Shown piece after piece: positions 1 through 64,000 of a stretch of 64,000 nucleotides of DNA (position 1 is the first letter of the stretch; the number at the start of each line of letters is the position of its first letter). Source of the DNA: Microlunatus sp. Gsoil 973 (lineage in GTDB: Bacteria > Actinomycetota > Actinomycetes > Propionibacteriales > Propionibacteriaceae); assembly GCF_009707365.1 (NCBI RefSeq), contig NZ_CP046122.1, positions 4,588,001-4,652,000 on the forward strand. The letters run 5' to 3'. The notes beneath the pieces are model-generated. The model searched no databases, was not told where the DNA came from, and saw only the letters and a list, made by a program, of their open reading frames with translations. The translations under genes were made by a program, and so were the position numbers.

Positions 1-591
1 GACGACTACGTCAGCGACTGGGCACGGACCGTTCAGCCCTCGGCCGGTGCGGACCGCGGCTGGACGGTGCTGCCGGAGGTCGGCGACGAGGTCCTGGTCA
101 GCTTCGAACAGGGCGATTTCGGACGGCCGTACATGATCGGCGGCCTGTTCAACGGTCTCGACACACCACCCTCCGGGCCGGTCGACCTGGTCGACTCCGG
201 AAGCGGAGCGGTCAACCGGCGCTCGATGGTGTCCCGGAAAGGGCACCGGCTGGATCTCCTGGACTCCGACCGCTCCGAAGGCATCCGGATGGCCACCTCG
301 GACGACAAATTGTTGATCTTCCTGGACAGCACCCAGACCACGATCACCGTGCACGCCGATGGCAAGGTGGCGATCGAAGGCAGCAAGGGCATCAGCATCG
401 ACGCGGCCACCTCCTCACTCGAACTCAAGGGCGGCGACATCTCGGTCAAGGCGACGAACGGCGTGAGCATCGACGGCGGCCCGTCGCTGAAGCTGACCGG
501 GGTCAGTTCGAAACTCGAGGGCAGTGCCACCACCGAGATCAAGGGTGGCTCGTTGTGCTCGGTGTCCGCCGCAATGGTGAAGATCAACTGA
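1..591 (+). CDS. Spike/baseplate assembly protein V (VgrG/gp5-like), 5' truncated
   Basis: The reading frame is open from base 1, so this is the C-terminal 196 residues of a longer protein. The first ~45 residues (TVLPEVGDEVLVSFEQGD, then GRPYMIGGLFNG) are the typical OB-fold of phage gpV/gp5 and VgrG spike proteins. They are followed by a stretch of short repeating beta strands (SIDAATSSLELKGGDISVKA and similar), as in the gp5 beta-helix needle. In contractile injection systems this protein is the trimeric spike below the tube, capped by a PAAR tip; the next gene encodes a PAAR protein. The sheath and tube genes should lie to the left of the window. Family assignment is firm; eCIS rather than T6SS or prophage is inferred from the neighbours. 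Confidence 0.88.
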   Translation, partial: DDYVSDWARTVQPSAGADRGWTVLPEVGDEVLVSFEQGDFGRPYMIGGLFNGLDTPPSGPVDLVDSGSGAVNRRSMVSRKGHRLDLLDSDRSEGIRMATSDDKLLIFLDSTQTTITVHADGKVAIEGSKGISIDAATSSLELKGGDISVKATNGVSIDGGPSLKLTGVSSKLEGSATTEIKGGSLCSVSAAMVKIN

Positions 592-637
592 GGCTCGCAG
601 CAGACAGTGATCACCGAACGCGAGGAAGGAGATGATC

Positions 638-919
638 ATGCCGATGGCAGCACGGGTCGGTGACCCGACCGGGCATCCCGGGGTGATCGGCCCACCGGGC
701 GTGCCGACGGTACTGATCGGCGGAATGCCCGCGGCAACGGTCGGCACTCCGCACATCTGTTCCTTCCCGCCACCGGCGGTGCACCCGCCGTCGACGATCG
801 TTCCGCCGGGATGCCCGACCGTCCTGATCGGTGGCCTGCCGGCCGCCCGGATGGGCGACATGGCAGGCTGCGGTGCCCCCATCGTGATGGGGTGCCCGAC
901 GGTGATGATCGGAGGTTGA
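638..919 (+). CDS. PAAR-domain spike tip protein
   Basis: The product is 93 residues long and rich in Gly, Pro and His. It is built from repeated PTVLIGG / ATVGTPH / GAPIVMGCPTVMIGG units, the pattern of PAAR proteins, which form a metal-bound cone on the spike trimer. Candidate metal ligands are the His and Cys residues at HPG, TPHICS, VHPP and GCP. Two in-frame ATGs exist, at 632 and 638. The strong GGAAGGAG at 624-631 abuts the first and lies six bases before the second, so 638 is chosen. The stop overlaps the next start (TGATG). Confidence 0.9.
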   Translation: MPMAARVGDPTGHPGVIGPPGVPTVLIGGMPAATVGTPHICSFPPPAVHPPSTIVPPGCPTVLIGGLPAARMGDMAGCGAPIVMGCPTVMIGG

Positions 920-1356
920 TGATGGACGTCGACTTCGTCGGCGCGGGATGGTCGTTCCCGCTTGGCACCGACGCGACCAACGGCGTCGGCCTGGTCAGAG
1001 GAGAACGAGAGATCGAACAGGCGATCCGGCTGATCCTCGGCACGGCCTGCGGGGAGCGTCCGATGCGTCCGGAGTTCGGCTGCCGGATCCATGATCACGT
1101 CTTCGGTCCGGCGACCAGCGCAACGGCCGGCCAGATCGCCTACGACGTGCGGATCGCCTTGGAACGGTGGGAGCCGCGGATCGAACTGCTGGACGTCTCG
1201 GTCAGCTTCGAGGCCCTGGAGTCGGGAACCGTGTACGTCGACGTCGGCTATCGGGTTCGCGGCTCCAATGATCCCCGAAACCTGGTCTTCCCGTTCTACG
1301 TCATCCCCGACGAGCGTGCCGCCGATGACAAGCTTGCGATCACGAAAGGCACCTGA
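919..1356 (+). CDS. GPW/gp25-family baseplate protein
   Basis: This 145-residue protein matches the GPW/gp25 family (T4 gp25, Afp9, TssE): an N-terminal FVGAGWSFPLGTD segment, the ERPMRPEFGCRIHDHVF core containing the conserved basic/acidic EF-like motif, and the C-terminal VDVGYRVRGSNDPRNLVFPF. In the family, gp25 joins the baseplate wedge and nucleates sheath assembly. The start at 919 overlaps the PAAR stop; an ATG at 922 is an equal alternative, with GGAGG just upstream at 911-915. The chain of overlapping genes shows one operon for the whole baseplate. Confidence 0.92.
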   Translation: MMDVDFVGAGWSFPLGTDATNGVGLVRGEREIEQAIRLILGTACGERPMRPEFGCRIHDHVFGPATSATAGQIAYDVRIALERWEPRIELLDVSVSFEALESGTVYVDVGYRVRGSNDPRNLVFPFYVIPDERAADDKLAITKGT

Positions 1357-1358
1357 TC

Positions 1359-3308
1359 ATGTTGCCCGCCCCGAACCTCGACGACCGCCGGTTCCAGGAT
1401 CTCGTCGACGACGCCAAGCGCCTGGTCCAGCAACGCTGCCCGTCGTGGACCGATCACAACGTCTCCGATCCCGGGGTGACGCTGATCGAGGCGTTCGCCC
1501 AGATGGTCGACCAGTTGATCTACCGGCTGAACCGGGTCCCGGATCTGCACTACATCAAGTTCCTGGAACTGATCGGCGTCGAGCTGCGGCCGCCGGCTGC
1601 CGCCCGGGGCACGGTCACCTTCTGGTTGGCCGCGCCGCAGCCGCAGCCGGTGCTTGTCCGGGCCGAGACCCAGGTCGCCACCGCCCGGACCGACGTCAGC
1701 GAGCCGGTGGTCTTCTGCACCAGCCGCGACCTGAACATCCTGCCCTGTTCCTTCGCGCAGGCGGCGGCACAGACCAACGGTGCGGCTCCGGTGAACACCA
1801 CGTCCGCGCTGGCCGGGCCGGCCGGGTTCCGCTGCTTCTCCGACACGCCGAGGCCGGGCGATGCGCTGCTGATCGGACTGGACAACGCCGTACCCAGCTG
1901 CGCGGTCACACTACGGATGGAATGCGTGGTGTCGGGACGCGGCGTCGATCCGAAACGGCCACCGCTGGTGTGGGAGGCGTGGACAGACGACGGATGGACC
2001 GAATGCGAGGTTGACTCCGACACCACCGGCGGACTGAACAAGGCCGGTGACGTCGTGCTGCATCTGCCGGAGAACCACGCTGCGTCGATCCTTGCCCGGG
2101 AACGGGCGGCTGGCTGCGCTGCCGGTTGATCGACGCACTTCCCGACCAGCCGACCTATGTGGCCTCGCCGGTGATCACCCGGATCGCTGCGTTCACCATC
2201 GGTGGCACGGCCCCGATGGTGCATGCCGAGGTCGTCCATCACGAGGTGCTGGGCGTCTCGGACGGCACCCCCGGGCAGCGGTTCGGCCTGCAGCGCCGGC
2301 CTGTGGTCCAGTCCGACCAGCCGGGCAGCGTCGCCGTGATCACCGACGGTGATGCCGGTGCCGGCGAACAGACCTGGCATCAGGTCCAGCACTTCGCCCA
2401 GTCGGGTGCCGATGATCAGCACTTCCGGGTCGACCCGTACGGCGGCGAGGCCCAGTTCGGGCCGGCGGTGCGGATGGCCGACGGCGATCTGCGGCATTAC
2501 GGCGCCGTGCCGCCGAGGGGGAGCCGTGCTCCGGATGGAGTCCTATCGCACCGGTGGCGGGCGGGTCGGGAACGTGGCCCGCGGTCACGTCGTCGTGCTC
2601 AAGACCAGCGTCCCCTATGTCGCCCGGGTGATCAACCGCGTACCGGCGGTAGGTGGCGCGGAGGGGGAGTCGTTGGACGACGCCCGGATCCGCGGCCCGC
2701 TGTTGTTACGTTCCCGGGGCCGCGCGGTCACCGCCGACGACTTCGAGCAGCTGGCCCGCGACGTCGCGCCGGACGCCGCCCGGGTGCACTGCATGCCCGA
2801 ACCCGATCAGCCGGGCGGGGTACGGGTGCTGGTGGTGCCGCAGCTGGTCGGGGACGAGGTCGGCCGGATCGAGCGGCCACATCTCGACCCGCCTCCGGCC
2901 ATGTTGCAACGCATCGCGGCCACTCTCGACGCCCGCAGGTTGGTCGGTACCCGGCTGATCGTCCAGCCACCCGACTACAGCTGGCTCACTGCCGTGGTCC
3001 GGGTGAACGCCCGGTCGCGTTTCGATCCTGCCCAGGTGCGGCTCGACGTGTTGCGAGCGCTGTACGGGTGGTTCGACCCGCTGACCGGCGGACCGGACGG
3101 CACCGGGTGGCCGTTCGGCCGCTCGGTCCAGGTCCATGAGGTGAATGCCGCACTTGCCCGCATTCCGGGAGTCGACATGTCCCGCGACGTCGAGGTGACG
3201 CTGTATCCGGCCGATGCGACGCGTCGCCGTGGTGGCCAGGTGCAGCGACTCGACCTGCCCGAGACGGGCCTGGTCTATTCCTTCGACCACCAGGTCAGGG
3301 TCGGGTGA
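1359..3308 (+). CDS. Baseplate J-like wedge protein (gpJ/Afp11 type), frameshifted twice as sequenced
   Basis: The complete product should be about 650 residues of the putative baseplate assembly protein family. The N-terminal third (SWTDHNVSDPGVTLIEAFA, then LELIGVELRPPAAARG) reads in one frame to a stop at 2129. The middle (GWLRCRLIDALPDQPTY to HYGAVPPRG) reads in a second frame, and the C-terminal half (VLRMESYRTGGGRVGNVARG to FDHQVRVG) returns to the first. The breaks coincide with a missing G near 2104-2109 and an extra G in the five-G run at 2517-2521. Correcting both gives a continuous, canonical protein. Baseplate J proteins bridge the baseplate wedges. Next to an intact gp25 and tail protein I, a sequence error or a recent double mutation is more likely than old decay. 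A two-base gap to the previous gene supports operon membership. Confidence 0.85.
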
Positions 3309-3314
3309 CCGACG

Positions 3315-3899
3315 ATGCGCGGCTCTGTTGACGGACTGTCCAACCCTGCTCCACTGGCCGATACCCTGCCGGCCATGCTGCGGGCGGACCCGTTCGCCGC
3401 AGGTCTGTGTCAGGGACTTGACGAAGTGCTGGCGCCCGTGATGCTCAGCCTCGACTCCTTCCCGGCCTATCTCGACCTGGACACAACGCCCGACGACATG
3501 CTCGCCTGGCTCGGCGGGTGGGTCGGGCTGATCAGCGAGGAGGACGAGCTACCGGCCGGCGGCGATCCGGAACGGCTCCGTTCGCTGCTGGCCTCGGCAC
3601 AGCAGTTGCACATCCGCCGGGGCACCCGCTTGGGCATCGAGCGGGCGGTCAGCGCCGAACTGGACCTGCGTTGCGAGGTGCTGGAGACGGGTGCCGCGAG
3701 TTGGGCCGCCGAACCGGACCAGCCGCTGCCCGAGGGTGAACTGTCCGCGGAGGACGTCCCGACCATCGAAGTCGTGGTCTATCCGAGCAACGGCAGGACG
3801 GTCGACCTGCCACGGCTGGAGGACGTCCTGGAAGCCGCGACGCCGGCGCACGTGCGTCGGCGGGTCCGCGTCATGCCGGCAGACCAAGATCAGCCCTGA
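3315..3899 (+). CDS. Phage tail protein I-like baseplate protein
   Basis: The 194-residue product has the features of the gpI/TIGR02242 tail-protein family: ADPFAAGLCQGLDEVLAPV, then the conserved YLDLDTTPDDMLAWLGGWVG and the helical RSLLASAQQLHIRRGTRLGIERAV. In P2-like particles and eCIS this protein completes the baseplate wedge next to J. The ATG at 3315 lies six bases after the baseplate J stop. The 3' end overlaps, tail to tail, by 29 bases with the regulator gene on the other strand. This is the last structural gene of the rightward operon. Confidence 0.88.
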   Translation: MRGSVDGLSNPAPLADTLPAMLRADPFAAGLCQGLDEVLAPVMLSLDSFPAYLDLDTTPDDMLAWLGGWVGLISEEDELPAGGDPERLRSLLASAQQLHIRRGTRLGIERAVSAELDLRCEVLETGAASWAAEPDQPLPEGELSAEDVPTIEVVVYPSNGRTVDLPRLEDVLEAATPAHVRRRVRVMPADQDQP

Positions 3900-6585
3900 C
3901 CCGGGCGTGCCCGCGGTGGCTGATCTGGGCCCCGCTGTGATCACCGGCACGCTGCTGCAGGCTGATCAACAGCCGCCATGCCGGATCGCTGTACGGATCG
4001 AGGTCGATCGATCGCCGGGCGACCCGGATCGCTGTCGCCAGATCGCCCGAGCCCGCCGCCTGGCGCGCGGCGTCCACCGCGACCGAGGCGGCAAGGATTC
4101 GCAGCCGGTCACGTTCCTCGACCACCCATTCGGCCGGACCGACCTCCGGCAGCAGATCCCCGCCGTACAACTCCAAAGCCTCCAGGCGGGACCGGAGTGC
4201 GCGATCGGGATCGGCGGCCTCGAACCGAGCTGCCTCGGTCACCAAGGCCTCGAAGCGGCCGAGTTGATCATGTGCGTCGGGCAGTCGGAGCGCATAGCTG
4301 TCCCCGCGCCGACATATGCCACCCTCGCGCAACCCGGCAGCGACCAGGCACTGGCGGACACTGGACACCGCCACCTGAAGGCTCCGGGTGCCCGACGTGG
4401 CACCGGCATCGGGCCACAGTCTGTCGATCAACTCCTCCCGATGCACCTCCCGGCCGCACCGACCGGCCAGCAACATCAACAGGGACTGTGCCCGGGGCCG
4501 CAGTTTGCGCCATTCGATCTCGACACCGTCCACCTGCAGGGAGAAGCCACCCAGACAGTTCAACGCGATCATCGGCCGTTCCTTGATCATCGGCGCTGCC
4601 GGCAGCAGGCCGGGCAACTCGACCAGCAGCGCGTCCAACCGGCGGTCGGCAACCCATCGTGCCACCATCGGTGCACCGAGCGCGGCGGCCTGGCGCACGG
4701 CCGCGTCGAGCATCTCTTCCGATCGGGCCTGCCGGCCGGCCCTGCGGTGGACCGCACCCACCACGCAGCCCAGCAGGCAGGCACCCCAGGGATCCTCGTT
4801 GCTCTCGCACTCGATGATCACCTGTTCGGCGGCGGTGATCCTGGCCTGATCGGGGTGATGCACCAGCAGCACAGCGGCCTGGAGCCCGCGAGCCATCCGG
4901 GACAGCCACGGCTGTCCGGCGGCGTCGGCGTCCAGCACGATCTCGTCGAGTTCGATCAACACTGTGTCCACCGGTTGCTGCCCGACCGCAGCGAGTTGAC
5001 CGAGCAGCCGGACAGCGAGTTGTTCGCTGCTGTCCGGAGCCGCGTGGGCTGCAGCAAGATCAAGTTCCGGCAGCGCGGTACGCCGATCTCCGGCCAACAG
5101 CGCGGCCACACTGCGGGCGATCGGTGTCGACACGGGTTCGCTGTGCCGGCCGGGATGCAACACGTTCCGTAGTTCCGCCGAGACCCGCCCGGCCCGGTCG
5201 GAATAGCCGCCCCAGGTTCGCTCCGCCCGGGACCCGCCGGATTCCGGCAGCCACAGCGTTGCGACCGCTCGTTCGGTGGCGCACCGGCGATGGAAGTCCG
5301 GGTCGTCCAGCAACGACTCCGCCTGGCGGTATGCCGCGACCGCCTTGCCGATCCGGCCGTTGCGCAACATGCGCCGGGCAGCCGCCAGGGCCAGCATCGG
5401 GTCGTCCGGGACCCTGGTGAGTCCGATCGCTCCGCGCAGCCCGTCGCCGGTGGTCGGCGCCGCAGCGCCCAGCTGGGGCGCCAACCGTCCCACCGCGGTC
5501 CAGTCCTCGGCACGGGCATACGCGCGAACGGCGGCCGAGATCCGGCCGGACCTCTCCAGCAACTCGGCGCTGCGGGCGTAGACGGCGCGTGCGGTCCGAG
5601 TGCCGAGTTCGTCGACCAGGACGACTTCGAGATAGGTCTGCAGCACCTGGTGATAGCGATAGCTCAGTCCGCCGTCGATGCTGGTGGTGAAGAACTGCTC
5701 CGTCTCCAGCTCATCCAGCACGGCCGCGCTGCCGTCGGTGTCCAGCAACGCGTCGCAGAGTTCTCCGGTCATCACACCGAGCGTGCAGGTCTGCAACAGG
5801 AACCGCCGGCGTTGCGGGGAGAGCCCGCCGAGTACGTTGCGTGCGAGGTAGGACCGGATCAGCCGGGAGCGTCCGCTCAACTCCTCGACGGCGCGCTCCC
5901 GGTCGGGTCGGGACAGTCGGCTGGTTGCCAGGTGGAACAGTTGCAGGCCGGCCGCCCACCCTCCGGTTCGACGGGTCAGTGCCGCAGCCGCTGACGGAGA
6001 CATCGGGTGGGCGTACACGGCCCGGAACAGCTCCTCGACCTCCCAGGACCGGAAGCGAAGATCATCGCTGTCCAGTTGCACCAGGTCGCCGGAGACCAAC
6101 AGCCGTGAGGTGTTGATCAATGGTGGACGCCGCCCGGCCATCAGCACCCGCACGGCCTGTGGTCGCAGTTGGAGGAAGCGCTCCAGGGCGGACTCGGCGG
6201 TCGTCCCGGAAAGCTCGTGCAGATCGTCGATGACCAGAACGACCTGCCGGTCGGCGATCGTCTGCAGGTTGGTGATCAGGAGGCTCAGCGATCCGCCGGC
6301 GCAGTCGATGATCTTGTCCTCGGCCAGTGCCGTGCCGAGTGCTGCGGAGAGATGACGGACCAGCGCGGATTCGTCGTCGTCCTCGGCGGCGGCGCGATAC
6401 CAGGCGCTGTGTTGCGCCGTGCCGGCAACATTGCTCAGCAGCGTGGTCTTGCCCGACCCGGCCGGGCCGAGGACCAGGCCGAGGTGGGGTCCCAGCGGAT
6501 CGGTCAGTCGCCCGACAAGTCGCTCGCGGACCAGACCGCGCTGCTCAGGGCGTCGGATCTTCTCGCCGAAGACGACGGTCTCCAT
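3871..6585 (-). CDS. MalT-like STAND ATPase with C-terminal BTAD (SARP-type) activator domain
   Basis: This 904-residue protein starts with a MalT-type NTPase: Walker A GPAGSGKT at residues ~40-47 and Walker B VVLVIDDLHE at ~115-124. A conserved GGWAAGLQL segment and a long helical TPR-like middle follow. Instead of a LuxR helix-turn-helix, the last ~230 residues hold an OmpR-like winged helix (LRPRAQSLLMLLAG, then EELIDRLWPD) and a BTAD helical domain (RFEALVTEA, ending SDPAWRLLISLQQRAGD). Large MalT/SARP proteins are signal-gated activators. It converges on the baseplate operon, so it probably controls the injection locus, though no operator was identified. The Met at 6585 gives a sensible N-terminus. 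Confidence 0.85.
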   Translation of the reverse strand: METVVFGEKIRRPEQRGLVRERLVGRLTDPLGPHLGLVLGPAGSGKTTLLSNVAGTAQHSAWYRAAAEDDDESALVRHLSAALGTALAEDKIIDCAGGSLSLLITNLQTIADRQVVLVIDDLHELSGTTAESALERFLQLRPQAVRVLMAGRRPPLINTSRLLVSGDLVQLDSDDLRFRSWEVEELFRAVYAHPMSPSAAAALTRRTGGWAAGLQLFHLATSRLSRPDRERAVEELSGRSRLIRSYLARNVLGGLSPQRRRFLLQTCTLGVMTGELCDALLDTDGSAAVLDELETEQFFTTSIDGGLSYRYHQVLQTYLEVVLVDELGTRTARAVYARSAELLERSGRISAAVRAYARAEDWTAVGRLAPQLGAAAPTTGDGLRGAIGLTRVPDDPMLALAAARRMLRNGRIGKAVAAYRQAESLLDDPDFHRRCATERAVATLWLPESGGSRAERTWGGYSDRAGRVSAELRNVLHPGRHSEPVSTPIARSVAALLAGDRRTALPELDLAAAHAAPDSSEQLAVRLLGQLAAVGQQPVDTVLIELDEIVLDADAAGQPWLSRMARGLQAAVLLVHHPDQARITAAEQVIIECESNEDPWGACLLGCVVGAVHRRAGRQARSEEMLDAAVRQAAALGAPMVARWVADRRLDALLVELPGLLPAAPMIKERPMIALNCLGGFSLQVDGVEIEWRKLRPRAQSLLMLLAGRCGREVHREELIDRLWPDAGATSGTRSLQVAVSSVRQCLVAAGLREGGICRRGDSYALRLPDAHDQLGRFEALVTEAARFEAADPDRALRSRLEALELYGGDLLPEVGPAEWVVEERDRLRILAASVAVDAARQAAGSGDLATAIRVARRSIDLDPYSDPAWRLLISLQQRAGDHSGAQISHRGHARVRADLGLPA

Positions 6586-6606
6586 ACCTGCTCCATGGTT
6601 GGGTGG

Positions 6607-8826
6607 TCACCATCCGTGGTCGAAGACGGAGCCGGGGTCCCCGTCGTTCACCGCGTCGGTGGTTCCGTCCTCGGTCGCGCCGGGCCCGAGCCCGTTGGCG
6701 ACCAGGGGATTGAGGTGATAGCGCGCCTCGAGACCGTCGAGCAGTCCGTCGGAGTCGCTGTCGGCGTTCAGCGGATTGCTGCCGATAGCGTGTTCCATCG
6801 CATCGGACAACCCGTCATGATCACTGTCGGCTGCGTGTGGATCGGTTCCCAGCAGCCGCTCGATGCGGTCGGAGATCCCGTCATGATCGGAATCCCGATG
6901 AGGCACCCGCACGTTCTCGGCCAGCCTCCCGGTGCCCACCACGCCACCGACCCCGGCGATCCTGCCGGGATCACCGCCGGTCGCCAGTTCCTGGGCATCC
7001 AAGAGGTGATCACCATCGGTGTCGGGGGACAGCGGGTCGGTGTGGGTGATCATCGCCTCCCGCCCATCAAAGATCCCGTCGTGGTCTGTATCGGCCAGTC
7101 GCGGATCCGATCCGACCAGCTTCTCGAAGGCATCGGTCAGCCCGTCGTGATCATGATCAGGATCATTGCCGTCGACGCCCGGGAGCACGTCAGCGGGTGG
7201 TTGGGCCAAGGGCGCCGGCGCGTCGATCGAGAAGGTGTCGGCGTCCGGCAGTTGATCGGGGTCGACCGGCGGCTCGGCCGTTCCGTCGGAGATGCCCGGG
7301 ATCAGACCGGCGTAGTTGAACCGGCCCTTCGCGGGGAACTCGCCCACTCCGTACGCGCTGCCCTTGGCTTCGATCGTCTTGCCGTTGCCGAGGCTGATCG
7401 CGACGTGCGCCTGTCCGGCGGGCAGCGGACCCTTGGGTTCCTCGGAGAAGTAGAACAACAGCGCACCGGGCGTCTTGAGCGCCTTGTCGACCGGAATCAG
7501 CATGTCCTTGGACTTCAGATCCATGTACTGGGCCTCGGCGATCCGGGGCAGTTTCACCCCGGCCTGATGGGCCGCCCACTGGGTGAGCGAGGAGCAGTCG
7601 AAGGCCTTCGGGTCGGGATTGCCCAACGACGGGGTCGCGCCGTACACGTAGGAGTCACCCGCCTGCGTCTTGGCCGCGTCGAGGAAGGTCCGCAGTGCGC
7701 CGTCGTCGGCTGCGACATCGGCTCCCGCCGCCGGGTCCGACGAGGCGGCCCAGGTCGGACCGGCGTCCGGCATCGGCACAGTTGGCGATCCGGCCGCCTG
7801 GTGCGCCAGAGCCGTCTGCAGGGTCCACCGCGGCACGGTCTGGGTGGCGGAACCCGTTGCTGTCAGGGGATCCAGCCGGCTGGCGATCTCGAACTCATCA
7901 GTCAGGCCGTCATGATCGGAATCGGCAAGGGTCGGATCGGTTCCGTGAGCGAGCTCCGTCGCATCGGACAGTCGATCATGATCGGTGTCGGCCGAACGCG
8001 GGTCGAGGTCGACCAGCGTCTCGATGCGATCCGGGATGCCGTCCTGGTCGGAGTCCCGGCCCGGGCGATTGACGTTGATCGCCAGTGGTCCGGCGCCGAC
8101 AACGCCGCCGACGCCGGGCAGCCGGCCGGCGTCGCCTCCGACGACGAGTTCCGCCGGGTCGGTGAGTTGATCATGGTCGGTGTCGGCCGCCAGTGGATCG
8201 GTGTGGGAGACGACCGCCTCGTAGCCGTCGGACAGTCCGTCCCGGTCGGTGTCGGCGACGGTCGGATCGGTGCCGACGAGTTTCTCGAACTCGTCGGTGA
8301 GCCCGTCATGATCACTGTCGACCGTCGGCTGACCGTCGGGATCTGTACCTGCTGTGGCGGACTCGTCGACGGCTGCCAGCGGTCGGCCGCTGTCGATCTG
8401 GTCGTAACCGCCGGCATGCAGTGGCGGTGGCAGTGGCGCGCCGTAACCCGCGACGCCGCGTCCGTCGCCCTGGACACCGATCAGTTGCTCGACCTCGGGC
8501 AGATAGTGCCGGTAGTCGTGTGCCGTGCCCTTGTTGGCGTCGTGGGTGGTTGTCCACGGACGCATGTCGGTGCCGTGGTGACTGATCTGATAGGCGGCGC
8601 GGGCGTTCACCACGGGATCGGTGAGGTCGCCGAAGGTGTTCTTGCGGACGCCGCTGGCCACGTTGATCTGCCAGAGACCGATCGAGTGCTCACCCTGGCT
8701 GGCCACTGCACCCGTGCGGCCGGACGATTCGGCCAACGCGATCGCGGTCCAGGTGACCGCCTGGTGTGGGTCGAAGCCGGCCTCGCGTGCAGCCTGAAAG
8801 ATCTGCTGTATTGACAACACAGGCAT
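6607..8826 (-). CDS. Transglycosylase (SLT)-TSP3-NlpC/P60-TSP3 peptidoglycan hydrolase
   Basis: The product has ~739 residues in four parts. Residues ~1-115 resemble a lysozyme-like SLT domain (TWTAIALAESSGR, then GEHSIGLWQINV). Residues ~165-320 hold six thrombospondin type 3 calcium loops of the form DxDxDGLxD. Residues ~375-500 are NlpC/P60, with catalytic Cys ~409 (FDCSSL) and His ~472 (GQAHVAISLG). Residues ~550-710 hold six more TSP3 loops. Glycan-strand cleavage plus peptide cleavage in one protein fits a cell-wall-piercing lysin or a secreted hydrolase of the injection system. The ATG at 8826 starts MPVLSIQQIFQAAREAGF, a typical N-terminus for these hydrolases; an upstream in-frame ATG at 8922 has no clear ribosome site. 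No signal peptide is evident, in line with export through the particle. Confidence 0.85.
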   Translation of the reverse strand: MPVLSIQQIFQAAREAGFDPHQAVTWTAIALAESSGRTGAVASQGEHSIGLWQINVASGVRKNTFGDLTDPVVNARAAYQISHHGTDMRPWTTTHDANKGTAHDYRHYLPEVEQLIGVQGDGRGVAGYGAPLPPPLHAGGYDQIDSGRPLAAVDESATAGTDPDGQPTVDSDHDGLTDEFEKLVGTDPTVADTDRDGLSDGYEAVVSHTDPLAADTDHDQLTDPAELVVGGDAGRLPGVGGVVGAGPLAINVNRPGRDSDQDGIPDRIETLVDLDPRSADTDHDRLSDATELAHGTDPTLADSDHDGLTDEFEIASRLDPLTATGSATQTVPRWTLQTALAHQAAGSPTVPMPDAGPTWAASSDPAAGADVAADDGALRTFLDAAKTQAGDSYVYGATPSLGNPDPKAFDCSSLTQWAAHQAGVKLPRIAEAQYMDLKSKDMLIPVDKALKTPGALLFYFSEEPKGPLPAGQAHVAISLGNGKTIEAKGSAYGVGEFPAKGRFNYAGLIPGISDGTAEPPVDPDQLPDADTFSIDAPAPLAQPPADVLPGVDGNDPDHDHDGLTDAFEKLVGSDPRLADTDHDGIFDGREAMITHTDPLSPDTDGDHLLDAQELATGGDPGRIAGVGGVVGTGRLAENVRVPHRDSDHDGISDRIERLLGTDPHAADSDHDGLSDAMEHAIGSNPLNADSDSDGLLDGLEARYHLNPLVANGLGPGATEDGTTDAVNDGDPGSVFDHGW

Positions 8827-9096
8827 TGCCGGCACCCCCGACCCGCACCCGAAGACATGGGTGAGTCTATTCCCGCGGGCCGCCGTCGGCACCGGCCATT
8901 TCGGTACCGGCACCGATTTCATTCCGCGGTCTGACGGGCGCGTCGTTCGCCGGGATGATCAACTCCGGCAGCCGTTGCCCGAAGGGGCGGTTTCCCCTCC
9001 GGCCGCGCACTGGGCGGACTGCCCGGCCCTACCATGAGAGTGCCCGGACCGGCGGAGTCGACCAGCTGCGGACGGGCCGATCAGTGAGGCGCCGGG

Positions 9097-11680
9097 ATGT
9101 CAGAACTTTCGCCGTCGAGTCGCCGGGACGCGCCGCAATCCGGCTCGTACCGACTCGGTGTCGACCTGGGCACCACTTATACCGCGGCGGCCGTCGACAA
9201 CGACGGTACGCCGTCGATGGTGGGTCTGGGCAATCGTGCGCTGCAGATCCCGTCGGTGTTGTTTCTGAACGAGGACGGCGAATTCCTGGTCGGTGAGGCG
9301 GCAGAACGACGCGGACTCGCCGAACCCGACCGGCTGGTGCGGGAGTTCAAGCGCCGGATCGGCGATCATGTCCCGATCTTGGTGGGAGGTTCGCCGTACT
9401 CGCCGCAGGCGCTGACCGCCCGTCTCCTGCGCTGGGTTGTGGAGATCACGACCGAACGGATCGGGGCGCCGCCGGCTTCGGTCGTGTTGACCCATCCAGC
9501 CAACTGGGGGCCCTACAAACTGGACTTGTTGCGGCAGGCCGGCCAGTTGGCCGACCTCGAGGAGATCCACACCTGTCCCGAACCGCAGGCCGCGGCGGCA
9601 CAGTACGCGAGCCGGAACCGGGTCGAGCCGGGACAGCGGTTGGCGGTCTACGACCTGGGCGGCGGAACGTTCGATGTCTGCGTCCTGGAACAGACCGCAG
9701 ACGGATTTCGCATGCTCGGCACGCCGGAGGGGATCGAGCAGTTGGGCGGGGTCGACTTCGACGAGGCGTTGTTCCAGCAGGTGACCGCCTCGTTCGGCGG
9801 GCAGCTGTACGACCTCGATCCTGACGATCCTGCGGTGACGGTCGGCCTGACGCGGCTGCGTCGGGACTGTGTCGAGGCCAAGGAAGCGCTGTCGGTCGAC
9901 GTCGATGCTGTGGTGCCGGTCGCGTTACCGGGACTGACGACATCGGTCCGGGTGACGCGGTCGGAATTCGAGGCCCTGATCCGGCCGGCGCTGCGGGACA
10001 CCGTGGCCGCAACCAGCCGGGCGGTGCGGTCGGCGAGGCTGCAGCCGTCCGATCTCTCCGCGATCGTACTGGTCGGCGGCAGCTCGCGGATTCCGCTGGT
10101 CGGCGAGTTGCTGCAGCGTGAGTTCGGCGTGCCGACCTCGCTGGACACCCATCCCAAACACGACGTTGCGATGGGTGCTCTCCAGGCCCGACTGGACGTC
10201 ATTCCGACTCCCCAGCCGACTCCCCAGCCCACACCCCAGCCGCAACCGCAACCGGTGCCGCAACCGGAGCCGGATCCCATGCCGGGACCGGAGCCGTCCC
10301 CGGAACCTGAGCCGCTGCCGACGCCCCAACCCGAGCCGCCGCCTCCCGAGCCGGAACCTGTTCCGCGGCCGGTCGGTGAACCGGAACCGATGCCTCGCCC
10401 GGAACCGCGACCGCTGCCGACGCCCCAGCCCGAGCCGCAGCCGCAACCGATCCCGGAGCCGGAACCGACGCCGCAACCCGAACCGATCCCTCCACGGCCG
10501 CCTGAAGTCGAGCCGGTCGACGCCGATGACCGCGCCCCGCGCCCCTCGATGCTTGACCGGCTGCCGCGGCCATCTCGTCGTGTGCTCATTGCAGGTGGCT
10601 CGGTGCTCGCTGCCGCAGCTGTGGTCACCGCAAGCATCATCGCGCTGAACAATCGCCCGAACGCTGGCGGCGGGTCCACCCTGCCCCCGCCCAGCACGTC
10701 GGCAGCCCAGACCTCTCCGTCGACTGCGTCGTCACCACCGTCATCGACCCGGCCCTCGGCATCATCAACCGGTCCGCCCGCCCGGGCGCTCCCCGCGTCC
10801 CGCGCGCTGGCCGGGACCGAGCTGATCGTTCCGATGGAGACCGCTGGCACCACGGAGCTGTACCTCGCGGACACCCGCAAGTCCTCACCGGTCAAGAGGT
10901 TGACACACGATGCCGGCGCATCGAGCAGCGTGATGCTCTCGCCGGACAGGAGGACCTTCTTCTACATCACCGGTCCCGACGACCAGAACCGCGACTACCG
11001 GATCGCCGCTGCCCGGAAGGGGGAAGCCGATTCCGACCGGTTCGCCGATCGCAACCCGGTGTGTGCCGGTGGCTACTTCCGCGGGGCGTGGAATCCCGTC
11101 GACCCCACCATGATCGCGGTCCCGTGCCGTGCCGCAAACGGCGCGTACGGGCTGTACCTGATGCGCACCGACGGCACGATCATCCGGCCGATCGCCATCG
11201 GAACCGGCAACCGGGCCGACGATCCGACCTTCTCACCGGACGGTCTGCAGCTGGTGTACTGGGCCGCGCCCGGCGACAGGGGTGGCGGTGGCGGCCTGTT
11301 CAGCGCGCCGATCACCGGGGATGGCGCTCCGCGACAACTGACTCCCGTCGGCAGCAACGACGCGGATCCGGCGTTCTCACCCGACGGCTCGACGATCGCC
11401 TTCCGACGCCGCACTGCCGGGAACTCCGACATCTACACGATGCCTGCCGACGGTTCCGGACGCCCGGTCCGGATCATCCACACCGCCGGCGACGACCAGG
11501 ATCCGACCTGGTCGCCGTCGGGGGAGACAGTTGGCCTACAAGAGCGACGCGCGGAGCAGCTATCCCGGGCCTCGCGTTCCACGGATCTGGATCGCCGATG
11601 CCGACGGCAGCGGCCGGCATCTGCTCTGGACGTCGGGTGCTCCGGGAGCCCAGACGGCATCGGCCTGGAGCCGCCGCTGA
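9097..11680 (+). CDS. Hsp70-family ATPase fused through a transmembrane helix to a TolB-like beta-propeller; 3' end frameshifted
   Basis: Residues ~20-370 form an Hsp70/actin-like nucleotide-binding domain: phosphate 1 GVDLGTTYTAAAV, phosphate 2 VYDLGGGTFDVCVLE and adenosine motif IVLVGGSSRIPLV. The substrate-binding domain is replaced by ~100 residues of Pro/Glu/Gln repeats (10201-10500). After that come an Arg-Arg motif, a transmembrane helix at ~495-517 (VLIAGGSVLAAAAVVTASII), a Ser/Thr/Pro spacer, and PD40/TolB repeats (PTFSPDGLQLVYW; PAFSPDGSTIAFRR). The topology is thus a cytoplasmic ATPase and an outside propeller. An extra G in the run at 11520-11524 derails the last repeat. Without it the frame continues QLAYKSDARSSYPGP and ends at the TGA 11678-11680; as written it runs to 11778. 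The gene diverges from the hydrolase and is assigned to the injection locus by position. Confidence 0.82.
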
Positions 11681-11746
11681 TCCCTGTCGATGCGAGTCAG
11701 CCCGTTCGGCCTCCGACTCGTCAACAACCCGTTCCGCCCGAGGCCC

Positions 11747-12484
11747 TCACCACTTCACCTGCCCACCGGCGTCGATGAACGTCCCGGACGCGTCGCCGGT
11801 ACGCAAGGTCGCCGCCCGGGCAATGATGTCGGCAGCCTCGTCAGGGGTGACGGGTGCCTGATCCCTGTTGCCGGGGGCGAGATCGGTCTGTACCCAGCCG
11901 GGGCACACTGACGTCACCTTGATCGAGGTGTCCGCCAGCGCCTTGGCCAACACGATCGTGATCGCGTTGAGAGCCGCCTTGGAGGACTGATAGGCCGGCA
12001 CGACCATCGGGTGCCACGGTGAGTTCGGATCGGTCTGATGGGCGAATGAGCCCATTGTGCTGGAGACGTTCACGACCCGCCCTGCCGGGCTCCTGCGCAG
12101 GAGCGGTAGGAATGCTTCCAGCACCGCGACCGGGCCGAGAACGTTTGTGGCGAAGGTCTGCTGGAACATCGCCAGGTCGAGCGCCTCCTTCGGGTCGGCG
12201 TTGGTAGCCTCCGGCAGGATTCCCGCGTTGTTGATCAGAACGTCGAGCTGCCCGAAGCGCTCGGCAACCTCGGTGGCGGCGTCCCTCACCGATGCGTGGT
12301 CGGTGACATCCATGATCAGGCCGCTCACCGAGAAGCCCTCGAGCGACAGCCGGTCCACCGCCTCGGCCACCGCGTCGCGCCGTCGAGCGGCAAGCATCAC
12401 ATGGTCGCAGTCCCGGCCGAGCCGTCGAGCAGTCGCCAGTCCGATGCCCCTGTTGGCACCCGTCACGAGTGCGATCTTCACCAT
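11747..12484 (-). CDS. SDR-family NAD(P)-dependent oxidoreductase
   Basis: This 245-residue classical short-chain dehydrogenase has cofactor motif TGANRGIG at residues 8-15, the structural INNAG motif, the catalytic Ser in NVSSTMGS and the YQSSK catalytic pair, followed by the conserved CPGWVQTDLAP. AARRRD after the second strand suggests NADP preference. The substrate cannot be told from the sequence. The start is the ATG at 12484, preceded by GAGAGGA; a TTG directly before it is also in frame. The gene stands alone, converging on the Hsp70 fusion gene. Confidence 0.92.
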   Translation of the reverse strand: MVKIALVTGANRGIGLATARRLGRDCDHVMLAARRRDAVAEAVDRLSLEGFSVSGLIMDVTDHASVRDAATEVAERFGQLDVLINNAGILPEATNADPKEALDLAMFQQTFATNVLGPVAVLEAFLPLLRRSPAGRVVNVSSTMGSFAHQTDPNSPWHPMVVPAYQSSKAALNAITIVLAKALADTSIKVTSVCPGWVQTDLAPGNRDQAPVTPDEAADIIARAATLRTGDASGTFIDAGGQVKW

Positions 12485-12661
12485 CAAGTCCTCTCATCAT
12501 GCGTCGCGACCGTCCTGGTGAACGGCCGACGCAACAAGCACATCAGACGGCCAGCACCGATGCTGGCGGGAATTCGCCACCGCGTTGCCCCGGTCGGCTG
12601 ATTCCGCAATCGCCCAATTCGGGCGACGTCTCGACCACCGGCGCGGAGTGAGCTTGGCTGC

Positions 12662-14053
12662 ATGACGAGTCAAGGGTCGGCCGACGGCATCGGCCCGTCG
12701 GTCGGGATGCTCACAGAGGCGGCCGAGGCGGAACTGCCCGGACTCGTCCAAGACCTGATGCGGTTGGCCGCCATCCCGTCGATCGCCGCCGAGGGCTTCG
12801 ATCCGGAAGCCTTGTTCACCGCGCACGACCAGGTGGTCGGCCTGCTCACCGCGAGCGGTGTCACCGATATCGGCCGGCTCGAGGTCCCCGGGACGACGGC
12901 CCCCATTGTGAGCGCCACCGTCCCCGGTCCGCCAGGGTCGCCCGCGGTGCTGCTCTACACCCACTACGACGTGGTCCCTGCAGGGGATCCCGCGCTGTGG
13001 CGAAGCCCGCCGTTCGAACCGGCGGTCGACGGTGATGCGATCGTCGGTCGCGGTGTCGCAGATTCCAAGGCCAACATCGTCAGCATCGCCGGTGCGCTGC
13101 GCCTGCTCCGCGACCGGCTGCCGGTCACCGTCAAGATCATCATCGAGGGTCATGAGGAGTTCGGCAGCCCCTTCGACGACTACCCGAAACAGGCACCGGA
13201 GCTGTTCGCAGCCGACGCCATCGTGATCGCCGATGTCGGGAACGTCCGGCCGGGCACGCCGACGATGACGGTCGCCCTGCGCGGGTCGGCCTCAGTCACG
13301 ATCAGCGCGACATCACTGCTTTCGGACAAGCACAGCGGCCAGTACGGCGGTGCCGCGCCCGACGCGCGACTCGCGCTGATCCGGGCGATCGGCTCCCTGC
13401 ACGACGATGCCGGAGACGTCGTCGTGCCCGGCTTGCGCCGGGAGCCCTGGGCCGGCACCAGTTACACCGATGACGAGTTCCGGCGGCTCGCAGAGGTCGT
13501 CGACGGCGTACCGCTGCAGGGCACCGGAACGATCGGCGAACGGATCTGGTCCGGGCCGGCGATCACCGTGATCGCCTTCGACGCGCCCCCGATCGACTCG
13601 CCGCTGAACGCCGTCGCCGGCAGCGCCACGGCCGTACTGAACCTCCGGGTCCACCCGGAGCAGGACGCGGCCGAGGCCCAGCAGGCGTTGATCAATCACC
13701 TGCGCAGCCTGCGCCCGTTCGGAATCGAACTCGAGGTCACCGCCGGCGAGACGGGCAACGGTTTCGCAGCCGCCCTCGACGGCGCCGGCTATCAGGCGGC
13801 ATCTCAGGCGCTCGCGGCGGTCTGGGGGCAGCCGACCGGTGCGATGGCCAGCGGGGGGTCGATACCGCTGGCCATGGCCTTCCAGGAGGCGGATCCGCAG
13901 ACCGAGATCCTGCTGTTCGGAGCGACGGACGGCTACGCCAACATCCACGGACCCAACGAACGTGTGTTGATCAGCGAGATCAGGAACAGCATCGTCGGCC
14001 TGGCACTGTTCTTGATCAACATGGGCGCCGGGCCGCGATCGGCGCAATCATGA
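12662..14053 (+). CDS. M20-family metallopeptidase (dipeptidase)
   Basis: The 463-residue product is a typical M20/M28 zinc peptidase. Metal ligands are visible at His101 (LLYTHYDVV), Asp134 (GRGVADSKAN), Glu165-166 (EGHEEFGSP) and the late His in ANIHGPNE, with a dimerisation domain between them. M20 dipeptidases remove C-terminal residues from dipeptides or hydrolyse N-acyl amino acids. Its stop overlaps the start of a YfcC-type permease (ATGA), and a ROK regulator follows, so uptake and hydrolysis of a peptide or amino-acid conjugate are probably coupled. The specific substrate is unknown. Confidence 0.9.
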   Translation: MTSQGSADGIGPSVGMLTEAAEAELPGLVQDLMRLAAIPSIAAEGFDPEALFTAHDQVVGLLTASGVTDIGRLEVPGTTAPIVSATVPGPPGSPAVLLYTHYDVVPAGDPALWRSPPFEPAVDGDAIVGRGVADSKANIVSIAGALRLLRDRLPVTVKIIIEGHEEFGSPFDDYPKQAPELFAADAIVIADVGNVRPGTPTMTVALRGSASVTISATSLLSDKHSGQYGGAAPDARLALIRAIGSLHDDAGDVVVPGLRREPWAGTSYTDDEFRRLAEVVDGVPLQGTGTIGERIWSGPAITVIAFDAPPIDSPLNAVAGSATAVLNLRVHPEQDAAEAQQALINHLRSLRPFGIELEVTAGETGNGFAAALDGAGYQAASQALAAVWGQPTGAMASGGSIPLAMAFQEADPQTEILLFGATDGYANIHGPNERVLISEIRNSIVGLALFLINMGAGPRSAQS

Positions 14054-15646
14054 CCACCACCGAGGAGACTCCGACCGGCTCGAAGAAGCAGACCGAGCCG
14101 AGGAAGTTCCAGTTCCCGAGCGCGGTCACCCTGCTGGCCATTGTTGCGGTCTTGGTCTGGATCGCCACCATCTTCATTCCGGCCGGCAGCTACAAGCTTG
14201 ATGAGAACGGGAGCCCGGTACCGGGTTCCTTCCACTACGTCGACTCCACCCTGTCGGTGGGTGAGCGGATCAAACAGATCCTTTTCGCTCCGATCAACGG
14301 CCTGTACGGCGTGCAGGATCCCAGCACCGGGTTCGTCGACCCCAACAATGTCGGCGCCCTGTTCGGCTCCATCGGCGTGATCTTCTTCATCATGTGCCTG
14401 GGCGCCTTCATCTCGGTTGCTTTCGCGACGCGTGCGCTCGAGGTCGCCATCACCCAGCTCACGGCACGGATCCAGAGCCGGGGCTCCCTGTTGATCATCG
14501 CGATCATGGCGCTGTTCTCCTTGCTGGGGACGACGATGGGATTCTCGGTAGAGACCTTCGGCTTCTACGCCTTGCTGATCCCGTTGATGGCCGCGCTGGG
14601 ATACGACCGGATGACCACAGCGGCGATGATCATCCTCGGGAGCTCGATCGGCACCATGGCGTCGACCGTCAATCCGTTCTCGATCGGGGTCGCCTCCGGT
14701 GAGGCGGGCGTCTCGATCGGCGACGGGATCGTCCTGCGGGTGCTCGTGTGGATCGTGCTGACCGTCCTCGGCATCCTGTTCGTGCTGCGATACGCCGCGA
14801 GGGGTGAGGGCAAGGCCGGAGCTGTCGGTGCTCGCCGGTGAGCCCGATCCGGACGAGGTTCCCGCAACAGAGGCCGCGGCCGGGGATCATGCAGCGACCG
14901 GAACGTCGGCGACGGTCGAAACGTTGTCCGGAACCCAGAAGATCGTTCTGGCCATCACCGGTCTGACCTTCGCCCTGTTGATCTTCTCGGTCATCCCCTG
15001 GTCGGCGATCTTCGGCGGCAGCACGGCGCCGGCGGAGTACGACGAGTTGCACGAGGTGGCCACCCAGCCGTACTGGTTCGAACTGAACTGGTGGTTCCCC
15101 GAGCTGAGCCTGCTTTTCCTGATCGCAGCGATGGTCATCGGACTGGTCGCGCGGATGGGGGAGAAGCGCATCGTCTCGCTGATCAGCCAAGGTGCGGCGG
15201 ACATGATCGGACCGTCGATCGTGATTCTCCTCGCCCGAGGCGTCGCGGTGCTGATGACCAATACGCAGACCTTGGACACTGTGCTCAACGCGATGGAGAA
15301 TCTGGTCAGCGGCACGTCGACCGGAGTCTTCCTGATCCTGGTCACGCTGGTCAACATGCCATTGGCGTTCCTGATCCCGTCGTCCTCGGGTCACGCGACA
15401 CTGGCCATGCCGTTGCTGGCTCCGCTGGCCGATCTGGCCCAGGTGTCGCGGCCGCTGGTGATCACCGCATTCCAACTCGGCCACGGCCTGATGCTGGCAT
15501 TCGCTCCGACGAACGTGATCATCGTCGGTGGTCTGGCGATCGCCAAGGTGGGCTACAGCAAGTATCTGCGTTTCGTGTGGCCACTGTTGGTGGCGTTCTT
15601 CGTCGTCATCGCGGTCGCTCTGCTGGTCGGATCTGTGGCGAGTTAG
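14050..15646 (+). CDS. YfcC-family (C4-dicarboxylate/basic amino acid antiporter-like) permease, frameshifted as sequenced
   Basis: The joined product is about 531 residues with roughly twelve hydrophobic segments. The first part (FQFPSAVTLLAIVAVLVWIATIFIPAGSY; GVASGEAGVSIGDGIVLRV) and second part (IPSSSGHATLAMPLLAPLADL; HGLMLAFAPTNVIIVGGLAIA) are both typical of YfcC/arcD-like permeases. The frames split at the GGGG of 14801-14804. With one G removed, the text reads YAARVRARPELSVLAGEPDPDE, the usual cytoplasmic linker of this family. As written, the first part stops at 14841. Translation is coupled to the peptidase by ATGA. The gene probably imports or exchanges the peptide or amino acid handled by that enzyme. 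Confidence 0.82.
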
Positions 15647-15779
15647 CGAGCCGACGGCTTCGAACGGGGTAATGGGCCTGGTAGCGACAATCCGGCGGTC
15701 TGAGCCGTTATCCGGACGGCCCACCGCCGGGTGACCGATGCTCGCCGGAGCTCGGCCCGACGGAGGGGTGGTGGCCGAC

Positions 15780-16994
15780 ATGTTGCAGCGCGGATCGAAC
15801 CTGCCACGCGTCGGGGACTACAACGAGGTCCTCGTGATGGACCTGATCCGCCGCCACCCGGGCATCAGCCGCATCGAGCTCGCCGAGCGGACCGGGCTGT
15901 CCGGACAGACCGTGCTGAACATCTGCCGCAGGCTGATCGGCAAGAATCTGATCAACCAGATCGGCCAGATCCGCAGCGGCGCCGGCGGCCGTAGGCTCGC
16001 CTACCAGGTGGTCCCGGACGGCAGGTACGCGATCGGCGTCGACATCGACCCGGCACGGACCGTCCTGATCGCGGTCAACCTCGCCGGCGAGGTGATCGAT
16101 CGGATGCCCCTCCGAATGGATGATCATTCCGACATCGACCAGATCGTCGCGGGCATCGACCGGGCGACCCGCGACCACCTGTCGCGCGGCCGGCGGGGGA
16201 CGCTGAGCGGCCTTGGCGTGGCATTGCCGCGGGCCGCCACAGCTCGGTGCGACCCGGCCGACCGCCAGCAGACCCGGGCAGGTTGGAATGCGGACGAGCT
16301 GCGGGATTCGCTCCGCAGCCGGCTACGGATACCTGTGAGGATCGGCCCGGACGCCGTTGCCGCCGCGACCGCTGAACTCTGGGCCGGCACCATCGACTCA
16401 CAGAACTTCGCGTTCATCTATCTCGGCGCATCCGTCGGTGCCGGGGTCGCGCTCGGCGGGGAGATCCTTCGCGGAGAGACGGACAACCTCGGACGTCTTG
16501 ACCATCTGGGTGGCGATCCGAACGGCCCGGTCTGTGCTTGTGGCGGTCGGGGATGCATCGGCGCCGTTGCCGAGCCGAGTCACCTGGTCGTCCGCGCCCG
16601 AGATCTCGGGCTGTTGAACGGAACCGACCCCGACGATCCCGTGTCGACGGCCGCCGGAATCGTCGAACTGGGCAGGCTCGCGGAATACGGTGACTCTGCG
16701 GCAGCGGAGGTGCTGGACTACGCCGCACGGACTTACGGCCGCGCCGCGGCGACCTTGGCCGGCCTGCTCGATCTGGACACCATCGTGTTCGGCGGTCCGA
16801 ACTGGCCGCCGCTGGAGCCTGCGTTCCGGCGGATCGTGCCGCAAACGATCGAGGCCCTGGTCGGTGCAGGCGCCCCAGAGGTCACGATGCGCTCGACGAC
16901 CCTTGGCGGGGAGGTCGGATCCATCGGCGCTGCATCGCTGCTGCTGGCCGAGACCGCAGGTCCTTTCGTCGCGCACCTCGTACTCCCCGCCTGA
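15780..16994 (+). CDS. ROK-family transcriptional regulator
   Basis: The N-terminal ~75 residues form a winged helix-turn-helix (PGISRIELAERTGLSGQTVLNICRRLIGKNLI). The remainder is a ROK sugar-kinase fold: GVDIDPARTVLIAVNLAGEV, IYLGASVGAGVALGGEIL, and the Cys-rich zinc motif CACGGRGCIGAV. The position normally held by the catalytic DxGxT motif is DIDPART, so kinase activity is doubtful and a repressor role is likely. The ATG at 15780 starts just before the HTH. An in-frame ATG at 15738 adds 14 unstructured residues without a ribosome site, whereas GGAGGGG lies at 15762-15768. The gene follows the permease by ~130 bases and probably controls the peptidase-permease pair. Confidence 0.88.
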   Translation: MLQRGSNLPRVGDYNEVLVMDLIRRHPGISRIELAERTGLSGQTVLNICRRLIGKNLINQIGQIRSGAGGRRLAYQVVPDGRYAIGVDIDPARTVLIAVNLAGEVIDRMPLRMDDHSDIDQIVAGIDRATRDHLSRGRRGTLSGLGVALPRAATARCDPADRQQTRAGWNADELRDSLRSRLRIPVRIGPDAVAAATAELWAGTIDSQNFAFIYLGASVGAGVALGGEILRGETDNLGRLDHLGGDPNGPVCACGGRGCIGAVAEPSHLVVRARDLGLLNGTDPDDPVSTAAGIVELGRLAEYGDSAAAEVLDYAARTYGRAAATLAGLLDLDTIVFGGPNWPPLEPAFRRIVPQTIEALVGAGAPEVTMRSTTLGGEVGSIGAASLLLAETAGPFVAHLVLPA

Positions 16995-17020
16995 CCAAGC
17001 GACCACCGGAACCGGAGGGT

Positions 17021-17037
17021 TCACCCGAATCGGGTGA
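17021..17037 (+). terminator. Hairpin after the ROK gene
   Basis: A perfect 7-bp stem (TCACCCG / CGGGTGA) with an AAT loop lies 27 bases after the ROK stop. No long T run follows, so it is a weak or Rho-assisted terminator at best. Confidence 0.45.
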
Positions 17038-17038
17038 G

Positions 17039-17053
17039 CAATCAACTTGATTG
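17039..17053. promoter_or_regulatory. 15-bp palindrome upstream of the LuxR-type regulator
   Basis: CAATCAA-C-TTGATTG is a perfect palindrome about 140 bases before the regulator start, in an AT-richer intergenic patch that also holds a TTGATA -35-like hexamer at 17051-17056. It looks like an operator. The binding protein is unknown; the ROK protein or the downstream LuxR-type protein are candidates. Confidence 0.45.
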
Positions 17054-17192
17054 ATACCGGTTAGTGTTAGGGCAGTCTTAAGATCTGAGTGCGCCGTCTG
17101 AACGAGGCGAGAAGCAAGGTTGGGTCAGTTCACCCTGCACCCGCCATTGCAGCTCGCCTGTCTACCTCCCCACGTACGTCGAGAGGCGGTCG

Positions 17193-19904
17193 ATGGAGCA
17201 GGACCTGTCGGTCGAGTGCGGTCTGTTGGACTCGTACCCGGCCCCGAACCCGGACCGATCTGCATACGGCCTGCCGAGAATCTACCTGCCGCGTCGGCGC
17301 TTGTGGATGCAACTCGACGCGGCAACCGAGGAAGTCAGCCTGACCGTCCTGGCCGGACCGAACGGTTCGGGCAAGACACTGGGCGTCCGCGGCTGGCTGA
17401 CGCTGACCAAACGCCAGCAGATCGAGCGCGGTGAGATCGTTTGGGTCAACGCCGATGCCGGCCTGCGCGCGGAACGGCTGGCAGCCATCCTGGACGGATC
17501 CGCCCCGCAGAGTCTGCGGCGGCTGGTCGTCATCGACAGCGCAGAGCGGCTTCCGGGCCAGACCGTCCGCATGATCCAGCAGCGTCTTGACCGATCACCG
17601 GCCACCATGCGTCTGCTGCTGATCACCCGACACGATCTACCACTGGACCATCTCGCCGCCGAGTCGCTGGGCCATTTCATCCGGCTGCCCGGAACGCTGT
17701 TACGGCTGGAGTCCGGCGAAGCCGCCGAGCTGATCGCCGGACACGCCAGGACGTCGGACCCCGAGGTCATCGGACCCATCGAGGAGGCAGCCGACGGGTG
17801 GGCCGCCGCGGTGGTCATCGCAGCACGAGTGGTCGGAGCGGCGACCGAACCGACTGCCGTAGCCCGCCGCATGCGACACGACAGGCGCACCCTCGCCGAC
17901 CAGGTCGCCGGTCAGGTGATGGCCACCCTGTCCTCCCGGACCCGTCACCTCCTGTTGTGTGTTGCTGGCGAAGAGTTCGTCAGCCGTGAGCTTGCGGCCC
18001 ATCTCACCGGTGACAGTGACGCCGGGACGTTGCTCGACGACCTCGTGGACACCGGAATGCTGGTCACCCCCCTGGATGACGCGATACCGATGTCGACCGA
18101 CCAGGCGTTCGCTGGAGCGCCGAGCCAGCTGTTCCGGATCCACCCGCTGCTCGCCGAGGTGGCCCGCCGGCGTTACCTGCGCGACGATGAGGAGGTCCGG
18201 GCTGCTCGCGAAGCCGTACTCCGCGCGGTCAGGATCGACCTCGGCGCCGGATCGGTTGACCGGGCGCTGGACCGGGTGCTCGCGATCGGCGCCGTCGACG
18301 CCTCGACCGACATCGTCAGCCGCCACGGAACCGAGCTGGTCGCGCGCGGATCGGGCGCGGCGGTCCTGGAATTCGCCCGCCGCAATCCCGATGTCGTGCT
18401 GAGCACCCCGGCCACCTGGTTCCCGCTCATGCTGGAGCGATGGATCTCCGGAGACATCGAACAGGCGGTCCGCTGGCTCAAACAGTTGCGGCAACGCGGC
18501 GGCGGACGTGACGCCGACCCGGCCGAGAACGCCTGCCTCCACCTGCTGCTGGCCCACCTCGGACTGGAGTCGATGGACGTCGCTGTCGGGAACGCAACCC
18601 AACTGCTTTTGGCACTCGACGCACCCGTAACGACAACGATCCTGGACAACGTAGGAAATCGGAGCAGCGCGCCACCCGCGGACGGCCCGATGCGGCCGGT
18701 GGTCCCACTGCTGTTGACGCTGGTGGGCAGCGCGCAGAACTGGCTGGGTGGGTTGGAGGAGGCAAGGGTGAACCTCGCCGCGGCCGCCGAGTTCTGCCGA
18801 CGGCAGGGATTCGCCCTCACCGGAGCCGAGGCGACGGCGCATCTGGCGCTGACCGAATACATGGTTGGCGACGGACCGGCAGCCATCAAGCTGGCCGAGG
18901 AGGCGCTGCAGGCGCTCGACAATCTGTCGGCGGATCGCCGTGGCTACCTGCGCTCGGCTGCGACGCTCGCGGCGCACCTGGCTCGTTCGGTCGACGTGCC
19001 GTGGATGGAACCCGGTGAGGTCGACCAACCGGACGGGGTGATTCATCCGGGCCACCTGTCACAACGCTTCTGGTTCCGGGTCTGTAACCAACGCTCGATC
19101 CTGCGCAGCTGTGTCCCGGCCGAGGCGAACCGGATGCTCACCACCCCGGTCGATCTGCCTGTCCGGCAGCTGCCGCGCCACCTCCAGATCGCCGGATCGG
19201 TGGAGGACGGCCTGCTCTGCGTGCTCGGACAGGACACCGAGCACCTGAGCCGGAGTGAGGCCCGGCTCCGGAGTCTGGGTGCATCGGCCAAGGCCGACCT
19301 ACTTGCGGGGCTGCGGGCGGATATGACCGGGGACCGGGTCAAGGCGATCAGCCTGTTCCACTCGGCCGCCGAGGACCGGACGCCGATGGCCAACGTACGG
19401 GCGCTGGCGTTGACCGCCCAGGCGCAGCTGGTGCATTCCCGCGGCGACCGGGCGGCGGCTCTGGACCTGATGAGCATGGCTGCCGCCGCAAGTGCCGGCA
19501 GGCGGGATGCCGTACCGTTCGTCGGCTGGAGTCGCCACGGCAGCCCGATCCGGACACTGCTCCGGGAGCTGATCCAGCTGTCCGAGCCGAGCGTCTGGTA
19601 CCTCCCCTGGTTGGAGGAGGTGAGTGCGGCCGTCACGACGGGCGCCGGCGTCCCACCGACCTTCGCCGACCGCGCCGGCGCTTCGGCCGATCCGATCGTC
19701 GCGCCGGCCGGACCGCCGCTGTCTACCCGTGAGTACGACGTGTTGCGTCTGCTGGCCCGTGGCGCCACCTACGACGACATCAGTGCCGAGCTGTTCCTGT
19801 CCCGCAACACGATCAAGACCCACGTCTCCAGGCTGTACGTGAAGCTCGGCGCATCCAGCAGGAGCGAAGCGCTCGCCATGGCCCGCAGTCTCTATCTCAT
19901 CTGA
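17193..19904 (+). CDS. LuxR-family large ATP-binding (LAL/MalT-type) transcriptional regulator
   Basis: The 903-residue product carries a Walker A motif GPNGSGKT at residues ~55-62 and a Walker B-like LVVIDSAERL near 110. A long TPR-like helical middle follows, and a C-terminal LuxR helix-turn-helix (LSTREYDVLRLLARGATYDDISAELFLSRNTIKTHVSRLYVKLGASSR, residues ~840-890, given here as motif only). LAL proteins are large inducer- and ATP-gated activators. The first residues LVRRI-type linker is absent and the start Met at 17193 is followed directly by a short leader. No target operon is obvious; the transporter gene on the opposite strand ends 20 bases away. Confidence 0.9.
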   Translation: MEQDLSVECGLLDSYPAPNPDRSAYGLPRIYLPRRRLWMQLDAATEEVSLTVLAGPNGSGKTLGVRGWLTLTKRQQIERGEIVWVNADAGLRAERLAAILDGSAPQSLRRLVVIDSAERLPGQTVRMIQQRLDRSPATMRLLLITRHDLPLDHLAAESLGHFIRLPGTLLRLESGEAAELIAGHARTSDPEVIGPIEEAADGWAAAVVIAARVVGAATEPTAVARRMRHDRRTLADQVAGQVMATLSSRTRHLLLCVAGEEFVSRELAAHLTGDSDAGTLLDDLVDTGMLVTPLDDAIPMSTDQAFAGAPSQLFRIHPLLAEVARRRYLRDDEEVRAAREAVLRAVRIDLGAGSVDRALDRVLAIGAVDASTDIVSRHGTELVARGSGAAVLEFARRNPDVVLSTPATWFPLMLERWISGDIEQAVRWLKQLRQRGGGRDADPAENACLHLLLAHLGLESMDVAVGNATQLLLALDAPVTTTILDNVGNRSSAPPADGPMRPVVPLLLTLVGSAQNWLGGLEEARVNLAAAAEFCRRQGFALTGAEATAHLALTEYMVGDGPAAIKLAEEALQALDNLSADRRGYLRSAATLAAHLARSVDVPWMEPGEVDQPDGVIHPGHLSQRFWFRVCNQRSILRSCVPAEANRMLTTPVDLPVRQLPRHLQIAGSVEDGLLCVLGQDTEHLSRSEARLRSLGASAKADLLAGLRADMTGDRVKAISLFHSAAEDRTPMANVRALALTAQAQLVHSRGDRAAALDLMSMAAAASAGRRDAVPFVGWSRHGSPIRTLLRELIQLSEPSVWYLPWLEEVSAAVTTGAGVPPTFADRAGASADPIVAPAGPPLSTREYDVLRLLARGATYDDISAELFLSRNTIKTHVSRLYVKLGASSRSEALAMARSLYLI

Positions 19905-19923
19905 GCCTGGTTGCCGCAACGCG

Positions 19924-21735
19924 TCAGAACGGCCAGACCAACGGGACGATCACGACGGTGCAGATCAGCCACCACACCATCGTCGGAAGACCGAGCTTCC
20001 AATAGTCACCGAAGCGGTATCCGCCGGGTCCCATGATCATCATGTTTCCCGGTGTTGCGATCGGTGTGAGCAGAGCCGCACTTCCGGCGACGGCAACGGC
20101 CATCAGGACCGGCAACACCGACACACCGCTGCTGACGGCCGCCGAGACTGCGATCGGCGTCACGACCAGCGTCGTCGCGGTGTTGCTGATCATCTGACCG
20201 AGAATGGCGGTCAGAGCGAAGACACCGATGATCAGGACTCGTGGTCCGGCATTGCCTACGGCGTCGATCAACACCGCCGCGATGCGATCGGCTGCGCCGC
20301 TGGACTGGATGACCTCGGTCAGCGGGATCAGTGCGCCGATCAGAACGATGGTGTCCCAGGAGATCGCTCGGAACGCGTTGTCGACCGACACCACGCGCGT
20401 GATCACCATCAGCAGCGCGGCGATCAGACCGGCGATGTGCGGAGGGACGACGCCGAAGGCGAGCAGGCCGATCATCACCGCGAGGCAGCCGACTGCCCGC
20501 CACGCCCCGAATCCCCACGCGATCGTCTGGCGGCGGACGACATCGGGTGAGTCGACGACAAGCACGTCGCGGTCACGTGTCAACCGGTCCAACGCGTCCC
20601 AACTCCCGTGGACCAGCAGCAGATCACCTGGCTGCATCCGGGTCCTGACCTCGTCCCGGGAGCGACCGTTGCGCTGGACCGCAAGGATCACCAGATCGTA
20701 GGCCCGACGCATCCCGGGAAAGACGGTGGATCCGACGATCGAGGATCGCGGCCGAACCATCACCTCAGCAACTCCGGCCTCCCTGTTGACGAGTTCGTCC
20801 TGCCCGCGTGGACCGGTGAGGTAGACCGCGAGCTGTTCGTCGATGGCCAGCTGGGTGACCTCCTGGCGCGGTCCGGAGACGATCAGGACGTCGTCGATCT
20901 GCAGTGGGCGGGTGATCGCGGCCGCGCTCCCCGGGGATTGCGCGCCGATGATCTCGATCCCGGGAAAGGGTGACGCGTCGATCTCCATCGGTGGGACGCC
21001 CAGCAAGGGTGAGTTCTCCCGGACACGGAGTCGGTAGAACCCGCCCTGTTCGGCGTACTGCTCAGCGATCGTCGCGGCGTACCGCGCAAGATCGGGCGGC
21101 TGCTCGGCCGGACTGCGGTCGGGGAGAAGCCGCTCGCCGAAGAGCAGGGCTATGGCGATTGTGCCGACCAGCACCGGAATGCCGACAACCGCGAACGAGA
21201 AGATGGCGAACGGCCCCTCGCCGGCCTTGGCGGCCGCCTCGGAAACGATCACGTTCACCGGGCTGCCGGGCAGCATCAGCAGTGCTCCGGCGCCACCGGC
21301 GAAGGACAGCGGCATCAGGAACCGGCTCGGCTTCTCGCCGATCCGGGTGGCGAGCATCACCACCAGGGGCGTCAGTGCGGCGACCGCCCCGTTCAACGTG
21401 ATCAACGAACTCAACACAGCACCCAGCACGCAGATGGCCAGCAACAGGTTGCCACGCCGGCCGCCGAATCGGGCCATCACCTGCTGACCCAGCCAGGCAG
21501 TGACGCCGGTTGCGTCGATGCCCTCCGCGACGACGAAGAGGGAGGCGATGAAGATCACGATGGGGTCGCCGAAACCGGCGACGATCTCGGCCGGACCGGA
21601 CAGGCCGACGATCCACAGGGCGAGAGCGGACAGCAGGGCGACGACCGCCACCGGAAGTCTGTTCGCCACGAAAAGGACGACCGTCCCGCCGAGGACGAGC
21701 AGAGTCAGCGTTACGTCATGCATGCCGTGTGCCAT
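19924..21735 (-). CDS. SLC13/citrate-transporter-like membrane protein with two TrkA-C domains
   Basis: The ~603-residue protein has N- and C-terminal blocks of hydrophobic helices around a soluble centre. The membrane part carries SLITLNGAVAALTPLVVMLATRIG, MLPGSPVNVIVSEAA and the matching ISNTATTLVVTPIAVSAA and TPIATPGNMMIMGPGGY, the duplicated SN(T)-type signatures of the DASS/ion transporter superfamily. The centre has two TrkA-C (RCK_C) modules (FYRLRVRENSPLLG; GVAEVMVRPRSSIVG). Such SLC13-TrkA-C proteins transport anions such as dicarboxylates or sulfate with Na+. The ATG at 21735 (MAHGMHDVTLTLL) is preferred over an upstream in-frame Met that would add 60 hydrophilic residues. Substrate not determinable. 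Confidence 0.86.
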   Translation of the reverse strand: MAHGMHDVTLTLLVLGGTVVLFVANRLPVAVVALLSALALWIVGLSGPAEIVAGFGDPIVIFIASLFVVAEGIDATGVTAWLGQQVMARFGGRRGNLLLAICVLGAVLSSLITLNGAVAALTPLVVMLATRIGEKPSRFLMPLSFAGGAGALLMLPGSPVNVIVSEAAAKAGEGPFAIFSFAVVGIPVLVGTIAIALLFGERLLPDRSPAEQPPDLARYAATIAEQYAEQGGFYRLRVRENSPLLGVPPMEIDASPFPGIEIIGAQSPGSAAAITRPLQIDDVLIVSGPRQEVTQLAIDEQLAVYLTGPRGQDELVNREAGVAEVMVRPRSSIVGSTVFPGMRRAYDLVILAVQRNGRSRDEVRTRMQPGDLLLVHGSWDALDRLTRDRDVLVVDSPDVVRRQTIAWGFGAWRAVGCLAVMIGLLAFGVVPPHIAGLIAALLMVITRVVSVDNAFRAISWDTIVLIGALIPLTEVIQSSGAADRIAAVLIDAVGNAGPRVLIIGVFALTAILGQMISNTATTLVVTPIAVSAAVSSGVSVLPVLMAVAVAGSAALLTPIATPGNMMIMGPGGYRFGDYWKLGLPTMVWWLICTVVIVPLVWPF

Positions 21736-21954
21736 CCATGAGGGAGGTACCTCGATTCCACGGTCGTATCGGGCTCGTCCGGGGCCCCCTCGGACTCTAG
21801 AAGCGTTCCCATCCGTCGGGCGGCGACAGTCCGGTCGCGCGGGCAACGAAGGACGAAGTTCACCCGGTTTGACCGACAGCCGCGCCTGTATTTCGGCGGA
21901 ACCGGTCCGCAGCACGGACCTACACCGGGGTGTCGGAGGGAGTCTTGTGACCGG

Positions 21955-23244
21955 TCACGCAGCCGTCGTGGACCTGCGCGGAATGCTGGCGGACAGGAAC
22001 ACCACGCCGACCGCGGCGAATCCGGCCAGCACGGCGAACATCGTCGGATATCCACCGACCCGTGTGGCCAGCCAGGCGCCGATCCAGGGCGCGAGCGCAC
22101 TGGCCATGGTGGTCGGCGCGGCGAGCATCCCGGAGAGTCGTCCGTAGGCGGCAGTGCCCCACCGGTCCGGGATCGCGGTGGCCTGGATCAGGGTCTCGAT
22201 GCCGCGGGCGAATCCGTTGACCATGATCACTGCGACCAACACCCCGATAGGGCCGTTGACCAGGGCCAGGGCGAAGGTGCTGACTGCAGCCAGTCCGTAG
22301 ATGATCACTGTCCGGACCCGGACACTCCAGCGGACGATCAACCGCTGATAGAGGAACCGGCCCGCGACCTGGCCGACGCCGCCCAACCCGAGTAGCCAGG
22401 CTGCGGCAGACGCCGTCACACCGCGGCCGATCAGCAGCGGTACCAGATTGATCAACGCCGCATAGATCGCCAGTGCGGACAGGGCCATCCCGGCTACCAG
22501 AAAGGCGTACGCCCGGCTGTGCAGGACCGCTGTGCTGTGTTCATGATCGCTGACGATCTGCCTCCCGGATGCCGGCGGCCCTGGTGACTCGACCGTCCGG
22601 GAGACGACCGGTCGGCGCCCGGGCCAGGGCCGCCGCAGCACGACGGCATGGACGGGAATCGTGATCAACGCCAACGCCGCGGCAAGGATGACATAGACCT
22701 GCCGCCAGGACAGCGCGTGATCCAGCGCAGAGGTCACCGGTGCGAAGACTGTGCTGGCCAGGCCGGCGACCAGGGTGACCGCGGTCAATGCGTGCAATCG
22801 GCGCGCGCCGTACCAACCGGTCAGGGCGGCGAACGCCGGCTGGTACAGAACGCTGGCCATTGCGATGCCGGCGAGCAGCCATCCACCGGTGAAGATGATC
22901 AAGTTCGGCGACCAGGCGATCACCAGGACGGCACCGGCCGCAAGAACCGACCCGCCGGTCATCACCAGCAACGGCCCGCGCGCGTCCAGCATCCGCCCGA
23001 CCGGTATGCCGACCAGCGCAGCGACCACCAGGGCCGCAGAGAAGGCCGCAGTCGTCCAGGTGGCTGACCAGCCGGTCTCGGAGTTGATGCTCGGGGCGAG
23101 GATGGCGAACGCGTAATAGAGGATGCCCCAGCTGACGATCTCGGTCACACACAAGCCGGCCAACACCACCGTCGGCCCACGGCCGGTGCCGGGGCGCGGA
23201 GCACCGGCACGTCCTGGTGTCGGAGGGGTCGCGGGCGTCGGCAC
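21955..23244 (-). CDS. MFS transporter
   Basis: About 430 residues with twelve predicted membrane helices and the MFS loop 2-3 signature GIPVGRMLDARGP. TEIVSWGILYYAFAILAPSI in helix 1 is typical of the oxalate/formate-like and YbfB-like MFS branch in actinobacteria. A GTG at 23244 is proposed as start, giving a short Pro-rich tail before helix 1. An ATG further upstream would run through the riboflavin leader on the other strand and is unlikely. The gene diverges from the riboflavin operon, but nothing in it indicates riboflavin transport. Substrate unknown. Confidence 0.82.
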   Translation of the reverse strand: MPTPATPPTPGRAGAPRPGTGRGPTVVLAGLCVTEIVSWGILYYAFAILAPSINSETGWSATWTTAAFSAALVVAALVGIPVGRMLDARGPLLVMTGGSVLAAGAVLVIAWSPNLIIFTGGWLLAGIAMASVLYQPAFAALTGWYGARRLHALTAVTLVAGLASTVFAPVTSALDHALSWRQVYVILAAALALITIPVHAVVLRRPWPGRRPVVSRTVESPGPPASGRQIVSDHEHSTAVLHSRAYAFLVAGMALSALAIYAALINLVPLLIGRGVTASAAAWLLGLGGVGQVAGRFLYQRLIVRWSVRVRTVIIYGLAAVSTFALALVNGPIGVLVAVIMVNGFARGIETLIQATAIPDRWGTAAYGRLSGMLAAPTTMASALAPWIGAWLATRVGGYPTMFAVLAGFAAVGVVFLSASIPRRSTTAA

Positions 23245-23414
23245 AGTTGTCAGAGCCTGGTAGCCGGTCGGGGCTTTGTCAACATCGAGGGCCGGTGGGA
23301 CATCTGATGGGTGGAGCGGCCGAACCGGCGCCGGTCCCGCCGGGCGTCCCGCGTGCCGAACATCACAGCCGGTCCGATGGGCGGAGCTGGCAGACTGGAG
23401 GCAACAAGAGCAAT

Positions 23415-23540
23415 GCGTGCTCTGGGGTCGGTGAAACTCCGAGCCGGCGGTAACAGTCCGCGACCCGATCACGGCCAGTGATCGGTTGACCAGGTGCAAT
23501 TCCTGGACCGACGGTCAAAGTCCGGATGGGAAGCGCACGC
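23415..23540 (+). promoter_or_regulatory. FMN riboswitch (RFN element)
   Basis: The leader holds the RFN core landmarks in order: GGTGAAACTCCGAGCCGGCGG at 23430-23450, AACAGTCCGCGACCC, then GACCAGGTGCAATTCCTGG and CCGACGGTCAAAGTCCGGAT. The closing P1 helix is GCGTGC (23415-23420) pairing with GCACGC (23535-23540). In other bacteria FMN binding to this element shuts off riboflavin synthesis or uptake genes. Here it lies ~80 bases before ribD, so FMN should repress the whole ribD-ribE-ribBA-ribH operon. Confidence 0.95.
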
Positions 23541-23617
23541 AGCGTCTCGATCATGCGGTCACGTCTGCCGCACGGTCGTTTCCTCTCACCATCCCCGGAG
23601 CCCTGTCGGACCGAGGG

Positions 23618-24800
23618 ATGATGATCGAGGATCTGCACACGAAAGTCACTGACGGTGAGCGTGCCGCCATGGACCGCGCGCTCACTCTGGCCGGTTCCCC
23701 CTGACTTCAGGCGCCGGGGCGGTAACCCACGGGTCGGTTGTGTGCTGTTGGGTCGCGATGGCAGCCTCGTCGCCGAGGGCTACCACCGAGGTGCCGGTAC
23801 AGCCCACGCCGAGGCGGACGCACTGGCCGGGACCAGGGAAGCGCTTGGTGATCTTGACGCCACCCGATCGCCCGCCGCGACCGCCGTTGTGACCTTGGAA
23901 CCTTGCGCGCACCACGGGCGTACCGGCCCGTGCGCCGATCTGTTGATCGGGGCCGGTGTGCGCCGGGTGATCTTCGCCCAGTCCGACCCCAACCCGATCG
24001 CGGCCGGTGGGGCACAACGGCTCCGCGAGGCCGGGGTCGAGGTCGTCGCAGGCTATCGAGCCGCTGATGCCCTGAAGGTCAACGCGGACTGGACCTTCGC
24101 CCAACTGACCGGGCGGCCCCGGATCCGGCTCAAGATCGCCGCCACATTGGACGGCCGGGTCGCTGCCTCGGACGGGACCAGTCGATGGATCACCTCGTCC
24201 GCCGCCCGTGCCGACGGCCACCGGCTGCGCGCCGCTGCCGACGCCGTCCTGGTGGGAACCGGGACCGTACTGGCTGACGACCCACTGCTCACCGTGCGCA
24301 GCCCTGACGCGGTTCGGTCCGACCAGCCGCTCCGGGCGGTGTTCGGTACCACACCCGTCCCGGCCACGGCGGCGATCAGGGAAACGGGTCCCGGCCTGGA
24401 GGCGCCGCTGGTGCTCACCACCCGGTCGCCGGACCAGGCGGTCGCCGAGTTGCGCGCCCGGGGAGTCAGCTCGGTCCTGATCGAGGGCGGGCCACGGACT
24501 GCCGCGATCTTCCTGGCCGCCGGAGTCGTGGACGAGGTGATCAGCTACATCGCTCCCGCGATGCTCGGGGCAGGTCCATCGGCCGTCGGTGATCTTGGCA
24601 TCACCTCGATCGCGACGGCGCTGCGCGGTGAGATCACCGACGTCGTCGAATTGGGCAGTGGCGCCGAGCGCTGCGTCCGCATCACCACCCGCCTGGAGCA
24701 GCGGGCTGCCGACCACAACCACACCATCAGAACCGCCCGATCCGAACCCGCCCGATCAGAAGACTCATCCGATCAGAACCAGCTGACCAGAACCAGCTGA
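23618..24800 (+). CDS. ribD: Bifunctional diaminohydroxyphosphoribosylaminopyrimidine deaminase/reductase, frameshifted as sequenced
   Basis: RibD carries out deamination and then side-chain reduction of the pyrimidine intermediate in riboflavin synthesis. The deaminase half shows the zinc motifs GTAHAEADAL and LEPCAHHGRTGPC; the reductase half has RIRLKIAATLDGRVAASDGTSRWIT and the C-terminal VLIEGGPRTAA. The protein starts at tandem ATGs 23618/23621 and reads DGERAAMDRALTLAGSP, then hits a stop. The canonical continuation DFRRRGGNPRVGCVLLG is one frame over. An extra C in the CCCCC at 23697-23701 explains this. The rest of the operon and its riboswitch are intact, so the break is probably a sequence error. 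The C-terminal tail (TIRTARSEPARSEDSS) is an unusual hydrophilic extension. Confidence 0.88.
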
Positions 24801-24818
24801 CCACGAAGGAGACGCCCT

Positions 24819-25451
24819 GTGTTCACCGGCATCGTTGAGGAGACCGGCGAGGTGACCGAGCTGGAACGGCTCGGTGACTCCGCGCGGCTCGCCATCCGCA
24901 CTTCTCTGCCCATCCGCGACTCGCCCGTCGGCAGTTCCGTCGCCGTGAGCGGCGTCTGTCTGACCGTGATCGAGCACAGGCCGTACGGCTTCGTCGCCGA
25001 CGTGATGGCCGAGACCCTGTCCAGGACGACCCTTGGTGATCTTGTTCCGGGTGATCATGTCAACCTCGAACGCGCGATGCCGGCGGGTGGACGGCTGGAC
25101 GGTCATATCGTCCAGGGCCACGTCGACGGAACCGGCACCATCATCGACCGCATCCCCGGAGAACGATGGGAGGTACTGCACATCGGGGTGCCCGTCGACC
25201 TCGCCCGCTACGTGGCACCGAAGGGTTCGATCGCCGTCGACGGTACATCACTGACCGTGGTGCAGGTGACCGATGCGGCTGCCCCCGCTGACAAGCCGAG
25301 CTTCACCGTGGCGCTGATCCCCCAGACCCTCGCGCAGACGACGCTGGGCAACGCCCGTGTGGGATCGCCGGTCAACCTCGAGGTCGACGTGATCGCCAAG
25401 TACGTCGAACGCCTCACCGCGGCGCACAGCCGAAGGGAGGCCGTCGCATGA
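24819..25451 (+). CDS. ribE: Riboflavin synthase, alpha subunit
   Basis: The 210-residue protein consists of two lumazine-binding half-domains. The first starts with the invariant MFTGIVEETGEV and contains SVAVSGVCLTV; the second has SIAVDGTSLTVV and the GHIVQGHVDG junction. It catalyses dismutation of two 6,7-dimethyl-8-ribityllumazine molecules to riboflavin. The ATG at 24819 follows an AAGGAG site (24804-24809). Its end overlaps the ribBA start by four bases (ATGA). Confidence 0.97.
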   Translation: MFTGIVEETGEVTELERLGDSARLAIRTSLPIRDSPVGSSVAVSGVCLTVIEHRPYGFVADVMAETLSRTTLGDLVPGDHVNLERAMPAGGRLDGHIVQGHVDGTGTIIDRIPGERWEVLHIGVPVDLARYVAPKGSIAVDGTSLTVVQVTDAAAPADKPSFTVALIPQTLAQTTLGNARVGSPVNLEVDVIAKYVERLTAAHSRREAVA

Positions 25452-26764
25452 CCACCGGTTACCGGACCGACCGGCCGACGTCCGCCGGCGACACTGACAA
25501 CGCCGACGACACCGTTCACGCCGACAACACCGTTCACGCCGACGATGATCTTGTCGCTGCCGCCGTTCGGGAGATCGCCGCCGGACGGCCGGTCGTCGTC
25601 ACCGATGACGAGAGCCGGGAGAACGAAGGGGATCTGATCATCGCCGCCGAACTGGCCACCCCGGCGCTGATGGCGTTCCTGATCCGATACACCTCGGGCG
25701 TGATCTGCGCGCCGATGGCCGGCGAGGACCTCGACCGGCTGCAGGTCGGGCCGATGATCGCCGACAATGCCGATCCGAACCGGACCGCGTTCACCGTGAC
25801 CGTCGACGCCGCCGACGGGGTGACCACAGGAATATCGGCAGCCGATCGGAGCCACACCGTACATGTGCTCGCCGACCCGGCGACCACACCCGACCGGTTG
25901 ACCCGTCCCGGTCACATCTTCCCGCTGCGTGCCCGATCAGGTGGAGTGCTGGAACGCCGTGGACACACCGAGGCAGGTGTTGATCTGGCCCGGCTGGCAG
26001 GACTGCGAAGTACAGCGGTGATCTCGGAGTTGATCAACGACGACGGCACGATGATGCGTCGACCACAGCTGAAGGAATTCGCGTCCCGGCACGGATTGAT
26101 CATGATCAGCATCGATCAGCTGGCGCGCTATCGATGGCGGCACGACAGCCTGTTGCAGCGACTGACCAGCACCAGCCTGCCGACCGCACACGGAACCTTC
26201 ACGGTGTACGCCTATCGCTCGCGAGTGACCGGGGTCGAACATCTGGCTCTGGTTGCCGGGCAGCCGGACGGTTCCGACGAACCGGTGCTCGTCCGGGTGC
26301 ACTCCGAATGCCTCACCGGTGACGCCTTCGGTTCGCTGCGGTGTGATTGTGGGCCGCAGTTGCAGGACGCCCTGGCCACGATCTCCCGGCGCGGGCGGGG
26401 AGTTGTGGTCTACCTACGCGGACACGAGGGCCGCGGCATCGGCCTGGTCAACAAGCTGCAGGCCTACCGTCTACAGGACTTGGGACGAGACACTGTGGAT
26501 GCCAATCTCGATCTTGGTCTACCTGCTGACGCCCGCAGCTACGACGATGCCGGGCAGATCCTTCGTGATCTTGGCATCGGTACGGTGCGGCTGATCACCA
26601 ACAACCCGGCCAAGGTCGACGGCCTCCGGCGATCGGGCATCGCGGTCACCGAGCGCATCGCCACGCCGGCCTTCACCAGCGCGTACAACCTCGGCTATCT
26701 GCAGACCAAGCACCAGCGGATGGGCCACGACCTTCTCAGCGGACTGACAGGAGAACGACCATGA
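25448..26764 (+). CDS. ribBA: Bifunctional 3,4-dihydroxy-2-butanone-4-phosphate synthase/GTP cyclohydrolase II
   Basis: The N-terminal half is DHBP synthase (VVVTDDESRENEGDLIIAAE; RPGHIFPLRARSGGVLERRGHTEAG). The C-terminal half is GTP cyclohydrolase II with zinc cysteines in SECLTGDAFGSLRCDCG and the RGHEGRGIGL and NPAKVDGL motifs. Together they supply both precursors of lumazine. All catalytic motifs are present, so both halves should be active. The first ~35 residues are a low-complexity extension encoded partly by an 18-bp tandem repeat (25510-25545; VHADNT/VHADDD). Start and stop overlap the neighbouring rib genes by ATGA. Confidence 0.96.
   Translation: MTTGYRTDRPTSAGDTDNADDTVHADNTVHADDDLVAAAVREIAAGRPVVVTDDESRENEGDLIIAAELATPALMAFLIRYTSGVICAPMAGEDLDRLQVGPMIADNADPNRTAFTVTVDAADGVTTGISAADRSHTVHVLADPATTPDRLTRPGHIFPLRARSGGVLERRGHTEAGVDLARLAGLRSTAVISELINDDGTMMRRPQLKEFASRHGLIMISIDQLARYRWRHDSLLQRLTSTSLPTAHGTFTVYAYRSRVTGVEHLALVAGQPDGSDEPVLVRVHSECLTGDAFGSLRCDCGPQLQDALATISRRGRGVVVYLRGHEGRGIGLVNKLQAYRLQDLGRDTVDANLDLGLPADARSYDDAGQILRDLGIGTVRLITNNPAKVDGLRRSGIAVTERIATPAFTSAYNLGYLQTKHQRMGHDLLSGLTGERP
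25510..25545 (+). repeat. 18-bp tandem duplication in the ribBA 5' end
   Basis: Two near-identical 18-bp units (beginning CACCGTTCACGCCGAC) lie head to tail and add six in-frame residues. They fall in the poorly conserved N-terminal extension, so a change in copy number would not disturb the catalytic domains. Confidence 0.7.
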
Positions 26765-27243
26765 GCAGGACCGGAGCACCCCGGCCGGAACCGGTGACCG
26801 CGACCGGATTGCGCGTCGCGATCATCGCGTCACGCTGGCACACCACCGTGATGAACGGGCTGCTGGACGGCGCACTGCGGGCCTGCAAGGACAGTTCGAC
26901 GGCCGAACCCGAGGTCATCGGTGTGCCGGGATCCTTCGAGCTTCCGGTTGCCGCGCGGGCGGCGATCGACGCGGGATTTGAAGCCGTCGTTGCTCTGGGG
27001 GTGGTGGTTCGTGGTGACACGCCGCACTTCGACTATGTCTGCCGCGGAGCGACGGACCAACTGGCCAGGATCGCCGTGGACACAGGGGTTCCGATCGGAT
27101 TCGGGCTGCTGACCTGTGACACCGAGGAGCAGGCACTCGCCCGCGCCGGCCTGCCCGATTCGACGGAGGACAAGGGTTACGAGGCGGCCGCCGCGGCGAT
27201 CGAGGTGGCCGGAACGGTGGCACGACTGGCACCGCGCAGTTGA
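26761..27243 (+). CDS. ribH: 6,7-dimethyl-8-ribityllumazine synthase
   Basis: The 160-residue protein has the family motifs RVAIIASRWHTTVMNGLL, VIGVPGSFELPVAARAAI, and ALGVVVRGDTPHFDYVC with the catalytic His. Lumazine synthase condenses the RibD product with dihydroxybutanone phosphate and assembles into capsid-like shells or pentamers. The ATG overlaps the ribBA stop (ATGA), making this the last gene of the operon. The opposing MalT-like gene ends 42 bases downstream. Confidence 0.96.
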   Translation: MSRTGAPRPEPVTATGLRVAIIASRWHTTVMNGLLDGALRACKDSSTAEPEVIGVPGSFELPVAARAAIDAGFEAVVALGVVVRGDTPHFDYVCRGATDQLARIAVDTGVPIGFGLLTCDTEEQALARAGLPDSTEDKGYEAAAAAIEVAGTVARLAPRS

Positions 27244-27284
27244 TCGGAAGTCGATCGCCACGTCCACCGGGCGCCGATCGGAGG

Positions 27285-29759
27285 TCACCGGCGGCGCCCG
27301 ACGGGATCCGGCAGTCGCGAGACGTCTCCGATGATCTTCGCCGGCTGGTCCCGGTCTGCGTCACGCGCCAGGTCGAGCAGGTCGCTGAGATCCTGCGACG
27401 GCACGTAGACCAGCGGGGTTCTCCGGCCGGTCGCGGCAATCTGCCCCGTCATCCGCTCCAGTTCGGCCAACGCCAGCCGGCTCCGCCCCAGCCGGAGATA
27501 GGCGGCGGCTCGCAGTCCTGCGGAATTGCCCGGCCACAGCCGTTCGAAGATCGTGTCCGGGGCGGAGCGGAGCTGGGTGGAGATCTGTTCCAGCAGGTCC
27601 AGGGTGTGTTGCGGCCTGCCGTCGGCCAACGCCCACACCGAATCCAGCAGCTTCGGCCACGGCCGAGACTCCATCGAACCGATGAGCGTTTCCGCCTGCC
27701 TGTTCTCGCCCTGGCAGCGCAGCGCCAGATAGCGCCAACCATCGAGAACGTTGCGCTCGTTGGGCGTCAGCGGGCTACCGGTACGGTCCCGGGCGACCCT
27801 GGTCAGCTGGTCGTAGGCCACCTCGGGTTGGTTCGGCGCAAGGAGACTCAGTGCCTGATAGATGCCCCAGTACAACGGCAGTTCCCCGGGATCGTTCTCG
27901 GCTCGCTCGATCTCGGTCACGGCCTGGTCGAACTCGAGACTCTCCACCGCGACGACGACTCGGGCCAGCCGGTGGAACCGGCCGAGCGGGCCGTCCTGCC
28001 AGCTCTGCGGCCAGCGTTGCTCGATGTGTTGCAGGCCCTGGCGTGCCGTGTTGATGTCGCCCGAGAGTGCCCCGATCGCTGCGGTCATCGAGGACAGTTG
28101 GAAGTCCAAATCGGGGCGACCTGTTCGTCCGGGGATCAGGTCGGATTCGCCGAGGATGTCCTCGGCCGTCCGGATGGCGGTGGCCCGGAACAGCGTGGCC
28201 AATGTCTGCTGGACCGCTTCGACGGCAGACGTCGGCAGCTGACCGGAGAGGTCGGAGAGCCGCATTCTGTGCGCGTCGCCGACGACCGACCCGTGTGCCG
28301 ATCTGATCTCGGTACAGGATTCGCCGCGCAACCAGGGGGCGGCCGATTCCACGGCGGTGAGCAACATCCGTTCGGTCGGGGTGGCCCGCGGCTTCTGTTC
28401 GCGCGCCGCGGCGACCGCCAGCGACAACAACTCCTCAGCCGTACCGGTCGGTTCGCCCGTCCGGCCAAGGGACACGATCGCCGCAGCCAGGGCGAGAAAC
28501 GGGTAGCGGCGCAGCCGCACCGGTTCGGTCGGCACCACCAGACGGCGGATCTCCGCGCCACGGGACTGGATCAGGTCGTCCAGATGGCTGCCGATCCCAC
28601 GGTTCGCGGCGTGCAGGTCGGAGATCTGCAGCCAGGCCTCGACCGCCGCGACCCAGTCGTCATGGGTCTCTGCCCAGACGGCCAGGCGCTGATGGGCCAG
28701 CCGGAACCCGGCGGGATCTGCTCGACCGAACTGGTCGTGCAACGACTGTCGGATACCCGGTGCGTACCGGAACACCAGCACGCCGTCTGCTCCACCGGGT
28801 TCCCAGCGGCCGAAGCCCGCCTGGACTGCGCGGACCAGCAGGTACCGCGCCCGGGTGACCGCCGATCCGGACAGCTCGGCCGCCAGCGACGGCTCGACGG
28901 TGTGCGCCACCGAAATCACCGCCAGGAAATCGGACAGCTCGCCGAACCGGTCGTCCCGTGCGGCGCAACCGGCCGTGGCCGGTGGGGCGCCGGGATCGGT
29001 CACGAACGATTCCCGGCACATGCCGGCCAGGGTCGACCTGATCCAGGACAGCTGCAAGCTCGCCCGGTCCGTACTCCGGTCGAAGATCTCGGCGGTCTGT
29101 CGGTAGGCGACGGCGGCGGTATGCGCGGCCAGGGGCAGCCGGCCGACCAATGCGGCCAGTTCGTGTTCGGGGGCGAGACCCGTCAGCGGCTGCAGGACGG
29201 CGGCCAGTTCGCAGTCGGTCAGCAGAAGGTCCTCCGGGCCGAACACGGTGATCTCGCGCCGCGGGTGTTTCGGGACCGGGTATTCGCGGTCCCTGGTCAG
29301 GACGACGCAGTCGATCACTTCGCGCAGCAGGTCGAGTGCGGCGTCGAGTTCGTCGGCGGCATCGGGCCCGATCAGCTCGGCATTGTCGAAGATCATCGTT
29401 CGGCGGTCGACCGACCGGTGCAACGCCCGTACGACCCGGTCCTTCAGCGCGGATTCAGCGGGCATTGTCCGGTCGCGGTGCGTGCCGGGGAGAGTGGCCG
29501 AGTCCGACCAGCCGCTTGCCACCAGCTCGGTGACCAGTCGATCCCACAACTGGGCGCCGGTCCGGAGCTCGGCGCCGAAGCTGACCCACAGGCATTCCCG
29601 GTCGGTGCGGGCCGCCCATTGTGCGGCCAGGGTCGTCTTGCCGTAGCCGAACGGAGCGTGGATCACGGTGAGCCCGGAGCCGGCGTGCAACCGCTCCAGG
29701 AGCCGCGGCCTGACGACCATTCCGTCGAGGACCGACGGAATGCTTGTGACCAATGACAA
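27285..29759 (-). CDS. MalT-like STAND ATPase lacking a DNA-binding domain
   Basis: About 824 residues resemble LAL/MalT regulators: a RPRLLERL lead-in, Walker A APFGYGKTT (residues ~35-43), Walker B-like TMIFDNAELIG, and a long helical repeat region ending LLDLARDADRDQPAKIIGDV. The usual C-terminal LuxR helix-turn-helix is absent. The frame stops at 27285, only 42 bases from ribH, leaving no room for one. The upstream reading frame continues past the next gene's start, so the true start is uncertain; TTG 29759 is used here, and the ATG at 29720 (MVVRPRLLERL) is an alternative. It diverges from the talarate dehydratase-like gene, so it may sense its substrate, but without an HTH it would need a partner. 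Confidence 0.75.
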   Translation of the reverse strand: MSLVTSIPSVLDGMVVRPRLLERLHAGSGLTVIHAPFGYGKTTLAAQWAARTDRECLWVSFGAELRTGAQLWDRLVTELVASGWSDSATLPGTHRDRTMPAESALKDRVVRALHRSVDRRTMIFDNAELIGPDAADELDAALDLLREVIDCVVLTRDREYPVPKHPRREITVFGPEDLLLTDCELAAVLQPLTGLAPEHELAALVGRLPLAAHTAAVAYRQTAEIFDRSTDRASLQLSWIRSTLAGMCRESFVTDPGAPPATAGCAARDDRFGELSDFLAVISVAHTVEPSLAAELSGSAVTRARYLLVRAVQAGFGRWEPGGADGVLVFRYAPGIRQSLHDQFGRADPAGFRLAHQRLAVWAETHDDWVAAVEAWLQISDLHAANRGIGSHLDDLIQSRGAEIRRLVVPTEPVRLRRYPFLALAAAIVSLGRTGEPTGTAEELLSLAVAAAREQKPRATPTERMLLTAVESAAPWLRGESCTEIRSAHGSVVGDAHRMRLSDLSGQLPTSAVEAVQQTLATLFRATAIRTAEDILGESDLIPGRTGRPDLDFQLSSMTAAIGALSGDINTARQGLQHIEQRWPQSWQDGPLGRFHRLARVVVAVESLEFDQAVTEIERAENDPGELPLYWGIYQALSLLAPNQPEVAYDQLTRVARDRTGSPLTPNERNVLDGWRYLALRCQGENRQAETLIGSMESRPWPKLLDSVWALADGRPQHTLDLLEQISTQLRSAPDTIFERLWPGNSAGLRAAAYLRLGRSRLALAELERMTGQIAATGRRTPLVYVPSQDLSDLLDLARDADRDQPAKIIGDVSRLPDPVGRRR

Positions 29760-29880
29760 CGTGCCGCCCCCATGCCGACCCCGACGCTGCGCCGAATCTA
29801 GCAGCGGGACGGCGGTCGCGACGGCGGATCGGAAAAACGGGTGCGAGGCCGTGACGATACGTTTCTTCTGCAGGATTGTG

Positions 29881-31038
29881 ATGGCTCGACGCAAGAAGGT
29901 GACACCAGTGTCCGACCGGTTGGCCCAGGTGCGGTTGTCGCTGGTTTCCCTGCCGCTGGCAACCGCGATCAGCGACGCGAAGGTGTTCACCGGTCGGCAG
30001 AAACCGATGCGCGAGGTGGCGATGCTCTTCGCAGAGATCACCACCGACTCCGGCCGCGAGGGCGTCGGGTTCTCCTATTCCAAGCGCGCCGGAGGACCGG
30101 GTCTGTACGCCCACGCCTGCGAGGTCGCGCCGGAGTTGATCGGCGAGGACCCGTCGGACATCGGCAGGTTGTGGACCAAGCTCGTCTGGGCCGGGGCGTC
30201 GGTGGGCCGTAGCGGACTGGCGATCCAAGCCTTGGCGGCGATCGACGTCGCACTGTGGGACCTCAAGGCCCGGCGGGCCGGGCTCAGCCTGGCGAAACTG
30301 ATCGGCGCCCATCGCGACGGCGTCCGTGCCTACAACACCTCCGGCGGGTTCCTGCAGGCACCGATCGATGAGGTGATCGACAACGCCCGGCGGTCACTGC
30401 AGAACGGCATCGGCGGCATCAAGATCAAGGTCGGACAGCCCGACTGGCGGCAGGATCTGGCCCGGCTGATCGCGGTCCGTGAGGCGTTGGGTGACGATGT
30501 TCCGCTGATGGTGGACGCCAATCAGCAATGGGACCGGCCGACCGCGATCCGCCTGGGCCGGATGCTCGAGGAGTTCAACCTGGTCTGGATCGAAGAACCG
30601 CTGGACGCCTACGACGCCGCGGGGCACGCCGAACTGCGCCGTCGACTGGACACCCCGATCGCCACCGGCGAGATGCTGGCCAGCGTCGGCGAGCATGTCC
30701 GGATGATCGATGCCGGTGCCTCGTCGGTGGTCCAGCCGGACGCGCCGCGGATCGGCGGGATCACCCAGTTCCTCAAGCTGATGGCGTACGTGGAACACCG
30801 ACAGTTGGACCTGGCACCGCATTTCGCCATGGAGATCCACCTGCACCTGGCTGCGGCCTACCCGGGCAACGATCCATGGGTGGAGCACTTCGACTGGTTG
30901 GATCGGTTGTTCGTCGAACGCCTGGAGACCCGCGACGGCAGGATGTGGCTGTCCGACCGTCCCGGCCTGGGAATCACCCTGTCCGACCAGGCAAGGTCGT
31001 TGACAGTGGCCGACGCCGAATTCGGCTCGGCGTCCTGA
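29881..31038 (+). CDS. L-talarate/galactarate dehydratase-like enolase-superfamily enzyme
   Basis: The 385-residue product is a mandelate racemase-subgroup enolase. Visible landmarks are the SDAKVFTGRQKP cap, WAGASVGRSGLAIQA, catalytic GGIKIKVGQPD (KxK), metal ligands MVDANQQWD, WIEEPLDAYD and ATGEML, and the catalytic His in LAPHFAMEIHLHLAAAYP. These closely follow what is known of Salmonella L-talarate/galactarate dehydratase, which dehydrates acid sugars to a 2-keto-3-deoxy product. The ATG at 29881 has AGGA six bases upstream. No dedicated permease is adjacent, so the physiological substrate is not proven. Confidence 0.85.
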   Translation: MARRKKVTPVSDRLAQVRLSLVSLPLATAISDAKVFTGRQKPMREVAMLFAEITTDSGREGVGFSYSKRAGGPGLYAHACEVAPELIGEDPSDIGRLWTKLVWAGASVGRSGLAIQALAAIDVALWDLKARRAGLSLAKLIGAHRDGVRAYNTSGGFLQAPIDEVIDNARRSLQNGIGGIKIKVGQPDWRQDLARLIAVREALGDDVPLMVDANQQWDRPTAIRLGRMLEEFNLVWIEEPLDAYDAAGHAELRRRLDTPIATGEMLASVGEHVRMIDAGASSVVQPDAPRIGGITQFLKLMAYVEHRQLDLAPHFAMEIHLHLAAAYPGNDPWVEHFDWLDRLFVERLETRDGRMWLSDRPGLGITLSDQARSLTVADAEFGSAS

Positions 31039-31081
31039 GCGAACCCGCCCGGGGGTCAGACCGAACTGGCATGATCAGACA

Positions 31082-31423
31082 ATGGCCCAATCAGCTCACA
31101 TGGTTTCGCTGGGCTTCGGCAAGTTCGCCCGGGCAGACCGGATCTATGCTCTCGAACCGCTGGTCGGCGATGACCGTGGTGACGGTCGGCGTACCAAGGT
31201 GTGGGTGGACGGCGTATCCGAGCCGATCATCGCGTCCCGGACCGAGGTGACCATCCTCCGCGACATGGGCCAGGAGGCCGCTGCAGTGGCTCCGACCGTT
31301 GAGGAAGCACTGGACCTGGCTCGTCGGCTCGCGGCAGCCGCCGAGGCCGGCCGGGTCGACCTCAACGACCTCGGCCGCCGCGCTCGGCGTTTGCTGGCCG
31401 CGACCACCGAGCAAGCGGATTGA
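31082..31423 (+). CDS. Small protein with RemA/DUF370-like N-terminal half
   Basis: The 113-residue protein begins MVSLGFGKFARADRIYALEPL, which resembles the GFGN-x-V-x-A-x-RI start of RemA (DUF370) DNA-binding proteins. It continues RRTKVWVDGVSEPIIASRTEVTIL, comparable to the RemA DATYGRxTRAVII strand pair. Residues ~70-113 form a charged helix. RemA proteins form rings that bind DNA and control biofilm or sporulation genes. The resemblance is by eye and moderate, and the insertion between the halves differs. The ATG at 31082 lies 43 bases after the dehydratase stop, so they may be cotranscribed. Confidence 0.5.
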   Translation: MAQSAHMVSLGFGKFARADRIYALEPLVGDDRGDGRRTKVWVDGVSEPIIASRTEVTILRDMGQEAAAVAPTVEEALDLARRLAAAAEAGRVDLNDLGRRARRLLAATTEQAD

Positions 31424-31482
31424 CTCACGCGTTCGTCGGCCGGCACCGCTCGCTCGCGCGCGCTGGCTCGCTCGGGGATCGT

Positions 31483-31551
31483 ACGCAAGGTCAAAGTTTG
31501 ATGGTGTGGCGGCGACACGCCGAGGAAACCAGACGCAAGATCAACGTTTGA
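31483..31551. repeat. Pair of 19-bp imperfect direct repeats
   Basis: ACGCAAGGTCAAAGTTTGA (31483-31501) and ACGCAAGATCAACGTTTGA (31533-31551) differ at two positions and start 50 bases apart. They lie in the 178-base gap between two convergent genes. The spacing is close to five helical turns. No function is assigned. Confidence 0.6.
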
Positions 31552-31601
31552 GGTTCGGAATCGTCGTGGGGCGGCGGGCCAGTGGCAGATCATCGAGGAG
31601 G

Positions 31602-32579
31602 TCAGAGAAGGTCCGCCAGACCTTGATCGAGGGGCACGGCAGGAGCCCAGCCCAGCAGCCGGCGAGCGGTCGAACTGTCGGCGGTGATGTGCCGGACGTC
31701 ACCGAGTCGGTACCGGCCGGTGATCACCGGCTCCGGTCCGTTCATGATCATCGCCATCCTGCTGGCCACCTCTCCGATCGTGACCACGTGGCCGGAGCCG
31801 ATGTTCAGTGCAGTCGGACCGGCCGGAAGCCCTGCACGTACGGCGGCAACCGTGGCCCGGGCGACGTCGTCGACGTGTACGAAGTCGCGTCGCTGCCGGC
31901 CGTCCTCGAAGACCGCCGGTGGCCTGCCCGCCACCAGCGCCGACCGGAAGATCGCTGCAACCCCGGCATAGGGGGTGTCGTGTGGCAGGCCGGGACCGTA
32001 GACGTTGTGGTAGCGCAGCGCCACGGCGGTGCCGCCGGTCTCCCGGGCCCAGATCGCGGCCAACTGTTCCAGGTGCACCTTGGTCGCGGCGTAGACGTTC
32101 CGCGGATCGAGCCGAGTGTCCTCGGGGACGAGTTCGGGGACCAGATCGGTTCCGCACCGGGGACACCGCGGCTCGAACCGTCCCGCAGCGAGGTCGCCCA
32201 CCGCCCGCGGAGGAACCGGGATCGTGCCGTGGTCCGGGCAACGGGCCCGGCCCTCGCCGTAGACCACCATCGACGATGCCAGGACGACCCGGCCGATCGA
32301 CTCCTCCGCCGCGGCCCGCAGCACGGCCGCGGTGCCCAGATCGTTGTCCCGGGCGTAACCGTCCAGGTCGGAAAGGTCGACACCCAGCCCGACCTTCGCC
32401 GCGAGGTGGATGATTGCCTCGCAGCCGCGCAGTGCGGCACGCAGCCGGGGAACGTCGACGATGTCGTCGGCGCCGTCGAGAGCGCGATCGAAGACCACCG
32501 CTTCGTGGCCTGCGGCGTCGATCCGGCGCTGCACGGCTCGTCCGATGAACCCGGCTCCGCCGGTGACCAGGACCCTCAT
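31602..32579 (-). CDS. NAD-dependent sugar epimerase/dehydratase with a zinc-ribbon insert
   Basis: The 325-residue extended SDR starts MRVLVTGGAGFIGRAV and has the catalytic YAATK (in DPRNVYAATKVH) and the nucleotide-sugar motif RYHNVYGPGLP. Between the second and third substrate loops it carries ARCPDHG and FEPRCPRCGTDL, four Cys/His ligands of a zinc ribbon. A similar insert occurs in dTDP-L-rhamnose 4-epimerase-type enzymes, which makes a nucleotide sugar the likely substrate. The ATG overlaps the stop of the sensor kinase gene (ATGA), so it is the third gene of that operon. Confidence 0.86.
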   Translation of the reverse strand: MRVLVTGGAGFIGRAVQRRIDAAGHEAVVFDRALDGADDIVDVPRLRAALRGCEAIIHLAAKVGLGVDLSDLDGYARDNDLGTAAVLRAAAEESIGRVVLASSMVVYGEGRARCPDHGTIPVPPRAVGDLAAGRFEPRCPRCGTDLVPELVPEDTRLDPRNVYAATKVHLEQLAAIWARETGGTAVALRYHNVYGPGLPHDTPYAGVAAIFRSALVAGRPPAVFEDGRQRRDFVHVDDVARATVAAVRAGLPAGPTALNIGSGHVVTIGEVASRMAMIMNGPEPVITGRYRLGDVRHITADSSTARRLLGWAPAVPLDQGLADLL

Positions 32580-33718
32580 CCCGGATGCGCCGGCAGTTCG
32601 ACGTCGAAGCGGCAACCGTCGTCGGTGTTCCGTACCGCGATCCGCCCCTGATGGGACTCCACGACGCCCCGGGCGATGGCCAATCCCAGCCCTGCCCCGT
32701 CCGGAGCCGTACGCGATCGGTCGCCGCGCCAGCCGGCATCGAAGACCTTCGGCAGGTCCGGCTCCGGGATGCCACCACAGCTGTCGGACACGGCGACCGC
32801 GACGTCGCCGCCGGGCTCGCGGCCGGCGATGATGGTCACGGTGCCGCTGCGGCTTGTGTGCCGTACGGCGTTGGTCACCAGATTGCCCAGCGCTCGGACC
32901 AGGTCGTCGGCGTCGCCGCTGATCGCCAGCCGGTCGTCCTCGGGCACATCCACCACCAGCGCCACCCCGGACCGTTCGGCCGACGATTCCACCTCGTCGG
33001 CCAGGTCGACGACCAGTTCCCGGACCGAGAGCAGCTTGTGCTCCCTGGCCGGCGGTCCGCCCTGTACCCGCGACAGCTCGAACAGGTCGGCGACCAGCGT
33101 GTCCATCCGGCCGACCGTCGCACGGATCTGCACCATCGCCGCGGGAATATCGGAGATCATGCCGTCCTCCAGCGCCTCCGCCATCGCCCGCAGACCTGAC
33201 AACGGCGTCCGCAGGTCGTGGGAGAGGTGTTGGACAAGTTGCTGCCGTGCGTACTGGGCCGCCTGTTCGCGGGCGCGGGCATCGGCGAGCCGGGTCCGGG
33301 TGGCGTCCAGCTCGGCCATCACTCCGGCGAGCTCGGCCGGCATCGCGGTCTGCTGGGTGCCGGCCGCCCGGGCGGGCAACTCCGGCGACAGTCGGGAGAT
33401 CCCGGCTCCCAAGGACATCGCGCCGGCCGCGATCCGGCGGGTCACCAGCAGCGTCAGCGCGGCCGCAAGCACAAGAGAGACCGTCAACGCGAGCATGATC
33501 ACTCCGCTGTCGTGTCCGGACAGGAACATGAAGCGGACGTTGATCACCACTGCGGCGGCGACGGCGACCACCGGCGCCAGCACGGCGATGATCATCTGGT
33601 AGCGCACCGATGCGTGCCGGGTCAGCCGCAGAAGTCCCAGGGCGACGGTTCCGATCACCAGGCAGGTGAGCACCGCGATGCCGGTGATCACCAGCTGATC
33701 TTGTAACACCCTGCTCAT
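32576..33718 (-). CDS. Two-component sensor histidine kinase
   Basis: The 380-residue protein has three hydrophobic N-terminal segments (~10-32, 41-65, 73-94) with almost no extracellular loop, then a HAMP-like helix. The dimerisation helix follows, with phospho-acceptor His167 in LVQHLSHDLRTPLSGLRAM, then the ATP-binding N box (LGNLVTNAVRHTS), a CGGIPEPDLPKVFD G1 box and GAGLGLAIARGVVESHQG. The tiny loops suggest sensing of membrane or envelope state. It overlaps both the response regulator upstream and the epimerase downstream by four bases. Confidence 0.93.
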   Translation of the reverse strand: MSRVLQDQLVITGIAVLTCLVIGTVALGLLRLTRHASVRYQMIIAVLAPVVAVAAAVVINVRFMFLSGHDSGVIMLALTVSLVLAAALTLLVTRRIAAGAMSLGAGISRLSPELPARAAGTQQTAMPAELAGVMAELDATRTRLADARAREQAAQYARQQLVQHLSHDLRTPLSGLRAMAEALEDGMISDIPAAMVQIRATVGRMDTLVADLFELSRVQGGPPAREHKLLSVRELVVDLADEVESSAERSGVALVVDVPEDDRLAISGDADDLVRALGNLVTNAVRHTSRSGTVTIIAGREPGGDVAVAVSDSCGGIPEPDLPKVFDAGWRGDRSRTAPDGAGLGLAIARGVVESHQGRIAVRNTDDGCRFDVELPAHPG

Positions 33719-34419
33719 ACCAGTTCGTCCCCCCGTGCGGCCCGGTAACCCTCGCGGCCGACGGTGAGCACCAGACGGGGATCGGACGGGTCGTCCTCCA
33801 GCTTCTGACGCAGCCTGCGGACATGTACGGTCACGGTCGAGTTGTCTCCGAAATCCCAGCCCCAGACCCGATTGAGCAGTGCGGCCTTGCTGAACGTCTC
33901 CCCGGGATGACCGGCAAGGAAGGCCAGCAGGTCGAACTCCCGGCTGGTCAGACCCAGCGGTTCGCCGTGCCGGGCCGCCGTCCGTGCGGCAAGATCGATC
34001 TCCGCGTCGCCCAGCCGCAGCGAGCGTTCCCGCAACCGGCTGCCGGTGAGCTGCTCGGCGCGGCGCAGCAGCGCCTGGACCCGCAGCACGATCTCCCGAG
34101 GACTCAGCGGCTTCACCACGTAGTCGTCCGCGCCGATCTCCAGGCCGACCAGCCGGTCAGACTCGTCGCCGCGCGCCGAGATGATGATCACCGCCGCATG
34201 ATCACCGGCCGTCCGGCGCCGGCGGAGCACCTCCAGACCGGACAGCGTCGGCAACATCACGTCCAACAGGACGACGTCAGGAACCGTACGCTGCCACGTC
34301 GTCACCGCCTCCGACCCGTCCGCGGCGAGCGCCACCTGGTGACCGGCCTTGGTCAGGTAGCTCGCCAGCACACCGGCCAGCATCCGATCGTCCTCGACGA
34401 TCAACACCTGTGCACCCAC
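33715..34419 (-). CDS. OmpR-family response regulator
   Basis: A receiver domain with acidic pocket E9-D10-D11, phospho-acceptor Asp53 (VVLLDVMLP) and the KPLSPREI lysine is followed by an OmpR/PhoB winged helix (LGLTSREFDLLAFLAGHPGE; VTVHVRRLRQKLEDDPSDPRLV). The start is the GTG at 34419, giving the usual short lead VGAQVLIVEDD; longer upstream frames add 42 unrelated residues. It is the first gene of the regulator-kinase-epimerase operon and diverges from the GT2 gene 124 bases away, so that shared region is the likely target. Confidence 0.93.
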   Translation of the reverse strand: MGAQVLIVEDDRMLAGVLASYLTKAGHQVALAADGSEAVTTWQRTVPDVVLLDVMLPTLSGLEVLRRRRTAGDHAAVIIISARGDESDRLVGLEIGADDYVVKPLSPREIVLRVQALLRRAEQLTGSRLRERSLRLGDAEIDLAARTAARHGEPLGLTSREFDLLAFLAGHPGETFSKAALLNRVWGWDFGDNSTVTVHVRRLRQKLEDDPSDPRLVLTVGREGYRAARGDELV

Positions 34420-34543
34420 GGTGACAGCGTACGAGTCCGGGCCGGGCAGCGGATCGGATCGACCCGGCCACAGCCGATCACGTAAGCGAACCGAAAGCGT
34501 TTGATCATGGTGGATTCCGCGGCAGCTGTCTAGGTTCGCGGAC

Positions 34544-35200
34544 ATGGAATCGGTGCAGGTCGTTCTGCCATGTCTGAACGAGGCGGCTGCCTTGCCGACG
34601 GTGCTGGCGTCGATCCCGTCCGGCTACCGGGTGCTGGTCGTCGACAACGGCTCGGTCGACGCGACGGCCGAGGTCGCCCGGGAGTTCGGCGCCGCGGTGG
34701 TCTCCTGCCCGACCCGCGGCTACGGCGCGGCCTGCCACGCCGGACTGCAGGCGGCGACCTGCGATGTCGTGGTGCTGATGGACGCCGACGGGAGCCTCGA
34801 CGGCGGTCAACTGCCCCGGGTCGTCGACCCGGTCCGCGACGGACGCGCCGACCTGATGATCGGCAGCCGGCGTCCGGTCGATCACGCCGCCTGGCCCTGG
34901 TGGCTGCGGTTGGCCAATGCCGAGCTTGCCCGGGAACTGTCGATCCGCACCGGTCAACGGATTCGTGATCTTGGTCCGATGCGCGCGGCACGCCGGGAAC
35001 GACTGCTGTCACTCGGCCTGCAGGACCGGCGCAGCGGGTATCCGGCCGAGACCGTGGTCGCCGCGGCGGACGCCGGCTGGTGGATCGGCCAAGTGGAGGT
35101 GGACTACCGGCCGAGGATCGGACGATCCAAGGTGACCGGTACGCCGATGGGTGCGTTTCGTGCTGTCCGCGACCTGCGCGCTGTGATGGCGGCACGATGA
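34544..35200 (+). CDS. GT2-family glycosyltransferase (DPM1/GtrB-like)
   Basis: The 218-residue GT-A enzyme begins VQVVLPCLNEAAALPTVL, has VLVVDNGSVDATAEVA and the metal-binding LMDADGSLDG (DxD), and ends with the RPRIGRSKVTGT segment typical of polyprenyl-phosphate sugar transferases. It lacks a membrane domain, as in DPM1-type enzymes that load mannose or glucose on a lipid carrier. A GT87-like polyprenyl-mannose-dependent transferase lies 3 kb downstream, which fits. ATGA coupling links it to the next gene. Confidence 0.9.
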   Translation: MESVQVVLPCLNEAAALPTVLASIPSGYRVLVVDNGSVDATAEVAREFGAAVVSCPTRGYGAACHAGLQAATCDVVVLMDADGSLDGGQLPRVVDPVRDGRADLMIGSRRPVDHAAWPWWLRLANAELARELSIRTGQRIRDLGPMRAARRERLLSLGLQDRRSGYPAETVVAAADAGWWIGQVEVDYRPRIGRSKVTGTPMGAFRAVRDLRAVMAAR

Positions 35201-36549
35201 CCGCCGTCACCACAGGACTCGGGGCGCCGTTCGACGACCTCGGGCCGGTTCGACGGCCGGTCGACCGGGCGGAAGTGATCATCGTGCTCGCGAAGGAGCC
35301 GCTGCCGGGCCGGGCCAAGACCCGACTGCAGTCGGAGTTCACGTCCGAGCAGGCGTCGGCGCTGGCCGCTGCGGCACTGACCGACACGCTCGATGTCGTC
35401 CGCGCAACGCCGGTGCGGCGCAAGATCCTTGCCTGGGAAGGGGACCCGGAGCATTGGGGGCGAGGCTTCGAGCTGATCGACCAGGGCTCGGGTGGTCTCG
35501 CCGACCGGCTCGGACGGGCTTTCGATCATGCGCTGGCCGACGCGGCCGACGCACCGACCCTGCTGATCGCGATGGACACTCCCCAGGTGACCCGGGAACT
35601 GCTGGCGACGTCCTGGGACGGGGCGGACGCGGTGATCGGTCTGACGGAGGACGGTGGCTACTGGGCCATCGGGTTGCGACGTGGCCCGGCACCCGAGGTG
35701 TTCGCATCAATACCGATGTCGACCGACCGGACCGGCGCAGCGCAGGTCGCGCGCCTGCTCGATCTTGGATACCAGGTCAAACTGCTGCCGCCACTGCGTG
35801 ATGTGGACACTCCCGATGACGCGGAACGGATCGCTGCCGACCGTCCTCATCTCGGCTTCTCCCGGCTGTATCGGCAACTGATCACCGATCGTGACGCGAC
35901 GGCCGGCGCCTCGGTCGACCTGCACCGGATCTTCGACCACGCCTACCACGGCAGGTCTCTTGAGGCGAAGACCGTCGACGGCGTCGATCCCCTCCGGATC
36001 GCTGCGGATCTGTGGCATCGGCCGGCCGACGCCGTCGACCGGCTGGTCGTCGCGCGCTGCCAACCACCGGTCCTCGACCTGGGCTGCGGCCCGGGCCGGA
36101 TGGTCGCCGCGCTCACCGAATCGGGACGCTCCGCGCTGGGCGTGGACGTGTCCTCTGTTGCGGTCGGGGCCAGCAATCGCCGTGGTGCCCCGACCCTGAG
36201 ACGGGACCTCAGCGGCCCGCTACCGGGGGAGGGCCGCTGGGGGACCGTGCTCCTGATGGACAGCAACCTCGGCCTGGGTGGCGATCCGGACCGGCTGCTG
36301 CGCCGTTGCGCTGCTCTCGTAGCGCCCGGTGGCCTGATCATCTGTGAGACAGACCCCGAGCCGTACGCCGACGAGACGCATCGGGTGCTGCTCCGCGCTG
36401 GCACGGCCTCGGGACGGGTCCGCTGGGCTCGGATCGGCATCGAGGCGCTGGCCGCCCGAGCCCGCCGGCACAACCTGGTGGTCGCCGAACGCTGGTCAGC
36501 CGGCGGCCGTACTTGCCGCGCTGCGCACGCTCTAGCAACTCGGCGATGA
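35197..36549 (+). CDS. Fusion of DUF2064 (TIGR04282-like) nucleotidyl/glycosyl-transferase fold and class I SAM methyltransferase
   Basis: Residues ~20-235 match the DUF2064 GT-A-like family (EVIIVLAKEPLPGRAKTRLQ; LLIAMDTPQVTRELLA; GLTEDGGYWAIGLRR; PPLRDVDTPDDAERIA). Residues ~260-450 are a SAM-dependent methyltransferase (PPVLDLGCGPGRMVAALTESG; GGLIICETDPEPY). The two halves occur as separate neighbours in many bacteria; here they are one chain. The start ATG at 35197 overlaps the GT2 stop. The last residues (GRTCRAAHALATRR) may be out of frame (see findings). Role: modification of a lipid-linked glycan is inferred from context only. Confidence 0.84.
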   Translation: MTAVTTGLGAPFDDLGPVRRPVDRAEVIIVLAKEPLPGRAKTRLQSEFTSEQASALAAAALTDTLDVVRATPVRRKILAWEGDPEHWGRGFELIDQGSGGLADRLGRAFDHALADAADAPTLLIAMDTPQVTRELLATSWDGADAVIGLTEDGGYWAIGLRRGPAPEVFASIPMSTDRTGAAQVARLLDLGYQVKLLPPLRDVDTPDDAERIAADRPHLGFSRLYRQLITDRDATAGASVDLHRIFDHAYHGRSLEAKTVDGVDPLRIAADLWHRPADAVDRLVVARCQPPVLDLGCGPGRMVAALTESGRSALGVDVSSVAVGASNRRGAPTLRRDLSGPLPGEGRWGTVLLMDSNLGLGGDPDRLLRRCAALVAPGGLIICETDPEPYADETHRVLLRAGTASGRVRWARIGIEALAARARRHNLVVAERWSAGGRTCRAAHALATRR

Positions 36550-36922
36550 TCACGGCAAGCACGGTGATCCCGCCGGTGATCAACAGCGCCGGCAGCGGCG
36601 GCGTGACCTCAGCGGTGGGATTCTTCTGATGAGCGCGGGCACCGACGGCGATGGCGGTGATGATCACCAGGCTGCCGACGGCAAGCAGTCCGGTCCGCAA
36701 CGGCATCCTGCGGTGGTGCGGTAGCCGGCGTAGGACGAGGTGACCCAGCAGCAGGCAGAGCGGCATCAACACCAGGTCGTTGATCAACCACGCGGACAGC
36801 CCCCAGCGCGCCAGCCGGAACCAGTCGGGAATGCTGACCCTGGTCAGCACCAGGAACAGTCCGTAGGCCACCGCGCACCCGCCGAGCACGGCGAGCGCTG
36901 CCCGGACGATCGTAGTGGTCAC
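36338..36922 (-). CDS. Small multi-pass membrane protein
   Basis: Residues ~5-140 hold four hydrophobic segments (TIVRAALAVLGGCAVAYGLFLVL; LINDLVLMPLCLLLGHLVL; TGLLAVGSLVIITAIAVG; ALLITGGITVLAVIIAELLE). The start GTG overlaps the stop of the molybdopterin oxidoreductase gene (GTGA at 36919-36922). The final ~57 residues are Arg/Pro-rich, lie entirely opposite the methyltransferase gene, and look like shadow translation; a one-base indel near 36510 would end the protein at about 36496 instead. No family is recognised. It probably works with the membrane oxidoreductase. Confidence 0.7.
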   Translation of the reverse strand: MTTTIVRAALAVLGGCAVAYGLFLVLTRVSIPDWFRLARWGLSAWLINDLVLMPLCLLLGHLVLRRLPHHRRMPLRTGLLAVGSLVIITAIAVGARAHQKNPTAEVTPPLPALLITGGITVLAVIIAELLERAQRGKYGRRLTSVRRPPGCAGGLGRPAPRCRSEPSGPVPRPCQRGAAPDASRRRTARGLSHR

Positions 36923-38082
36923 AGCACCTCCAGCCGCTCGACCCACTTGGTCTGCAATGCACCTAGCCGGTTGGGTGCGATGACCCGTGCCGGGAACCCA
37001 TGATCGGGATGCAGCGCCTCGCCGTTGATCGTGAGGGCAAGGATGCTGCGATCGTCCTCGACGAAGTCGGCCGGCAGGATCGTCTGCGCATAACGCGATC
37101 CGCGTTCCAGCGAGACGACCCGTACGCCCTGATCACCGCCGCCGACCAGTTCGATCAACTCCCTGATCCGCACTCCGGACCACTCGGCTCCGATGCTCCA
37201 ACCCTCGACACAAGCGATCGGGAGCCTCACGGTCGTCTGCGGCATGGCTGCAAGCGTTCCACGATCGAGTTCCCGGCGTCGGATCGGACCGGTGATCGTC
37301 AGGGACCAGTCGGCAAGCCGATCGGTCACCCCGGCCTGCGCCGCTGTGCGGTTGGCCGGAACGCCCTGCAGGTTCACGGCCCGCGGACGACGCGGGGCCA
37401 GGAACGCCAGCCGGTCCAGCGGCCCGATCGTCTGGCCGACGCTGAACAGCACCAGCCCGCCGGACACCCCGAGCACCCCGCCGACGAAGCCGCGCCGACT
37501 CGTCGGGCGGTCGGCACGTTCCCGCCCGGCGCGGGGCCGGCGAACCGCCCGGGCGATCGTCGGCAGCTTGGTGGCGACATGGATCAAGATCGCACCCATC
37601 GCGATCCAGGCCACCGCATAGTGGACCGGGACGAAGTCGAACCGGAAGATGTACCACTGGAAAACATTGAAGATGCCGGTGGCGACCTGCACGATCCCCG
37701 CTGCGGTGAGTACGCCGACCAGCAGTCTGTCGGCCGCGAACCGGACCATCGTCGTCCGCTTGCCGCTGCCACCCTCCGGTCGGGTGAGGATCCGCGGATA
37801 CGCGGCGAAGATCTTGGCCAGCAGCAGCGGCAGGCACGCGATGCCGGTGGCCACATGGATGCCTTGTGACAGTCGGTAACCCCAGACCGGCCAGGGGCGT
37901 AGCAGTATTCCGGAGGTTGCCTGGGCGTTGTGGCTGATCAGTCCGGTGAGGAAACAGATGCCGAAGGCCGGGCCGAGGAACACGCCGATCCGGGCAACAA
38001 CCGCGGTCGTCTGGACATCTCCGGCAACGTTGCCCGGTTCGGGGATTCGGCGTAGCACGGTCTGCAACGGCCACTTGATCAT
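36919..38082 (-). CDS. Membrane-anchored molybdopterin-dependent oxidoreductase (sulfite oxidase/YedY-like)
   Basis: The N-terminal ~190 residues contain about five membrane helices with histidines (LISHNAQ; QGIHVATGIACLP; PVHYAVAWIAMGAILIHVATK) like a b-type cytochrome. After an Arg-rich SRRGFVGGVLG linker, the rest is a sulfite-oxidase-fold molybdopterin domain with the Mo-ligating Cys in PIACVEGWSIGAEWSGVRI and GFPARVIAPNRLG. Electrons would pass between the membrane haem and an outer-face molybdenum site. The substrate is unknown. The start ATG at 38082 is chosen over an upstream Met that adds a charged leader. Confidence 0.86.
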   Translation of the reverse strand: MIKWPLQTVLRRIPEPGNVAGDVQTTAVVARIGVFLGPAFGICFLTGLISHNAQATSGILLRPWPVWGYRLSQGIHVATGIACLPLLLAKIFAAYPRILTRPEGGSGKRTTMVRFAADRLLVGVLTAAGIVQVATGIFNVFQWYIFRFDFVPVHYAVAWIAMGAILIHVATKLPTIARAVRRPRAGRERADRPTSRRGFVGGVLGVSGGLVLFSVGQTIGPLDRLAFLAPRRPRAVNLQGVPANRTAAQAGVTDRLADWSLTITGPIRRRELDRGTLAAMPQTTVRLPIACVEGWSIGAEWSGVRIRELIELVGGGDQGVRVVSLERGSRYAQTILPADFVEDDRSILALTINGEALHPDHGFPARVIAPNRLGALQTKWVERLEVL

Positions 38083-38197
38083 GACGGCGAGACTAGGGAA
38101 CGTTCGGCCCGGCCGACATAGCCACAACGCTTACCGAACGGCTACGGATCCGTCCCTGCGGTGGTGGACCGCCGATCGGCTGGCAGAGCGTGATGTC

Positions 38198-39538
38198 GTG
38201 AGTTCTGTCGCCACCAAGGCCCCGTCTCCGACGACCGGCCGACCCATCGGGCTCCGGCTGCGGATCGTGGCGGCTGTCGTAGTCGTCATGCTGGTCGACG
38301 GGTCGATCATCGGGCTGCGGGAGTTCCAGCACGGCCGGCTCGGTCTTCTGGTTGCAGTGCTGGTTTTCGGGCTGCTGGGGATCTGGTGCCGCGGTGTGCT
38401 CCCGGCGCTGCGGCTACGGACCGTCGCGGTGATCTGCGCCGTGGTCCAGTTGCCGGGGCTGTTGTCCCGCCCGCTGCTCAGTGACGATTCCTACCGGTAC
38501 GTCTGGGACGGCCGGGTACAGCTGGCCGGCGTCGACCCGTACCGCTATTCACCGATCAGCCCGATGCTCGCGCCGTTGCGGGACCCGCTGCTGTTTCCGC
38601 CGGGCCACGGTTCGGGTGTGGTGAACACGGTGATCAACAGGCCGTGGGCGCACACCATCTATCCGCCGATCGCCGAGTTGTGGTTCACCGTCCTTGCGGC
38701 CGTGACGCCGTGGTGGGCCGGGACGCTGGGACTGCAGATCGCGTCCGCGCTCGCTGTCGTGGCCACCACCGTGCTGATCGGCCGGGTGCTGATCCGGACC
38801 GGTAGCCATCCGGGTTGGGCCTTGGCCTACGGCGCCTGCCCGGCAACAACGATCGAGGCAGCCAACGGAGCCCACGTCGATGTGTTGGCCGCTCTACTGC
38901 TGGTGATCATGGCATGGTCGGTGATCACCAACAGGCACTGGCTGGCGGGAGTGATGTTGGGCCTGGCGGGCGGGGTCAAGCTGGTGCCGATGTTGCTGGT
39001 GCCGATCTTCCTCCGCCGGCAACCGGTGAGAACGGCGGCAACCTCGGTGGCCACGTTGCTGACCGGCTACCTGCCGCACATCCTGGCCGTCGGCAGCCTG
39101 GTTTTGGGTTATCTGCCTGGATACCTCAACGAGGAAGGCTTCGACGGACGCCGCCGGTTCGCATTGTTGATCTTCCTCCCGGAACCGGCCCGGTTGCCGG
39201 TCGCCCTGGCGATCGCGGTCGCCTTGGCGGTCGTTGCGATCCTCCGCTCGCGCCGTGACCTGGTGCTGGTCACCTGCTGCTGGCTGTACGGCGCCGCCTT
39301 CCTGGTGGCGACACCCACCTACCCCTGGTATCTGCTCCCGGCGATGGTGCTCGTCGTGATGGCCCGCCGCTTCGAATGGCTGATGCTGTGGCCGGCGGCC
39401 TATTTCGGCTTCCTGCACGATCGTGAGCCGGTGCTGCAGACCATCGGCTATGGAATCGCGCTGATCGTGATGCTGGGCACCGGATGGAGGCGGCGGGTCA
39501 GAACGACTCCGGATGCCGGCGGATCCGCCGACCGGTGA
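38198..39538 (+). CDS. GT87/DUF2029-like polyprenol-phosphate-mannose-dependent glycosyltransferase
   Basis: The ~446-residue protein has about eleven to twelve membrane helices. The first outer loop carries SRPLLSDDSYRYVWDGRVQLAGVDPYRYSP (motif cited in part: DDSYRYVWDG), typical of GT-C mannosyltransferases. Later motifs are HTIYPPIAELWF, NGAHVDVLAALLL and GGVKLVPMLLVPIFL. These enzymes add mannose from polyprenyl-phosphate to lipoglycans or proteins outside the cell. The GTG at 38198 precedes a short cytoplasmic tail. It diverges from the molybdoenzyme operon. Its 3' end overlaps the PPOX gene by 41 bases. Confidence 0.85.
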   Translation: MSSVATKAPSPTTGRPIGLRLRIVAAVVVVMLVDGSIIGLREFQHGRLGLLVAVLVFGLLGIWCRGVLPALRLRTVAVICAVVQLPGLLSRPLLSDDSYRYVWDGRVQLAGVDPYRYSPISPMLAPLRDPLLFPPGHGSGVVNTVINRPWAHTIYPPIAELWFTVLAAVTPWWAGTLGLQIASALAVVATTVLIGRVLIRTGSHPGWALAYGACPATTIEAANGAHVDVLAALLLVIMAWSVITNRHWLAGVMLGLAGGVKLVPMLLVPIFLRRQPVRTAATSVATLLTGYLPHILAVGSLVLGYLPGYLNEEGFDGRRRFALLIFLPEPARLPVALAIAVALAVVAILRSRRDLVLVTCCWLYGAAFLVATPTYPWYLLPAMVLVVMARRFEWLMLWPAAYFGFLHDREPVLQTIGYGIALIVMLGTGWRRRVRTTPDAGGSADR

Positions 39539-39929
39539 TCCTGGTGATGTTGATCTCGATGGCCAGCTGCCGCCGGCCACCGTCCCAGGGCACCACCAGG
39601 TCGGCCCAGTCCGGCTGGTGTCCGCCGTCCTGGGCCGCCCGGGTGATGCCCTGCACCAGCACGCTGTCACCTTCGCTGCGTACTTGATCAAGGCAGTCGA
39701 CCTCGAAGGCGACCCGGGTCGGCCGGCAGAGCTCGGCCAATCTGCTGTTCTCCGAGGTGCGGAAGCCGATGATCGCGCCGGCGTAGACGTACGCGATCGG
39801 AAGGATGATCTGTCCGGAACCGGCCGCCCACCCGATCCGACCGACCGACTCGGAGGCGAGCAGCGCACGGCAGTCGTGCCGGTCCAGGGTGCTGCTGAAC
39901 GTGCGGGGGCGGTGCGGGACGGTGGTCAT
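39498..39929 (-). CDS. Pyridoxamine 5'-phosphate oxidase-fold flavin-binding protein
   Basis: The 143-residue split-barrel protein has the family landmarks LDRHDCRALLASESVGRIGW, ILPIAYVYAGAIIGFRTSE and VAFEVDCLDQV. Members bind FMN or F420 and act as reductases or flavin sinks; cofactor choice is not clear here. The gene is preceded by a short gap and has no operon partner. It converges with the glycosyltransferase and overlaps its end. Confidence 0.88.
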   Translation of the reverse strand: MTTVPHRPRTFSSTLDRHDCRALLASESVGRIGWAAGSGQIILPIAYVYAGAIIGFRTSENSRLAELCRPTRVAFEVDCLDQVRSEGDSVLVQGITRAAQDGGHQPDWADLVVPWDGGRRQLAIEINITRITGRRIRRHPESF

Positions 39930-40020
39930 GACCCCACCCTAGGAACGCCGGCCGCGACCCACACGGTTCGACAGTCCCGGACGGATCGGGCCTTTGGTCA
40001 CAGTCCGAGGGGTCCACGCC

Positions 40021-40090
40021 CTGATCGCTTTGGGCTGATCGCTCTCAGCTGATCGCTCTCAGCTGATCGCTTTCAGATGATCGCTGTCAC
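40021..40090. repeat. Five tandem copies of a 14-bp unit
   Basis: Units of consensus CTGATCGCTCTCAG follow one another at 40021, 40035, 40049, 40063 and 40077. The middle copies are identical; the outer ones carry one to four changes. The last two and part of the third lie inside the 3' end of the oxidoreductase gene, whose final residues (SDHLKAIS) they encode on the minus strand. The rest is downstream. Fourteen is not a multiple of three, so copy-number changes would alter the protein end only if they fell upstream of the stop. Confidence 0.85.
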
Positions 40091-40925
40091 GCCAGCTGTA
40101 GCTCGGCGTCCAGCCGAACAGGGTCCGCATCTTCCGGCAATCGAAGGCCGACTGCGGGTCCTGGTAGTCCTCGACGAACTCGGCGTAGCCGTCGTAGTAC
40201 TCGGCCATCAGGTCGCGCAGCCCGCGACGCGCTCTGGTGTCGGCGGCAGCGATCAGGCACACCTCGTGCCCGGTGCTTGTCCCTTCCAATGCCGCCAGGT
40301 AGGCCGTACCGACATCGCGGGCGTCGATGTAGCTCCAGAAGTTCGCCATGTTCCGGGCCGGGTCGGCCCACTCGGCGGGGAACCGTCGGTAGTCGTCGGG
40401 GGAGATGACGTTGTTGATCCGCAGACCCACCCACGCGGTCGCCGGATGGGCCAGGGCCAACGAGTCGACGATCACTTCGCTGATGAACTTGCTCAGCGCG
40501 TACGCGTTGGGCGACGGGCGACGCTCGGACTCGTCGAACGGGATCCGTCGGGGGACGACCCCCGCGGTGAGCAGCCCGGTGGCCATCTCGCTCGACGCGT
40601 ACACCACCCGCGGGACGCCGAGATCACCCGCGGCCTGCAGCAGGTTGTGGGCGCTGAGCACGTTGTTGTCGAAGACGTCGATCCTGGCCTGGCCCGCGGG
40701 AGCCGGATTGGCGGCGAGATGGGCGATGCCATCCGGCCGGAACTGGGCCAGCGCGTCGTACACGCGTCCGGCGTCGGTCAACTCGACCCGGCAGAACTCG
40801 CCGGGAAGATCCAGATCGGGCCGCCGGACCAGATCGAAGTTGACGACCTGGTGCCCGGCGGCCGCGAGCTCGCGGACCACCCACTGACCTGCTTTACCGT
40901 TACCTCCGGTGACGACGACACGCAT
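40059..40925 (-). CDS. NAD(P)-dependent epimerase/dehydratase family oxidoreductase
   Basis: The 288-residue extended SDR starts MRVVVTGGNGKAGQWVVREL, a glycine-rich Rossmann motif, and has IAHLAANPAP, the Ser of VVYASSEMA and the catalytic YALSK in SPNAYALSKFISE. It lacks clear nucleotide-sugar binding motifs. Its GLRINNVISPDDY and EYYDGYAEFVEDY segments are common in uncharacterised actinobacterial sugar or uronate dehydrogenase-like proteins. The gene stands alone, divergent from the tRNA-Thr gene. Confidence 0.86.
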   Translation of the reverse strand: MRVVVTGGNGKAGQWVVRELAAAGHQVVNFDLVRRPDLDLPGEFCRVELTDAGRVYDALAQFRPDGIAHLAANPAPAGQARIDVFDNNVLSAHNLLQAAGDLGVPRVVYASSEMATGLLTAGVVPRRIPFDESERRPSPNAYALSKFISEVIVDSLALAHPATAWVGLRINNVISPDDYRRFPAEWADPARNMANFWSYIDARDVGTAYLAALEGTSTGHEVCLIAAADTRARRGLRDLMAEYYDGYAEFVEDYQDPQSAFDCRKMRTLFGWTPSYSWRDSDHLKAIS

Positions 40926-41017
40926 TGGCCTCTCCTGTCTTGTTCCGATTCGCGTTGGGCCAGAGAGATTGTGTATCTTTGTGCGTCGGCGCGGTTCGTT
41001 GGGCCGGCCGAGGACAG

Positions 41018-41090
41018 GCCCCTATAGCTCAGTCGGTAGAGCGTCTCCATGGTAAGGAGAAGGTCTGCGGTTCGATTCCGCATGGGGGCT
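41018..41090 (+). tRNA. tRNA-Thr (anticodon GGT)
   Basis: A complete cloverleaf is present. Acceptor arms GCCCCTA (41018-41024) and TGGGGGC (41083-41089) pair with one G-T. The D arm is TAGCTCAGTCGGTAGAGC. The anticodon stem TCTCC/GGAGA encloses ATGGTAA with GGT at 41051-41053, and the T arm TGCGG-TTCGATT-CCGCA is perfect. CCA is not encoded. It is the first gene of a tRNA-Thr, tRNA-Met, rpmG group. Confidence 0.97.
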
Positions 41091-41156
41091 CGGCGGTCAC
41101 ACCCACGGGATGGCCAAGCTGGAAACCGAGGCGAGACCAAGGCGAAGACAAGCCAC

Positions 41157-41229
41157 GGCGGGATAGCTCAGACGGTAGAGCAAGCGGCTCATAATCGCTG
41201 TGTCACGGGTTCAAGTCCCGTTCCCGCTA
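41157..41229 (+). tRNA. tRNA-Met (anticodon CAT, elongator type)
   Basis: Acceptor GGCGGGA pairs with TCCCGCT (41222-41228). The D arm is TAGCTCAGACGGTAGAGC. The anticodon stem AGCGG/TCGCT encloses CTCATAA. The T arm ACGGG-TTCAAGT-CCCGT is perfect. The first acceptor pair is G-T rather than the mismatch seen in initiator tRNAs, and the stem lacks the three G-C pairs of initiators, so it is elongator tRNA-Met. CCA is not encoded. Confidence 0.95.
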
Positions 41230-41269
41230 CAAAGAGACCACACGGACACGAGGCACGAGGACAAGGGCA

Positions 41270-41437
41270 ATGGCCAAGGCATCAGACGTTCGGCCGAAGA
41301 TCACGCTCGCCTGCACGGAGTGCAAGGAGCGGAACTACCTGACCAAGAAGAACCGGCGGAACGACCCCGACCGGATGGAGCTGAAGAAGTTCTGCCCGCG
41401 TTGCGGCAAGCACACCGCCCATCGCGAGACCCGCTGA
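41270..41437 (+). CDS. rpmG: 50S ribosomal protein L33
   Basis: This 55-residue protein reads [20 protein letters not shown] and continues with [34 protein letters not shown] in two parts. It carries two CxxC pairs (CTEC, CPRC), so it is the zinc-binding C+ form of L33. It sits 40 bases after tRNA-Met, the usual arrangement in actinobacteria, with AAGGG just before the ATG. A strong intrinsic-type hairpin follows. Confidence 0.97.
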
Positions 41438-42165
41438 CCAGCGGCTCGTCAGCTCCGACCGGTTCCCGACCAGATCGGGAACCGGTCGTTTTGCTTGCCC
41501 ACGGCAGCCGGCATCCGCAGGGCGTCGCCTCGATCGAACGCCTGCGGGACGCTGTCGCCGCGCGATCCGGGCGTTCGGTCCACGCCGCCTACCTCGATCT
41601 CAACCAGCCGGACCTGACAGCCGCCGCCCGGCAGATCGTCGCCGCCGGACACCGCCGGGCAGTCGTCGTCCCGCTGCTCTTCACCCCGGCGTTCCATGCC
41701 CGCACCGACGCCCCGGCGACGCTGACCGCAGCCAGGGCGGCCACCGGCCTCGACCTCCGGCGCGCCGACATCCTCGGCACTCCCGATGCGCTGCTCCCGG
41801 TCCTGATGGAGGCCGCACGCAGCGCGGGCATCCCGGACACCGGTGAGCTGCTGCTGGCATCGGTCGGCTCGTCCCGACCCGAGGCCAATGCGGAGGTTGC
41901 TGACCTCGCGGAGCGGCTCGCTGCGCTGCGCGGCGCTCCGGTCCGGGCCGCCTTCGCCACTTGCGCCCCGCGAGTGTCGGACCTGGTGGCAGAACTTGGC
42001 TGCGCCGGTGTGTTGGCCCTGTTCGTCGGACACGGCCTGCTGCTGGACAAGGTCCGTGCCGCCGCCGCGGAGCGCGGCCTGCCGACCTCGCAGCCGCTGG
42101 AGGACAAGCTGGTGCCCCTGGTGCTGGAGCGAACCACGGCGGTACCGCATGCCACAACTAACTAG
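41434..42165 (+). CDS. Sirohydrochlorin chelatase-like (CbiX/SirB) protein, start uncertain
   Basis: The product matches class II chelatases: [20 protein letters not shown] with the metal-site His, [22 protein letters not shown], and [18 protein letters not shown] with the second His. A degenerate second half follows ([19 protein letters not shown]). CbiX/SirB insert Co or Fe into sirohydrochlorin. No ATG or GTG exists upstream in frame: choices are CTG 41434, overlapping the rpmG stop, or TTG 41491. The latter cuts into the first strand and lies inside the terminator hairpin. A base error here is also possible. No other cobalamin or siroheme genes are nearby. Confidence 0.8.
41457..41494 (+). 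terminator. Intrinsic terminator after rpmG
   Basis: A perfect 13-bp stem (GACCGGTTCCCGA at 41457-41469, TCGGGAACCGGTC at 41475-41487) with a five-base loop is followed by GTTTTG. It should end the tRNA-Thr/tRNA-Met/rpmG transcript. It lies within the apparent reading frame of the chelatase. Confidence 0.85.
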
Positions 42166-42174
42166 AGTTCAGCC

Positions 42175-42594
42175 ATGATCTCGGAGAGCCACGCGGGCCG
42201 CAGCTACCCACCGACCGAGCCGTACGAGGTCACCCGCGCCAAGATCGCCGAGTTCGCGGCGGCGCTCGGCGACGGCAATCCCGCCTACCGGGGTGACGAA
42301 CCGATCGCGCCGCCGACCTTCGCCGCGGTGATCGCCGGACAGGCGTGGCAGGCGCTGTGGCAGGACGCCGATCTCGGCCTCGCGCTGGAGCGCATCGTGC
42401 ACGGCGACCAGCGGATCAGCCATGCACGACCGCTCCGCGCCGGCGACACGGTGACGGCGACCCTGACCATCGACAAGGTTCGCGTTCGAGGATCCGTCGA
42501 CATGATCAACTCCAGTGTCACGCTGGCCACTTCGACCGGCGAGGTGGTCTGTACGGCGTCGTCGACCTTCCTGCACACCCGGGAGCAGGCATGA
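42175..42594 (+). CDS. hadA: (3R)-hydroxyacyl-ACP dehydratase subunit HadA (FAS1-like MaoC)
   Basis: The 139-residue hot-dog protein (YEVTRAKIAEFAAALGDGNPAY; APPTFAAVIAGQAWQALW; VHGDQRISHARPLRAGDTVTATLTI) matches the non-catalytic HadA partner of actinobacterial dehydratases. In mycobacteria HadA pairs with HadB in fatty acid elongation. Its placement between rpmG and hadB is the same as in mycobacteria and relatives. Its stop overlaps hadB by ATGA. Confidence 0.9.
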   Translation: MISESHAGRSYPPTEPYEVTRAKIAEFAAALGDGNPAYRGDEPIAPPTFAAVIAGQAWQALWQDADLGLALERIVHGDQRISHARPLRAGDTVTATLTIDKVRVRGSVDMINSSVTLATSTGEVVCTASSTFLHTREQA

Positions 42595-43010
42595 CCGCCA
42601 TCGAACTGCCGGTCGAGATCGGCACCGAGCTGCCGACCTTGGTCGTCCGGCTGACCCGGGAGACCCTCGTCCGCTATGCCGGAGCGGCCGGGGACTTCAA
42701 CCCGATCCACTACTCCGACTTCCATGCCAGAGCGCTCGGTCTGCCCGGGGTGATCGGCCACGGGATGCTCACCATGGGCCTGGCGTTGCGGGCCGTCACC
42801 GACTGGGCCGGCGATCCAGTCCGGGTCCGCGGCGCCTTCGTCCGCTTCACCCGCCCGATCCAGGTTCCCGACGACGAGGCCGGCGCCGAACTGGTCGTCA
42901 CCGGTAAGGTCACCAAGATCAACGACGGTGTCGCAACGATCCAACTGGACGCCCGGCACGGAGACGACAAGGTGCTCGGCATGGCGACCGCCGAGGTCGA
43001 CGTCTCATGA
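42591..43010 (+). CDS. hadB: (3R)-hydroxyacyl-ACP dehydratase subunit HadB (MaoC-like)
   Basis: The 139-residue hydratase-2 protein carries the catalytic Asp/His in YAGAAGDFNPIHYSDFHA and the GVIGHGMLTMGL loop. It is the active subunit, with HadA, that dehydrates 3-hydroxyacyl-ACP. Start and stop overlap the neighbouring genes by ATGA, giving a tight hadA-hadB-murB-treZ series. Confidence 0.93.
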   Translation: MTAIELPVEIGTELPTLVVRLTRETLVRYAGAAGDFNPIHYSDFHARALGLPGVIGHGMLTMGLALRAVTDWAGDPVRVRGAFVRFTRPIQVPDDEAGAELVVTGKVTKINDGVATIQLDARHGDDKVLGMATAEVDVS

Positions 43011-44050
43011 CTGCGGTCGCCCAGTCGGGGGTACAACTGGCCGAACTCACCACCCTCCGGGTCGGAGGACCGGCAGCGAAGCTGATCACCGTGACAACCG
43101 AGGCCGGGCTGGTCGACGCTGTCCGGCAGGCTGATGCCGCCGGTGAACCGCTGTTGATCGTCGGCGGCGGATCGAATCTGCTGATCGGCGACGACGGCTT
43201 CGACGGCACGGTGATCAAGATCGACACCCGCGGCGTGCAGGCCGAGGTCAGCAGCTGTTCGGGTGCGATGGTCACCGTCGCCGCCGGCGAGCCGTGGGAC
43301 GAGCTAGTCGCCCGGACCCTTGCCGAGGGCTGGTGCGGGCTGGAGGCGCTGTCCGGCATCCCCGGTCTGGTCGGCGCGACCCCGATCCAGAACGTCGGCG
43401 CCTACGGCGCGGAGATCAGCCACACACTGGCCTCGGTGCGCACCCTCGACCGGCGGTCCGGGCAGCAGAAGACCTTCGCCGTCGGCGATTGTGGCTTCGG
43501 CTACCGGTGGTCACGCTTCAAGGCCGAGCCAGGCCGGTACGTGATCCTGACAGTCGCCCTGCAACTGCCCATCGGTGAGCTGTCCGCGCCGATCGGTTAC
43601 CCCCAGCTGGCGCAGACCCTCGACGTGCCGCTCGGCACCCGGGTCGACGCTGCGACCGTACGGGATGCGGTACTCGACCTGCGCCGGAGCAAGGGCATGG
43701 TGCTGGATGATGATGATCATGACACCTGGAGTGCCGGATCCTTCTTCACCAACCCGATCCTTCCTGCCGGAACCGACGAATTGCTCCCGCCCTCCGCTCC
43801 GCGCTACCGCCAGCCGGACGGCAGTGTCAAGACCAGCGCCGCCTGGCTGATCGAACAGGCAGGCTTCGGCAAGGGCTACGGAACGCCGCCGGCCACCCTG
43901 TCCGGCAAACACACGCTGGCCATCACGAACCGTGGCGGCGCGACCGCCGACGACCTGTTGCGACTGGCCCGGACGATCCGGACCGGCGTACACGACCGGT
44001 TCGGCATCGAACTGGTTCCCGAACCGAATCTGGTGAACTGCATACTGTGA
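43007..44050 (+). CDS. murB: UDP-N-acetylmuramate dehydrogenase
   Basis: The 347-residue protein has the FAD-binding LIVGGGSNLLIGDDGFDGTVI and LSGIPGLVGATPIQNVGAYG, and the catalytic CGFGYRWSRFK region. It also has the proton-donor Ser in SAGSFFTNPIL and a C-terminal LVPEPNL with the last catalytic Glu. MurB reduces UDP-GlcNAc-enolpyruvate to UDP-MurNAc in peptidoglycan synthesis. The hadB-murB order is conserved in many actinobacteria. ATGA and GTGA overlaps join it to both neighbours. Confidence 0.96.
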   Translation: MTAVAQSGVQLAELTTLRVGGPAAKLITVTTEAGLVDAVRQADAAGEPLLIVGGGSNLLIGDDGFDGTVIKIDTRGVQAEVSSCSGAMVTVAAGEPWDELVARTLAEGWCGLEALSGIPGLVGATPIQNVGAYGAEISHTLASVRTLDRRSGQQKTFAVGDCGFGYRWSRFKAEPGRYVILTVALQLPIGELSAPIGYPQLAQTLDVPLGTRVDAATVRDAVLDLRRSKGMVLDDDDHDTWSAGSFFTNPILPAGTDELLPPSAPRYRQPDGSVKTSAAWLIEQAGFGKGYGTPPATLSGKHTLAITNRGGATADDLLRLARTIRTGVHDRFGIELVPEPNLVNCIL

Positions 44051-45825
44051 TCACTCCCGAGACACTCAGCCTTTGGGCGCCGCGACCGCAACGGGTCACG
44101 GCGGTCGCGAACGGGCACCGGATCGAACTGGTGCGAGACGAGAACGACTGGTGGCGGCCGGCCGAACTGCCGGCGGAGCTGACGGACCGGGTCGGCGGCG
44201 AGGTCGACTACGGCTTCCTGCTGGACGACGATCCGACGCCGCTGCCCGACCCACGCTCCCGACACCAGCCCCACGGCGTGCACGGGCTGTCACAGAGCTA
44301 CGACCCGTCCGGATTCGCCTGGCATGATCAACTCTGGACGGGCCGGCAGTTGGCCGGCACGGTGATCTACGAGCTGCACGTCGGCACCTTCACCGGCGAG
44401 GGCACGCTCGACGCCGCCATCGCGCACCTCGACCACCTTGTCGATCTTGGCATCGACGCCGTCGAGCTGATGCCGGTGAACGCCTTCAACGGCGAGCACA
44501 ACTGGGGTTATGACGGTGTCGGGTGGTACGCCGTGCAGCACAGCTACGGCGGCCCCCGGGCGTACCAGGAATTCGTCGACGCCTGCCACCAGCGGGGGAT
44601 CGCGGTGATCCAGGACGTCGTCTACAACCATCTCGGCCCGAGCGGGAACTACCTGCCCCGGTTCGGACCGTACCTGTCCGAGGGGCGGGGGAACACCTGG
44701 GGAGACTCGATCAACCTGGACGGCCCGGACTCCGACGAGGTCCGCGCCTACATCATCGAGAACGCGTTGATGTGGCTGCGCGACTACCATGTCGACGGGC
44801 TCCGACTCGATGCCGTCCACGCCCTGGTCGATAGCCGGGCCCAGCACATCCTGGAAGAACTCGCGGGAGAGGTCGACGCGCTCAGCGCACACCTGCGGCG
44901 GCCGTTGACCTTGATCGCCGAATCCGATCTCAACGATCCGCGGCTGATCACCCCGACCCAGGCCGGCGGCTACGGCCTGACCGGTCAGTGGAGCGACGAC
45001 TTCCATCACGCCCTGTACGCCGGCCTGACCGGTGATACCAGCGGCTACTACGCCGACTTCGGTTCGCCGTCGGCGCTGGCCAAGATCATCGAACGGGGCT
45101 ACTTCCATGACGGGACAGGCTCATCGTTCCGCGGCCGGAGTCACGGTCGCCCCCTTGATCAGGAGCGCACCGCCACCTGGCGGCTGGTGGTGTGCTCCGA
45201 CAACCATGATCAGATCGGCAACCGGGCAGCTGGGCAACGGCTGTCGTCCATGGTGGACCACCGCCGGCTGCAGCTCGCCTCCCTGGTCACCCTGCTCGCC
45301 CCGTTCACCCCGATGATCTTCATGGGCGAGGAGTGGGGAGCCTCGACGCCCTGGCAGTTCTTCACCAGCCATCCCGAACCCGAGCTGGGCCGGGCCGTGG
45401 CCGAAGGGCGACTGCAGGAGTTCGCCGGGATGTCCTGGGACACCTCGTCGGTTCCCGATCCCCAGGACCCGCAGACCTTCCTGCGTTCCAAACTCGACTG
45501 GTCGGAGCCCCGGACCGGTGAGCACGCCGAACTGCTGGCCTTCACCGGGCAGCTGCTCCGCCTGCGCCGTGAGCTTCCCGACATCACCGACCCGCGCTTC
45601 TATCGCTCCACCGCGACGGCCGACGACGTTCATCGGACCCTGACGGTGCGGCGCGGCGAACTGGTGATCGTGATCAACTTTGCTGACACGGAGAACAGTG
45701 TCCAGCTCGGCGCGCCGGTCGACGGAGAATTGCTGACCGTCGGCGAAGCGGTGTTCGACAACGCCCGGAGCGTTCGCCTCGGCGCGCACAGCGCCCTGGT
45801 CGGGTCGGTCGGGCAGCCGCTGTGA
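44047..45825 (+). CDS. treZ: Malto-oligosyltrehalose trehalohydrolase
   Basis: The 592-residue GH13 enzyme begins with a beta-sandwich (LSLWAPRPQRVTAV) and then the TIM barrel: GTVIYELHVGTFTGEG, VELMPVNAFNGEHNWGYDG, VIQDVVYNHLGPSGNYLP, nucleophile DGLRLDAVHA, acid/base LTLIAESDLNDPR and SDNHDQIGNRA. TreZ releases trehalose from the TreY product. treY is not in the window next to it. The GTG start overlaps the murB stop, an unusual partner. Confidence 0.95.
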   Translation: MITPETLSLWAPRPQRVTAVANGHRIELVRDENDWWRPAELPAELTDRVGGEVDYGFLLDDDPTPLPDPRSRHQPHGVHGLSQSYDPSGFAWHDQLWTGRQLAGTVIYELHVGTFTGEGTLDAAIAHLDHLVDLGIDAVELMPVNAFNGEHNWGYDGVGWYAVQHSYGGPRAYQEFVDACHQRGIAVIQDVVYNHLGPSGNYLPRFGPYLSEGRGNTWGDSINLDGPDSDEVRAYIIENALMWLRDYHVDGLRLDAVHALVDSRAQHILEELAGEVDALSAHLRRPLTLIAESDLNDPRLITPTQAGGYGLTGQWSDDFHHALYAGLTGDTSGYYADFGSPSALAKIIERGYFHDGTGSSFRGRSHGRPLDQERTATWRLVVCSDNHDQIGNRAAGQRLSSMVDHRRLQLASLVTLLAPFTPMIFMGEEWGASTPWQFFTSHPEPELGRAVAEGRLQEFAGMSWDTSSVPDPQDPQTFLRSKLDWSEPRTGEHAELLAFTGQLLRLRRELPDITDPRFYRSTATADDVHRTLTVRRGELVIVINFADTENSVQLGAPVDGELLTVGEAVFDNARSVRLGAHSALVGSVGQPL

Positions 45826-45828
45826 CGG

Positions 45829-47361
45829 TCAGTTGATCTTGATCTCCCGCTTCAGCACCTTGCCGGTCGGGCCCTTGGGGATCGCACCGAATTTCACGAT
45901 CCGCGGGTACTTGTAGGCCGCGATCCGTTCCTTGGTCCACTCCCGGATCTCGTCCTCGGTCACCTCGGCGTCGGGCTTGAGCGTGATCAGTGCGGCGATC
46001 TCCTCGCCGTGTTCCGGATGCGGTACGCCGACCACTGCAGCCTCGGCGACGGCCGGATGGGTGAAGAGCAGTTCCTCGACCTCCCGGGGATACACGTTGT
46101 ACGCGTTCCGGACGATCATGTCCTTGACCCGGTCGACGATGAAGAGGAAGCCGTCATCGTCCAGCCGGCCGAGATCACCGCTGTGGAACCAGCCGTTCCG
46201 CATCGCCTCGGCGGTCGCCTCCGGCTTGTTCAGGTAGCCCTTCATGATGTTCTCGCCGCGGATCACCACCTCGCCGACCTCGCCGGCCGGCAACTCCAGA
46301 TCGTCCGGGCCGACCACTGCGATCTCCACACCGTGGATCGGGATGCCGACCGACCCGGGCTTGCTGGGCCGGTCCGGGTGGTTGAAGGTCGCCACCGGAG
46401 ACGTCTCGGACAGCCCGTACCCCTCCAGGAGCTTGAGATCGAAGGTCTGCTCGACCCCTCGCAGCACCTCGACCGGCAGCGACGACCCGCCCGACACGGC
46501 CAGCCGGAGGCTCGACGTGTCGTAGGACTCCTTGTCCGGCACGGCGAGCAGGGCCATGTACATGGTCGGAACGCCGAGGAAGGTCGTCACCTTCTCCTTC
46601 TCGATGATCTTCAACGCCTCGACTGGATCGAACCTCGGCAACAGCGCCAGGCAGGAACCGCCGTAGACCGAGGTGTTCATCGCGCAGGTCTGGCCGAACG
46701 AATGGAACAGCGGCAGGCCGCCGAAGATCACATCGTCGGGCCCGCCGTGGAACAGCGTGTCGACACTGGTGATCACGTTGCTGCTGATGTTGTGCTGGGT
46801 GAGTTCGGCACCCTTCGGCCTGCCGGTCGTGCCCGAGGTGTACAAGATCACAACGGTGTCGTCAGGGTCCCGCCGGGTGATCTCGGTTCTCGGGATGTGG
46901 TCGGCGAGCTGTTGCTCGATCCGGCCAGGGACGAAGGTGATCACCTCGGTGCCGGTGTCCTTGGCGGCCTTCTCCGCCTCCGGCGCGAACATGTCGAGCA
47001 CCACCGCGACCGACACCTCGGAGTCCTGCCAGACATAGCTGATCTCGCCGGCCTTGAGCAGCGGATTGGTCGGAACGACCACCGCGCCCAAGCGGAGGAT
47101 GCCGTAGTAGGCGATGGGGAAGTAGGCGACATTGGGCATGATCAGCGAGACCCGGTCCCCGGCCTTCACTCCGTGGGCCTCCAGCAGCGCGGCGGCCCGG
47201 GCCGACGCGTCGTCCAGCCGGGCGTAGCTGATGGTCAGCTCACCCTGCTTGACCGCCGGAGCGTCCGGTCTGATCGCCGCTTGGCTGGTCAGCCAGGTCG
47301 CTATGTTGGCGTTGGACGTGGTGTCGGTCACGGTGCTACTGGATGCGTCATTGCCTGCCAT
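45829..47361 (-). CDS. Long-chain fatty acid--CoA ligase (AMP-forming)
   Basis: The 510-residue acyl-adenylate enzyme has VILYTSGTTGRPKGAELTQHN (P-loop-like A3), LLEGYGLSETSP (A5), GWFHSGDLGRLDDDGFLFIVDRVKDMI (A7-A8) and the catalytic Lys in GPTGKVLKREI. It activates a carboxylic acid, most likely a fatty acid, to its CoA ester. It converges on treZ with a three-base gap and diverges from the aminotransferase. Confidence 0.92.
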   Translation of the reverse strand: MAGNDASSSTVTDTTSNANIATWLTSQAAIRPDAPAVKQGELTISYARLDDASARAAALLEAHGVKAGDRVSLIMPNVAYFPIAYYGILRLGAVVVPTNPLLKAGEISYVWQDSEVSVAVVLDMFAPEAEKAAKDTGTEVITFVPGRIEQQLADHIPRTEITRRDPDDTVVILYTSGTTGRPKGAELTQHNISSNVITSVDTLFHGGPDDVIFGGLPLFHSFGQTCAMNTSVYGGSCLALLPRFDPVEALKIIEKEKVTTFLGVPTMYMALLAVPDKESYDTSSLRLAVSGGSSLPVEVLRGVEQTFDLKLLEGYGLSETSPVATFNHPDRPSKPGSVGIPIHGVEIAVVGPDDLELPAGEVGEVVIRGENIMKGYLNKPEATAEAMRNGWFHSGDLGRLDDDGFLFIVDRVKDMIVRNAYNVYPREVEELLFTHPAVAEAAVVGVPHPEHGEEIAALITLKPDAEVTEDEIREWTKERIAAYKYPRIVKFGAIPKGPTGKVLKREIKIN

Positions 47362-47453
47362 GCGCGCACTGTAATGCCGTCCGAGCCTCCCCGGACGCGG
47401 ACAGTTAGAATTCCTCGTCGGGTCACTGCCACCGAATCGAGGAATCCGTCACC

Positions 47454-48728
47454 ATGAGCTTGGCCGAGCTGTCAGCGGCAGAACTTGCTGCCCTGGCCGA
47501 AGACCTGACCGCCCGCTACGCCGAGCTCAAGAGCGCGGGGTTGAAGCTCGATCTGACCCGCGGCAAGCCATCGGCCGAACAGCTCGACCTGTCCAACGAC
47601 CTGCTGACGCTCCCCGGCACCGGGCAGACGACGTCGGCGTCCGGCACGGACGTCCGCAACTACGGGGGCCTGGAGGGGCTGCCCGAGATCCGGCAGATCT
47701 TCGGCGAGCTGCTCGGCATTCCGACCGAGCAGCTTGTGGCCGCGGACAATTCCAGCCTGTCGGTGATGCACGACAGCCTGGCCTTCGCCCTTCTGCACGG
47801 CCGGCCGGGCGGTACGCCGTGGGCCGGGCAACCGCACAAGATCCTCTGTCCGACGCCTGGCTACGACCGGCACTTCCATCTTGCCCAGGAGCTCGGCTTC
47901 GAACTGGTCCCGGTCGACCTCGGCACCGACGGTCCCGACCTGCAGACCATCAAGAGACTGGTCGCCGCCGACGAGGCGATCAAGGGGATCTGGGTGGTGC
48001 CGACCTACGCCAACCCGAACGGCGCCGTCTACAGCGAGGCGGTCACCCGTGAGCTGGTCTCGATGCCGACCGCCGCCGCTGACTTCACGATCCTGTGGGA
48101 CAACGCCTACGCGGTCCACCACCTGACCGACGACGAGATCGCCGCCGTCGACGTGCTCGGGCTGGCGGCCGAGGCCGGGAACCCGGACCGGGTGTTCGTG
48201 TACGCCTCGACGTCCAAGATCACCTTCGCCGGCGCCGGTGTCTCCTTCTTCGGCGGGTCGCAAGCAATCGTCGGTTGGTACCTGGGCCACCTGGCCAAGC
48301 GGACCATCGGCCCGGACAAGGTCAACCACCTGCGGCACGCCCTGTATCTCAAGGACGCCGACGGCGTCCGTGCCCTGATGCGCAACCATCGGGCGATCAT
48401 CGCCCCGAAGTTCGAGGCGGTGGAGAAGATCCTCGCCGAGCGGCTCGGGGCGTACGGTGTCGCCACCTGGACCGAGCCGCACGGCGGATACTTCATCAGC
48501 CTGGACGTTGTCGACGGCACCGCGACCGAGGTTGTTCGGCTGGCCAAGGAGGCCGGCATCGCGCTGACCCCGGCCGGCTCGGCCTACCCGTACGGCAAGG
48601 ATCCGGCGGATCGCAACATCAGGATCGCGCCGACCTTCCCGCCGCTTGACCAGGTAGAGGCCGCGATGGACGGAGTCGCGACGTGCGTCCTGCTGGCCGC
48701 GGTCCGCAAGCAGCTCGACGGATCGTGA
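47454..48728 (+). CDS. Aspartate aminotransferase-type PLP enzyme (class Ic/actinobacterial AspT-like)
   Basis: The 424-residue protein starts LTARYAELKSAGLKLDLTRGKPS, typical of the PF12897 aminotransferases. It has VWVVPTYANPNGAVYSEAV-like strand motifs (WVVPTYANPNGAVY), LWDNAYAVHHLTDDE and the PLP Lys in YASTSKITFAGAGVSFFGG. In corynebacteria a homologue is an aspartate aminotransferase. The gene is monocistronic: an 11-bp hairpin follows it, and the acyl-CoA ligase diverges upstream. Confidence 0.88.
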   Translation: MSLAELSAAELAALAEDLTARYAELKSAGLKLDLTRGKPSAEQLDLSNDLLTLPGTGQTTSASGTDVRNYGGLEGLPEIRQIFGELLGIPTEQLVAADNSSLSVMHDSLAFALLHGRPGGTPWAGQPHKILCPTPGYDRHFHLAQELGFELVPVDLGTDGPDLQTIKRLVAADEAIKGIWVVPTYANPNGAVYSEAVTRELVSMPTAAADFTILWDNAYAVHHLTDDEIAAVDVLGLAAEAGNPDRVFVYASTSKITFAGAGVSFFGGSQAIVGWYLGHLAKRTIGPDKVNHLRHALYLKDADGVRALMRNHRAIIAPKFEAVEKILAERLGAYGVATWTEPHGGYFISLDVVDGTATEVVRLAKEAGIALTPAGSAYPYGKDPADRNIRIAPTFPPLDQVEAAMDGVATCVLLAAVRKQLDGS

Positions 48729-48729
48729 T

Positions 48730-48774
48730 CGGGCGGGCCGATCGAAATTCGTGATCGGATAGCCGGCCCGCCCG
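48730..48774. terminator. Stem-loop after the aminotransferase
   Basis: CGGGCGGGCCG (48730-48740) pairs perfectly with CGGCCCGCCCG (48764-48774), with a 23-base loop and no T tract. It begins two bases past the stop codon and ends 17 bases before the MFS start, so it could act as a terminator or block read-through into the next gene. Confidence 0.55.
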
Positions 48775-48791
48775 GATAGGCTTCCGAGCTT

Positions 48792-50046
48792 GTGAGCGCT
48801 CTGGTCGAGGTCATCGTCCCCGCGCGGATGGGCCGGCGGTTCCGCTGGCTGCTCGCCTCGTCCTGGACCAGCAACATCGGCGACGGGATCGCCGTTGCGG
48901 CCGGCCCGCTGCTGGTCGCCTCGCAGACCGACTCGGCCTTCCTGGTCGCCCTCGCGGCCCTGGTCCAGAAACTGCCCTGGCTGGCCTTCGGGCTCTGGGC
49001 CGGCGCGCTGGCCGACCGGCTGGACCGGCGCAAGGTGGTGATGGTCGCCGACACCCTGCGCTCACTGGTGATCGCCGCCCTGTGCGTCACCATCTTCACC
49101 GGCAGGGTCAACATCTCGCTGGTGCTGAGCGCCATGCTGCTCTATGGGGTGGCAGAGGTCTTCGCCGACACCACCACCTCGACCCTGCTCCCGATGCTGG
49201 TCCAGAAGGCCGACCTCGGCACCGGTAACCAGCGACTCCAGGCAGGTTTCCTGACCTGCAACCAGTTGCTCGGCCCGCCCGTCGGTGCGTTCCCTGTTCG
49301 CCGCCGGAGCGGCCTGGCCGTTCGTGGTCCAGGTGGTCTGCGTGCTGCTCGCCGTGCTGTTGGTCTCCAAGATCGCCGCTTCCGGCGGGGAGACCGAACT
49401 GATGACCGGGGCCGACGCCACCGGCGAGCGAACCCATGTGCTCCGCGACATCGGTGAGGGGCTGCGCTGGATCGGGGGACATGCAGCCGTCAGGACGCTC
49501 GCCCTGGTGATCCTGGTCTTCAACGTGACCTGGGCGGCGGCGTGGTCGGTGCTGGTGCTGTGGTCGCGGGACCGGCTCGGGATGAGCGAGGTCGGCTTCG
49601 GGTTGCTGACCACCGGGTCGGCGGTCGGCGGCATCATCGGTACGGCGCTCTACGGGCGCATCGAGGTGCGCTTCTCCCTGGCCAACATCATGCGCGTCTG
49701 CCTGCTGCTCGAGGTGCTGACCCACGCCGCCTTCGCCCTGACCACGGCCGGCTGGCTGGCCATCGTGATCATGGTCGAGTTCGGGGCGTACGCCTTCGTC
49801 TGGGGCACCGTCTCCAACACCGTCCGGCAGCGGGCCGTCCCCCGTCGGTTCCAGGGCCGGGTCAGCGCCGTCTACATGATGTGCGTCTTCGGCGGGATCA
49901 TCGCCGGGCAGGCGATCGGCGGTGGGATCGCCGAGAAGTGGGGTGTCGTGGCACCGTTCTGGTTCGCCTTCGCCGGCGCCGGCATCACCCTGGTGCTGGT
50001 CTGGCGGCAACTGACCAGCATCGCCCACGCCGAGTCCGACGACTGA
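48792..50046 (+). CDS. MFS (enterobactin-exporter-like) transporter, frameshifted as sequenced
   Basis: The joined ~418-residue protein is an MFS_3-type permease: WLLASSWTSNIGDGIAVAAGPLL, FGLWAGALADRLDRRKVVMVAD and, in the second part, GLLTTGSAVGGIIGTALYGR and FGAYAFVWGTVSNTVRQRAVP. The first part runs to NQLLGPPVGAF and derails, while LFAAGAAWPFVVQVV continues in another frame. An extra C in the CCC at 49292-49294 accounts for it. As written, the first part continues to 49457. The start is the GTG at 48792. Substrate unknown; drug or siderophore export is typical of the family. Confidence 0.83.
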
Positions 50047-50053
50047 CCGCCGA

Positions 50054-50095
50054 GGGGTCACAAAATCACTCATTCGTGCGGCGTGTCGTGACCCC
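50054..50095. terminator. Stem-loop between convergent MFS and DinB genes
   Basis: GGGGTCAC (50054-50061) pairs with GTGACCCC (50088-50095) around a 26-base loop. It lies between two converging genes and could serve both, though there is no T tract. Confidence 0.45.
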
Positions 50096-50135
50096 CGGGG
50101 TTCAGCCCCCTGCCGACGGAACTACCGGGGCAGGA

Positions 50136-50636
50136 CTATTCGCCGGTGACCCCGTCGGCGAACTCCCGCAACACGTCGAGATGCCCGTTGTGCCGGGCGG
50201 TCTCCTCGATCATGTGCAGCAGGATCCAGCGCAGCGACATCTGCTCACCATGGGTCGGCGGGGCGGCTTCGACCGCGTCCAGATCCAGGCCGGCGACGAT
50301 CCGCCGCGACCTCTCACACTGCTCCTGGTACTCGTCCACCAGACGGCCGAGCGGTACGTCGTCGACCATCATTTCGACGTCGGGGTGGCCGCCGTCGGTC
50401 CAGGGTCCACGATTGGGTCGGCCCAGCAGGCTGACCTCGAACCAGGAGTGTTCGTTCCAGCGCAGATGCGACACCAGGCCGGCGATCGTCATCAGCGGTG
50501 AGGGCAGGAACGCGCGGTGGGCGTCTGCCTCGGACAGGCCCTCGCACTTCAGCAGGACGGTTTCCCGGTGCCAGTCCAGCCGCTCGGTGAGCGCCGTTCG
50601 TTCATCGGGTCGTGGGTTGGTCTTCCTTCGCTTCAC
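50136..50636 (-). CDS. DinB/DUF664-family protein
   Basis: The 166-residue four-helix protein has LTERLDWHRETVLLKCEGLSE, the first metal His in GLVSHLRWNEHSWFEV, and MSLRWILLHMIEETARHNGHLDVLRE with the HxxxH-type pair. DUF664/DinB proteins are metal-dependent transferases; in actinobacteria several use mycothiol. It stands alone, ending before a stem-loop shared with the MFS gene. Confidence 0.9.
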   Translation of the reverse strand: MKRRKTNPRPDERTALTERLDWHRETVLLKCEGLSEADAHRAFLPSPLMTIAGLVSHLRWNEHSWFEVSLLGRPNRGPWTDGGHPDVEMMVDDVPLGRLVDEYQEQCERSRRIVAGLDLDAVEAAPPTHGEQMSLRWILLHMIEETARHNGHLDVLREFADGVTGE

Positions 50637-50905
50637 GTGTCATCTCCACAGACAAGTCGTCACAGACGAAGCGTCCCGCCCGTCCGGTCCGTGGGTCACC
50701 GCTGGTCGATACACGTCGATACGAGCGGTGTCGCTGAGAAGATCAGCGCGCTGGGGCAGGAGGGGACGCGGGCAACTCGGAACAGATCTTCGGGTCGAAC
50801 ATCGCGGACACCTCCTCTCGCCGGTCGGAACCGACCACGGCACGGCCAAGCTAGCATGAGGGTCGGCGGCCGGTCCCTGCTTTTCTTCCGGCTGAGACCG
50901 GCGAG
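50637..50905. other. Intergenic stretch upstream of the tRNA-Trp/secE operon
   Basis: No convincing gene was found in this part of the 369-base gap between the DinB gene and tRNA-Trp. Open frames here are GC-rich chance frames without ribosome sites. The stretch presumably holds the promoter of the DinB gene, near 50640-50700 on the minus strand. Confidence 0.5.
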
Positions 50906-50935
50906 TTCGCATCTGGGCGCCGGGTTGCGTACACT
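50906..50935 (+). promoter_or_regulatory. Predicted promoter of the tRNA-Trp-secE-nusG transcript
   Basis: TTCGCA (50906-50911) and TACACT (50930-50935) are spaced by 18 bases, and the tRNA begins about 70 bases downstream. TACACT is a good actinobacterial -10. The -35 is a four-of-six match to TTGACA. Confidence 0.5.
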
Positions 50936-51005
50936 CTTCGTCTTGGTGGTTTCACCATGGTCGGTTGCGCCCAAGAACAGGGCTCGGCAGGCCGGAAGCT
51001 GCCGT

Positions 51006-51078
51006 AGGGCATTAGCTCAATTGGTAGAGCATCGGTCTCCAAAACCGAAGGTTGTGGGTTCGAGTCCCTCATGCCCTG
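51006..51078 (+). tRNA. tRNA-Trp (anticodon CCA)
   Basis: Acceptor AGGGCAT (51006-51012) pairs perfectly with ATGCCCT (51071-51077), with discriminator G as expected for Trp. The anticodon stem TCGGT/ACCGA encloses CTCCAAA. The T arm is GTGGG-TTCGAGT-CCCTC, which leaves a T-T mismatch at its second pair (51055/51069). CCA is not encoded. tRNA-Trp ahead of secE is the standard arrangement. Confidence 0.95.
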
Positions 51079-51149
51079 CGCTAGGAGAGGTCCGCCTTTG
51101 GCAGTTCAGGCGAACGCGTGGGCACCGACCGAGTGAGGAATCGCAGAAC

Positions 51150-51698
51150 GTGGCAGAAGAGAAGGACACCGATTCGGCACCCGACGAGGGTCTGACCGGA
51201 TCCGACTCTGCCAACCCCCGAACCGACGGTGTGCAGGGCGAGTACGACGAACTCGACGCGCTGGACGACCGTGAGGGCGAGTTCGACGATTCCGCGGACG
51301 CCGACGAGGACGATTCGCAGCCTGACTCCGACGACGAGTTCGATGGCGACGACTTCGACGGGAACGGCGACCGGGAACTGGTCGGTGTGGGTGCGGCCAG
51401 CCGGTCCGGTTCGGCCTCCCGCGGCGGCCGTGATGTGGCCGAGTCCGGGGCAACCGGACGCGGCCGGAAGGGCCGGGCGACGCCCAAGCAGCGGGCCACT
51501 GCGGAGCAGGACCGGCGGTCGGGTCCGATCAGCTTCATCAAAGGCTCGGTGTCGGAACTGCAGAAGGTCGTCTACCCGACCTGGCCGCAACTGGCGAACT
51601 ACTTCGTGGTGGTGCTGATCTTCGTCCTGATCATCATCGCGATCGTCGCCGGGCTGGACTACGGGTTCGGCTGGCTGATGCTGAAGGCGTTCACCTGA
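51150..51698 (+). CDS. secE: Preprotein translocase subunit SecE with long acidic N-terminal extension
   Basis: The C-terminal ~70 residues are a canonical Sec[25 protein letters not shown] followed by one membrane helix ([21 protein letters not shown]), cited in parts. SecE clamps SecY in the Sec translocon. Ahead of it lie ~110 residues that are strongly acidic up to about residue 75 ([20 protein letters not shown] and more) and then Gly/Arg/Ser-rich. The start GTG at 51150 follows GAGGA at 51135-51139. The stop overlaps nusG (TGATG). Confidence 0.93.
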
Positions 51699-52687
51699 TG
51701 ACCGAGTACGACCACCAGAACGACCGCCAGAACGATCGAACAGACGACGGAGAGAGCGACGTGTCAGAGAACTTTCCCACGAACTCCGAGCCCAAGGACG
51801 AGGAGTCGCCGGAAAGCCCGCAGACCGCAACCGAGCAGCAGACCGCAACCGAGCAGCAGACCCCGACCGAGCAGCCGGGCGGTGCGGAGGAGCAGGACTT
51901 CGAGGTTGACCTCGGCAGCGACAGCTTCTCCGGCGGTGGCTCCGACGTCGACATCAATCTCGACTTCGGCGAGGGCTCGTTCGGAGAGTCCGACGCCGGC
52001 ATCAACCTCGACTTCCGCACCGAGGCCGACGAGGCACAGCAGGCCGAGGAGGAAGAGGCGGCTGAGGACGCCGACGCCGCGGAGCAGGCCGCGCTGGAGG
52101 CGTTCCGCACCGAACTGCGCGCCAAGATCGGTGAGTGGTACGTGGTGCACACCTACTCCGGCATGGAGAACCGGGTCAAGCAGAACCTGGAGAACCGGGT
52201 GACCTCGTTGAACATGGAGGACTACATCCACGAGATCGTGGTCCCGACCGAGGAGGTCACCGAGATCCGCAACGGTCAGCGCAAGACCGTCAAGCGGACG
52301 ACGCTGCCGGGTTATGTGCTGGTCCGGATGGACCTCACCGACGAGTCCTGGTCGACCGTCCGCCACACGCCGTCGGTGACCGGTTTTGTCGGGCACTCCA
52401 ACAATCCGGTGCCGCTCGGGCTGGACGAGGTGGAGAAGATGCTTGCTCCGGCCGTCGTCGCGGCCGCGACCGCGAACAAGGAGGTCCCGGCCCGCAAGAA
52501 GAAGAAGGTCGAGGTCGCCGACTTCGCCCCGGGCGATTCGGTGATGGTGATCGACGGCCCGTTCGCCGGTGTGCACGCGACGATCACCGAGATCAACGCC
52601 AACGCGCAGCGGCTGAAGGCCCTGGTCGAGATCCTCGGCCGGGAGACCCCGGTCGACCTGACCTTCTCGCAGATCCAGAAGGTCTAG
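51698..52687 (+). CDS. nusG: Transcription termination/antitermination factor NusG with long acidic N-terminal extension
   Basis: Residues ~145-329 are NusG: the NGN domain [31 protein letters not shown] and [14 protein letters not shown], then the KOW domain [21 protein letters not shown]. NusG binds RNA polymerase and Rho or ribosomal protein S10. The preceding ~140 residues are acidic and repetitive: three near-repeats of TATEQQ, then [11 protein letters not shown] and [11 protein letters not shown]. The ATG overlaps the secE stop. Such extensions occur in actinobacteria, but this one is long. Confidence 0.95.
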
Positions 52688-52777
52688 CCCCAGGAATTTC
52701 CCGTACGGCACCGGTGCTGTACCGGGTTGGAAGAGGCCGGGATCGTCCCGGCAAGTCATGAAGTAAGGACCCAAGTT

Positions 52778-53209
52778 ATGCCCGCAAAGAAGAAGGTTGC
52801 GGCGCTGGTCAAGGTTGCCCTGCAAGCGGGCGCCGCGACTCCCGCACCGCCGGTCGGTACCGCGCTCGGTCCGCACGGCGTCAACATCATGGAATTCTGC
52901 AAGGCGTACAACGCCGCAACGGAATCCCAGCGTGGCAATGTGATCCCGGTCGAGATCACCATCTACGAAGACCGCAGCTTCACGTTCGTCACCAAGACCC
53001 CGCCGGCCGCCGAGCTGATCAAGAAGGCAGCCGGTGTCGCCAAGGGTGCCAGCAATCCACTGACCGGCAAGGTCGGCAAGATCACCGCCGCCCAGGTCCG
53101 TGAGATCGCCAACACCAAGCTCCCTGATCTGAACGCCAACGACATCGATGGCGCCGTCAAGATCGTCGAGGGCACCGCCCGTTCGATGGGTGTCACTGTC
53201 GAAGGCTGA
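52778..53209 (+). CDS. rplK: 50S ribosomal protein L11
   Basis: The 143-residue L11 shows [41 protein letters not shown], the thiostrepton-region [26 protein letters not shown] and ARSMGV. L11 forms the GTPase-associated centre with 23S rRNA. The ATG at 52778 has AAGGA upstream. The nusG-rplK gap contains a near-palindrome (GTACGGCACCGGTGCTGTAC, 52700-52719) that could form a hairpin. Confidence 0.98.
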
Positions 53210-53293
53210 CCCGTCGCAGATCGCGTCCGGGATCGGCCGACCTGGGAGGGCCTCGCGCGGCCCGCACCAGAACTAGTTGAGAGGTAACTAGCC

Positions 53294-53995
53294 ATGAAGC
53301 GCAGCAAGAACTACAAGGCAGCAGCAGAGCAGATCAACCCCGAGGAACTCCACGGCCCGGTTGACGCTCTGGTCAAGGCCAAGGAAGGCGCCTCCGCCAA
53401 GTTCGACGAGACCGTCGATGTGGCGATGCGGCTTGGAGTCGACCCGCGGAAGGCGGACCAGATGGTCCGCGGCACCGTGAACCTCCCCAACGGAACCGGC
53501 AAGACGGCAAGGGTCCTCGTCTTCGCCACCGGGGATCGGGCCAACCAGGCCAAGGAGGCCGGCGCCGACGAGGTCGGCTCCGACGAGCTGATCGAGAAGG
53601 TGGCCGGCGGCTACCTGGACTTCGACGCCGTCGTCGCCACCCCGGATCTGATGGGCAAGGTCGGCCGGCTCGGCCGGGTGCTCGGCCCGCGTGGTCTGAT
53701 GCCGAACCCGAAGACCGGCACCGTAACGATGGACGTGGCCAAGGCCGTGTCCGATATCAAGGGCGGCAAGATCGAGTTCCGGGTCGACCGGCACTCCAAC
53801 CTGCACTTCATCATCGGCAAGGCGTCGTTCAGCACCGAGCAGCTGACCGAGAACTACTTCGCCGCGCTGGATGAGGTGCTGCGCCTGAAGCCCAGCAGCT
53901 CCAAGGGCAAGTACATCAAGAAGGTGACCGTGTCCACCACGATGGGCCCGGGCATCCAGGTGGATCCCTCCGAGACGAAGGCGCCCGTCGCCTGA
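53294..53995 (+). CDS. rplA: 50S ribosomal protein L1
   Basis: The 233-residue L1 has [66 protein letters not shown] and [20 protein letters not shown], all standard. L1 binds the 23S L1 stalk and in many bacteria represses its own operon by binding a leader mimic. Its ribosome site GAGAGG lies in the loop of a small CTAGTT/AACTAG hairpin (53273-53291). Confidence 0.98.
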
Positions 53996-54023
53996 ATCCC
54001 GGCCCACCGCCGCACCACCTAAT

Positions 54024-54057
54024 GCAAGCCGCACCGTGTGTACACGGTGCGGCTTGC
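54024..54057. terminator. Bidirectional hairpin between rplA and the HxlR gene
   Basis: GCAAGCCGCACCGTG (54024-54038) and CACGGTGCGGCTTGC (54043-54057) form a perfect 15-bp stem with loop TGTA. It lies 29 bases past the rplA stop and 20 before the end of the opposing regulator gene. There is no strong T run. Confidence 0.7.
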
Positions 54058-54077
54058 TGCATCTGGTGCGGCAACGG

Positions 54078-54482
54078 CTAGCGCGGCCTCGCCCCGGCGA
54101 CGGTCGACTGGTAGTCGGCACCCCAGGCGTCGAGGGCGGTGACGATCGGCTCGAGGCTGCGGCCCCGGTCGGTGAGGGAGTACTCGACCCGCGGCGGCAC
54201 CTGCGCGTACACCGTCCGGGTGACGATGCCGTCGGCCTCGAGTTCGCGCAGTTGACGCGTCAGGACCCGTGGGGTGACCGGGCCGACGGCGCGCCGCAGG
54301 TCGCCGAAACGATGGGTGCGCTGCAGCAGGTACTTGACCGCGGTCAGCTTCCAGGCACCGCCGAGCACGGCCATCGCCACCTCGACCGGGCAGACGTCGA
54401 GCGACCGCAGCACCGACGGTCGCGGGCCCCCATTGGTATCCAATTCGTCACTACCTGACGAAGTTGTGCGTACTTGCGCCAT
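54078..54482 (-). CDS. HxlR-family winged-helix regulator
   Basis: The 134-residue protein has CPVEVAMAVLGGAWKLTAVKYLLQ, HRFGDLRRAVGPVTPRVLTRQLRELEADGIV and VPPRVEYSLTDRGRSLEPIV, the HxlR signature with its N-terminal Cys (used as a redox or electrophile sensor in some members). It diverges from a quinone reductase gene, a classic HxlR pair in which the regulator represses the reductase until an aldehyde or quinone reacts. The ATG at 54482 is used; 54494 is also possible. Confidence 0.9.
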   Translation of the reverse strand: MAQVRTTSSGSDELDTNGGPRPSVLRSLDVCPVEVAMAVLGGAWKLTAVKYLLQRTHRFGDLRRAVGPVTPRVLTRQLRELEADGIVTRTVYAQVPPRVEYSLTDRGRSLEPIVTALDAWGADYQSTVAGARPR

Positions 54483-54493
54483 TTGACTATTCA
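54464..54493 (+). promoter_or_regulatory. Predicted promoter of the quinone reductase gene
   Basis: TTGTGC (54464-54469) and TATTCA (54488-54493) are spaced by 18 bases, and the gene starts at 54509 after GGAGG. The promoter overlaps the 5' end of the HxlR gene on the other strand, so regulator binding there could repress both genes. Confidence 0.45.
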
Positions 54494-54508
54494 AACCACA
54501 GTGGAGGC

Positions 54509-55216
54509 ATGGTTTCCAGTCGCCGAGCCCTCTGGGTACTTGCCCATCCCCAGCAGCGGTCCCTCAACGGACGGCTGCGCGACGTCGGTGTGTCCGCCCT
54601 GCAGCGGCACGGGTGGCAGGTCGACCAATCCGATCTGTACGCGACGGGCTGGGATCCACTGTTGACCACCGAGGGCGGCCCGGAGGTCGCGGCCGAGCAG
54701 GACAAGCTGCTCGCCGCCGACCTGCTCGTCGTCCAGTTCCCGCTGTGGTGGTACGGGCCGCCGGCGATCCTCAAGGGCTGGTTCGACCGGGTCTTCCAGG
54801 CCGGCTTCGGCTACGACGTGGTCGATCCGCAGAGCGGACGGGTCCGCAAGTACGGCGACGGACTGCTGGCCGGCAAACGCGCCCTGATCGTGGTCTCTGC
54901 GGGCGACCGGCCGGGCTCGCTGGGGACGCGCGGGATCAGCGGCCACATCGAGGACGTGCTGTGGCCCATGCTGCACGGCACCTTCTGGTACACCGGGATG
55001 CTGCCGCTGCGGCCCCAGTTGATCACCAGGGCGCGGGATCTTGATCGTGCCTCCGTCGCGCAGCAGGAGCAACTCCTGGTCACCCGCCTGTCCGGTGTGC
55101 TGACCGAGGAACCGATCCACTACCTGCCACTGGACGACGAGCACTACGACCACGGCATCCGGCTGCGCGACCAGTTCGCCCCGTCGGAGCTGAGCATCTG
55201 CGCCCATCGGTCCTGA
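54509..55216 (+). CDS. NAD(P)H dehydrogenase (quinone)-like flavoprotein
   Basis: The 235-residue flavodoxin-like protein has RALWVLAHPQQRSLNGRLRD, LLVVQFPLWWYGPPAILKGWFDRVFQAGFGYDV and KRALIVVSAGD, as in NQO1/MdaB/YwrO quinone reductases that bind FAD and reduce quinones by two electrons. The ATG at 54509 has GGAGG five bases upstream; a start at 54464 would run through the promoter. Controlled, presumably, by the divergent HxlR protein. Confidence 0.9.
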   Translation: MVSSRRALWVLAHPQQRSLNGRLRDVGVSALQRHGWQVDQSDLYATGWDPLLTTEGGPEVAAEQDKLLAADLLVVQFPLWWYGPPAILKGWFDRVFQAGFGYDVVDPQSGRVRKYGDGLLAGKRALIVVSAGDRPGSLGTRGISGHIEDVLWPMLHGTFWYTGMLPLRPQLITRARDLDRASVAQQEQLLVTRLSGVLTEEPIHYLPLDDEHYDHGIRLRDQFAPSELSICAHRS

Positions 55217-55233
55217 TCCGTACGATCCGAACG

Positions 55234-55602
55234 TCACCCGAGCCAGAGCAGCACCGCCGCGATGATCATCACCGCCGCGGTCAGGCCGTGAATGCCGAAG
55301 GCTCGAGCCCGGCTGCCACGGTTGCCCAGGACGACGAGCATGTCTCCGAACGGGATCAGGGTCTCGGCGATGATCAGCCAGGGCAGTGCGGTGGGCTGTA
55401 CGAGACTGAGCAGGATCACCACGATGCCCGAGGTGACGTCCCGAACGCCCTTGAGCTGCCACCACGCCCGGGCAGGCCGGTCGGGAAGGTTCGGTAGCCC
55501 GAAGCCGGCCGCGTTGGCCTCGTTCTTGAGCAGGTACATCACCCCGACCCAGATGATCATCACAGCGACCAACCAAGCCAGAACCAGTCCGACGGTATGC
55601 AT
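55234..55602 (-). CDS. DUF4267-family membrane protein
   Basis: The 122-residue protein has four membrane helices (GLVLAWLVAVMIIWVGVMYLL; DVTSGIVVILLSLVQPTALPW; IPFGDMLVVLG; HGLTAAVMIIAAVLLWL) and the family motif FGLPNLPDRPARAWWQLKGVRD. Function is unknown. GGAGGAA stands just before its ATG. It diverges from a TetR regulator across two palindromic operators, so the regulator probably represses it. Confidence 0.88.
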   Translation of the reverse strand: MHTVGLVLAWLVAVMIIWVGVMYLLKNEANAAGFGLPNLPDRPARAWWQLKGVRDVTSGIVVILLSLVQPTALPWLIIAETLIPFGDMLVVLGNRGSRARAFGIHGLTAAVMIIAAVLLWLG

Positions 55603-55619
55603 TCGCGTTCCTCCGAAGT

Positions 55620-55681
55620 TAGCAATGCTAGAAAGTAGAGCAACAGTAGCGCAATGCTCGTCGCGTGTCTAGCAGTGCTAG
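55620..55681. promoter_or_regulatory. Two TetR-type operators and a leaderless promoter
   Basis: TAGCA-A-TGCTA (55620-55630) and CTAGCA-G-TGCTAG (55669-55681) are matching odd-length palindromes, 45 bases apart centre to centre in about 50 bases, between divergent DUF4267 and tetR genes. A partial copy, GCGCAATGCTC, lies at 55649-55659. TAGGAT at 55679-55684 is a good -10, spaced seven bases from the ATG at 55692, so tetR is probably transcribed leaderless and repressed by its own product. Confidence 0.7.
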
Positions 55682-55691
55682 GATTTCTGTC

Positions 55692-56273
55692 ATGGCAATC
55701 CAGGAGCGCCGCGCGCGGGACCGAGCAGAGCGTGAGCGGCGGATCATCTCCGTCGCGCGTGAGCTGGCGGAACGGGACGGTTGGGAGGCGGTCACCACCA
55801 GGCGGCTCTCCGATGCCATCGAGTACAGCCAGCCTGTGCTGTACTCACACTTTCCCGACGGCAAGGCGGGGATCGCCGCCGCATTGGCGCTGGACGGGTT
55901 CGTCGAGCTGGGTACGGCGATCCGTGATCGGCGGGGAAGTGCGCGCATCCCGCGTACGATGATCAGCCGACTGGCGGAGGCGTACCTGGACTTCGCCGAG
56001 GCGCATCCGGAGCTCTACCGGATCATGTTCGCCGCGCCGACGACGCTGGTGTTCGCCGACGACGCAACGCCGGGCCCGCTGCGGCAGGCATTCGACGAGG
56101 TGCTGGCATCAGTGGCACCGGCCGCCGGTGATCATCATCGGGAGACCTACGCCGAAGTCGTCTGGAGTTCCTTGCACGGGCTCGCGACGCTGGCGCGGGA
56201 CGGCCGGCTGCCGGCAGACCACCGGAAGGCCCGGGTCAAGGTGCTGGTCGATTGTCTCGTCGGCCCGTCCTGA
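55692..56273 (+). CDS. TetR-family transcriptional regulator
   Basis: The 193-residue protein has an N-terminal TetR HTH (RRIISVARELAERDGWEAVTTRRLSDAIEYSQPVLYSHFPDGKAGI, cited by ends: RRIISVARELA to LYSHFPD) and a helical ligand domain of the WHG type (YRIMFAAPTTLVFA). The ATG at 55692 follows the operator directly with no ribosome site, consistent with a leaderless message. Its likely target is the divergent DUF4267 gene and itself. Confidence 0.9.
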   Translation: MAIQERRARDRAERERRIISVARELAERDGWEAVTTRRLSDAIEYSQPVLYSHFPDGKAGIAAALALDGFVELGTAIRDRRGSARIPRTMISRLAEAYLDFAEAHPELYRIMFAAPTTLVFADDATPGPLRQAFDEVLASVAPAAGDHHRETYAEVVWSSLHGLATLARDGRLPADHRKARVKVLVDCLVGPS

Positions 56274-56601
56274 CCATCCTGCGCGATCCCTGCGTCCGGT
56301 CGGCCGGCTGTCCGGTCGAGCCCCGACCGCTGAGCCGGATGCTGAGCAGGTGATAGCCCGCCAGCGTCTCCGCCAACTCATCCAGCTCGGCCGGCGCCGG
56401 CTCGGCGCCGTCGACGGAGGCCAGTGCGACGCTCCGGTTGAGGCCGACCATCGGTGGTCGGTCATGGCCGAGCAACAGGTCGTACAGGGTCTGCACCTGC
56501 AACCAGTCCGTCTCGTCCGCTGACGGGGCGTCGGCATGGCACGCCGGCGCGCTGAACCATCCGGTTAGCTGTTCGTTCAGCCTTCCGGCCGGACTCTTCA
56601 C
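56236..56601 (-). pseudogene. Remnant of an ECF sigma factor C-terminal domain (DUF6596/ECF42-like)
   Basis: A ~75-residue stretch (about 56343-56571) reads PACHADAPSADETDWLQVQTLYDLLL, PPMVGLNRSVALASVDGAEPA and LAGYHLL. These match the C-terminal helical extension of ECF42-type sigma factors, whose consensus is close to ACHAxAPSxxxTDWxQIxxLYDxLL and VVALNRAVAVAxVDGP. The sigma-2 and sigma-4 regions are missing: oppD ends 27 bases upstream. The tail after LAGYHLL is unrelated. This is best read as a truncated relic left by a rearrangement between oppD and tetR. Confidence 0.75.
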
Positions 56602-56627
56602 AGATCCGTCCGCGGCGGACCGAGCCG

Positions 56628-57653
56628 CTACTCCGCGAAGTGACAGGCGGCCCGCCGGCCGCCGCCGAGGTCACGCAGCAACGGCGGTGGATCGGTGCGG
56701 CAGACGTCCTCGGCGCGCGGGCAGCGGGGATGGAACGGACAACCCGGCGGGATGTGGGTCAACTCCGGAGGACGGCCACTGATCACCTCGAGTTGCTGAC
56801 CCTTCTGGTCCAACCGCGGGATCGAGCGCAACAGAGCGGCCGTGTACGGATGGCCCGGCCGGGCGAAAATCCGGTCGACCGATGCGGCTTCGACCACCCG
56901 GCCGGCGTACATCACGTCGACCTGGTCGGCGACCTCGGCGACGACACCGAGGTCATGGGTGATCAACATCAGCCCCATCTGCCGTTCTGACTGGATGTCG
57001 GCGAGCAGCCGCATGATCTGGGCCTGCACGGTGACGTCAAGGGCTGTCGTCGGCTCGTCGGCGATCAACACCTCCGGCTCCAGGGCGAGCGCCATCGCGA
57101 TCATCACCCGCTGCCGCATACCGCCGGAGAACTGGTGCGGATACTCCCGGATCCGCTGCCTGGCATTGGGTACCTGGACCAGGTCGAGCAACCCGATCGC
57201 ACGTTTGCGGGCCTCGGACCGGGAGACGTGCCGCCGCTTGCGGAGCGCCTCGGTCAGCTGGAAGCCGACGCTGTAGACGGGGTTGAGGGCAGCGAGCGCG
57301 TCCTGGAAGACGATTGCGATGTGCTCACCGCAGACCGCCCGATGCTCCGCTTCCGGAAGGGCCAGCAGGTTCCTGCCCCGGAAGCGGATCTGGCCGCCGG
57401 TGATCCGGGCGGGTGGCTGTTGCAGCAGCCGCATGATCGCCTGGGCGGTGACGCTCTTGCCGCTGCCTGATTCGCCGACGACGGCCAGCGTCTGCCCGGG
57501 GTCGAGGGTGAGCGAGACCCCGTTGACGGCAGACACCGTACGGCCGCCGACCCGGAACTCGACCCGGAGGTCGTCGACCTCCAGCAACGGCGCCGGCGCG
57601 TCGGTAGCCGGCACCGGGGTCATGCTCTGCGTCGTCGGATTCGCCATGATCAC
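56628..57653 (-). CDS. Peptide ABC transporter ATP-binding protein (OppD/DppD-like)
   Basis: The 341-residue ATPase has Walker A VVGESGSGKSVTAQAI, Q-loop IVFQDALAALNPV, signature QFSGGMRQRVMIAMAL, Walker B VLIADEPTTALDV and switch His LMLITHDLGVVAEV. The C-terminal oligopeptide motif PGCPFHPRCPRAEDVC has cysteines that in related DppD/OppD proteins bind an iron-sulfur cluster. The GTG start overlaps the permease stop (GTGA); an ATG at 57647 is an alternative. It is the last gene of the operon, and no OppF partner follows. Confidence 0.94.
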   Translation of the reverse strand: MIMANPTTQSMTPVPATDAPAPLLEVDDLRVEFRVGGRTVSAVNGVSLTLDPGQTLAVVGESGSGKSVTAQAIMRLLQQPPARITGGQIRFRGRNLLALPEAEHRAVCGEHIAIVFQDALAALNPVYSVGFQLTEALRKRRHVSRSEARKRAIGLLDLVQVPNARQRIREYPHQFSGGMRQRVMIAMALALEPEVLIADEPTTALDVTVQAQIMRLLADIQSERQMGLMLITHDLGVVAEVADQVDVMYAGRVVEAASVDRIFARPGHPYTAALLRSIPRLDQKGQQLEVISGRPPELTHIPPGCPFHPRCPRAEDVCRTDPPPLLRDLGGGRRAACHFAE

Positions 57654-58570
57654 TTCAGCTTCGGGTCGAGGGCATCGCGAAGGTTGTCGCCGATCACGAC
57701 GAATGACAGCACCGTCGCCAGCAGACAGCCGAGCGGGAGGAGCAGCAGGTACGGGTAGCCGCCGGTGAACCAGGGGGCGCCGCTGCTGATCATGATTCCC
57801 CAGCTGATGGCCGGTGGCCGGACACCGATACCCAGGAAGGCCAAAACGGCCTCGGCGGAGATCACACCGGCGATCGCGGTCGGTACCAGGGCGGTCACCG
57901 CCGCGATGGCGTTCGGCAGGATGTGGCTGAACATCAGCCGCAGATCCGACGCACCGAGGGCCCGTGCCGCCCGGACGTAGTCGAGATTCTTCGATTCCAG
58001 GACCGCCGCCCGGACGTAGCGGGTGTAGCCCATCCAGCCGAATCCGGTCAGCACGATCGCCGGCTGGACGATGGTCGCGAAATCGCCGTCACCGGCATCG
58101 ATGTTGCGGAAGAGGGAGAGCAGCAGCAGGGCGGCCAGCAGCAGCGGAATGACCAGGAAGACCTCGAGCAGCCGCGACACGATCGCATCCACCCAGCCCA
58201 GATAGAAGCCGGACAACAGGCCGAGCGTGATGCCGATGATCAGCGAGGCACCGACCACGGTGAAGGCCAGCAGCAATGACGGCCGGGCGCCGTGGACCAG
58301 TTGAGCCAGCACGTCACAGCCGGAGATGTCGGTTCCGAACGGGTGTGGGTGGCCGAACCCGCGGGGCTTCAACTTCGCCACGGAGATGTCGCAGCGCTGC
58401 GGATCGGTGCGGGTGAACAGACCGGGAAAGGCGGCCACCAGAATGAAGAAGACGCCGATCGCGGTTGCGATGATCACGTCGGGCCGGCGCAGCATGTGCC
58501 GGCCGACCGCGGCCCAGGTGCCGCCCTGCCGGTCTGTGCTGACGTCAAGATCGACTGCGACGCTCGTCAT
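57650..58570 (-). CDS. Peptide ABC transporter permease (OppC/DppC-like)
   Basis: The 306-residue protein has an N-terminal helix, an outer segment with PHPFGTDISGCDVLAQLVHGAR and the typical binding-protein-dependent transport domain ending with the EAA loop (AARALGASDLRLMFSHILPNAI). Five to six helices are predicted. It pairs with the upstream OppB-like permease; the gap between them is 28 bases. Confidence 0.94.
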   Translation of the reverse strand: MTSVAVDLDVSTDRQGGTWAAVGRHMLRRPDVIIATAIGVFFILVAAFPGLFTRTDPQRCDISVAKLKPRGFGHPHPFGTDISGCDVLAQLVHGARPSLLLAFTVVGASLIIGITLGLLSGFYLGWVDAIVSRLLEVFLVIPLLLAALLLLSLFRNIDAGDGDFATIVQPAIVLTGFGWMGYTRYVRAAVLESKNLDYVRAARALGASDLRLMFSHILPNAIAAVTALVPTAIAGVISAEAVLAFLGIGVRPPAISWGIMISSGAPWFTGGYPYLLLLPLGCLLATVLSFVVIGDNLRDALDPKLK

Positions 58571-58598
58571 AGCGGATCCCTCATTACTCTGCAGCCCA

Positions 58599-59603
58599 TC
58601 AGTCGTAGCGGATTCTCGGGTCGAGGGCGGCGTAGGCCAGGTCGACCAGCAACATCACGCCGATCGTGACCACGGACAGGATGGTGACCACGCCGACCAC
58701 GACCGACACGTCACTCTTCTGTACCGACTGCCAGAGCAGGTTGCCCATCCCGCGGATGTTCATCACGCCCTCGGTGATGACCGCGCCGGACAGTGCGTCG
58801 GCGAAGACGAAGCCAACGGCGGTCACCACCGGCACCGAGGAGTTGCGAACGATGTGGTACGCGGTGACGTGCCCGTTGCTCAGCCCCTTCGATCGTGCTG
58901 TTCGGACGTGTTCGGCGTTGTAGTTCTCCAGCTGTGCAGCGCGCACCAACCGCAGGAAAGGCGCACAGCCGGTCAGCCCGAGCAACAGTCCCGGGACGAT
59001 CAGGGTGATCCACGGATGATCGTTGCTGTAGGACGGCTTGAACAGCAGTGCGGGTATCGAATCCGACCCGAAGGTGCGACGGGCCCAGGTGGTCAACGGG
59101 ACGGTGAAGATGAACCGATACACCACCAGCATGACGAACACCGGGAAGGCGTCGATCAGGACCGAGGTGAGCCGGATCGAGTGGTCGATCGGCCGGCCGC
59201 GGAAGCGGGCCGCCACCGAACCGAGCAGCATGCCGATGATCAACCAGGTGATCGTCACGATCACGAACAGCCGCAGGGTGTTCGGCACCGCCTGGGCCAT
59301 CAGCTCGGTCAGCGGCCGCCCCTGCAGGTCGGTGCCGAAATCGCCGTGTGCGTACTGCACCAACCGCTCCCAGAACGGTCCCAGGCACGGGTTGCCGGGC
59401 TGGTCGTAACACGGATCGTCCAGCCCGTACCGCACCTCGACGGCGTGCAACTGTGACGCCGACGGCACGTGATCACCGAAGAACGCCAACGCCGGGTTGC
59501 CGTTCAGCTGGATGGCGAGTGTGGTGAGCAGGTGGAGCAGGAGCAGCACCAGCAACACGGTGAGCAGCCCCAGCAGCACCCGCCGTACGACATAGGAGAC
59601 CAA
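58599..59603 (-). CDS. Peptide ABC transporter permease (OppB/DppB-like)
   Basis: The 334-residue protein begins MVSYVVRRVLLGLLTVLLVLLLLHLLTT, the hydrophobic N-terminus of OppB, with the FGTDLQGRPLTELMAQAVPNTLRLF segment and EAA loop (HVRTARSKGLSNGHVTAYHIVRNSSVPV). The TTG at 59603 is the first codon of the conserved N-terminus, though no clear ribosome site precedes it. Confidence 0.93.
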   Translation of the reverse strand: MVSYVVRRVLLGLLTVLLVLLLLHLLTTLAIQLNGNPALAFFGDHVPSASQLHAVEVRYGLDDPCYDQPGNPCLGPFWERLVQYAHGDFGTDLQGRPLTELMAQAVPNTLRLFVIVTITWLIIGMLLGSVAARFRGRPIDHSIRLTSVLIDAFPVFVMLVVYRFIFTVPLTTWARRTFGSDSIPALLFKPSYSNDHPWITLIVPGLLLGLTGCAPFLRLVRAAQLENYNAEHVRTARSKGLSNGHVTAYHIVRNSSVPVVTAVGFVFADALSGAVITEGVMNIRGMGNLLWQSVQKSDVSVVVGVVTILSVVTIGVMLLVDLAYAALDPRIRYD

Positions 59604-59651
59604 GATCAGTCAGCTCGGGTTGGGATCAGTGATGACCTTCGCTTCCCTCGG

Positions 59652-61322
59652 TCAGCCGACGTACTTCAGCTGACGCAGCTCGGTCGCACCACTGAACGGG
59701 TTGATCACGATGTTGTCCACCCGGTCACTGTAGAAGGTGATCGAGTTGGAGAAGTCCAGTGGGATGGTCGGGAAGTCCTTGGCCAGGACCTGCTCGGCCT
59801 CCTGGTACTTGGCGATGGCCGCATCGATATCCGGTGCCTGGTCACCGGCCTTGATGGCCTTCTCGAAGTCGGCGTCGTAGTAGCCGAAGTTGGTATTGCC
59901 GTTCTTCGGGTCACCGCTGGCGTAGACCGGCGCCAGAAAGTTCTCGTTCAGCGGGTAGTCGGGGAACCAGTTGTTCCGGTACGCGCCGTCGAACTTCCGG
60001 GCGCTGCGTTCGGCGAAGAAGTCCTCACTCGGGATGAGCTTGTACTTGATGCCGAGGTTCAACGTGAGCTGATCACCGATCGCCTTGAAGTACGCCTCGC
60101 TGGTGTCGTCCTTGCCGAGGTAGATGTTGAGCACCTTGTCCGACGGCCAGCCGCCGGCCTTCTGCAATGCAGCCTTCGCCGCCGCCGGGTCGAACTTGCA
60201 CCATTCGCAGGTGTCGGCCTTGCCGCCCGGGATGGTCGGGGCGACCCAGCTGGTCGCCGGCACCGACTGGCTCGGCACGACGGTGTCGATGATCTTCTGG
60301 CGATCGATCGCCATCGAGATCGCCTTACGGAACTCGATGTTGTCCCAGGGCCGGTTCTTCCGGTACAGCGGGAAGCCGAGGTAGGTCAGGTCCGCGGTCT
60401 CCTTGGTGACCTTGCGCGAGCTCAGATCGGGATCGTTGTTGGCCTGCTGCCACTGCTCGGGCGGCGGTGCACCGAGATCCAGATCACCGGCCTGGAAGTC
60501 CGGCCATGAGCTGGATCCGGCATATTCCTTCCAGTCGATCTTGTCGTAGTTGGGCACCTCGGAGAGCTTGTAGTCCTTGCGCTTGCTGGCGGTGAGCTCG
60601 ACACCCTGGTTCCAGTTGTCGATCTTGAACGGGCCGTTGCCGATCGGTTTGGTCGTGCACGCCTTGATGTCGGCGATGCACGCCTTCGCGGCGGGGAAGA
60701 AGCCGGTGTAGCCCAACATGGTGGAGAAGCCTGCGAACGGCGCCGTCAACGTCACCTTCATGGTCAGGTCGTCGACGATCTTGACCCCGGACAGTTCCTT
60801 GGCCTTCGGTTTGACCGTGACGTTGCCGTCGTCATCGGTCTCGCCCTGCATGGCGTCGTAACCCTCGATGCGCTCGAAGTAGTAGTTGTTCGCCATCGCG
60901 TTCGGGCCGTACGCCGAATAGTTCCAGGACCGGGCGAACGAGGCGGCGTCGACCGGTTCACCGTTGGAGAAGGTCAGACCCTTCTTGATCTTGATGGTCC
61001 AGACCTTGTTGTCGCTGGTATCGATGCTCTGGGCAACGTAGTTGTAGGGCTTGGTGGTCTTCGGGTCGTAGCGGACCAGGCCGTCGAAGACGACGTCGAG
61101 GACGCCGATGTTGTCGCCGACGTTGGAGTCCATCGGCAACAAGGTGTCGACGTCCTGGCCAAGGGCCAGGTGGATGACCTTCTCCGAACCTTCCGAACCG
61201 GAGTCGCTGTTCGAGCCGGAACCGCCCGACGAACAGGCCGCGGTGGCGAACAGGGCAACCGCGGCGGAGGCGGCCAGCAGGGCTTTGGCAGGACGGCGTA
61301 GTGGCAGGCGACGGTGCAACAT
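59652..61322 (-). CDS. Peptide/nickel ABC transporter substrate-binding lipoprotein (SBP family 5)
   Basis: The 556-residue protein has a signal peptide with lipobox (LFATAAC-SSGGSG), so the mature Cys near residue 30 is lipidated, followed by a Gly/Ser linker. The mature domain has VIHLALGQDVDTLLPMDSNVG, KKGLTFSNGEPVDAASFARSWNYS and FRKAISMAIDRQKIID, typical of OppA/DppA. It captures oligopeptides outside the membrane for the following permeases. GGGAGAG precedes the ATG. It is the first gene of the operon. Confidence 0.95.
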   Translation of the reverse strand: MLHRRLPLRRPAKALLAASAAVALFATAACSSGGSGSNSDSGSEGSEKVIHLALGQDVDTLLPMDSNVGDNIGVLDVVFDGLVRYDPKTTKPYNYVAQSIDTSDNKVWTIKIKKGLTFSNGEPVDAASFARSWNYSAYGPNAMANNYYFERIEGYDAMQGETDDDGNVTVKPKAKELSGVKIVDDLTMKVTLTAPFAGFSTMLGYTGFFPAAKACIADIKACTTKPIGNGPFKIDNWNQGVELTASKRKDYKLSEVPNYDKIDWKEYAGSSSWPDFQAGDLDLGAPPPEQWQQANNDPDLSSRKVTKETADLTYLGFPLYRKNRPWDNIEFRKAISMAIDRQKIIDTVVPSQSVPATSWVAPTIPGGKADTCEWCKFDPAAAKAALQKAGGWPSDKVLNIYLGKDDTSEAYFKAIGDQLTLNLGIKYKLIPSEDFFAERSARKFDGAYRNNWFPDYPLNENFLAPVYASGDPKNGNTNFGYYDADFEKAIKAGDQAPDIDAAIAKYQEAEQVLAKDFPTIPLDFSNSITFYSDRVDNIVINPFSGATELRQLKYVG

Positions 61323-61441
61323 GTTTCTCTCCCGACTAGATCTGCGCCCAAATCTGACACGAATCCCGCGCCCCGGACGAGGGGGGACGCAGATTTGTTA
61401 CGTCACCGTAGCGTGAAACCGGATAATTCTTTCGACCCCGG

Positions 61442-61939
61442 TCAGGGTCGCCGGGGGTCTGCAGCAGCGCCGGCGAACTCGGCGAGCGCGTCCCCGGTCA
61501 GCCGGTAGGTCGTCCAGTCGTCCAGCGGTACGCCCCCGATCCGGTCGTAGACGGCGATCGCGGGCGCGTTCCAGTTGAGGACCACCCACTCCATCCGGGC
61601 GAATCCGTTCTCGACGGCGATGGTCGCCAGGTGCCGCAGCAGCGCCCCGCCGAGGCCCTGCCCGCGGAACCGGGGGCGGATGAAAAGATCTTCCAGGTAG
61701 AGGCCGTGACGGCCTTCCCAGGTGGAGAAGTTGTAGAAGTACAACGCGAAGCCGGCGGTCTCCCCGCTGTCGGTCTCGGCGATCCGGCAGAACACCTTCG
61801 GGTGATCGCTGAACAGGGCGACCCGCAGGTCGGTGGTCGTTGCCTTCGCCTGCTCCGGCGATCTCTCGTACTCGGCGAGTTCCCTGATCAGTGCGACGAT
61901 CTCGTCGAGATCATCCTCCCGTGCTTCGCGGATCGGCAT
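61442..61939 (-). CDS. GNAT-family N-acetyltransferase (SSAT/diamine acetyltransferase-like)
   Basis: The 165-residue protein has the acetyl-CoA motif LFIRPRFRGQGLGGALLRHLA, the preceding WEGRHGLYLEDLF, and WVVLNWNAPAIAVYDRIGG. WEGRxGLYLEDLF is typical of the spermidine/thialysine acetyltransferase branch, which suggests a diamine or lysine-like substrate. The ATG at 61939 (MPIREAREDD) is preferred; a GTG three codons upstream is also in frame. Confidence 0.92.
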   Translation of the reverse strand: MPIREAREDDLDEIVALIRELAEYERSPEQAKATTTDLRVALFSDHPKVFCRIAETDSGETAGFALYFYNFSTWEGRHGLYLEDLFIRPRFRGQGLGGALLRHLATIAVENGFARMEWVVLNWNAPAIAVYDRIGGVPLDDWTTYRLTGDALAEFAGAAADPRRP

Positions 61940-62029
61940 GCCGGTCACGGTAACCGATCAGGCGGGCGGGTAGGAATCAAGCAGGAACCGAGCAGGCGTC
62001 ACGCCGCGAGGGCGTGGACATGAACAGGC

Positions 62030-62078
62030 CCTGGGTCTGTCGACACGGACGACCGCAACGGTCTTCGACAGGCCCAGG
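62030..62078. terminator. Stem-loop between GNAT and NlpC/P60 genes
   Basis: CCTGGGTCTGTCGA (62030-62043) pairs with TCGACAGGCCCAGG (62065-62078) with one G-T pair. A second GACCCAGG at 62078-62085 can compete for the left arm. It lies 40 bases beyond the NlpC/P60 stop (minus strand) and probably ends that transcript. Confidence 0.6.
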
Positions 62079-62117
62079 ACCCAGGGGGAACGCCGGCGAG
62101 ATCAGCTGGGGTTGTGA

Positions 62118-62963
62118 TCAGGCCGGACGACCGGCGCCGTTGTACGGCATGTACTTCATTTTGATGTATTCGATCGGTTCTCCGGGCCGACCGGCGTGAA
62201 TCACCTTGCCGTGACCGGCGTAGATCGCCACGTGGCTGCGCCCGCCGTAGAAGAACACCAGGTCGCCGAGCTTCAGGTGGGACTTCTTGACGTGCTTGAT
62301 CTGGCGGTACTGCGTGGTCGAACTGTGCGACAGGTGGACACCGATCGACCGGTATGCGGCCAGCGTCAGTCCGGAGCAGTCGTATGCCCGCGGGCCGTCC
62401 GCGCCGTAGCGGTACGGCTTGCCCAACTGCTTCTTGGCGAACTTCAGCGCACGCTTGCCCTTGCTCGAACCGGTCGAGGACGAGGCGGTCGAGTGGTGGA
62501 ACAGCGAGGGGCTGGAGACCCGGTGTCCGTCGTGCAGCAGCACGTTCCAGACGCGATGGCCGGCGATGCCGTCCGCCCGCCAGCCGTGCTGGCGCTTGAG
62601 ATGGTTGACCCGCTTCTTCGTCTTGGACCCGAAGTAGCCGGTGTCGGGGACGTTCTTCCCGTGAGCGCTCAGTTCACGCTGCAGACGGACGACCGCGGTG
62701 CCGCGCATTCCGGCATGCAGTTGGGGTGCGCGGTTGGCGACGTTCGCGGACGCAGGTTCGGCGGTCATGGTGACCAGACCGCCGACCATGGCCGCGCCGA
62801 CCGCCAGACCTGCGGTGGTCCTGCCGGCTCGCTTCAGAAAGGCCGAACCGGTCTGCGCGGCCGGCGTTGCGGCCCGACGCGGTGTTGACTTGCTTCTGCT
62901 CGATGGCTTCGACGCACTGAGGTCGGCGCGCCGCGCCGCCGGCTGCTGGCCGGATTGGCGCAT
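62118..62963 (-). CDS. Secreted peptidoglycan endopeptidase (PG-binding + NlpC/P60)
   Basis: The ~281-residue protein has a long basic leader and a signal-type hydrophobic stretch (TTAGLAVGAAMVGGLVTMTAEPASA). A peptidoglycan-binding domain follows (GMRGTAVVRLQRELSAHG; DTGYFGSKTKKRVNHLKRQHG), then a Ser/Thr linker and NlpC/P60 with catalytic Cys in GPRAYDCSGLTLAAY and His in GGRSHVAIYAGHGKVIHAG. It should cut stem peptides during growth or division. The ATG at 62963 has GAGGGGAG nine bases upstream; a longer frame to 63044 would run through the structured leader. Confidence 0.92.
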   Translation of the reverse strand: MRQSGQQPAARRADLSASKPSSRSKSTPRRAATPAAQTGSAFLKRAGRTTAGLAVGAAMVGGLVTMTAEPASANVANRAPQLHAGMRGTAVVRLQRELSAHGKNVPDTGYFGSKTKKRVNHLKRQHGWRADGIAGHRVWNVLLHDGHRVSSPSLFHHSTASSSTGSSKGKRALKFAKKQLGKPYRYGADGPRAYDCSGLTLAAYRSIGVHLSHSSTTQYRQIKHVKKSHLKLGDLVFFYGGRSHVAIYAGHGKVIHAGRPGEPIEYIKMKYMPYNGAGRPA

Positions 62964-62975
62964 GCAATGACTCCC

Positions 62976-63068
62976 CTCGAATAGACACTGCCCCAGGGGG
63001 CGAGGGCCCCGGAGGAGATGCCCGACATCCCGACGTCGTGGCATGGTCAGGGACGTTATCTATTCGAG
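62976..63068 (-). promoter_or_regulatory. Structured leader of the NlpC/P60 gene (unidentified cis element)
   Basis: TCTATTCGAG (63059-63068, plus strand) and CTCGAATAGA (62976-62985) form a perfect 10-bp long-range stem enclosing ~73 G/C-rich bases with smaller hairpins. Its inner end touches the ribosome site GAGGGGAG. Actinobacterial NlpC/P60 genes often carry c-di-AMP (ydaO) riboswitches, but the conserved ydaO core was not recognised here, so the class is left open. Confidence 0.45.
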
Positions 63069-63184
63069 ACATTCGACTGCAAACGCTTCCGGTGGGGACG
63101 AGCCAGAAACTGAGGGCTTCCAAAGAGTTCACTGAGTCATCGAAAGTTCAATTCGCAATGTCCTGCGTCGGCTCTGAGCTGACC
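63069..63184. other. Intergenic stretch between the NlpC/P60 leader and the rplJ leader
   Basis: No gene is seen. The stretch probably holds the promoter of the NlpC/P60 gene on the minus strand. Small open frames here lack ribosome sites. Confidence 0.5.
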
Positions 63185-63244
63185 GGCACTGATATCGGGA
63201 CTGACATCGGGACTGATAACGGGACTGATATCGGAACTGATTTG
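63185..63244 (+). repeat. Five tandem copies of a 12-bp unit upstream of rplJ
   Basis: Units of consensus GGGACTGATATC lie at 63185, 63197, 63209, 63221 and 63233, each with zero to four changes. An isolated related GATATCGGAAC occurs at 63323-63333. They sit about 300 bases before rplJ, in what should be its promoter or leader region. Confidence 0.85.
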
Positions 63245-63398
63245 GTGCCTCGCGACCGGCCCCGTACCCTAGGTGATGCCGAAGACCGCTGGTCGATCGC
63301 ACGTTTGGATCCGAAGAGTTCCGATATCGGAACGGCCCGCGCAGGTGAACTGGAAGCTGTCGATGACGGACCTGCTCTGCAGATGATCGGTCATCACC

Positions 63399-63434
63399 CG
63401 CCCCGGTGCCTGCGCACCCGGGGCGCTTTTGTTT
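63399..63434 (+). terminator. Terminator/attenuator in the rplJ leader
   Basis: CGCCCCGGTGC (63399-63409) pairs with GCACCCGGGGCG (63414-63425), with a single bulged base, and is followed by CTTTTGTTTC. It is the best T-tailed hairpin near rplJ and lies 95 bases upstream of it. L10 operons are commonly controlled by leader binding of L10(L12)4 or by attenuation, so it is probably regulatory. A seven-codon frame, ATG at 63364 with a GGAAG site, precedes it. Confidence 0.65.
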
Positions 63435-63528
63435 CCGGGACACTTCGCTTCCAGGCGTGCCAACACCCGCGGTTCGACGGTACTGGCCGGCAGCTGCCGG
63501 CCGTTCGTGAGAAACCGAAGGGAGACCC

Positions 63529-64000
63529 ATGGCGAGGCCGGACAAGGCAGCCGCCGTCGCGGAGCTGAAGGACAGGTTCACCAGCTCCAACGGCGCCGTG
63601 CTGACCGAGTACCGCGGTCTCACCGTTGCCGCGCTGCGCGAACTGCGCCGCTCGCTCGGTGAGGACGCCACCTACGCCGTGACGAAGAACACCCTGACCC
63701 AGATCGCTGCCCGTGAGGCGGGCATCGACGGGATCGACGAGCAGCTCGCCGGCCCGACAGCGATCGCCTTCATCGACGGTGACCCGGTCACCGTCGCCAA
63801 GGGCTTGAGGGACTTCGCCAAGGCGAATCCGCTTCTGGTGATCAAGGGCGGCGTGCTCGAGGGCAAGGCCCTCAGCGCCGACGAGGTGAAGAAGCTCGCG
63901 GATCTCGAGTCCCGGGAGACGCTGCTGGCCAAGCTGGCCGGTGCCATGAAGGGCACCATGGCCAACGCCGCTTCCCTCTTCAACGCTCCGCTCAGCCAGG
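63529..64000 (+). CDS. rplJ: 50S ribosomal protein L10, 3' truncated by the window end
   Basis: The first 157 residues are present: [77 protein letters not shown] and [25 protein letters not shown]10 anchors the L7/L12 stalk. GAAGGGAG precedes the ATG at 63529. rplL should follow to the right. Confidence 0.97.

Follow-up and report, generated by a model that had tools for sequence, protein, structure and literature searches.

Accessory genes around a Streptomyces-type contractile injection locus in Microlunatus sp. Gsoil 973, including a dynamin with a CisA-type zinc ribbon

Gene content of the locus

The window, a 64,000-nucleotide stretch of contig NZ_CP046122.1 (positions 4,588,001 to 4,652,000), begins within a contractile injection system (CIS) locus that extends leftward for about 12 kb to an AAA gene; the last accessory gene lies about 22 kb left of the window (Table 1). 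An earlier note on this DNA had named spike, PAAR, gp25, baseplate J and tail protein I genes. Pfam matches recover all five in that order, with the correction that J lies in three frame pieces. The note's assignment to an actinobacterial eCIS type is also borne out: within some 12 kb left of the window, Pfam matches include AAA ATPase, eCIS core, sheath, tube, LysM/CIS tube and spike genes, so that sheath, tube, CIS_tube/LysM, spike, PAAR, gp25, J, Tail_P2_I, AAA ATPase and eCIS_core, the gene content of a type IId-like eCIS, occur in one locus. The leftward search that the note proposed thus returned sheath, tube, AAA ATPase and LysM genes, but a tape-measure gene was not recognized in the locus; one is also missing from the Streptomyces coelicolor cluster, according to the available text of PMC12237407. 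The spike has 59-63% identity in four clade relatives. The gp25 gene likely starts near 919, overlapping the PAAR stop, judging from the ORF sequence, and the STAND/BTAD regulator gene is convergent with Tail_P2_I and overlaps its end.

Table 1. Features of the CIS locus in the window and in its left flank (L002).
Feature	Position	Strand	Remarks
VgrG-like spike/hub, 3' part	1..591	+	Gene start at L002:16804 (left flank), outside window; Pfam Phage_GPD + Phage_base_V
PAAR spike tip	632..919	+	PAAR_motif 1.7e-19
gp25-like baseplate protein ORF	811..1356	+	GPW_gp25 2.2e-24
Baseplate J (Cis11-like), three frame pieces	1359..3308	+	Baseplate_J 3.2e-11 on last piece
Tail_P2_I (Cis12-like) baseplate protein	3315..3899	+	Tail_P2_I 1.1e-08
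AAA/STAND-type NTPase regulator, winged helix + BTAD	3871..6585	-	Pfam AAA_16/AAA_22, Trans_reg_C, BTAD
Peptidoglycan hydrolase	6607..8826 (ORF to 8922)	-	Pfam SLT_3, TSP3, NLPC_P60
Hsp70-TM-TolB/PD40 propeller protein	9097..11778	+	HSP70 2.6e-49, PD40 7e-16
CisA orthologue	L002:2140-3231 (left flank)		Two zinc ribbons, hydrophobic residues 172-190
IS110-type transposase	L002:11660-12871 (left flank)		Between tube and next CIS genes

Neither a prophage nor a T6SS was apparent, in agreement with the earlier note, and both readings were dropped. Pfam was run on 17 of 18 ORFs that lie left of the sheath gene in the 36 kb left flank and on 17 of 20 ORFs called in window positions 1-32000; neither ORF set had a match to terminase, portal, capsid or replication genes, which argues against a complete prophage, or to TssJLM, the T6SS membrane complex. 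A reading as a defense system was likewise set aside, as PADLOC matched only LeoA/LeoBC (dynamins) and IetA/TRIP13 (AAA).

At least eight accessory genes flank the CIS on both sides. Its left side holds a LuxR regulator, two paired dynamin-like GTPases, a CisA orthologue whose gene is head-to-head with a dynamin gene, and an fn3-TM-SPOR protein; to its right, adjoining the baseplate genes as the earlier note had described (Pfam matches, with hydropathy for the TM segment), are the BTAD regulator, a dual peptidoglycan hydrolase and the Hsp70-TM-propeller protein. The hydrolase carries an SLT_3 lysozyme-like domain, TSP3 repeats, NlpC/P60 and further TSP3 repeats, in that order (Pfam). Its real start is probably near 8826, to judge from relatives: L034, L036 and L038 have little space upstream of a similar start. 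Its N-terminus does not resemble a signal peptide, the hydropathy script found no hydrophobic segment, and Pfam found no eCIS_core domain in it. Among nine aligned rows picked by start pattern, a pick that passed over L037 and L038, a motif Glu is conserved in 9/9 and a Cys and a His in 8/9; these are presumably the catalytic residues of the SLT and NlpC-P60 families. In the Hsp70 protein, HSP70 matched in two stretches (best over residues 97-362), followed by a Pro-rich linker, a segment that the hydropathy script marks as hydrophobic (residues 497-515) and a TolB/PD40 propeller. By its predicted domains, with a propeller and no substrate-binding domain after the linker, it is an Hsp70-like ATPase and not a classical chaperone.

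Conservation of the accessory set

The trio of STAND/BTAD regulator, hydrolase and Hsp70-TM-propeller is complete in 11 of 13 related genomes and is found next to baseplate genes in further genera as well; therefore the lack of recurrence that the earlier note said would count against it was not observed. The three genes form only the right end of the larger set. Because the same genomes keep that larger set, and because gene order is shuffled in Blastococcus, the trio is not a natural unit. Ten genes tested, with J represented by two pieces, were all present in 11/11 genomes compared, which cover Microlunatus, Kribbella, Nocardioides, Blastococcus and one Actinomycetales MAG; the STAND/BTAD regulator has 40-47% identity in all 10 genomes other than our own. 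The set is retained despite rearranged order in Blastococcus, in Nocardioides guangzhouensis and in one Microlunatus genome. Pairwise distances of set genes track those of J across the 11 genomes (r 0.88-0.98). Distance matrices of set genes also follow species descent. Related loci with reduced content occur in a Micropruina MAG, which is without the hydrolase and the dynamin pair, and in a Microlunatus MAG, where part of the set is missing and J lies near a contig end. Since eCIS_core was found in only 2/19 other Microlunatus genomes, the set appears to be gained or lost as a whole.

An order-wide sample of 156 genomes included seven with this CIS lineage, from only two genera, so that its counts are not independent. 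The first hydrolase domain was found in 7/7 of these genomes and 0/149 others, and the Hsp70 protein (E<=1e-60) in 7/7 and 1/149, respectively. The fn3-TM protein occurs in 16/20 J-positive and 0/136 J-negative genomes. A BTAD regulator beside an eCIS has precedent: Geller et al. 2021 (available text of PMC8213781) already count BTAD and GerE, the regulator domains found beside the CIS here, as eCIS "shell" domains. The dynamin, Hsp70 and ribbon partners described here, by contrast, are not among the shell domains given in that portion of the paper, and the terms "HSP70" and "NlpC" are absent from its main text.

A zinc ribbon shared by CisA and a dynamin

Firing in Streptomyces depends on CisA, whose cytosolic portion has been predicted to bind Cis11 (available text of PMC12237407). 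The C-terminal domain of the CisA orthologue in the left flank is homologous to the Streptomyces-type domain (hhalign 98.4%, E 4.5e-15), the latter taken from 21 loci, most of them of Streptomyces, in which the protein follows Tail_P2_I. We took that protein to be CisA by its described position and topology, and the comparison was made without SCO4242 itself. Judged by sequence, the orthologue would supply the CisA membrane adaptor of a type IId-like eCIS. That no CisA gene was seen behind Tail_P2_I had suggested a missing CisA replaced by the trio; the ribbon search ruled this out by locating the orthologue, which lies head-to-head with the dynamin. The locus shares with the Streptomyces CIS/SLP (type IId eCIS) the sheath, tubes, LysM/tube initiator, VgrG-like spike, PAAR, gp25, J, Tail_P2_I and AAA genes; a CisA with two zinc ribbons, one hydrophobic segment and an F5/8-type C-like outer domain; and a LuxR-type regulator nearby. 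It differs in the position of CisA, which in Streptomyces follows Tail_P2_I and here lies on the other side of the CIS, and in the added dynamin pair, Hsp70-TM-propeller, SPOR protein and dual hydrolase.

The second CisA ribbon, which was not used for picking alignment rows, is invariant in 15/15 rows. The rows of the ribbon alignment A2 were picked by pattern, and its invariant residues are therefore partly so by construction. Searched against the 156-genome sample, the CisA-type ribbon profile gave 26 matches at or above 42.5 bits, with the next at 35.8. These fall in 14/156 genomes, the very 14 whose J has E<1e-70, and 24/26 are no more than 28.8 kb from J; two ribbon proteins are distant from the CIS. 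Some A2 rows came from genomes later searched (G000, G019, G036/G024, G080, G142), and one row matches the CisA ribbons of G090 and G130 at every residue; G038, G070, G075, G083, G095 and G112 had no A2 row, and their CIS-locus ribbons scored 43-51 bits. More broadly, the protein after Tail_P2_I bears the ribbon in 42 of 72 evaluable loci, and nearly so in 10 more, Chloroflexi MAGs included. According to a 2026 paper (available text of PMC12998442), Roseiflexus has no close homologues of cisA.

By profile alignment, one dynamin of the pair is related to IniA over its full length and carries an extra CisA-type zinc ribbon at the N-terminus. In a profile built from 28 ribbon-dynamin homologues, positions 73-668 align with residues 4-598 of IniA 6J72 (E 9e-141), with GTPase, neck and trunk across the whole length of IniA, and the ribbon sits in the 72 profile positions preceding the aligned part. 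M. smegmatis IniA cuts membranes (available text of PMC6715688). The ribbon is present on 11/11 clade dynamins, one of them in a near form, and neither its strict nor its relaxed form was found in the four dynamin loci inspected from J-negative genomes, four of the eight weaker dynamin matches outside the clade having been looked at; among 120 listed dynamin homologues (of 1120 found), 49 lack it as annotated, some of these starting inside the linker. Homologues in eight genomes outside the clade, at no more than 45% identity (four at 41-45% over most of their length), rule out a dynamin module exclusive to CIS, and IniA-type dynamins and Hsp70 also co-occur without this CIS. The mycobacterial iniBAC module comprises IniA/IniC dynamins and a signal-transduction ATPase, IniR (PMC5760070 for IniR). 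It resembles the present locus in its full-length IniA-type dynamin, paired second dynamin and nearby NTPase regulator; here, however, the dynamin has the N-terminal ribbon and a linkage to CIS, and no IniB-like gene was noticed beside the dynamins.

Possible roles of the set

CisA is the adaptor described so far in the targeting of cytoplasmic CIS particles to the membrane and in their firing. The reading that we tentatively favor, at somewhat short of an even chance, is that a Streptomyces-type (IId-like) CIS is joined here to an IniA-type membrane-remodeling module and fires at the cell's own membrane; the gene composition is observed, and the mechanism would be as follows. Under envelope stress, the LuxR and STAND/BTAD regulators would switch the set on, with the Hsp70-TM-propeller protein as a putative outward-looking sensor/ATPase. 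Particles would remain cytoplasmic and be docked baseplate-first on the inner membrane face by CisA and the ribbon dynamin, the zinc ribbon serving as a baseplate-binding tag, a CIS-docking role that we infer from co-occurrence only. Docking would set off firing; the dynamin pair would bend and cut the membrane at the docking site; and the hydrolase, reaching the wall via the breach or inside the tube, would open peptidoglycan marked by the SPOR protein. The outcome may be controlled death, particle release, or both. A bolder extension, which we consider improbable, would make the N-terminal zinc ribbon, with its final LxW, a general tag for docking to CIS in Actinomycetota and Chloroflexota, such that any protein bearing it is recruited to the baseplate of the CIS in its own cell. 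Here it would recruit an IniA-type dynamin, with scission at the docked particle, and the CIS would exit enclosed in or through pinched membrane while the hydrolase opens the wall, unlike whole-cell lysis. A short ribbon would offer a simple handle for finding docking partners in any genome, and its presence on a dynamin ties machines of the phage-tail type to membrane scission in bacteria, a connection for which no paper was found in the literature searched.

The same genes might instead protect the producer, with the dynamin pair, Hsp70-TM protein and SPOR protein sealing or repairing membrane and wall against stray firing and the hydrolase only remodeling the wall for particle exit. The IniA authors propose that fission activity maintains plasma membrane integrity (available text of PMC6715688), and modules of dynamin, Hsp70 and LuxR/ATPase regulator occur in genomes without this CIS, so that their basic job is not injection. 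The added ribbon, however, sits on 11/11 CIS-linked dynamins and on none of the four inspected from J-negative genomes, which suggests that these dynamins act directly with the particle and not in general repair, and we regard protection as rather unlikely. The hydrolase, with its two wall-cutting domains, lack of a signal peptide and strict linkage to the CIS, could also be cargo delivered into rival bacteria by a true extracellular antibacterial eCIS, the rest being envelope housekeeping; toxins tend toward the 3' end of eCIS operons (available text of PMC8213781). Yet it lacks the eCIS_core domain, no tail fiber or immunity gene was recognized among the ORFs scanned for Pfam domains, and CisA would point, by analogy with Streptomyces, to cytoplasmic, membrane-docked particles, which leaves little likelihood for a cargo role. 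Finally, an envelope-stress island and a CIS may simply sit side by side, co-inherited without joint function, as the two-genus sampling and the descent signal in the distance matrices would allow. We judge such coincidence quite improbable, given that the set survives rearrangement, that it seems to come and go whole, and that the ribbon is common to both of its halves.

Compatible with every one of these readings is decay of the locus in Microlunatus sp. Gsoil 973, a possibility that we consider doubtful. J is split over two frames (1359-2129, roughly 2126-2440 and roughly 2430-3308), whereas it is open over 644-647 codons in 4/4 relatives checked, and the machine may therefore be dead in this strain. 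In the Hsp70 protein, the final ~45 residues are likewise out of frame relative to relatives, with a normal end in the Kribbella versions, and the IS110-type transposase lies within the CIS genes. However, because a gene for a C4-dicarboxylate carrier beyond the locus (14050-15646) shows the same kind of split as J, sequence errors are as likely as decay, and the remaining CIS genes that were read are open.

Layout of the locus

The window (C1:4588001-4652000 in a one-contig genome of 4.91 Mb) opens inside a contractile injection system (CIS) locus, and extending this locus leftward, as the earlier note had proposed, recovers sheath, tube and AAA ATPase genes, all left of the window. The genome holds one match to the sheath family (PF04984) and one to the eCIS core. 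The baseplate run described in that note—spike, PAAR, gp25, J (the Baseplate_J, Cis11-like gene) and Tail_P2_I—is likewise present, except that J is not one open frame here: three frame pieces make it up, and it is open in all four relatives checked. The Hsp70 gene also changes frame at its 3' end, and a DcuC-type carrier outside the CIS locus (window:14050-15646) similarly lies in two overlapping frames. It is possible that all three reflect indel errors of assembly; since such changes occur both within the locus and in the carrier outside it, decay and sequence error both fit.

Features of the CIS locus and its left side. L002 and L004 are successive 18 kb stretches going left from the window, with L002 adjoining it (add 18000 to a window position to obtain the L002 position); L006 shares sequence with each of them.
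Feature	Position	Remarks
Ribbon protein	L004:13925-15949	Ig-like repeats, C-terminal hydrophobic segments
LuxR	L004:16066-16692	
Second dynamin	L006:3703-5199	PDB matches BDLP and IniA
Ribbon dynamin	L002:195-2111	full-length IniA relative
CisA orthologue	L002:2140-3231	head-to-head with ribbon dynamin
fn3-TM-SPOR		516 aa; fn3 in 8/9, SPOR in 4/9 orthologues
AAA ATPase	L002:5648-7750	leftmost of CIS genes
eCIS core	L002:7778-8491	
Sheath	L002:8904-10532	
Tube	L002:10583-11026	
151-aa protein	L002:11023-11478	
IS110-family transposase	L002:11660-12871	opposite strand; between tube/151-aa genes and Pro-rich CIS gene
Pro-rich 818-aa protein	L002:13081-15537	no Pfam match
Second gp19-like tube protein	L002:15580-16014	
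CIS_tube	L002:16016-16807	
Spike	L002:16804 to window 591	then PAAR, gp25, J, Tail_P2_I in order

The regulator of the accessory trio (AAA NTPase, winged helix, BTAD) lies on the strand opposite Tail_P2_I and overlaps that gene's end. The hydrolase, with SLT_3 and NlpC/P60 domains and TSP3 repeats, shares the regulator's strand and comes just upstream of that gene; its probable N-terminus leads directly into the SLT domain without a hydrophobic segment. The Hsp70 protein, oriented opposite to both, runs from an Hsp70 ATPase domain through a Pro-rich linker and one hydrophobic segment to a PD40/TolB-like propeller, and apparently lacks the substrate-binding half. Outward from the CIS, the left-side genes are fn3-TM-SPOR, the CisA orthologue, the ribbon dynamin, the second dynamin, LuxR and the Ig-repeat ribbon protein; the CisA–dynamin gap is 28 bases here and 52-115 in six relatives, by the starts called in this analysis. 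A second large LuxR-type regulator (window:17193-19904, 903 aa) stands beside a ROK gene, and no CIS link was seen for it in relatives beyond short HTH-length matches.

Recurrence in relatives

The J search of named genomes matched at least 589 stretches; confirmation retained 334, from which the 80 best were taken. Nine of the 80 (L030-L038, identity 61-76%), with the loci of genomes G000, G019, G024 and G036, form a set of 13. The accessory trio, whose recurrence near baseplate genes the earlier note had left to be looked for, is found there in 11 of the 13 related genomes, accompanied in each by both dynamins, fn3-TM-SPOR, LuxR, CisA, AAA and J, with the dynamin side and J on separate contigs in draft genomes G043 and G045. 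Seven of the 13 (window, G036, G024, L031, L032, L035, L037) keep the order Tail_P2_I-BTAD-hydrolase-Hsp70. Two loci are incomplete: a Micropruina MAG (L033) has BTAD, LuxR, CisA and a weak Hsp70, with the hydrolase absent and the dynamin pair absent from its genome, and a Microlunatus MAG (L030, or G005) has Hsp70, LuxR, fn3-TM, CisA and AAA, with J near a contig end. Of the remaining 71 loci, L039-L109, in which J identity is at most 56% and each flank at most 10 kb, some have BTAD matches and none has the hydrolase or Hsp70.

An eCIS_core is found in 10 genomes out of 40 when the own genome is counted; of 19 others in the genus, two have it. Across 156 genomes of the order, again with the own genome and shared by the J, hydrolase, Hsp70, dynamin, fn3-TM and ribbon searches, J is matched in 20 at E<=1e-30, 14 at E<1e-70 and 7, which are the clade carrying the window's CIS lineage, at E<1e-140. 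The first hydrolase domain is found in exactly these seven; Hsp70 at E<=1e-60 in these plus G160, a genome without a J match in which it neighbours a LuxR/ATPase regulator and two paired dynamins. The second dynamin shows 62-67% identity in the six other clade genomes and 45% or less in eight others, and all 16 genomes with fn3-TM are among the 20 J-positive ones. Fisher values for co-occurrence in the 156 genomes (2e-11 to 3e-20) overstate independence, because the genomes are related and the seven clade members come from two genera.

Four loci from J-negative genomes (L123, L124, L125, L126) carry a dynamin pair; L123 and L124 also have an Hsp70 and a LuxR/ATPase regulator, an iniBAC-like module with Hsp70 in which the N-terminus of another protein resembles IniB. 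G019 carries its closest Hsp70-TM-propeller homologue (69%; L133:9038-11434) 2.1 Mb away from the CIS and a more divergent copy (51%) near the AAA gene.

Distribution of the ribbon

The left-side ribbon proteins carry the CisA-type pattern C..C...N.....FC..C...L.W at their N-termini. The best 80 of 334 loci, 1.32 Mb in all, contain 51 occurrences of it, and 49 of these stand immediately behind Tail_P2_I. Where enough sequence follows Tail_P2_I (72 loci), a strict ribbon comes next in 42 and a near form in 10; the 20 without comprise the nine clade loci, in which CisA has moved, and 11 others.

A profile built from 21 ribbons and searched in the 156 genomes separates two classes, with 26 matches at 42.5-55 bits and the remainder from 35.8 bits downward; at E<=0.01, some match is present in 135 genomes. 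The strong ribbons occur in exactly the 14 genomes whose J match reaches E<1e-70, and 24 of 26 lie within 28.8 kb of J. The two distant ones are both in CIS-bearing genomes: G019 has a homologue of the Ig-ribbon protein, and G142 a two-ribbon protein whose C-terminal segment is hydrophobic. Such a protein, an orphan with a pair of CisA-type ribbons and a hydrophobic C-terminus, encoded away from the CIS contig in a Kribbella genome (L132:6278, plus strand), may be a CIS partner in trans.

All 11 clade dynamins bear the ribbon (the Blastococcus one in near form). It is absent from dynamins at the four loci fetched from J-negative genomes, which come from eight weaker matches, one of the eight in a J-positive genome. 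Of the 120 database homologues listed, 67 carry a strict ribbon and four a near one; the other 49, as annotated, lack it.

CisA and the proposed mechanism

Clade CisA (10 sequences) aligns with the post-Tail_P2_I protein of 21 other loci (hhalign 98.4%, E 4.5e-15) through its C-terminal part, outside the ribbons. This part matches F5/8 type C in 4/15 and a related NADase translocation domain in 3/15; the CisA paper likens it to periplasmic substrate-binding domains, describes CisA as needed for firing and predicts contact with Cis11 (PMC12237407). The word "zinc" is absent from that paper's main text.

The CIS would be docked, fired and released in steps that we infer here. The CIS, CisA, IniA and BTAD regulators each belong to a known kind. 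Membrane fission by IniA is described in PMC6715688, and eCIS regulators in PMC8213781 and PMC8505568. In the open-access literature searched, no paper joined contractile injection systems with a zinc ribbon or IniA, and pairings with dynamin or Hsp70 gave titles on other subjects; PMC10313047 concerns Myxococcus heat stress and DnaK proteins and cites the Streptomyces CIS only as comparison.

Roseiflexus is reported to be without close cisA homologues, whereas CIS loci of Chloroflexi MAGs (L042, L048, L059, L067, L072) have a ribbon protein immediately past Tail_P2_I; that of L072 carries the same ribbon, and its C-terminus looks similar by eye.
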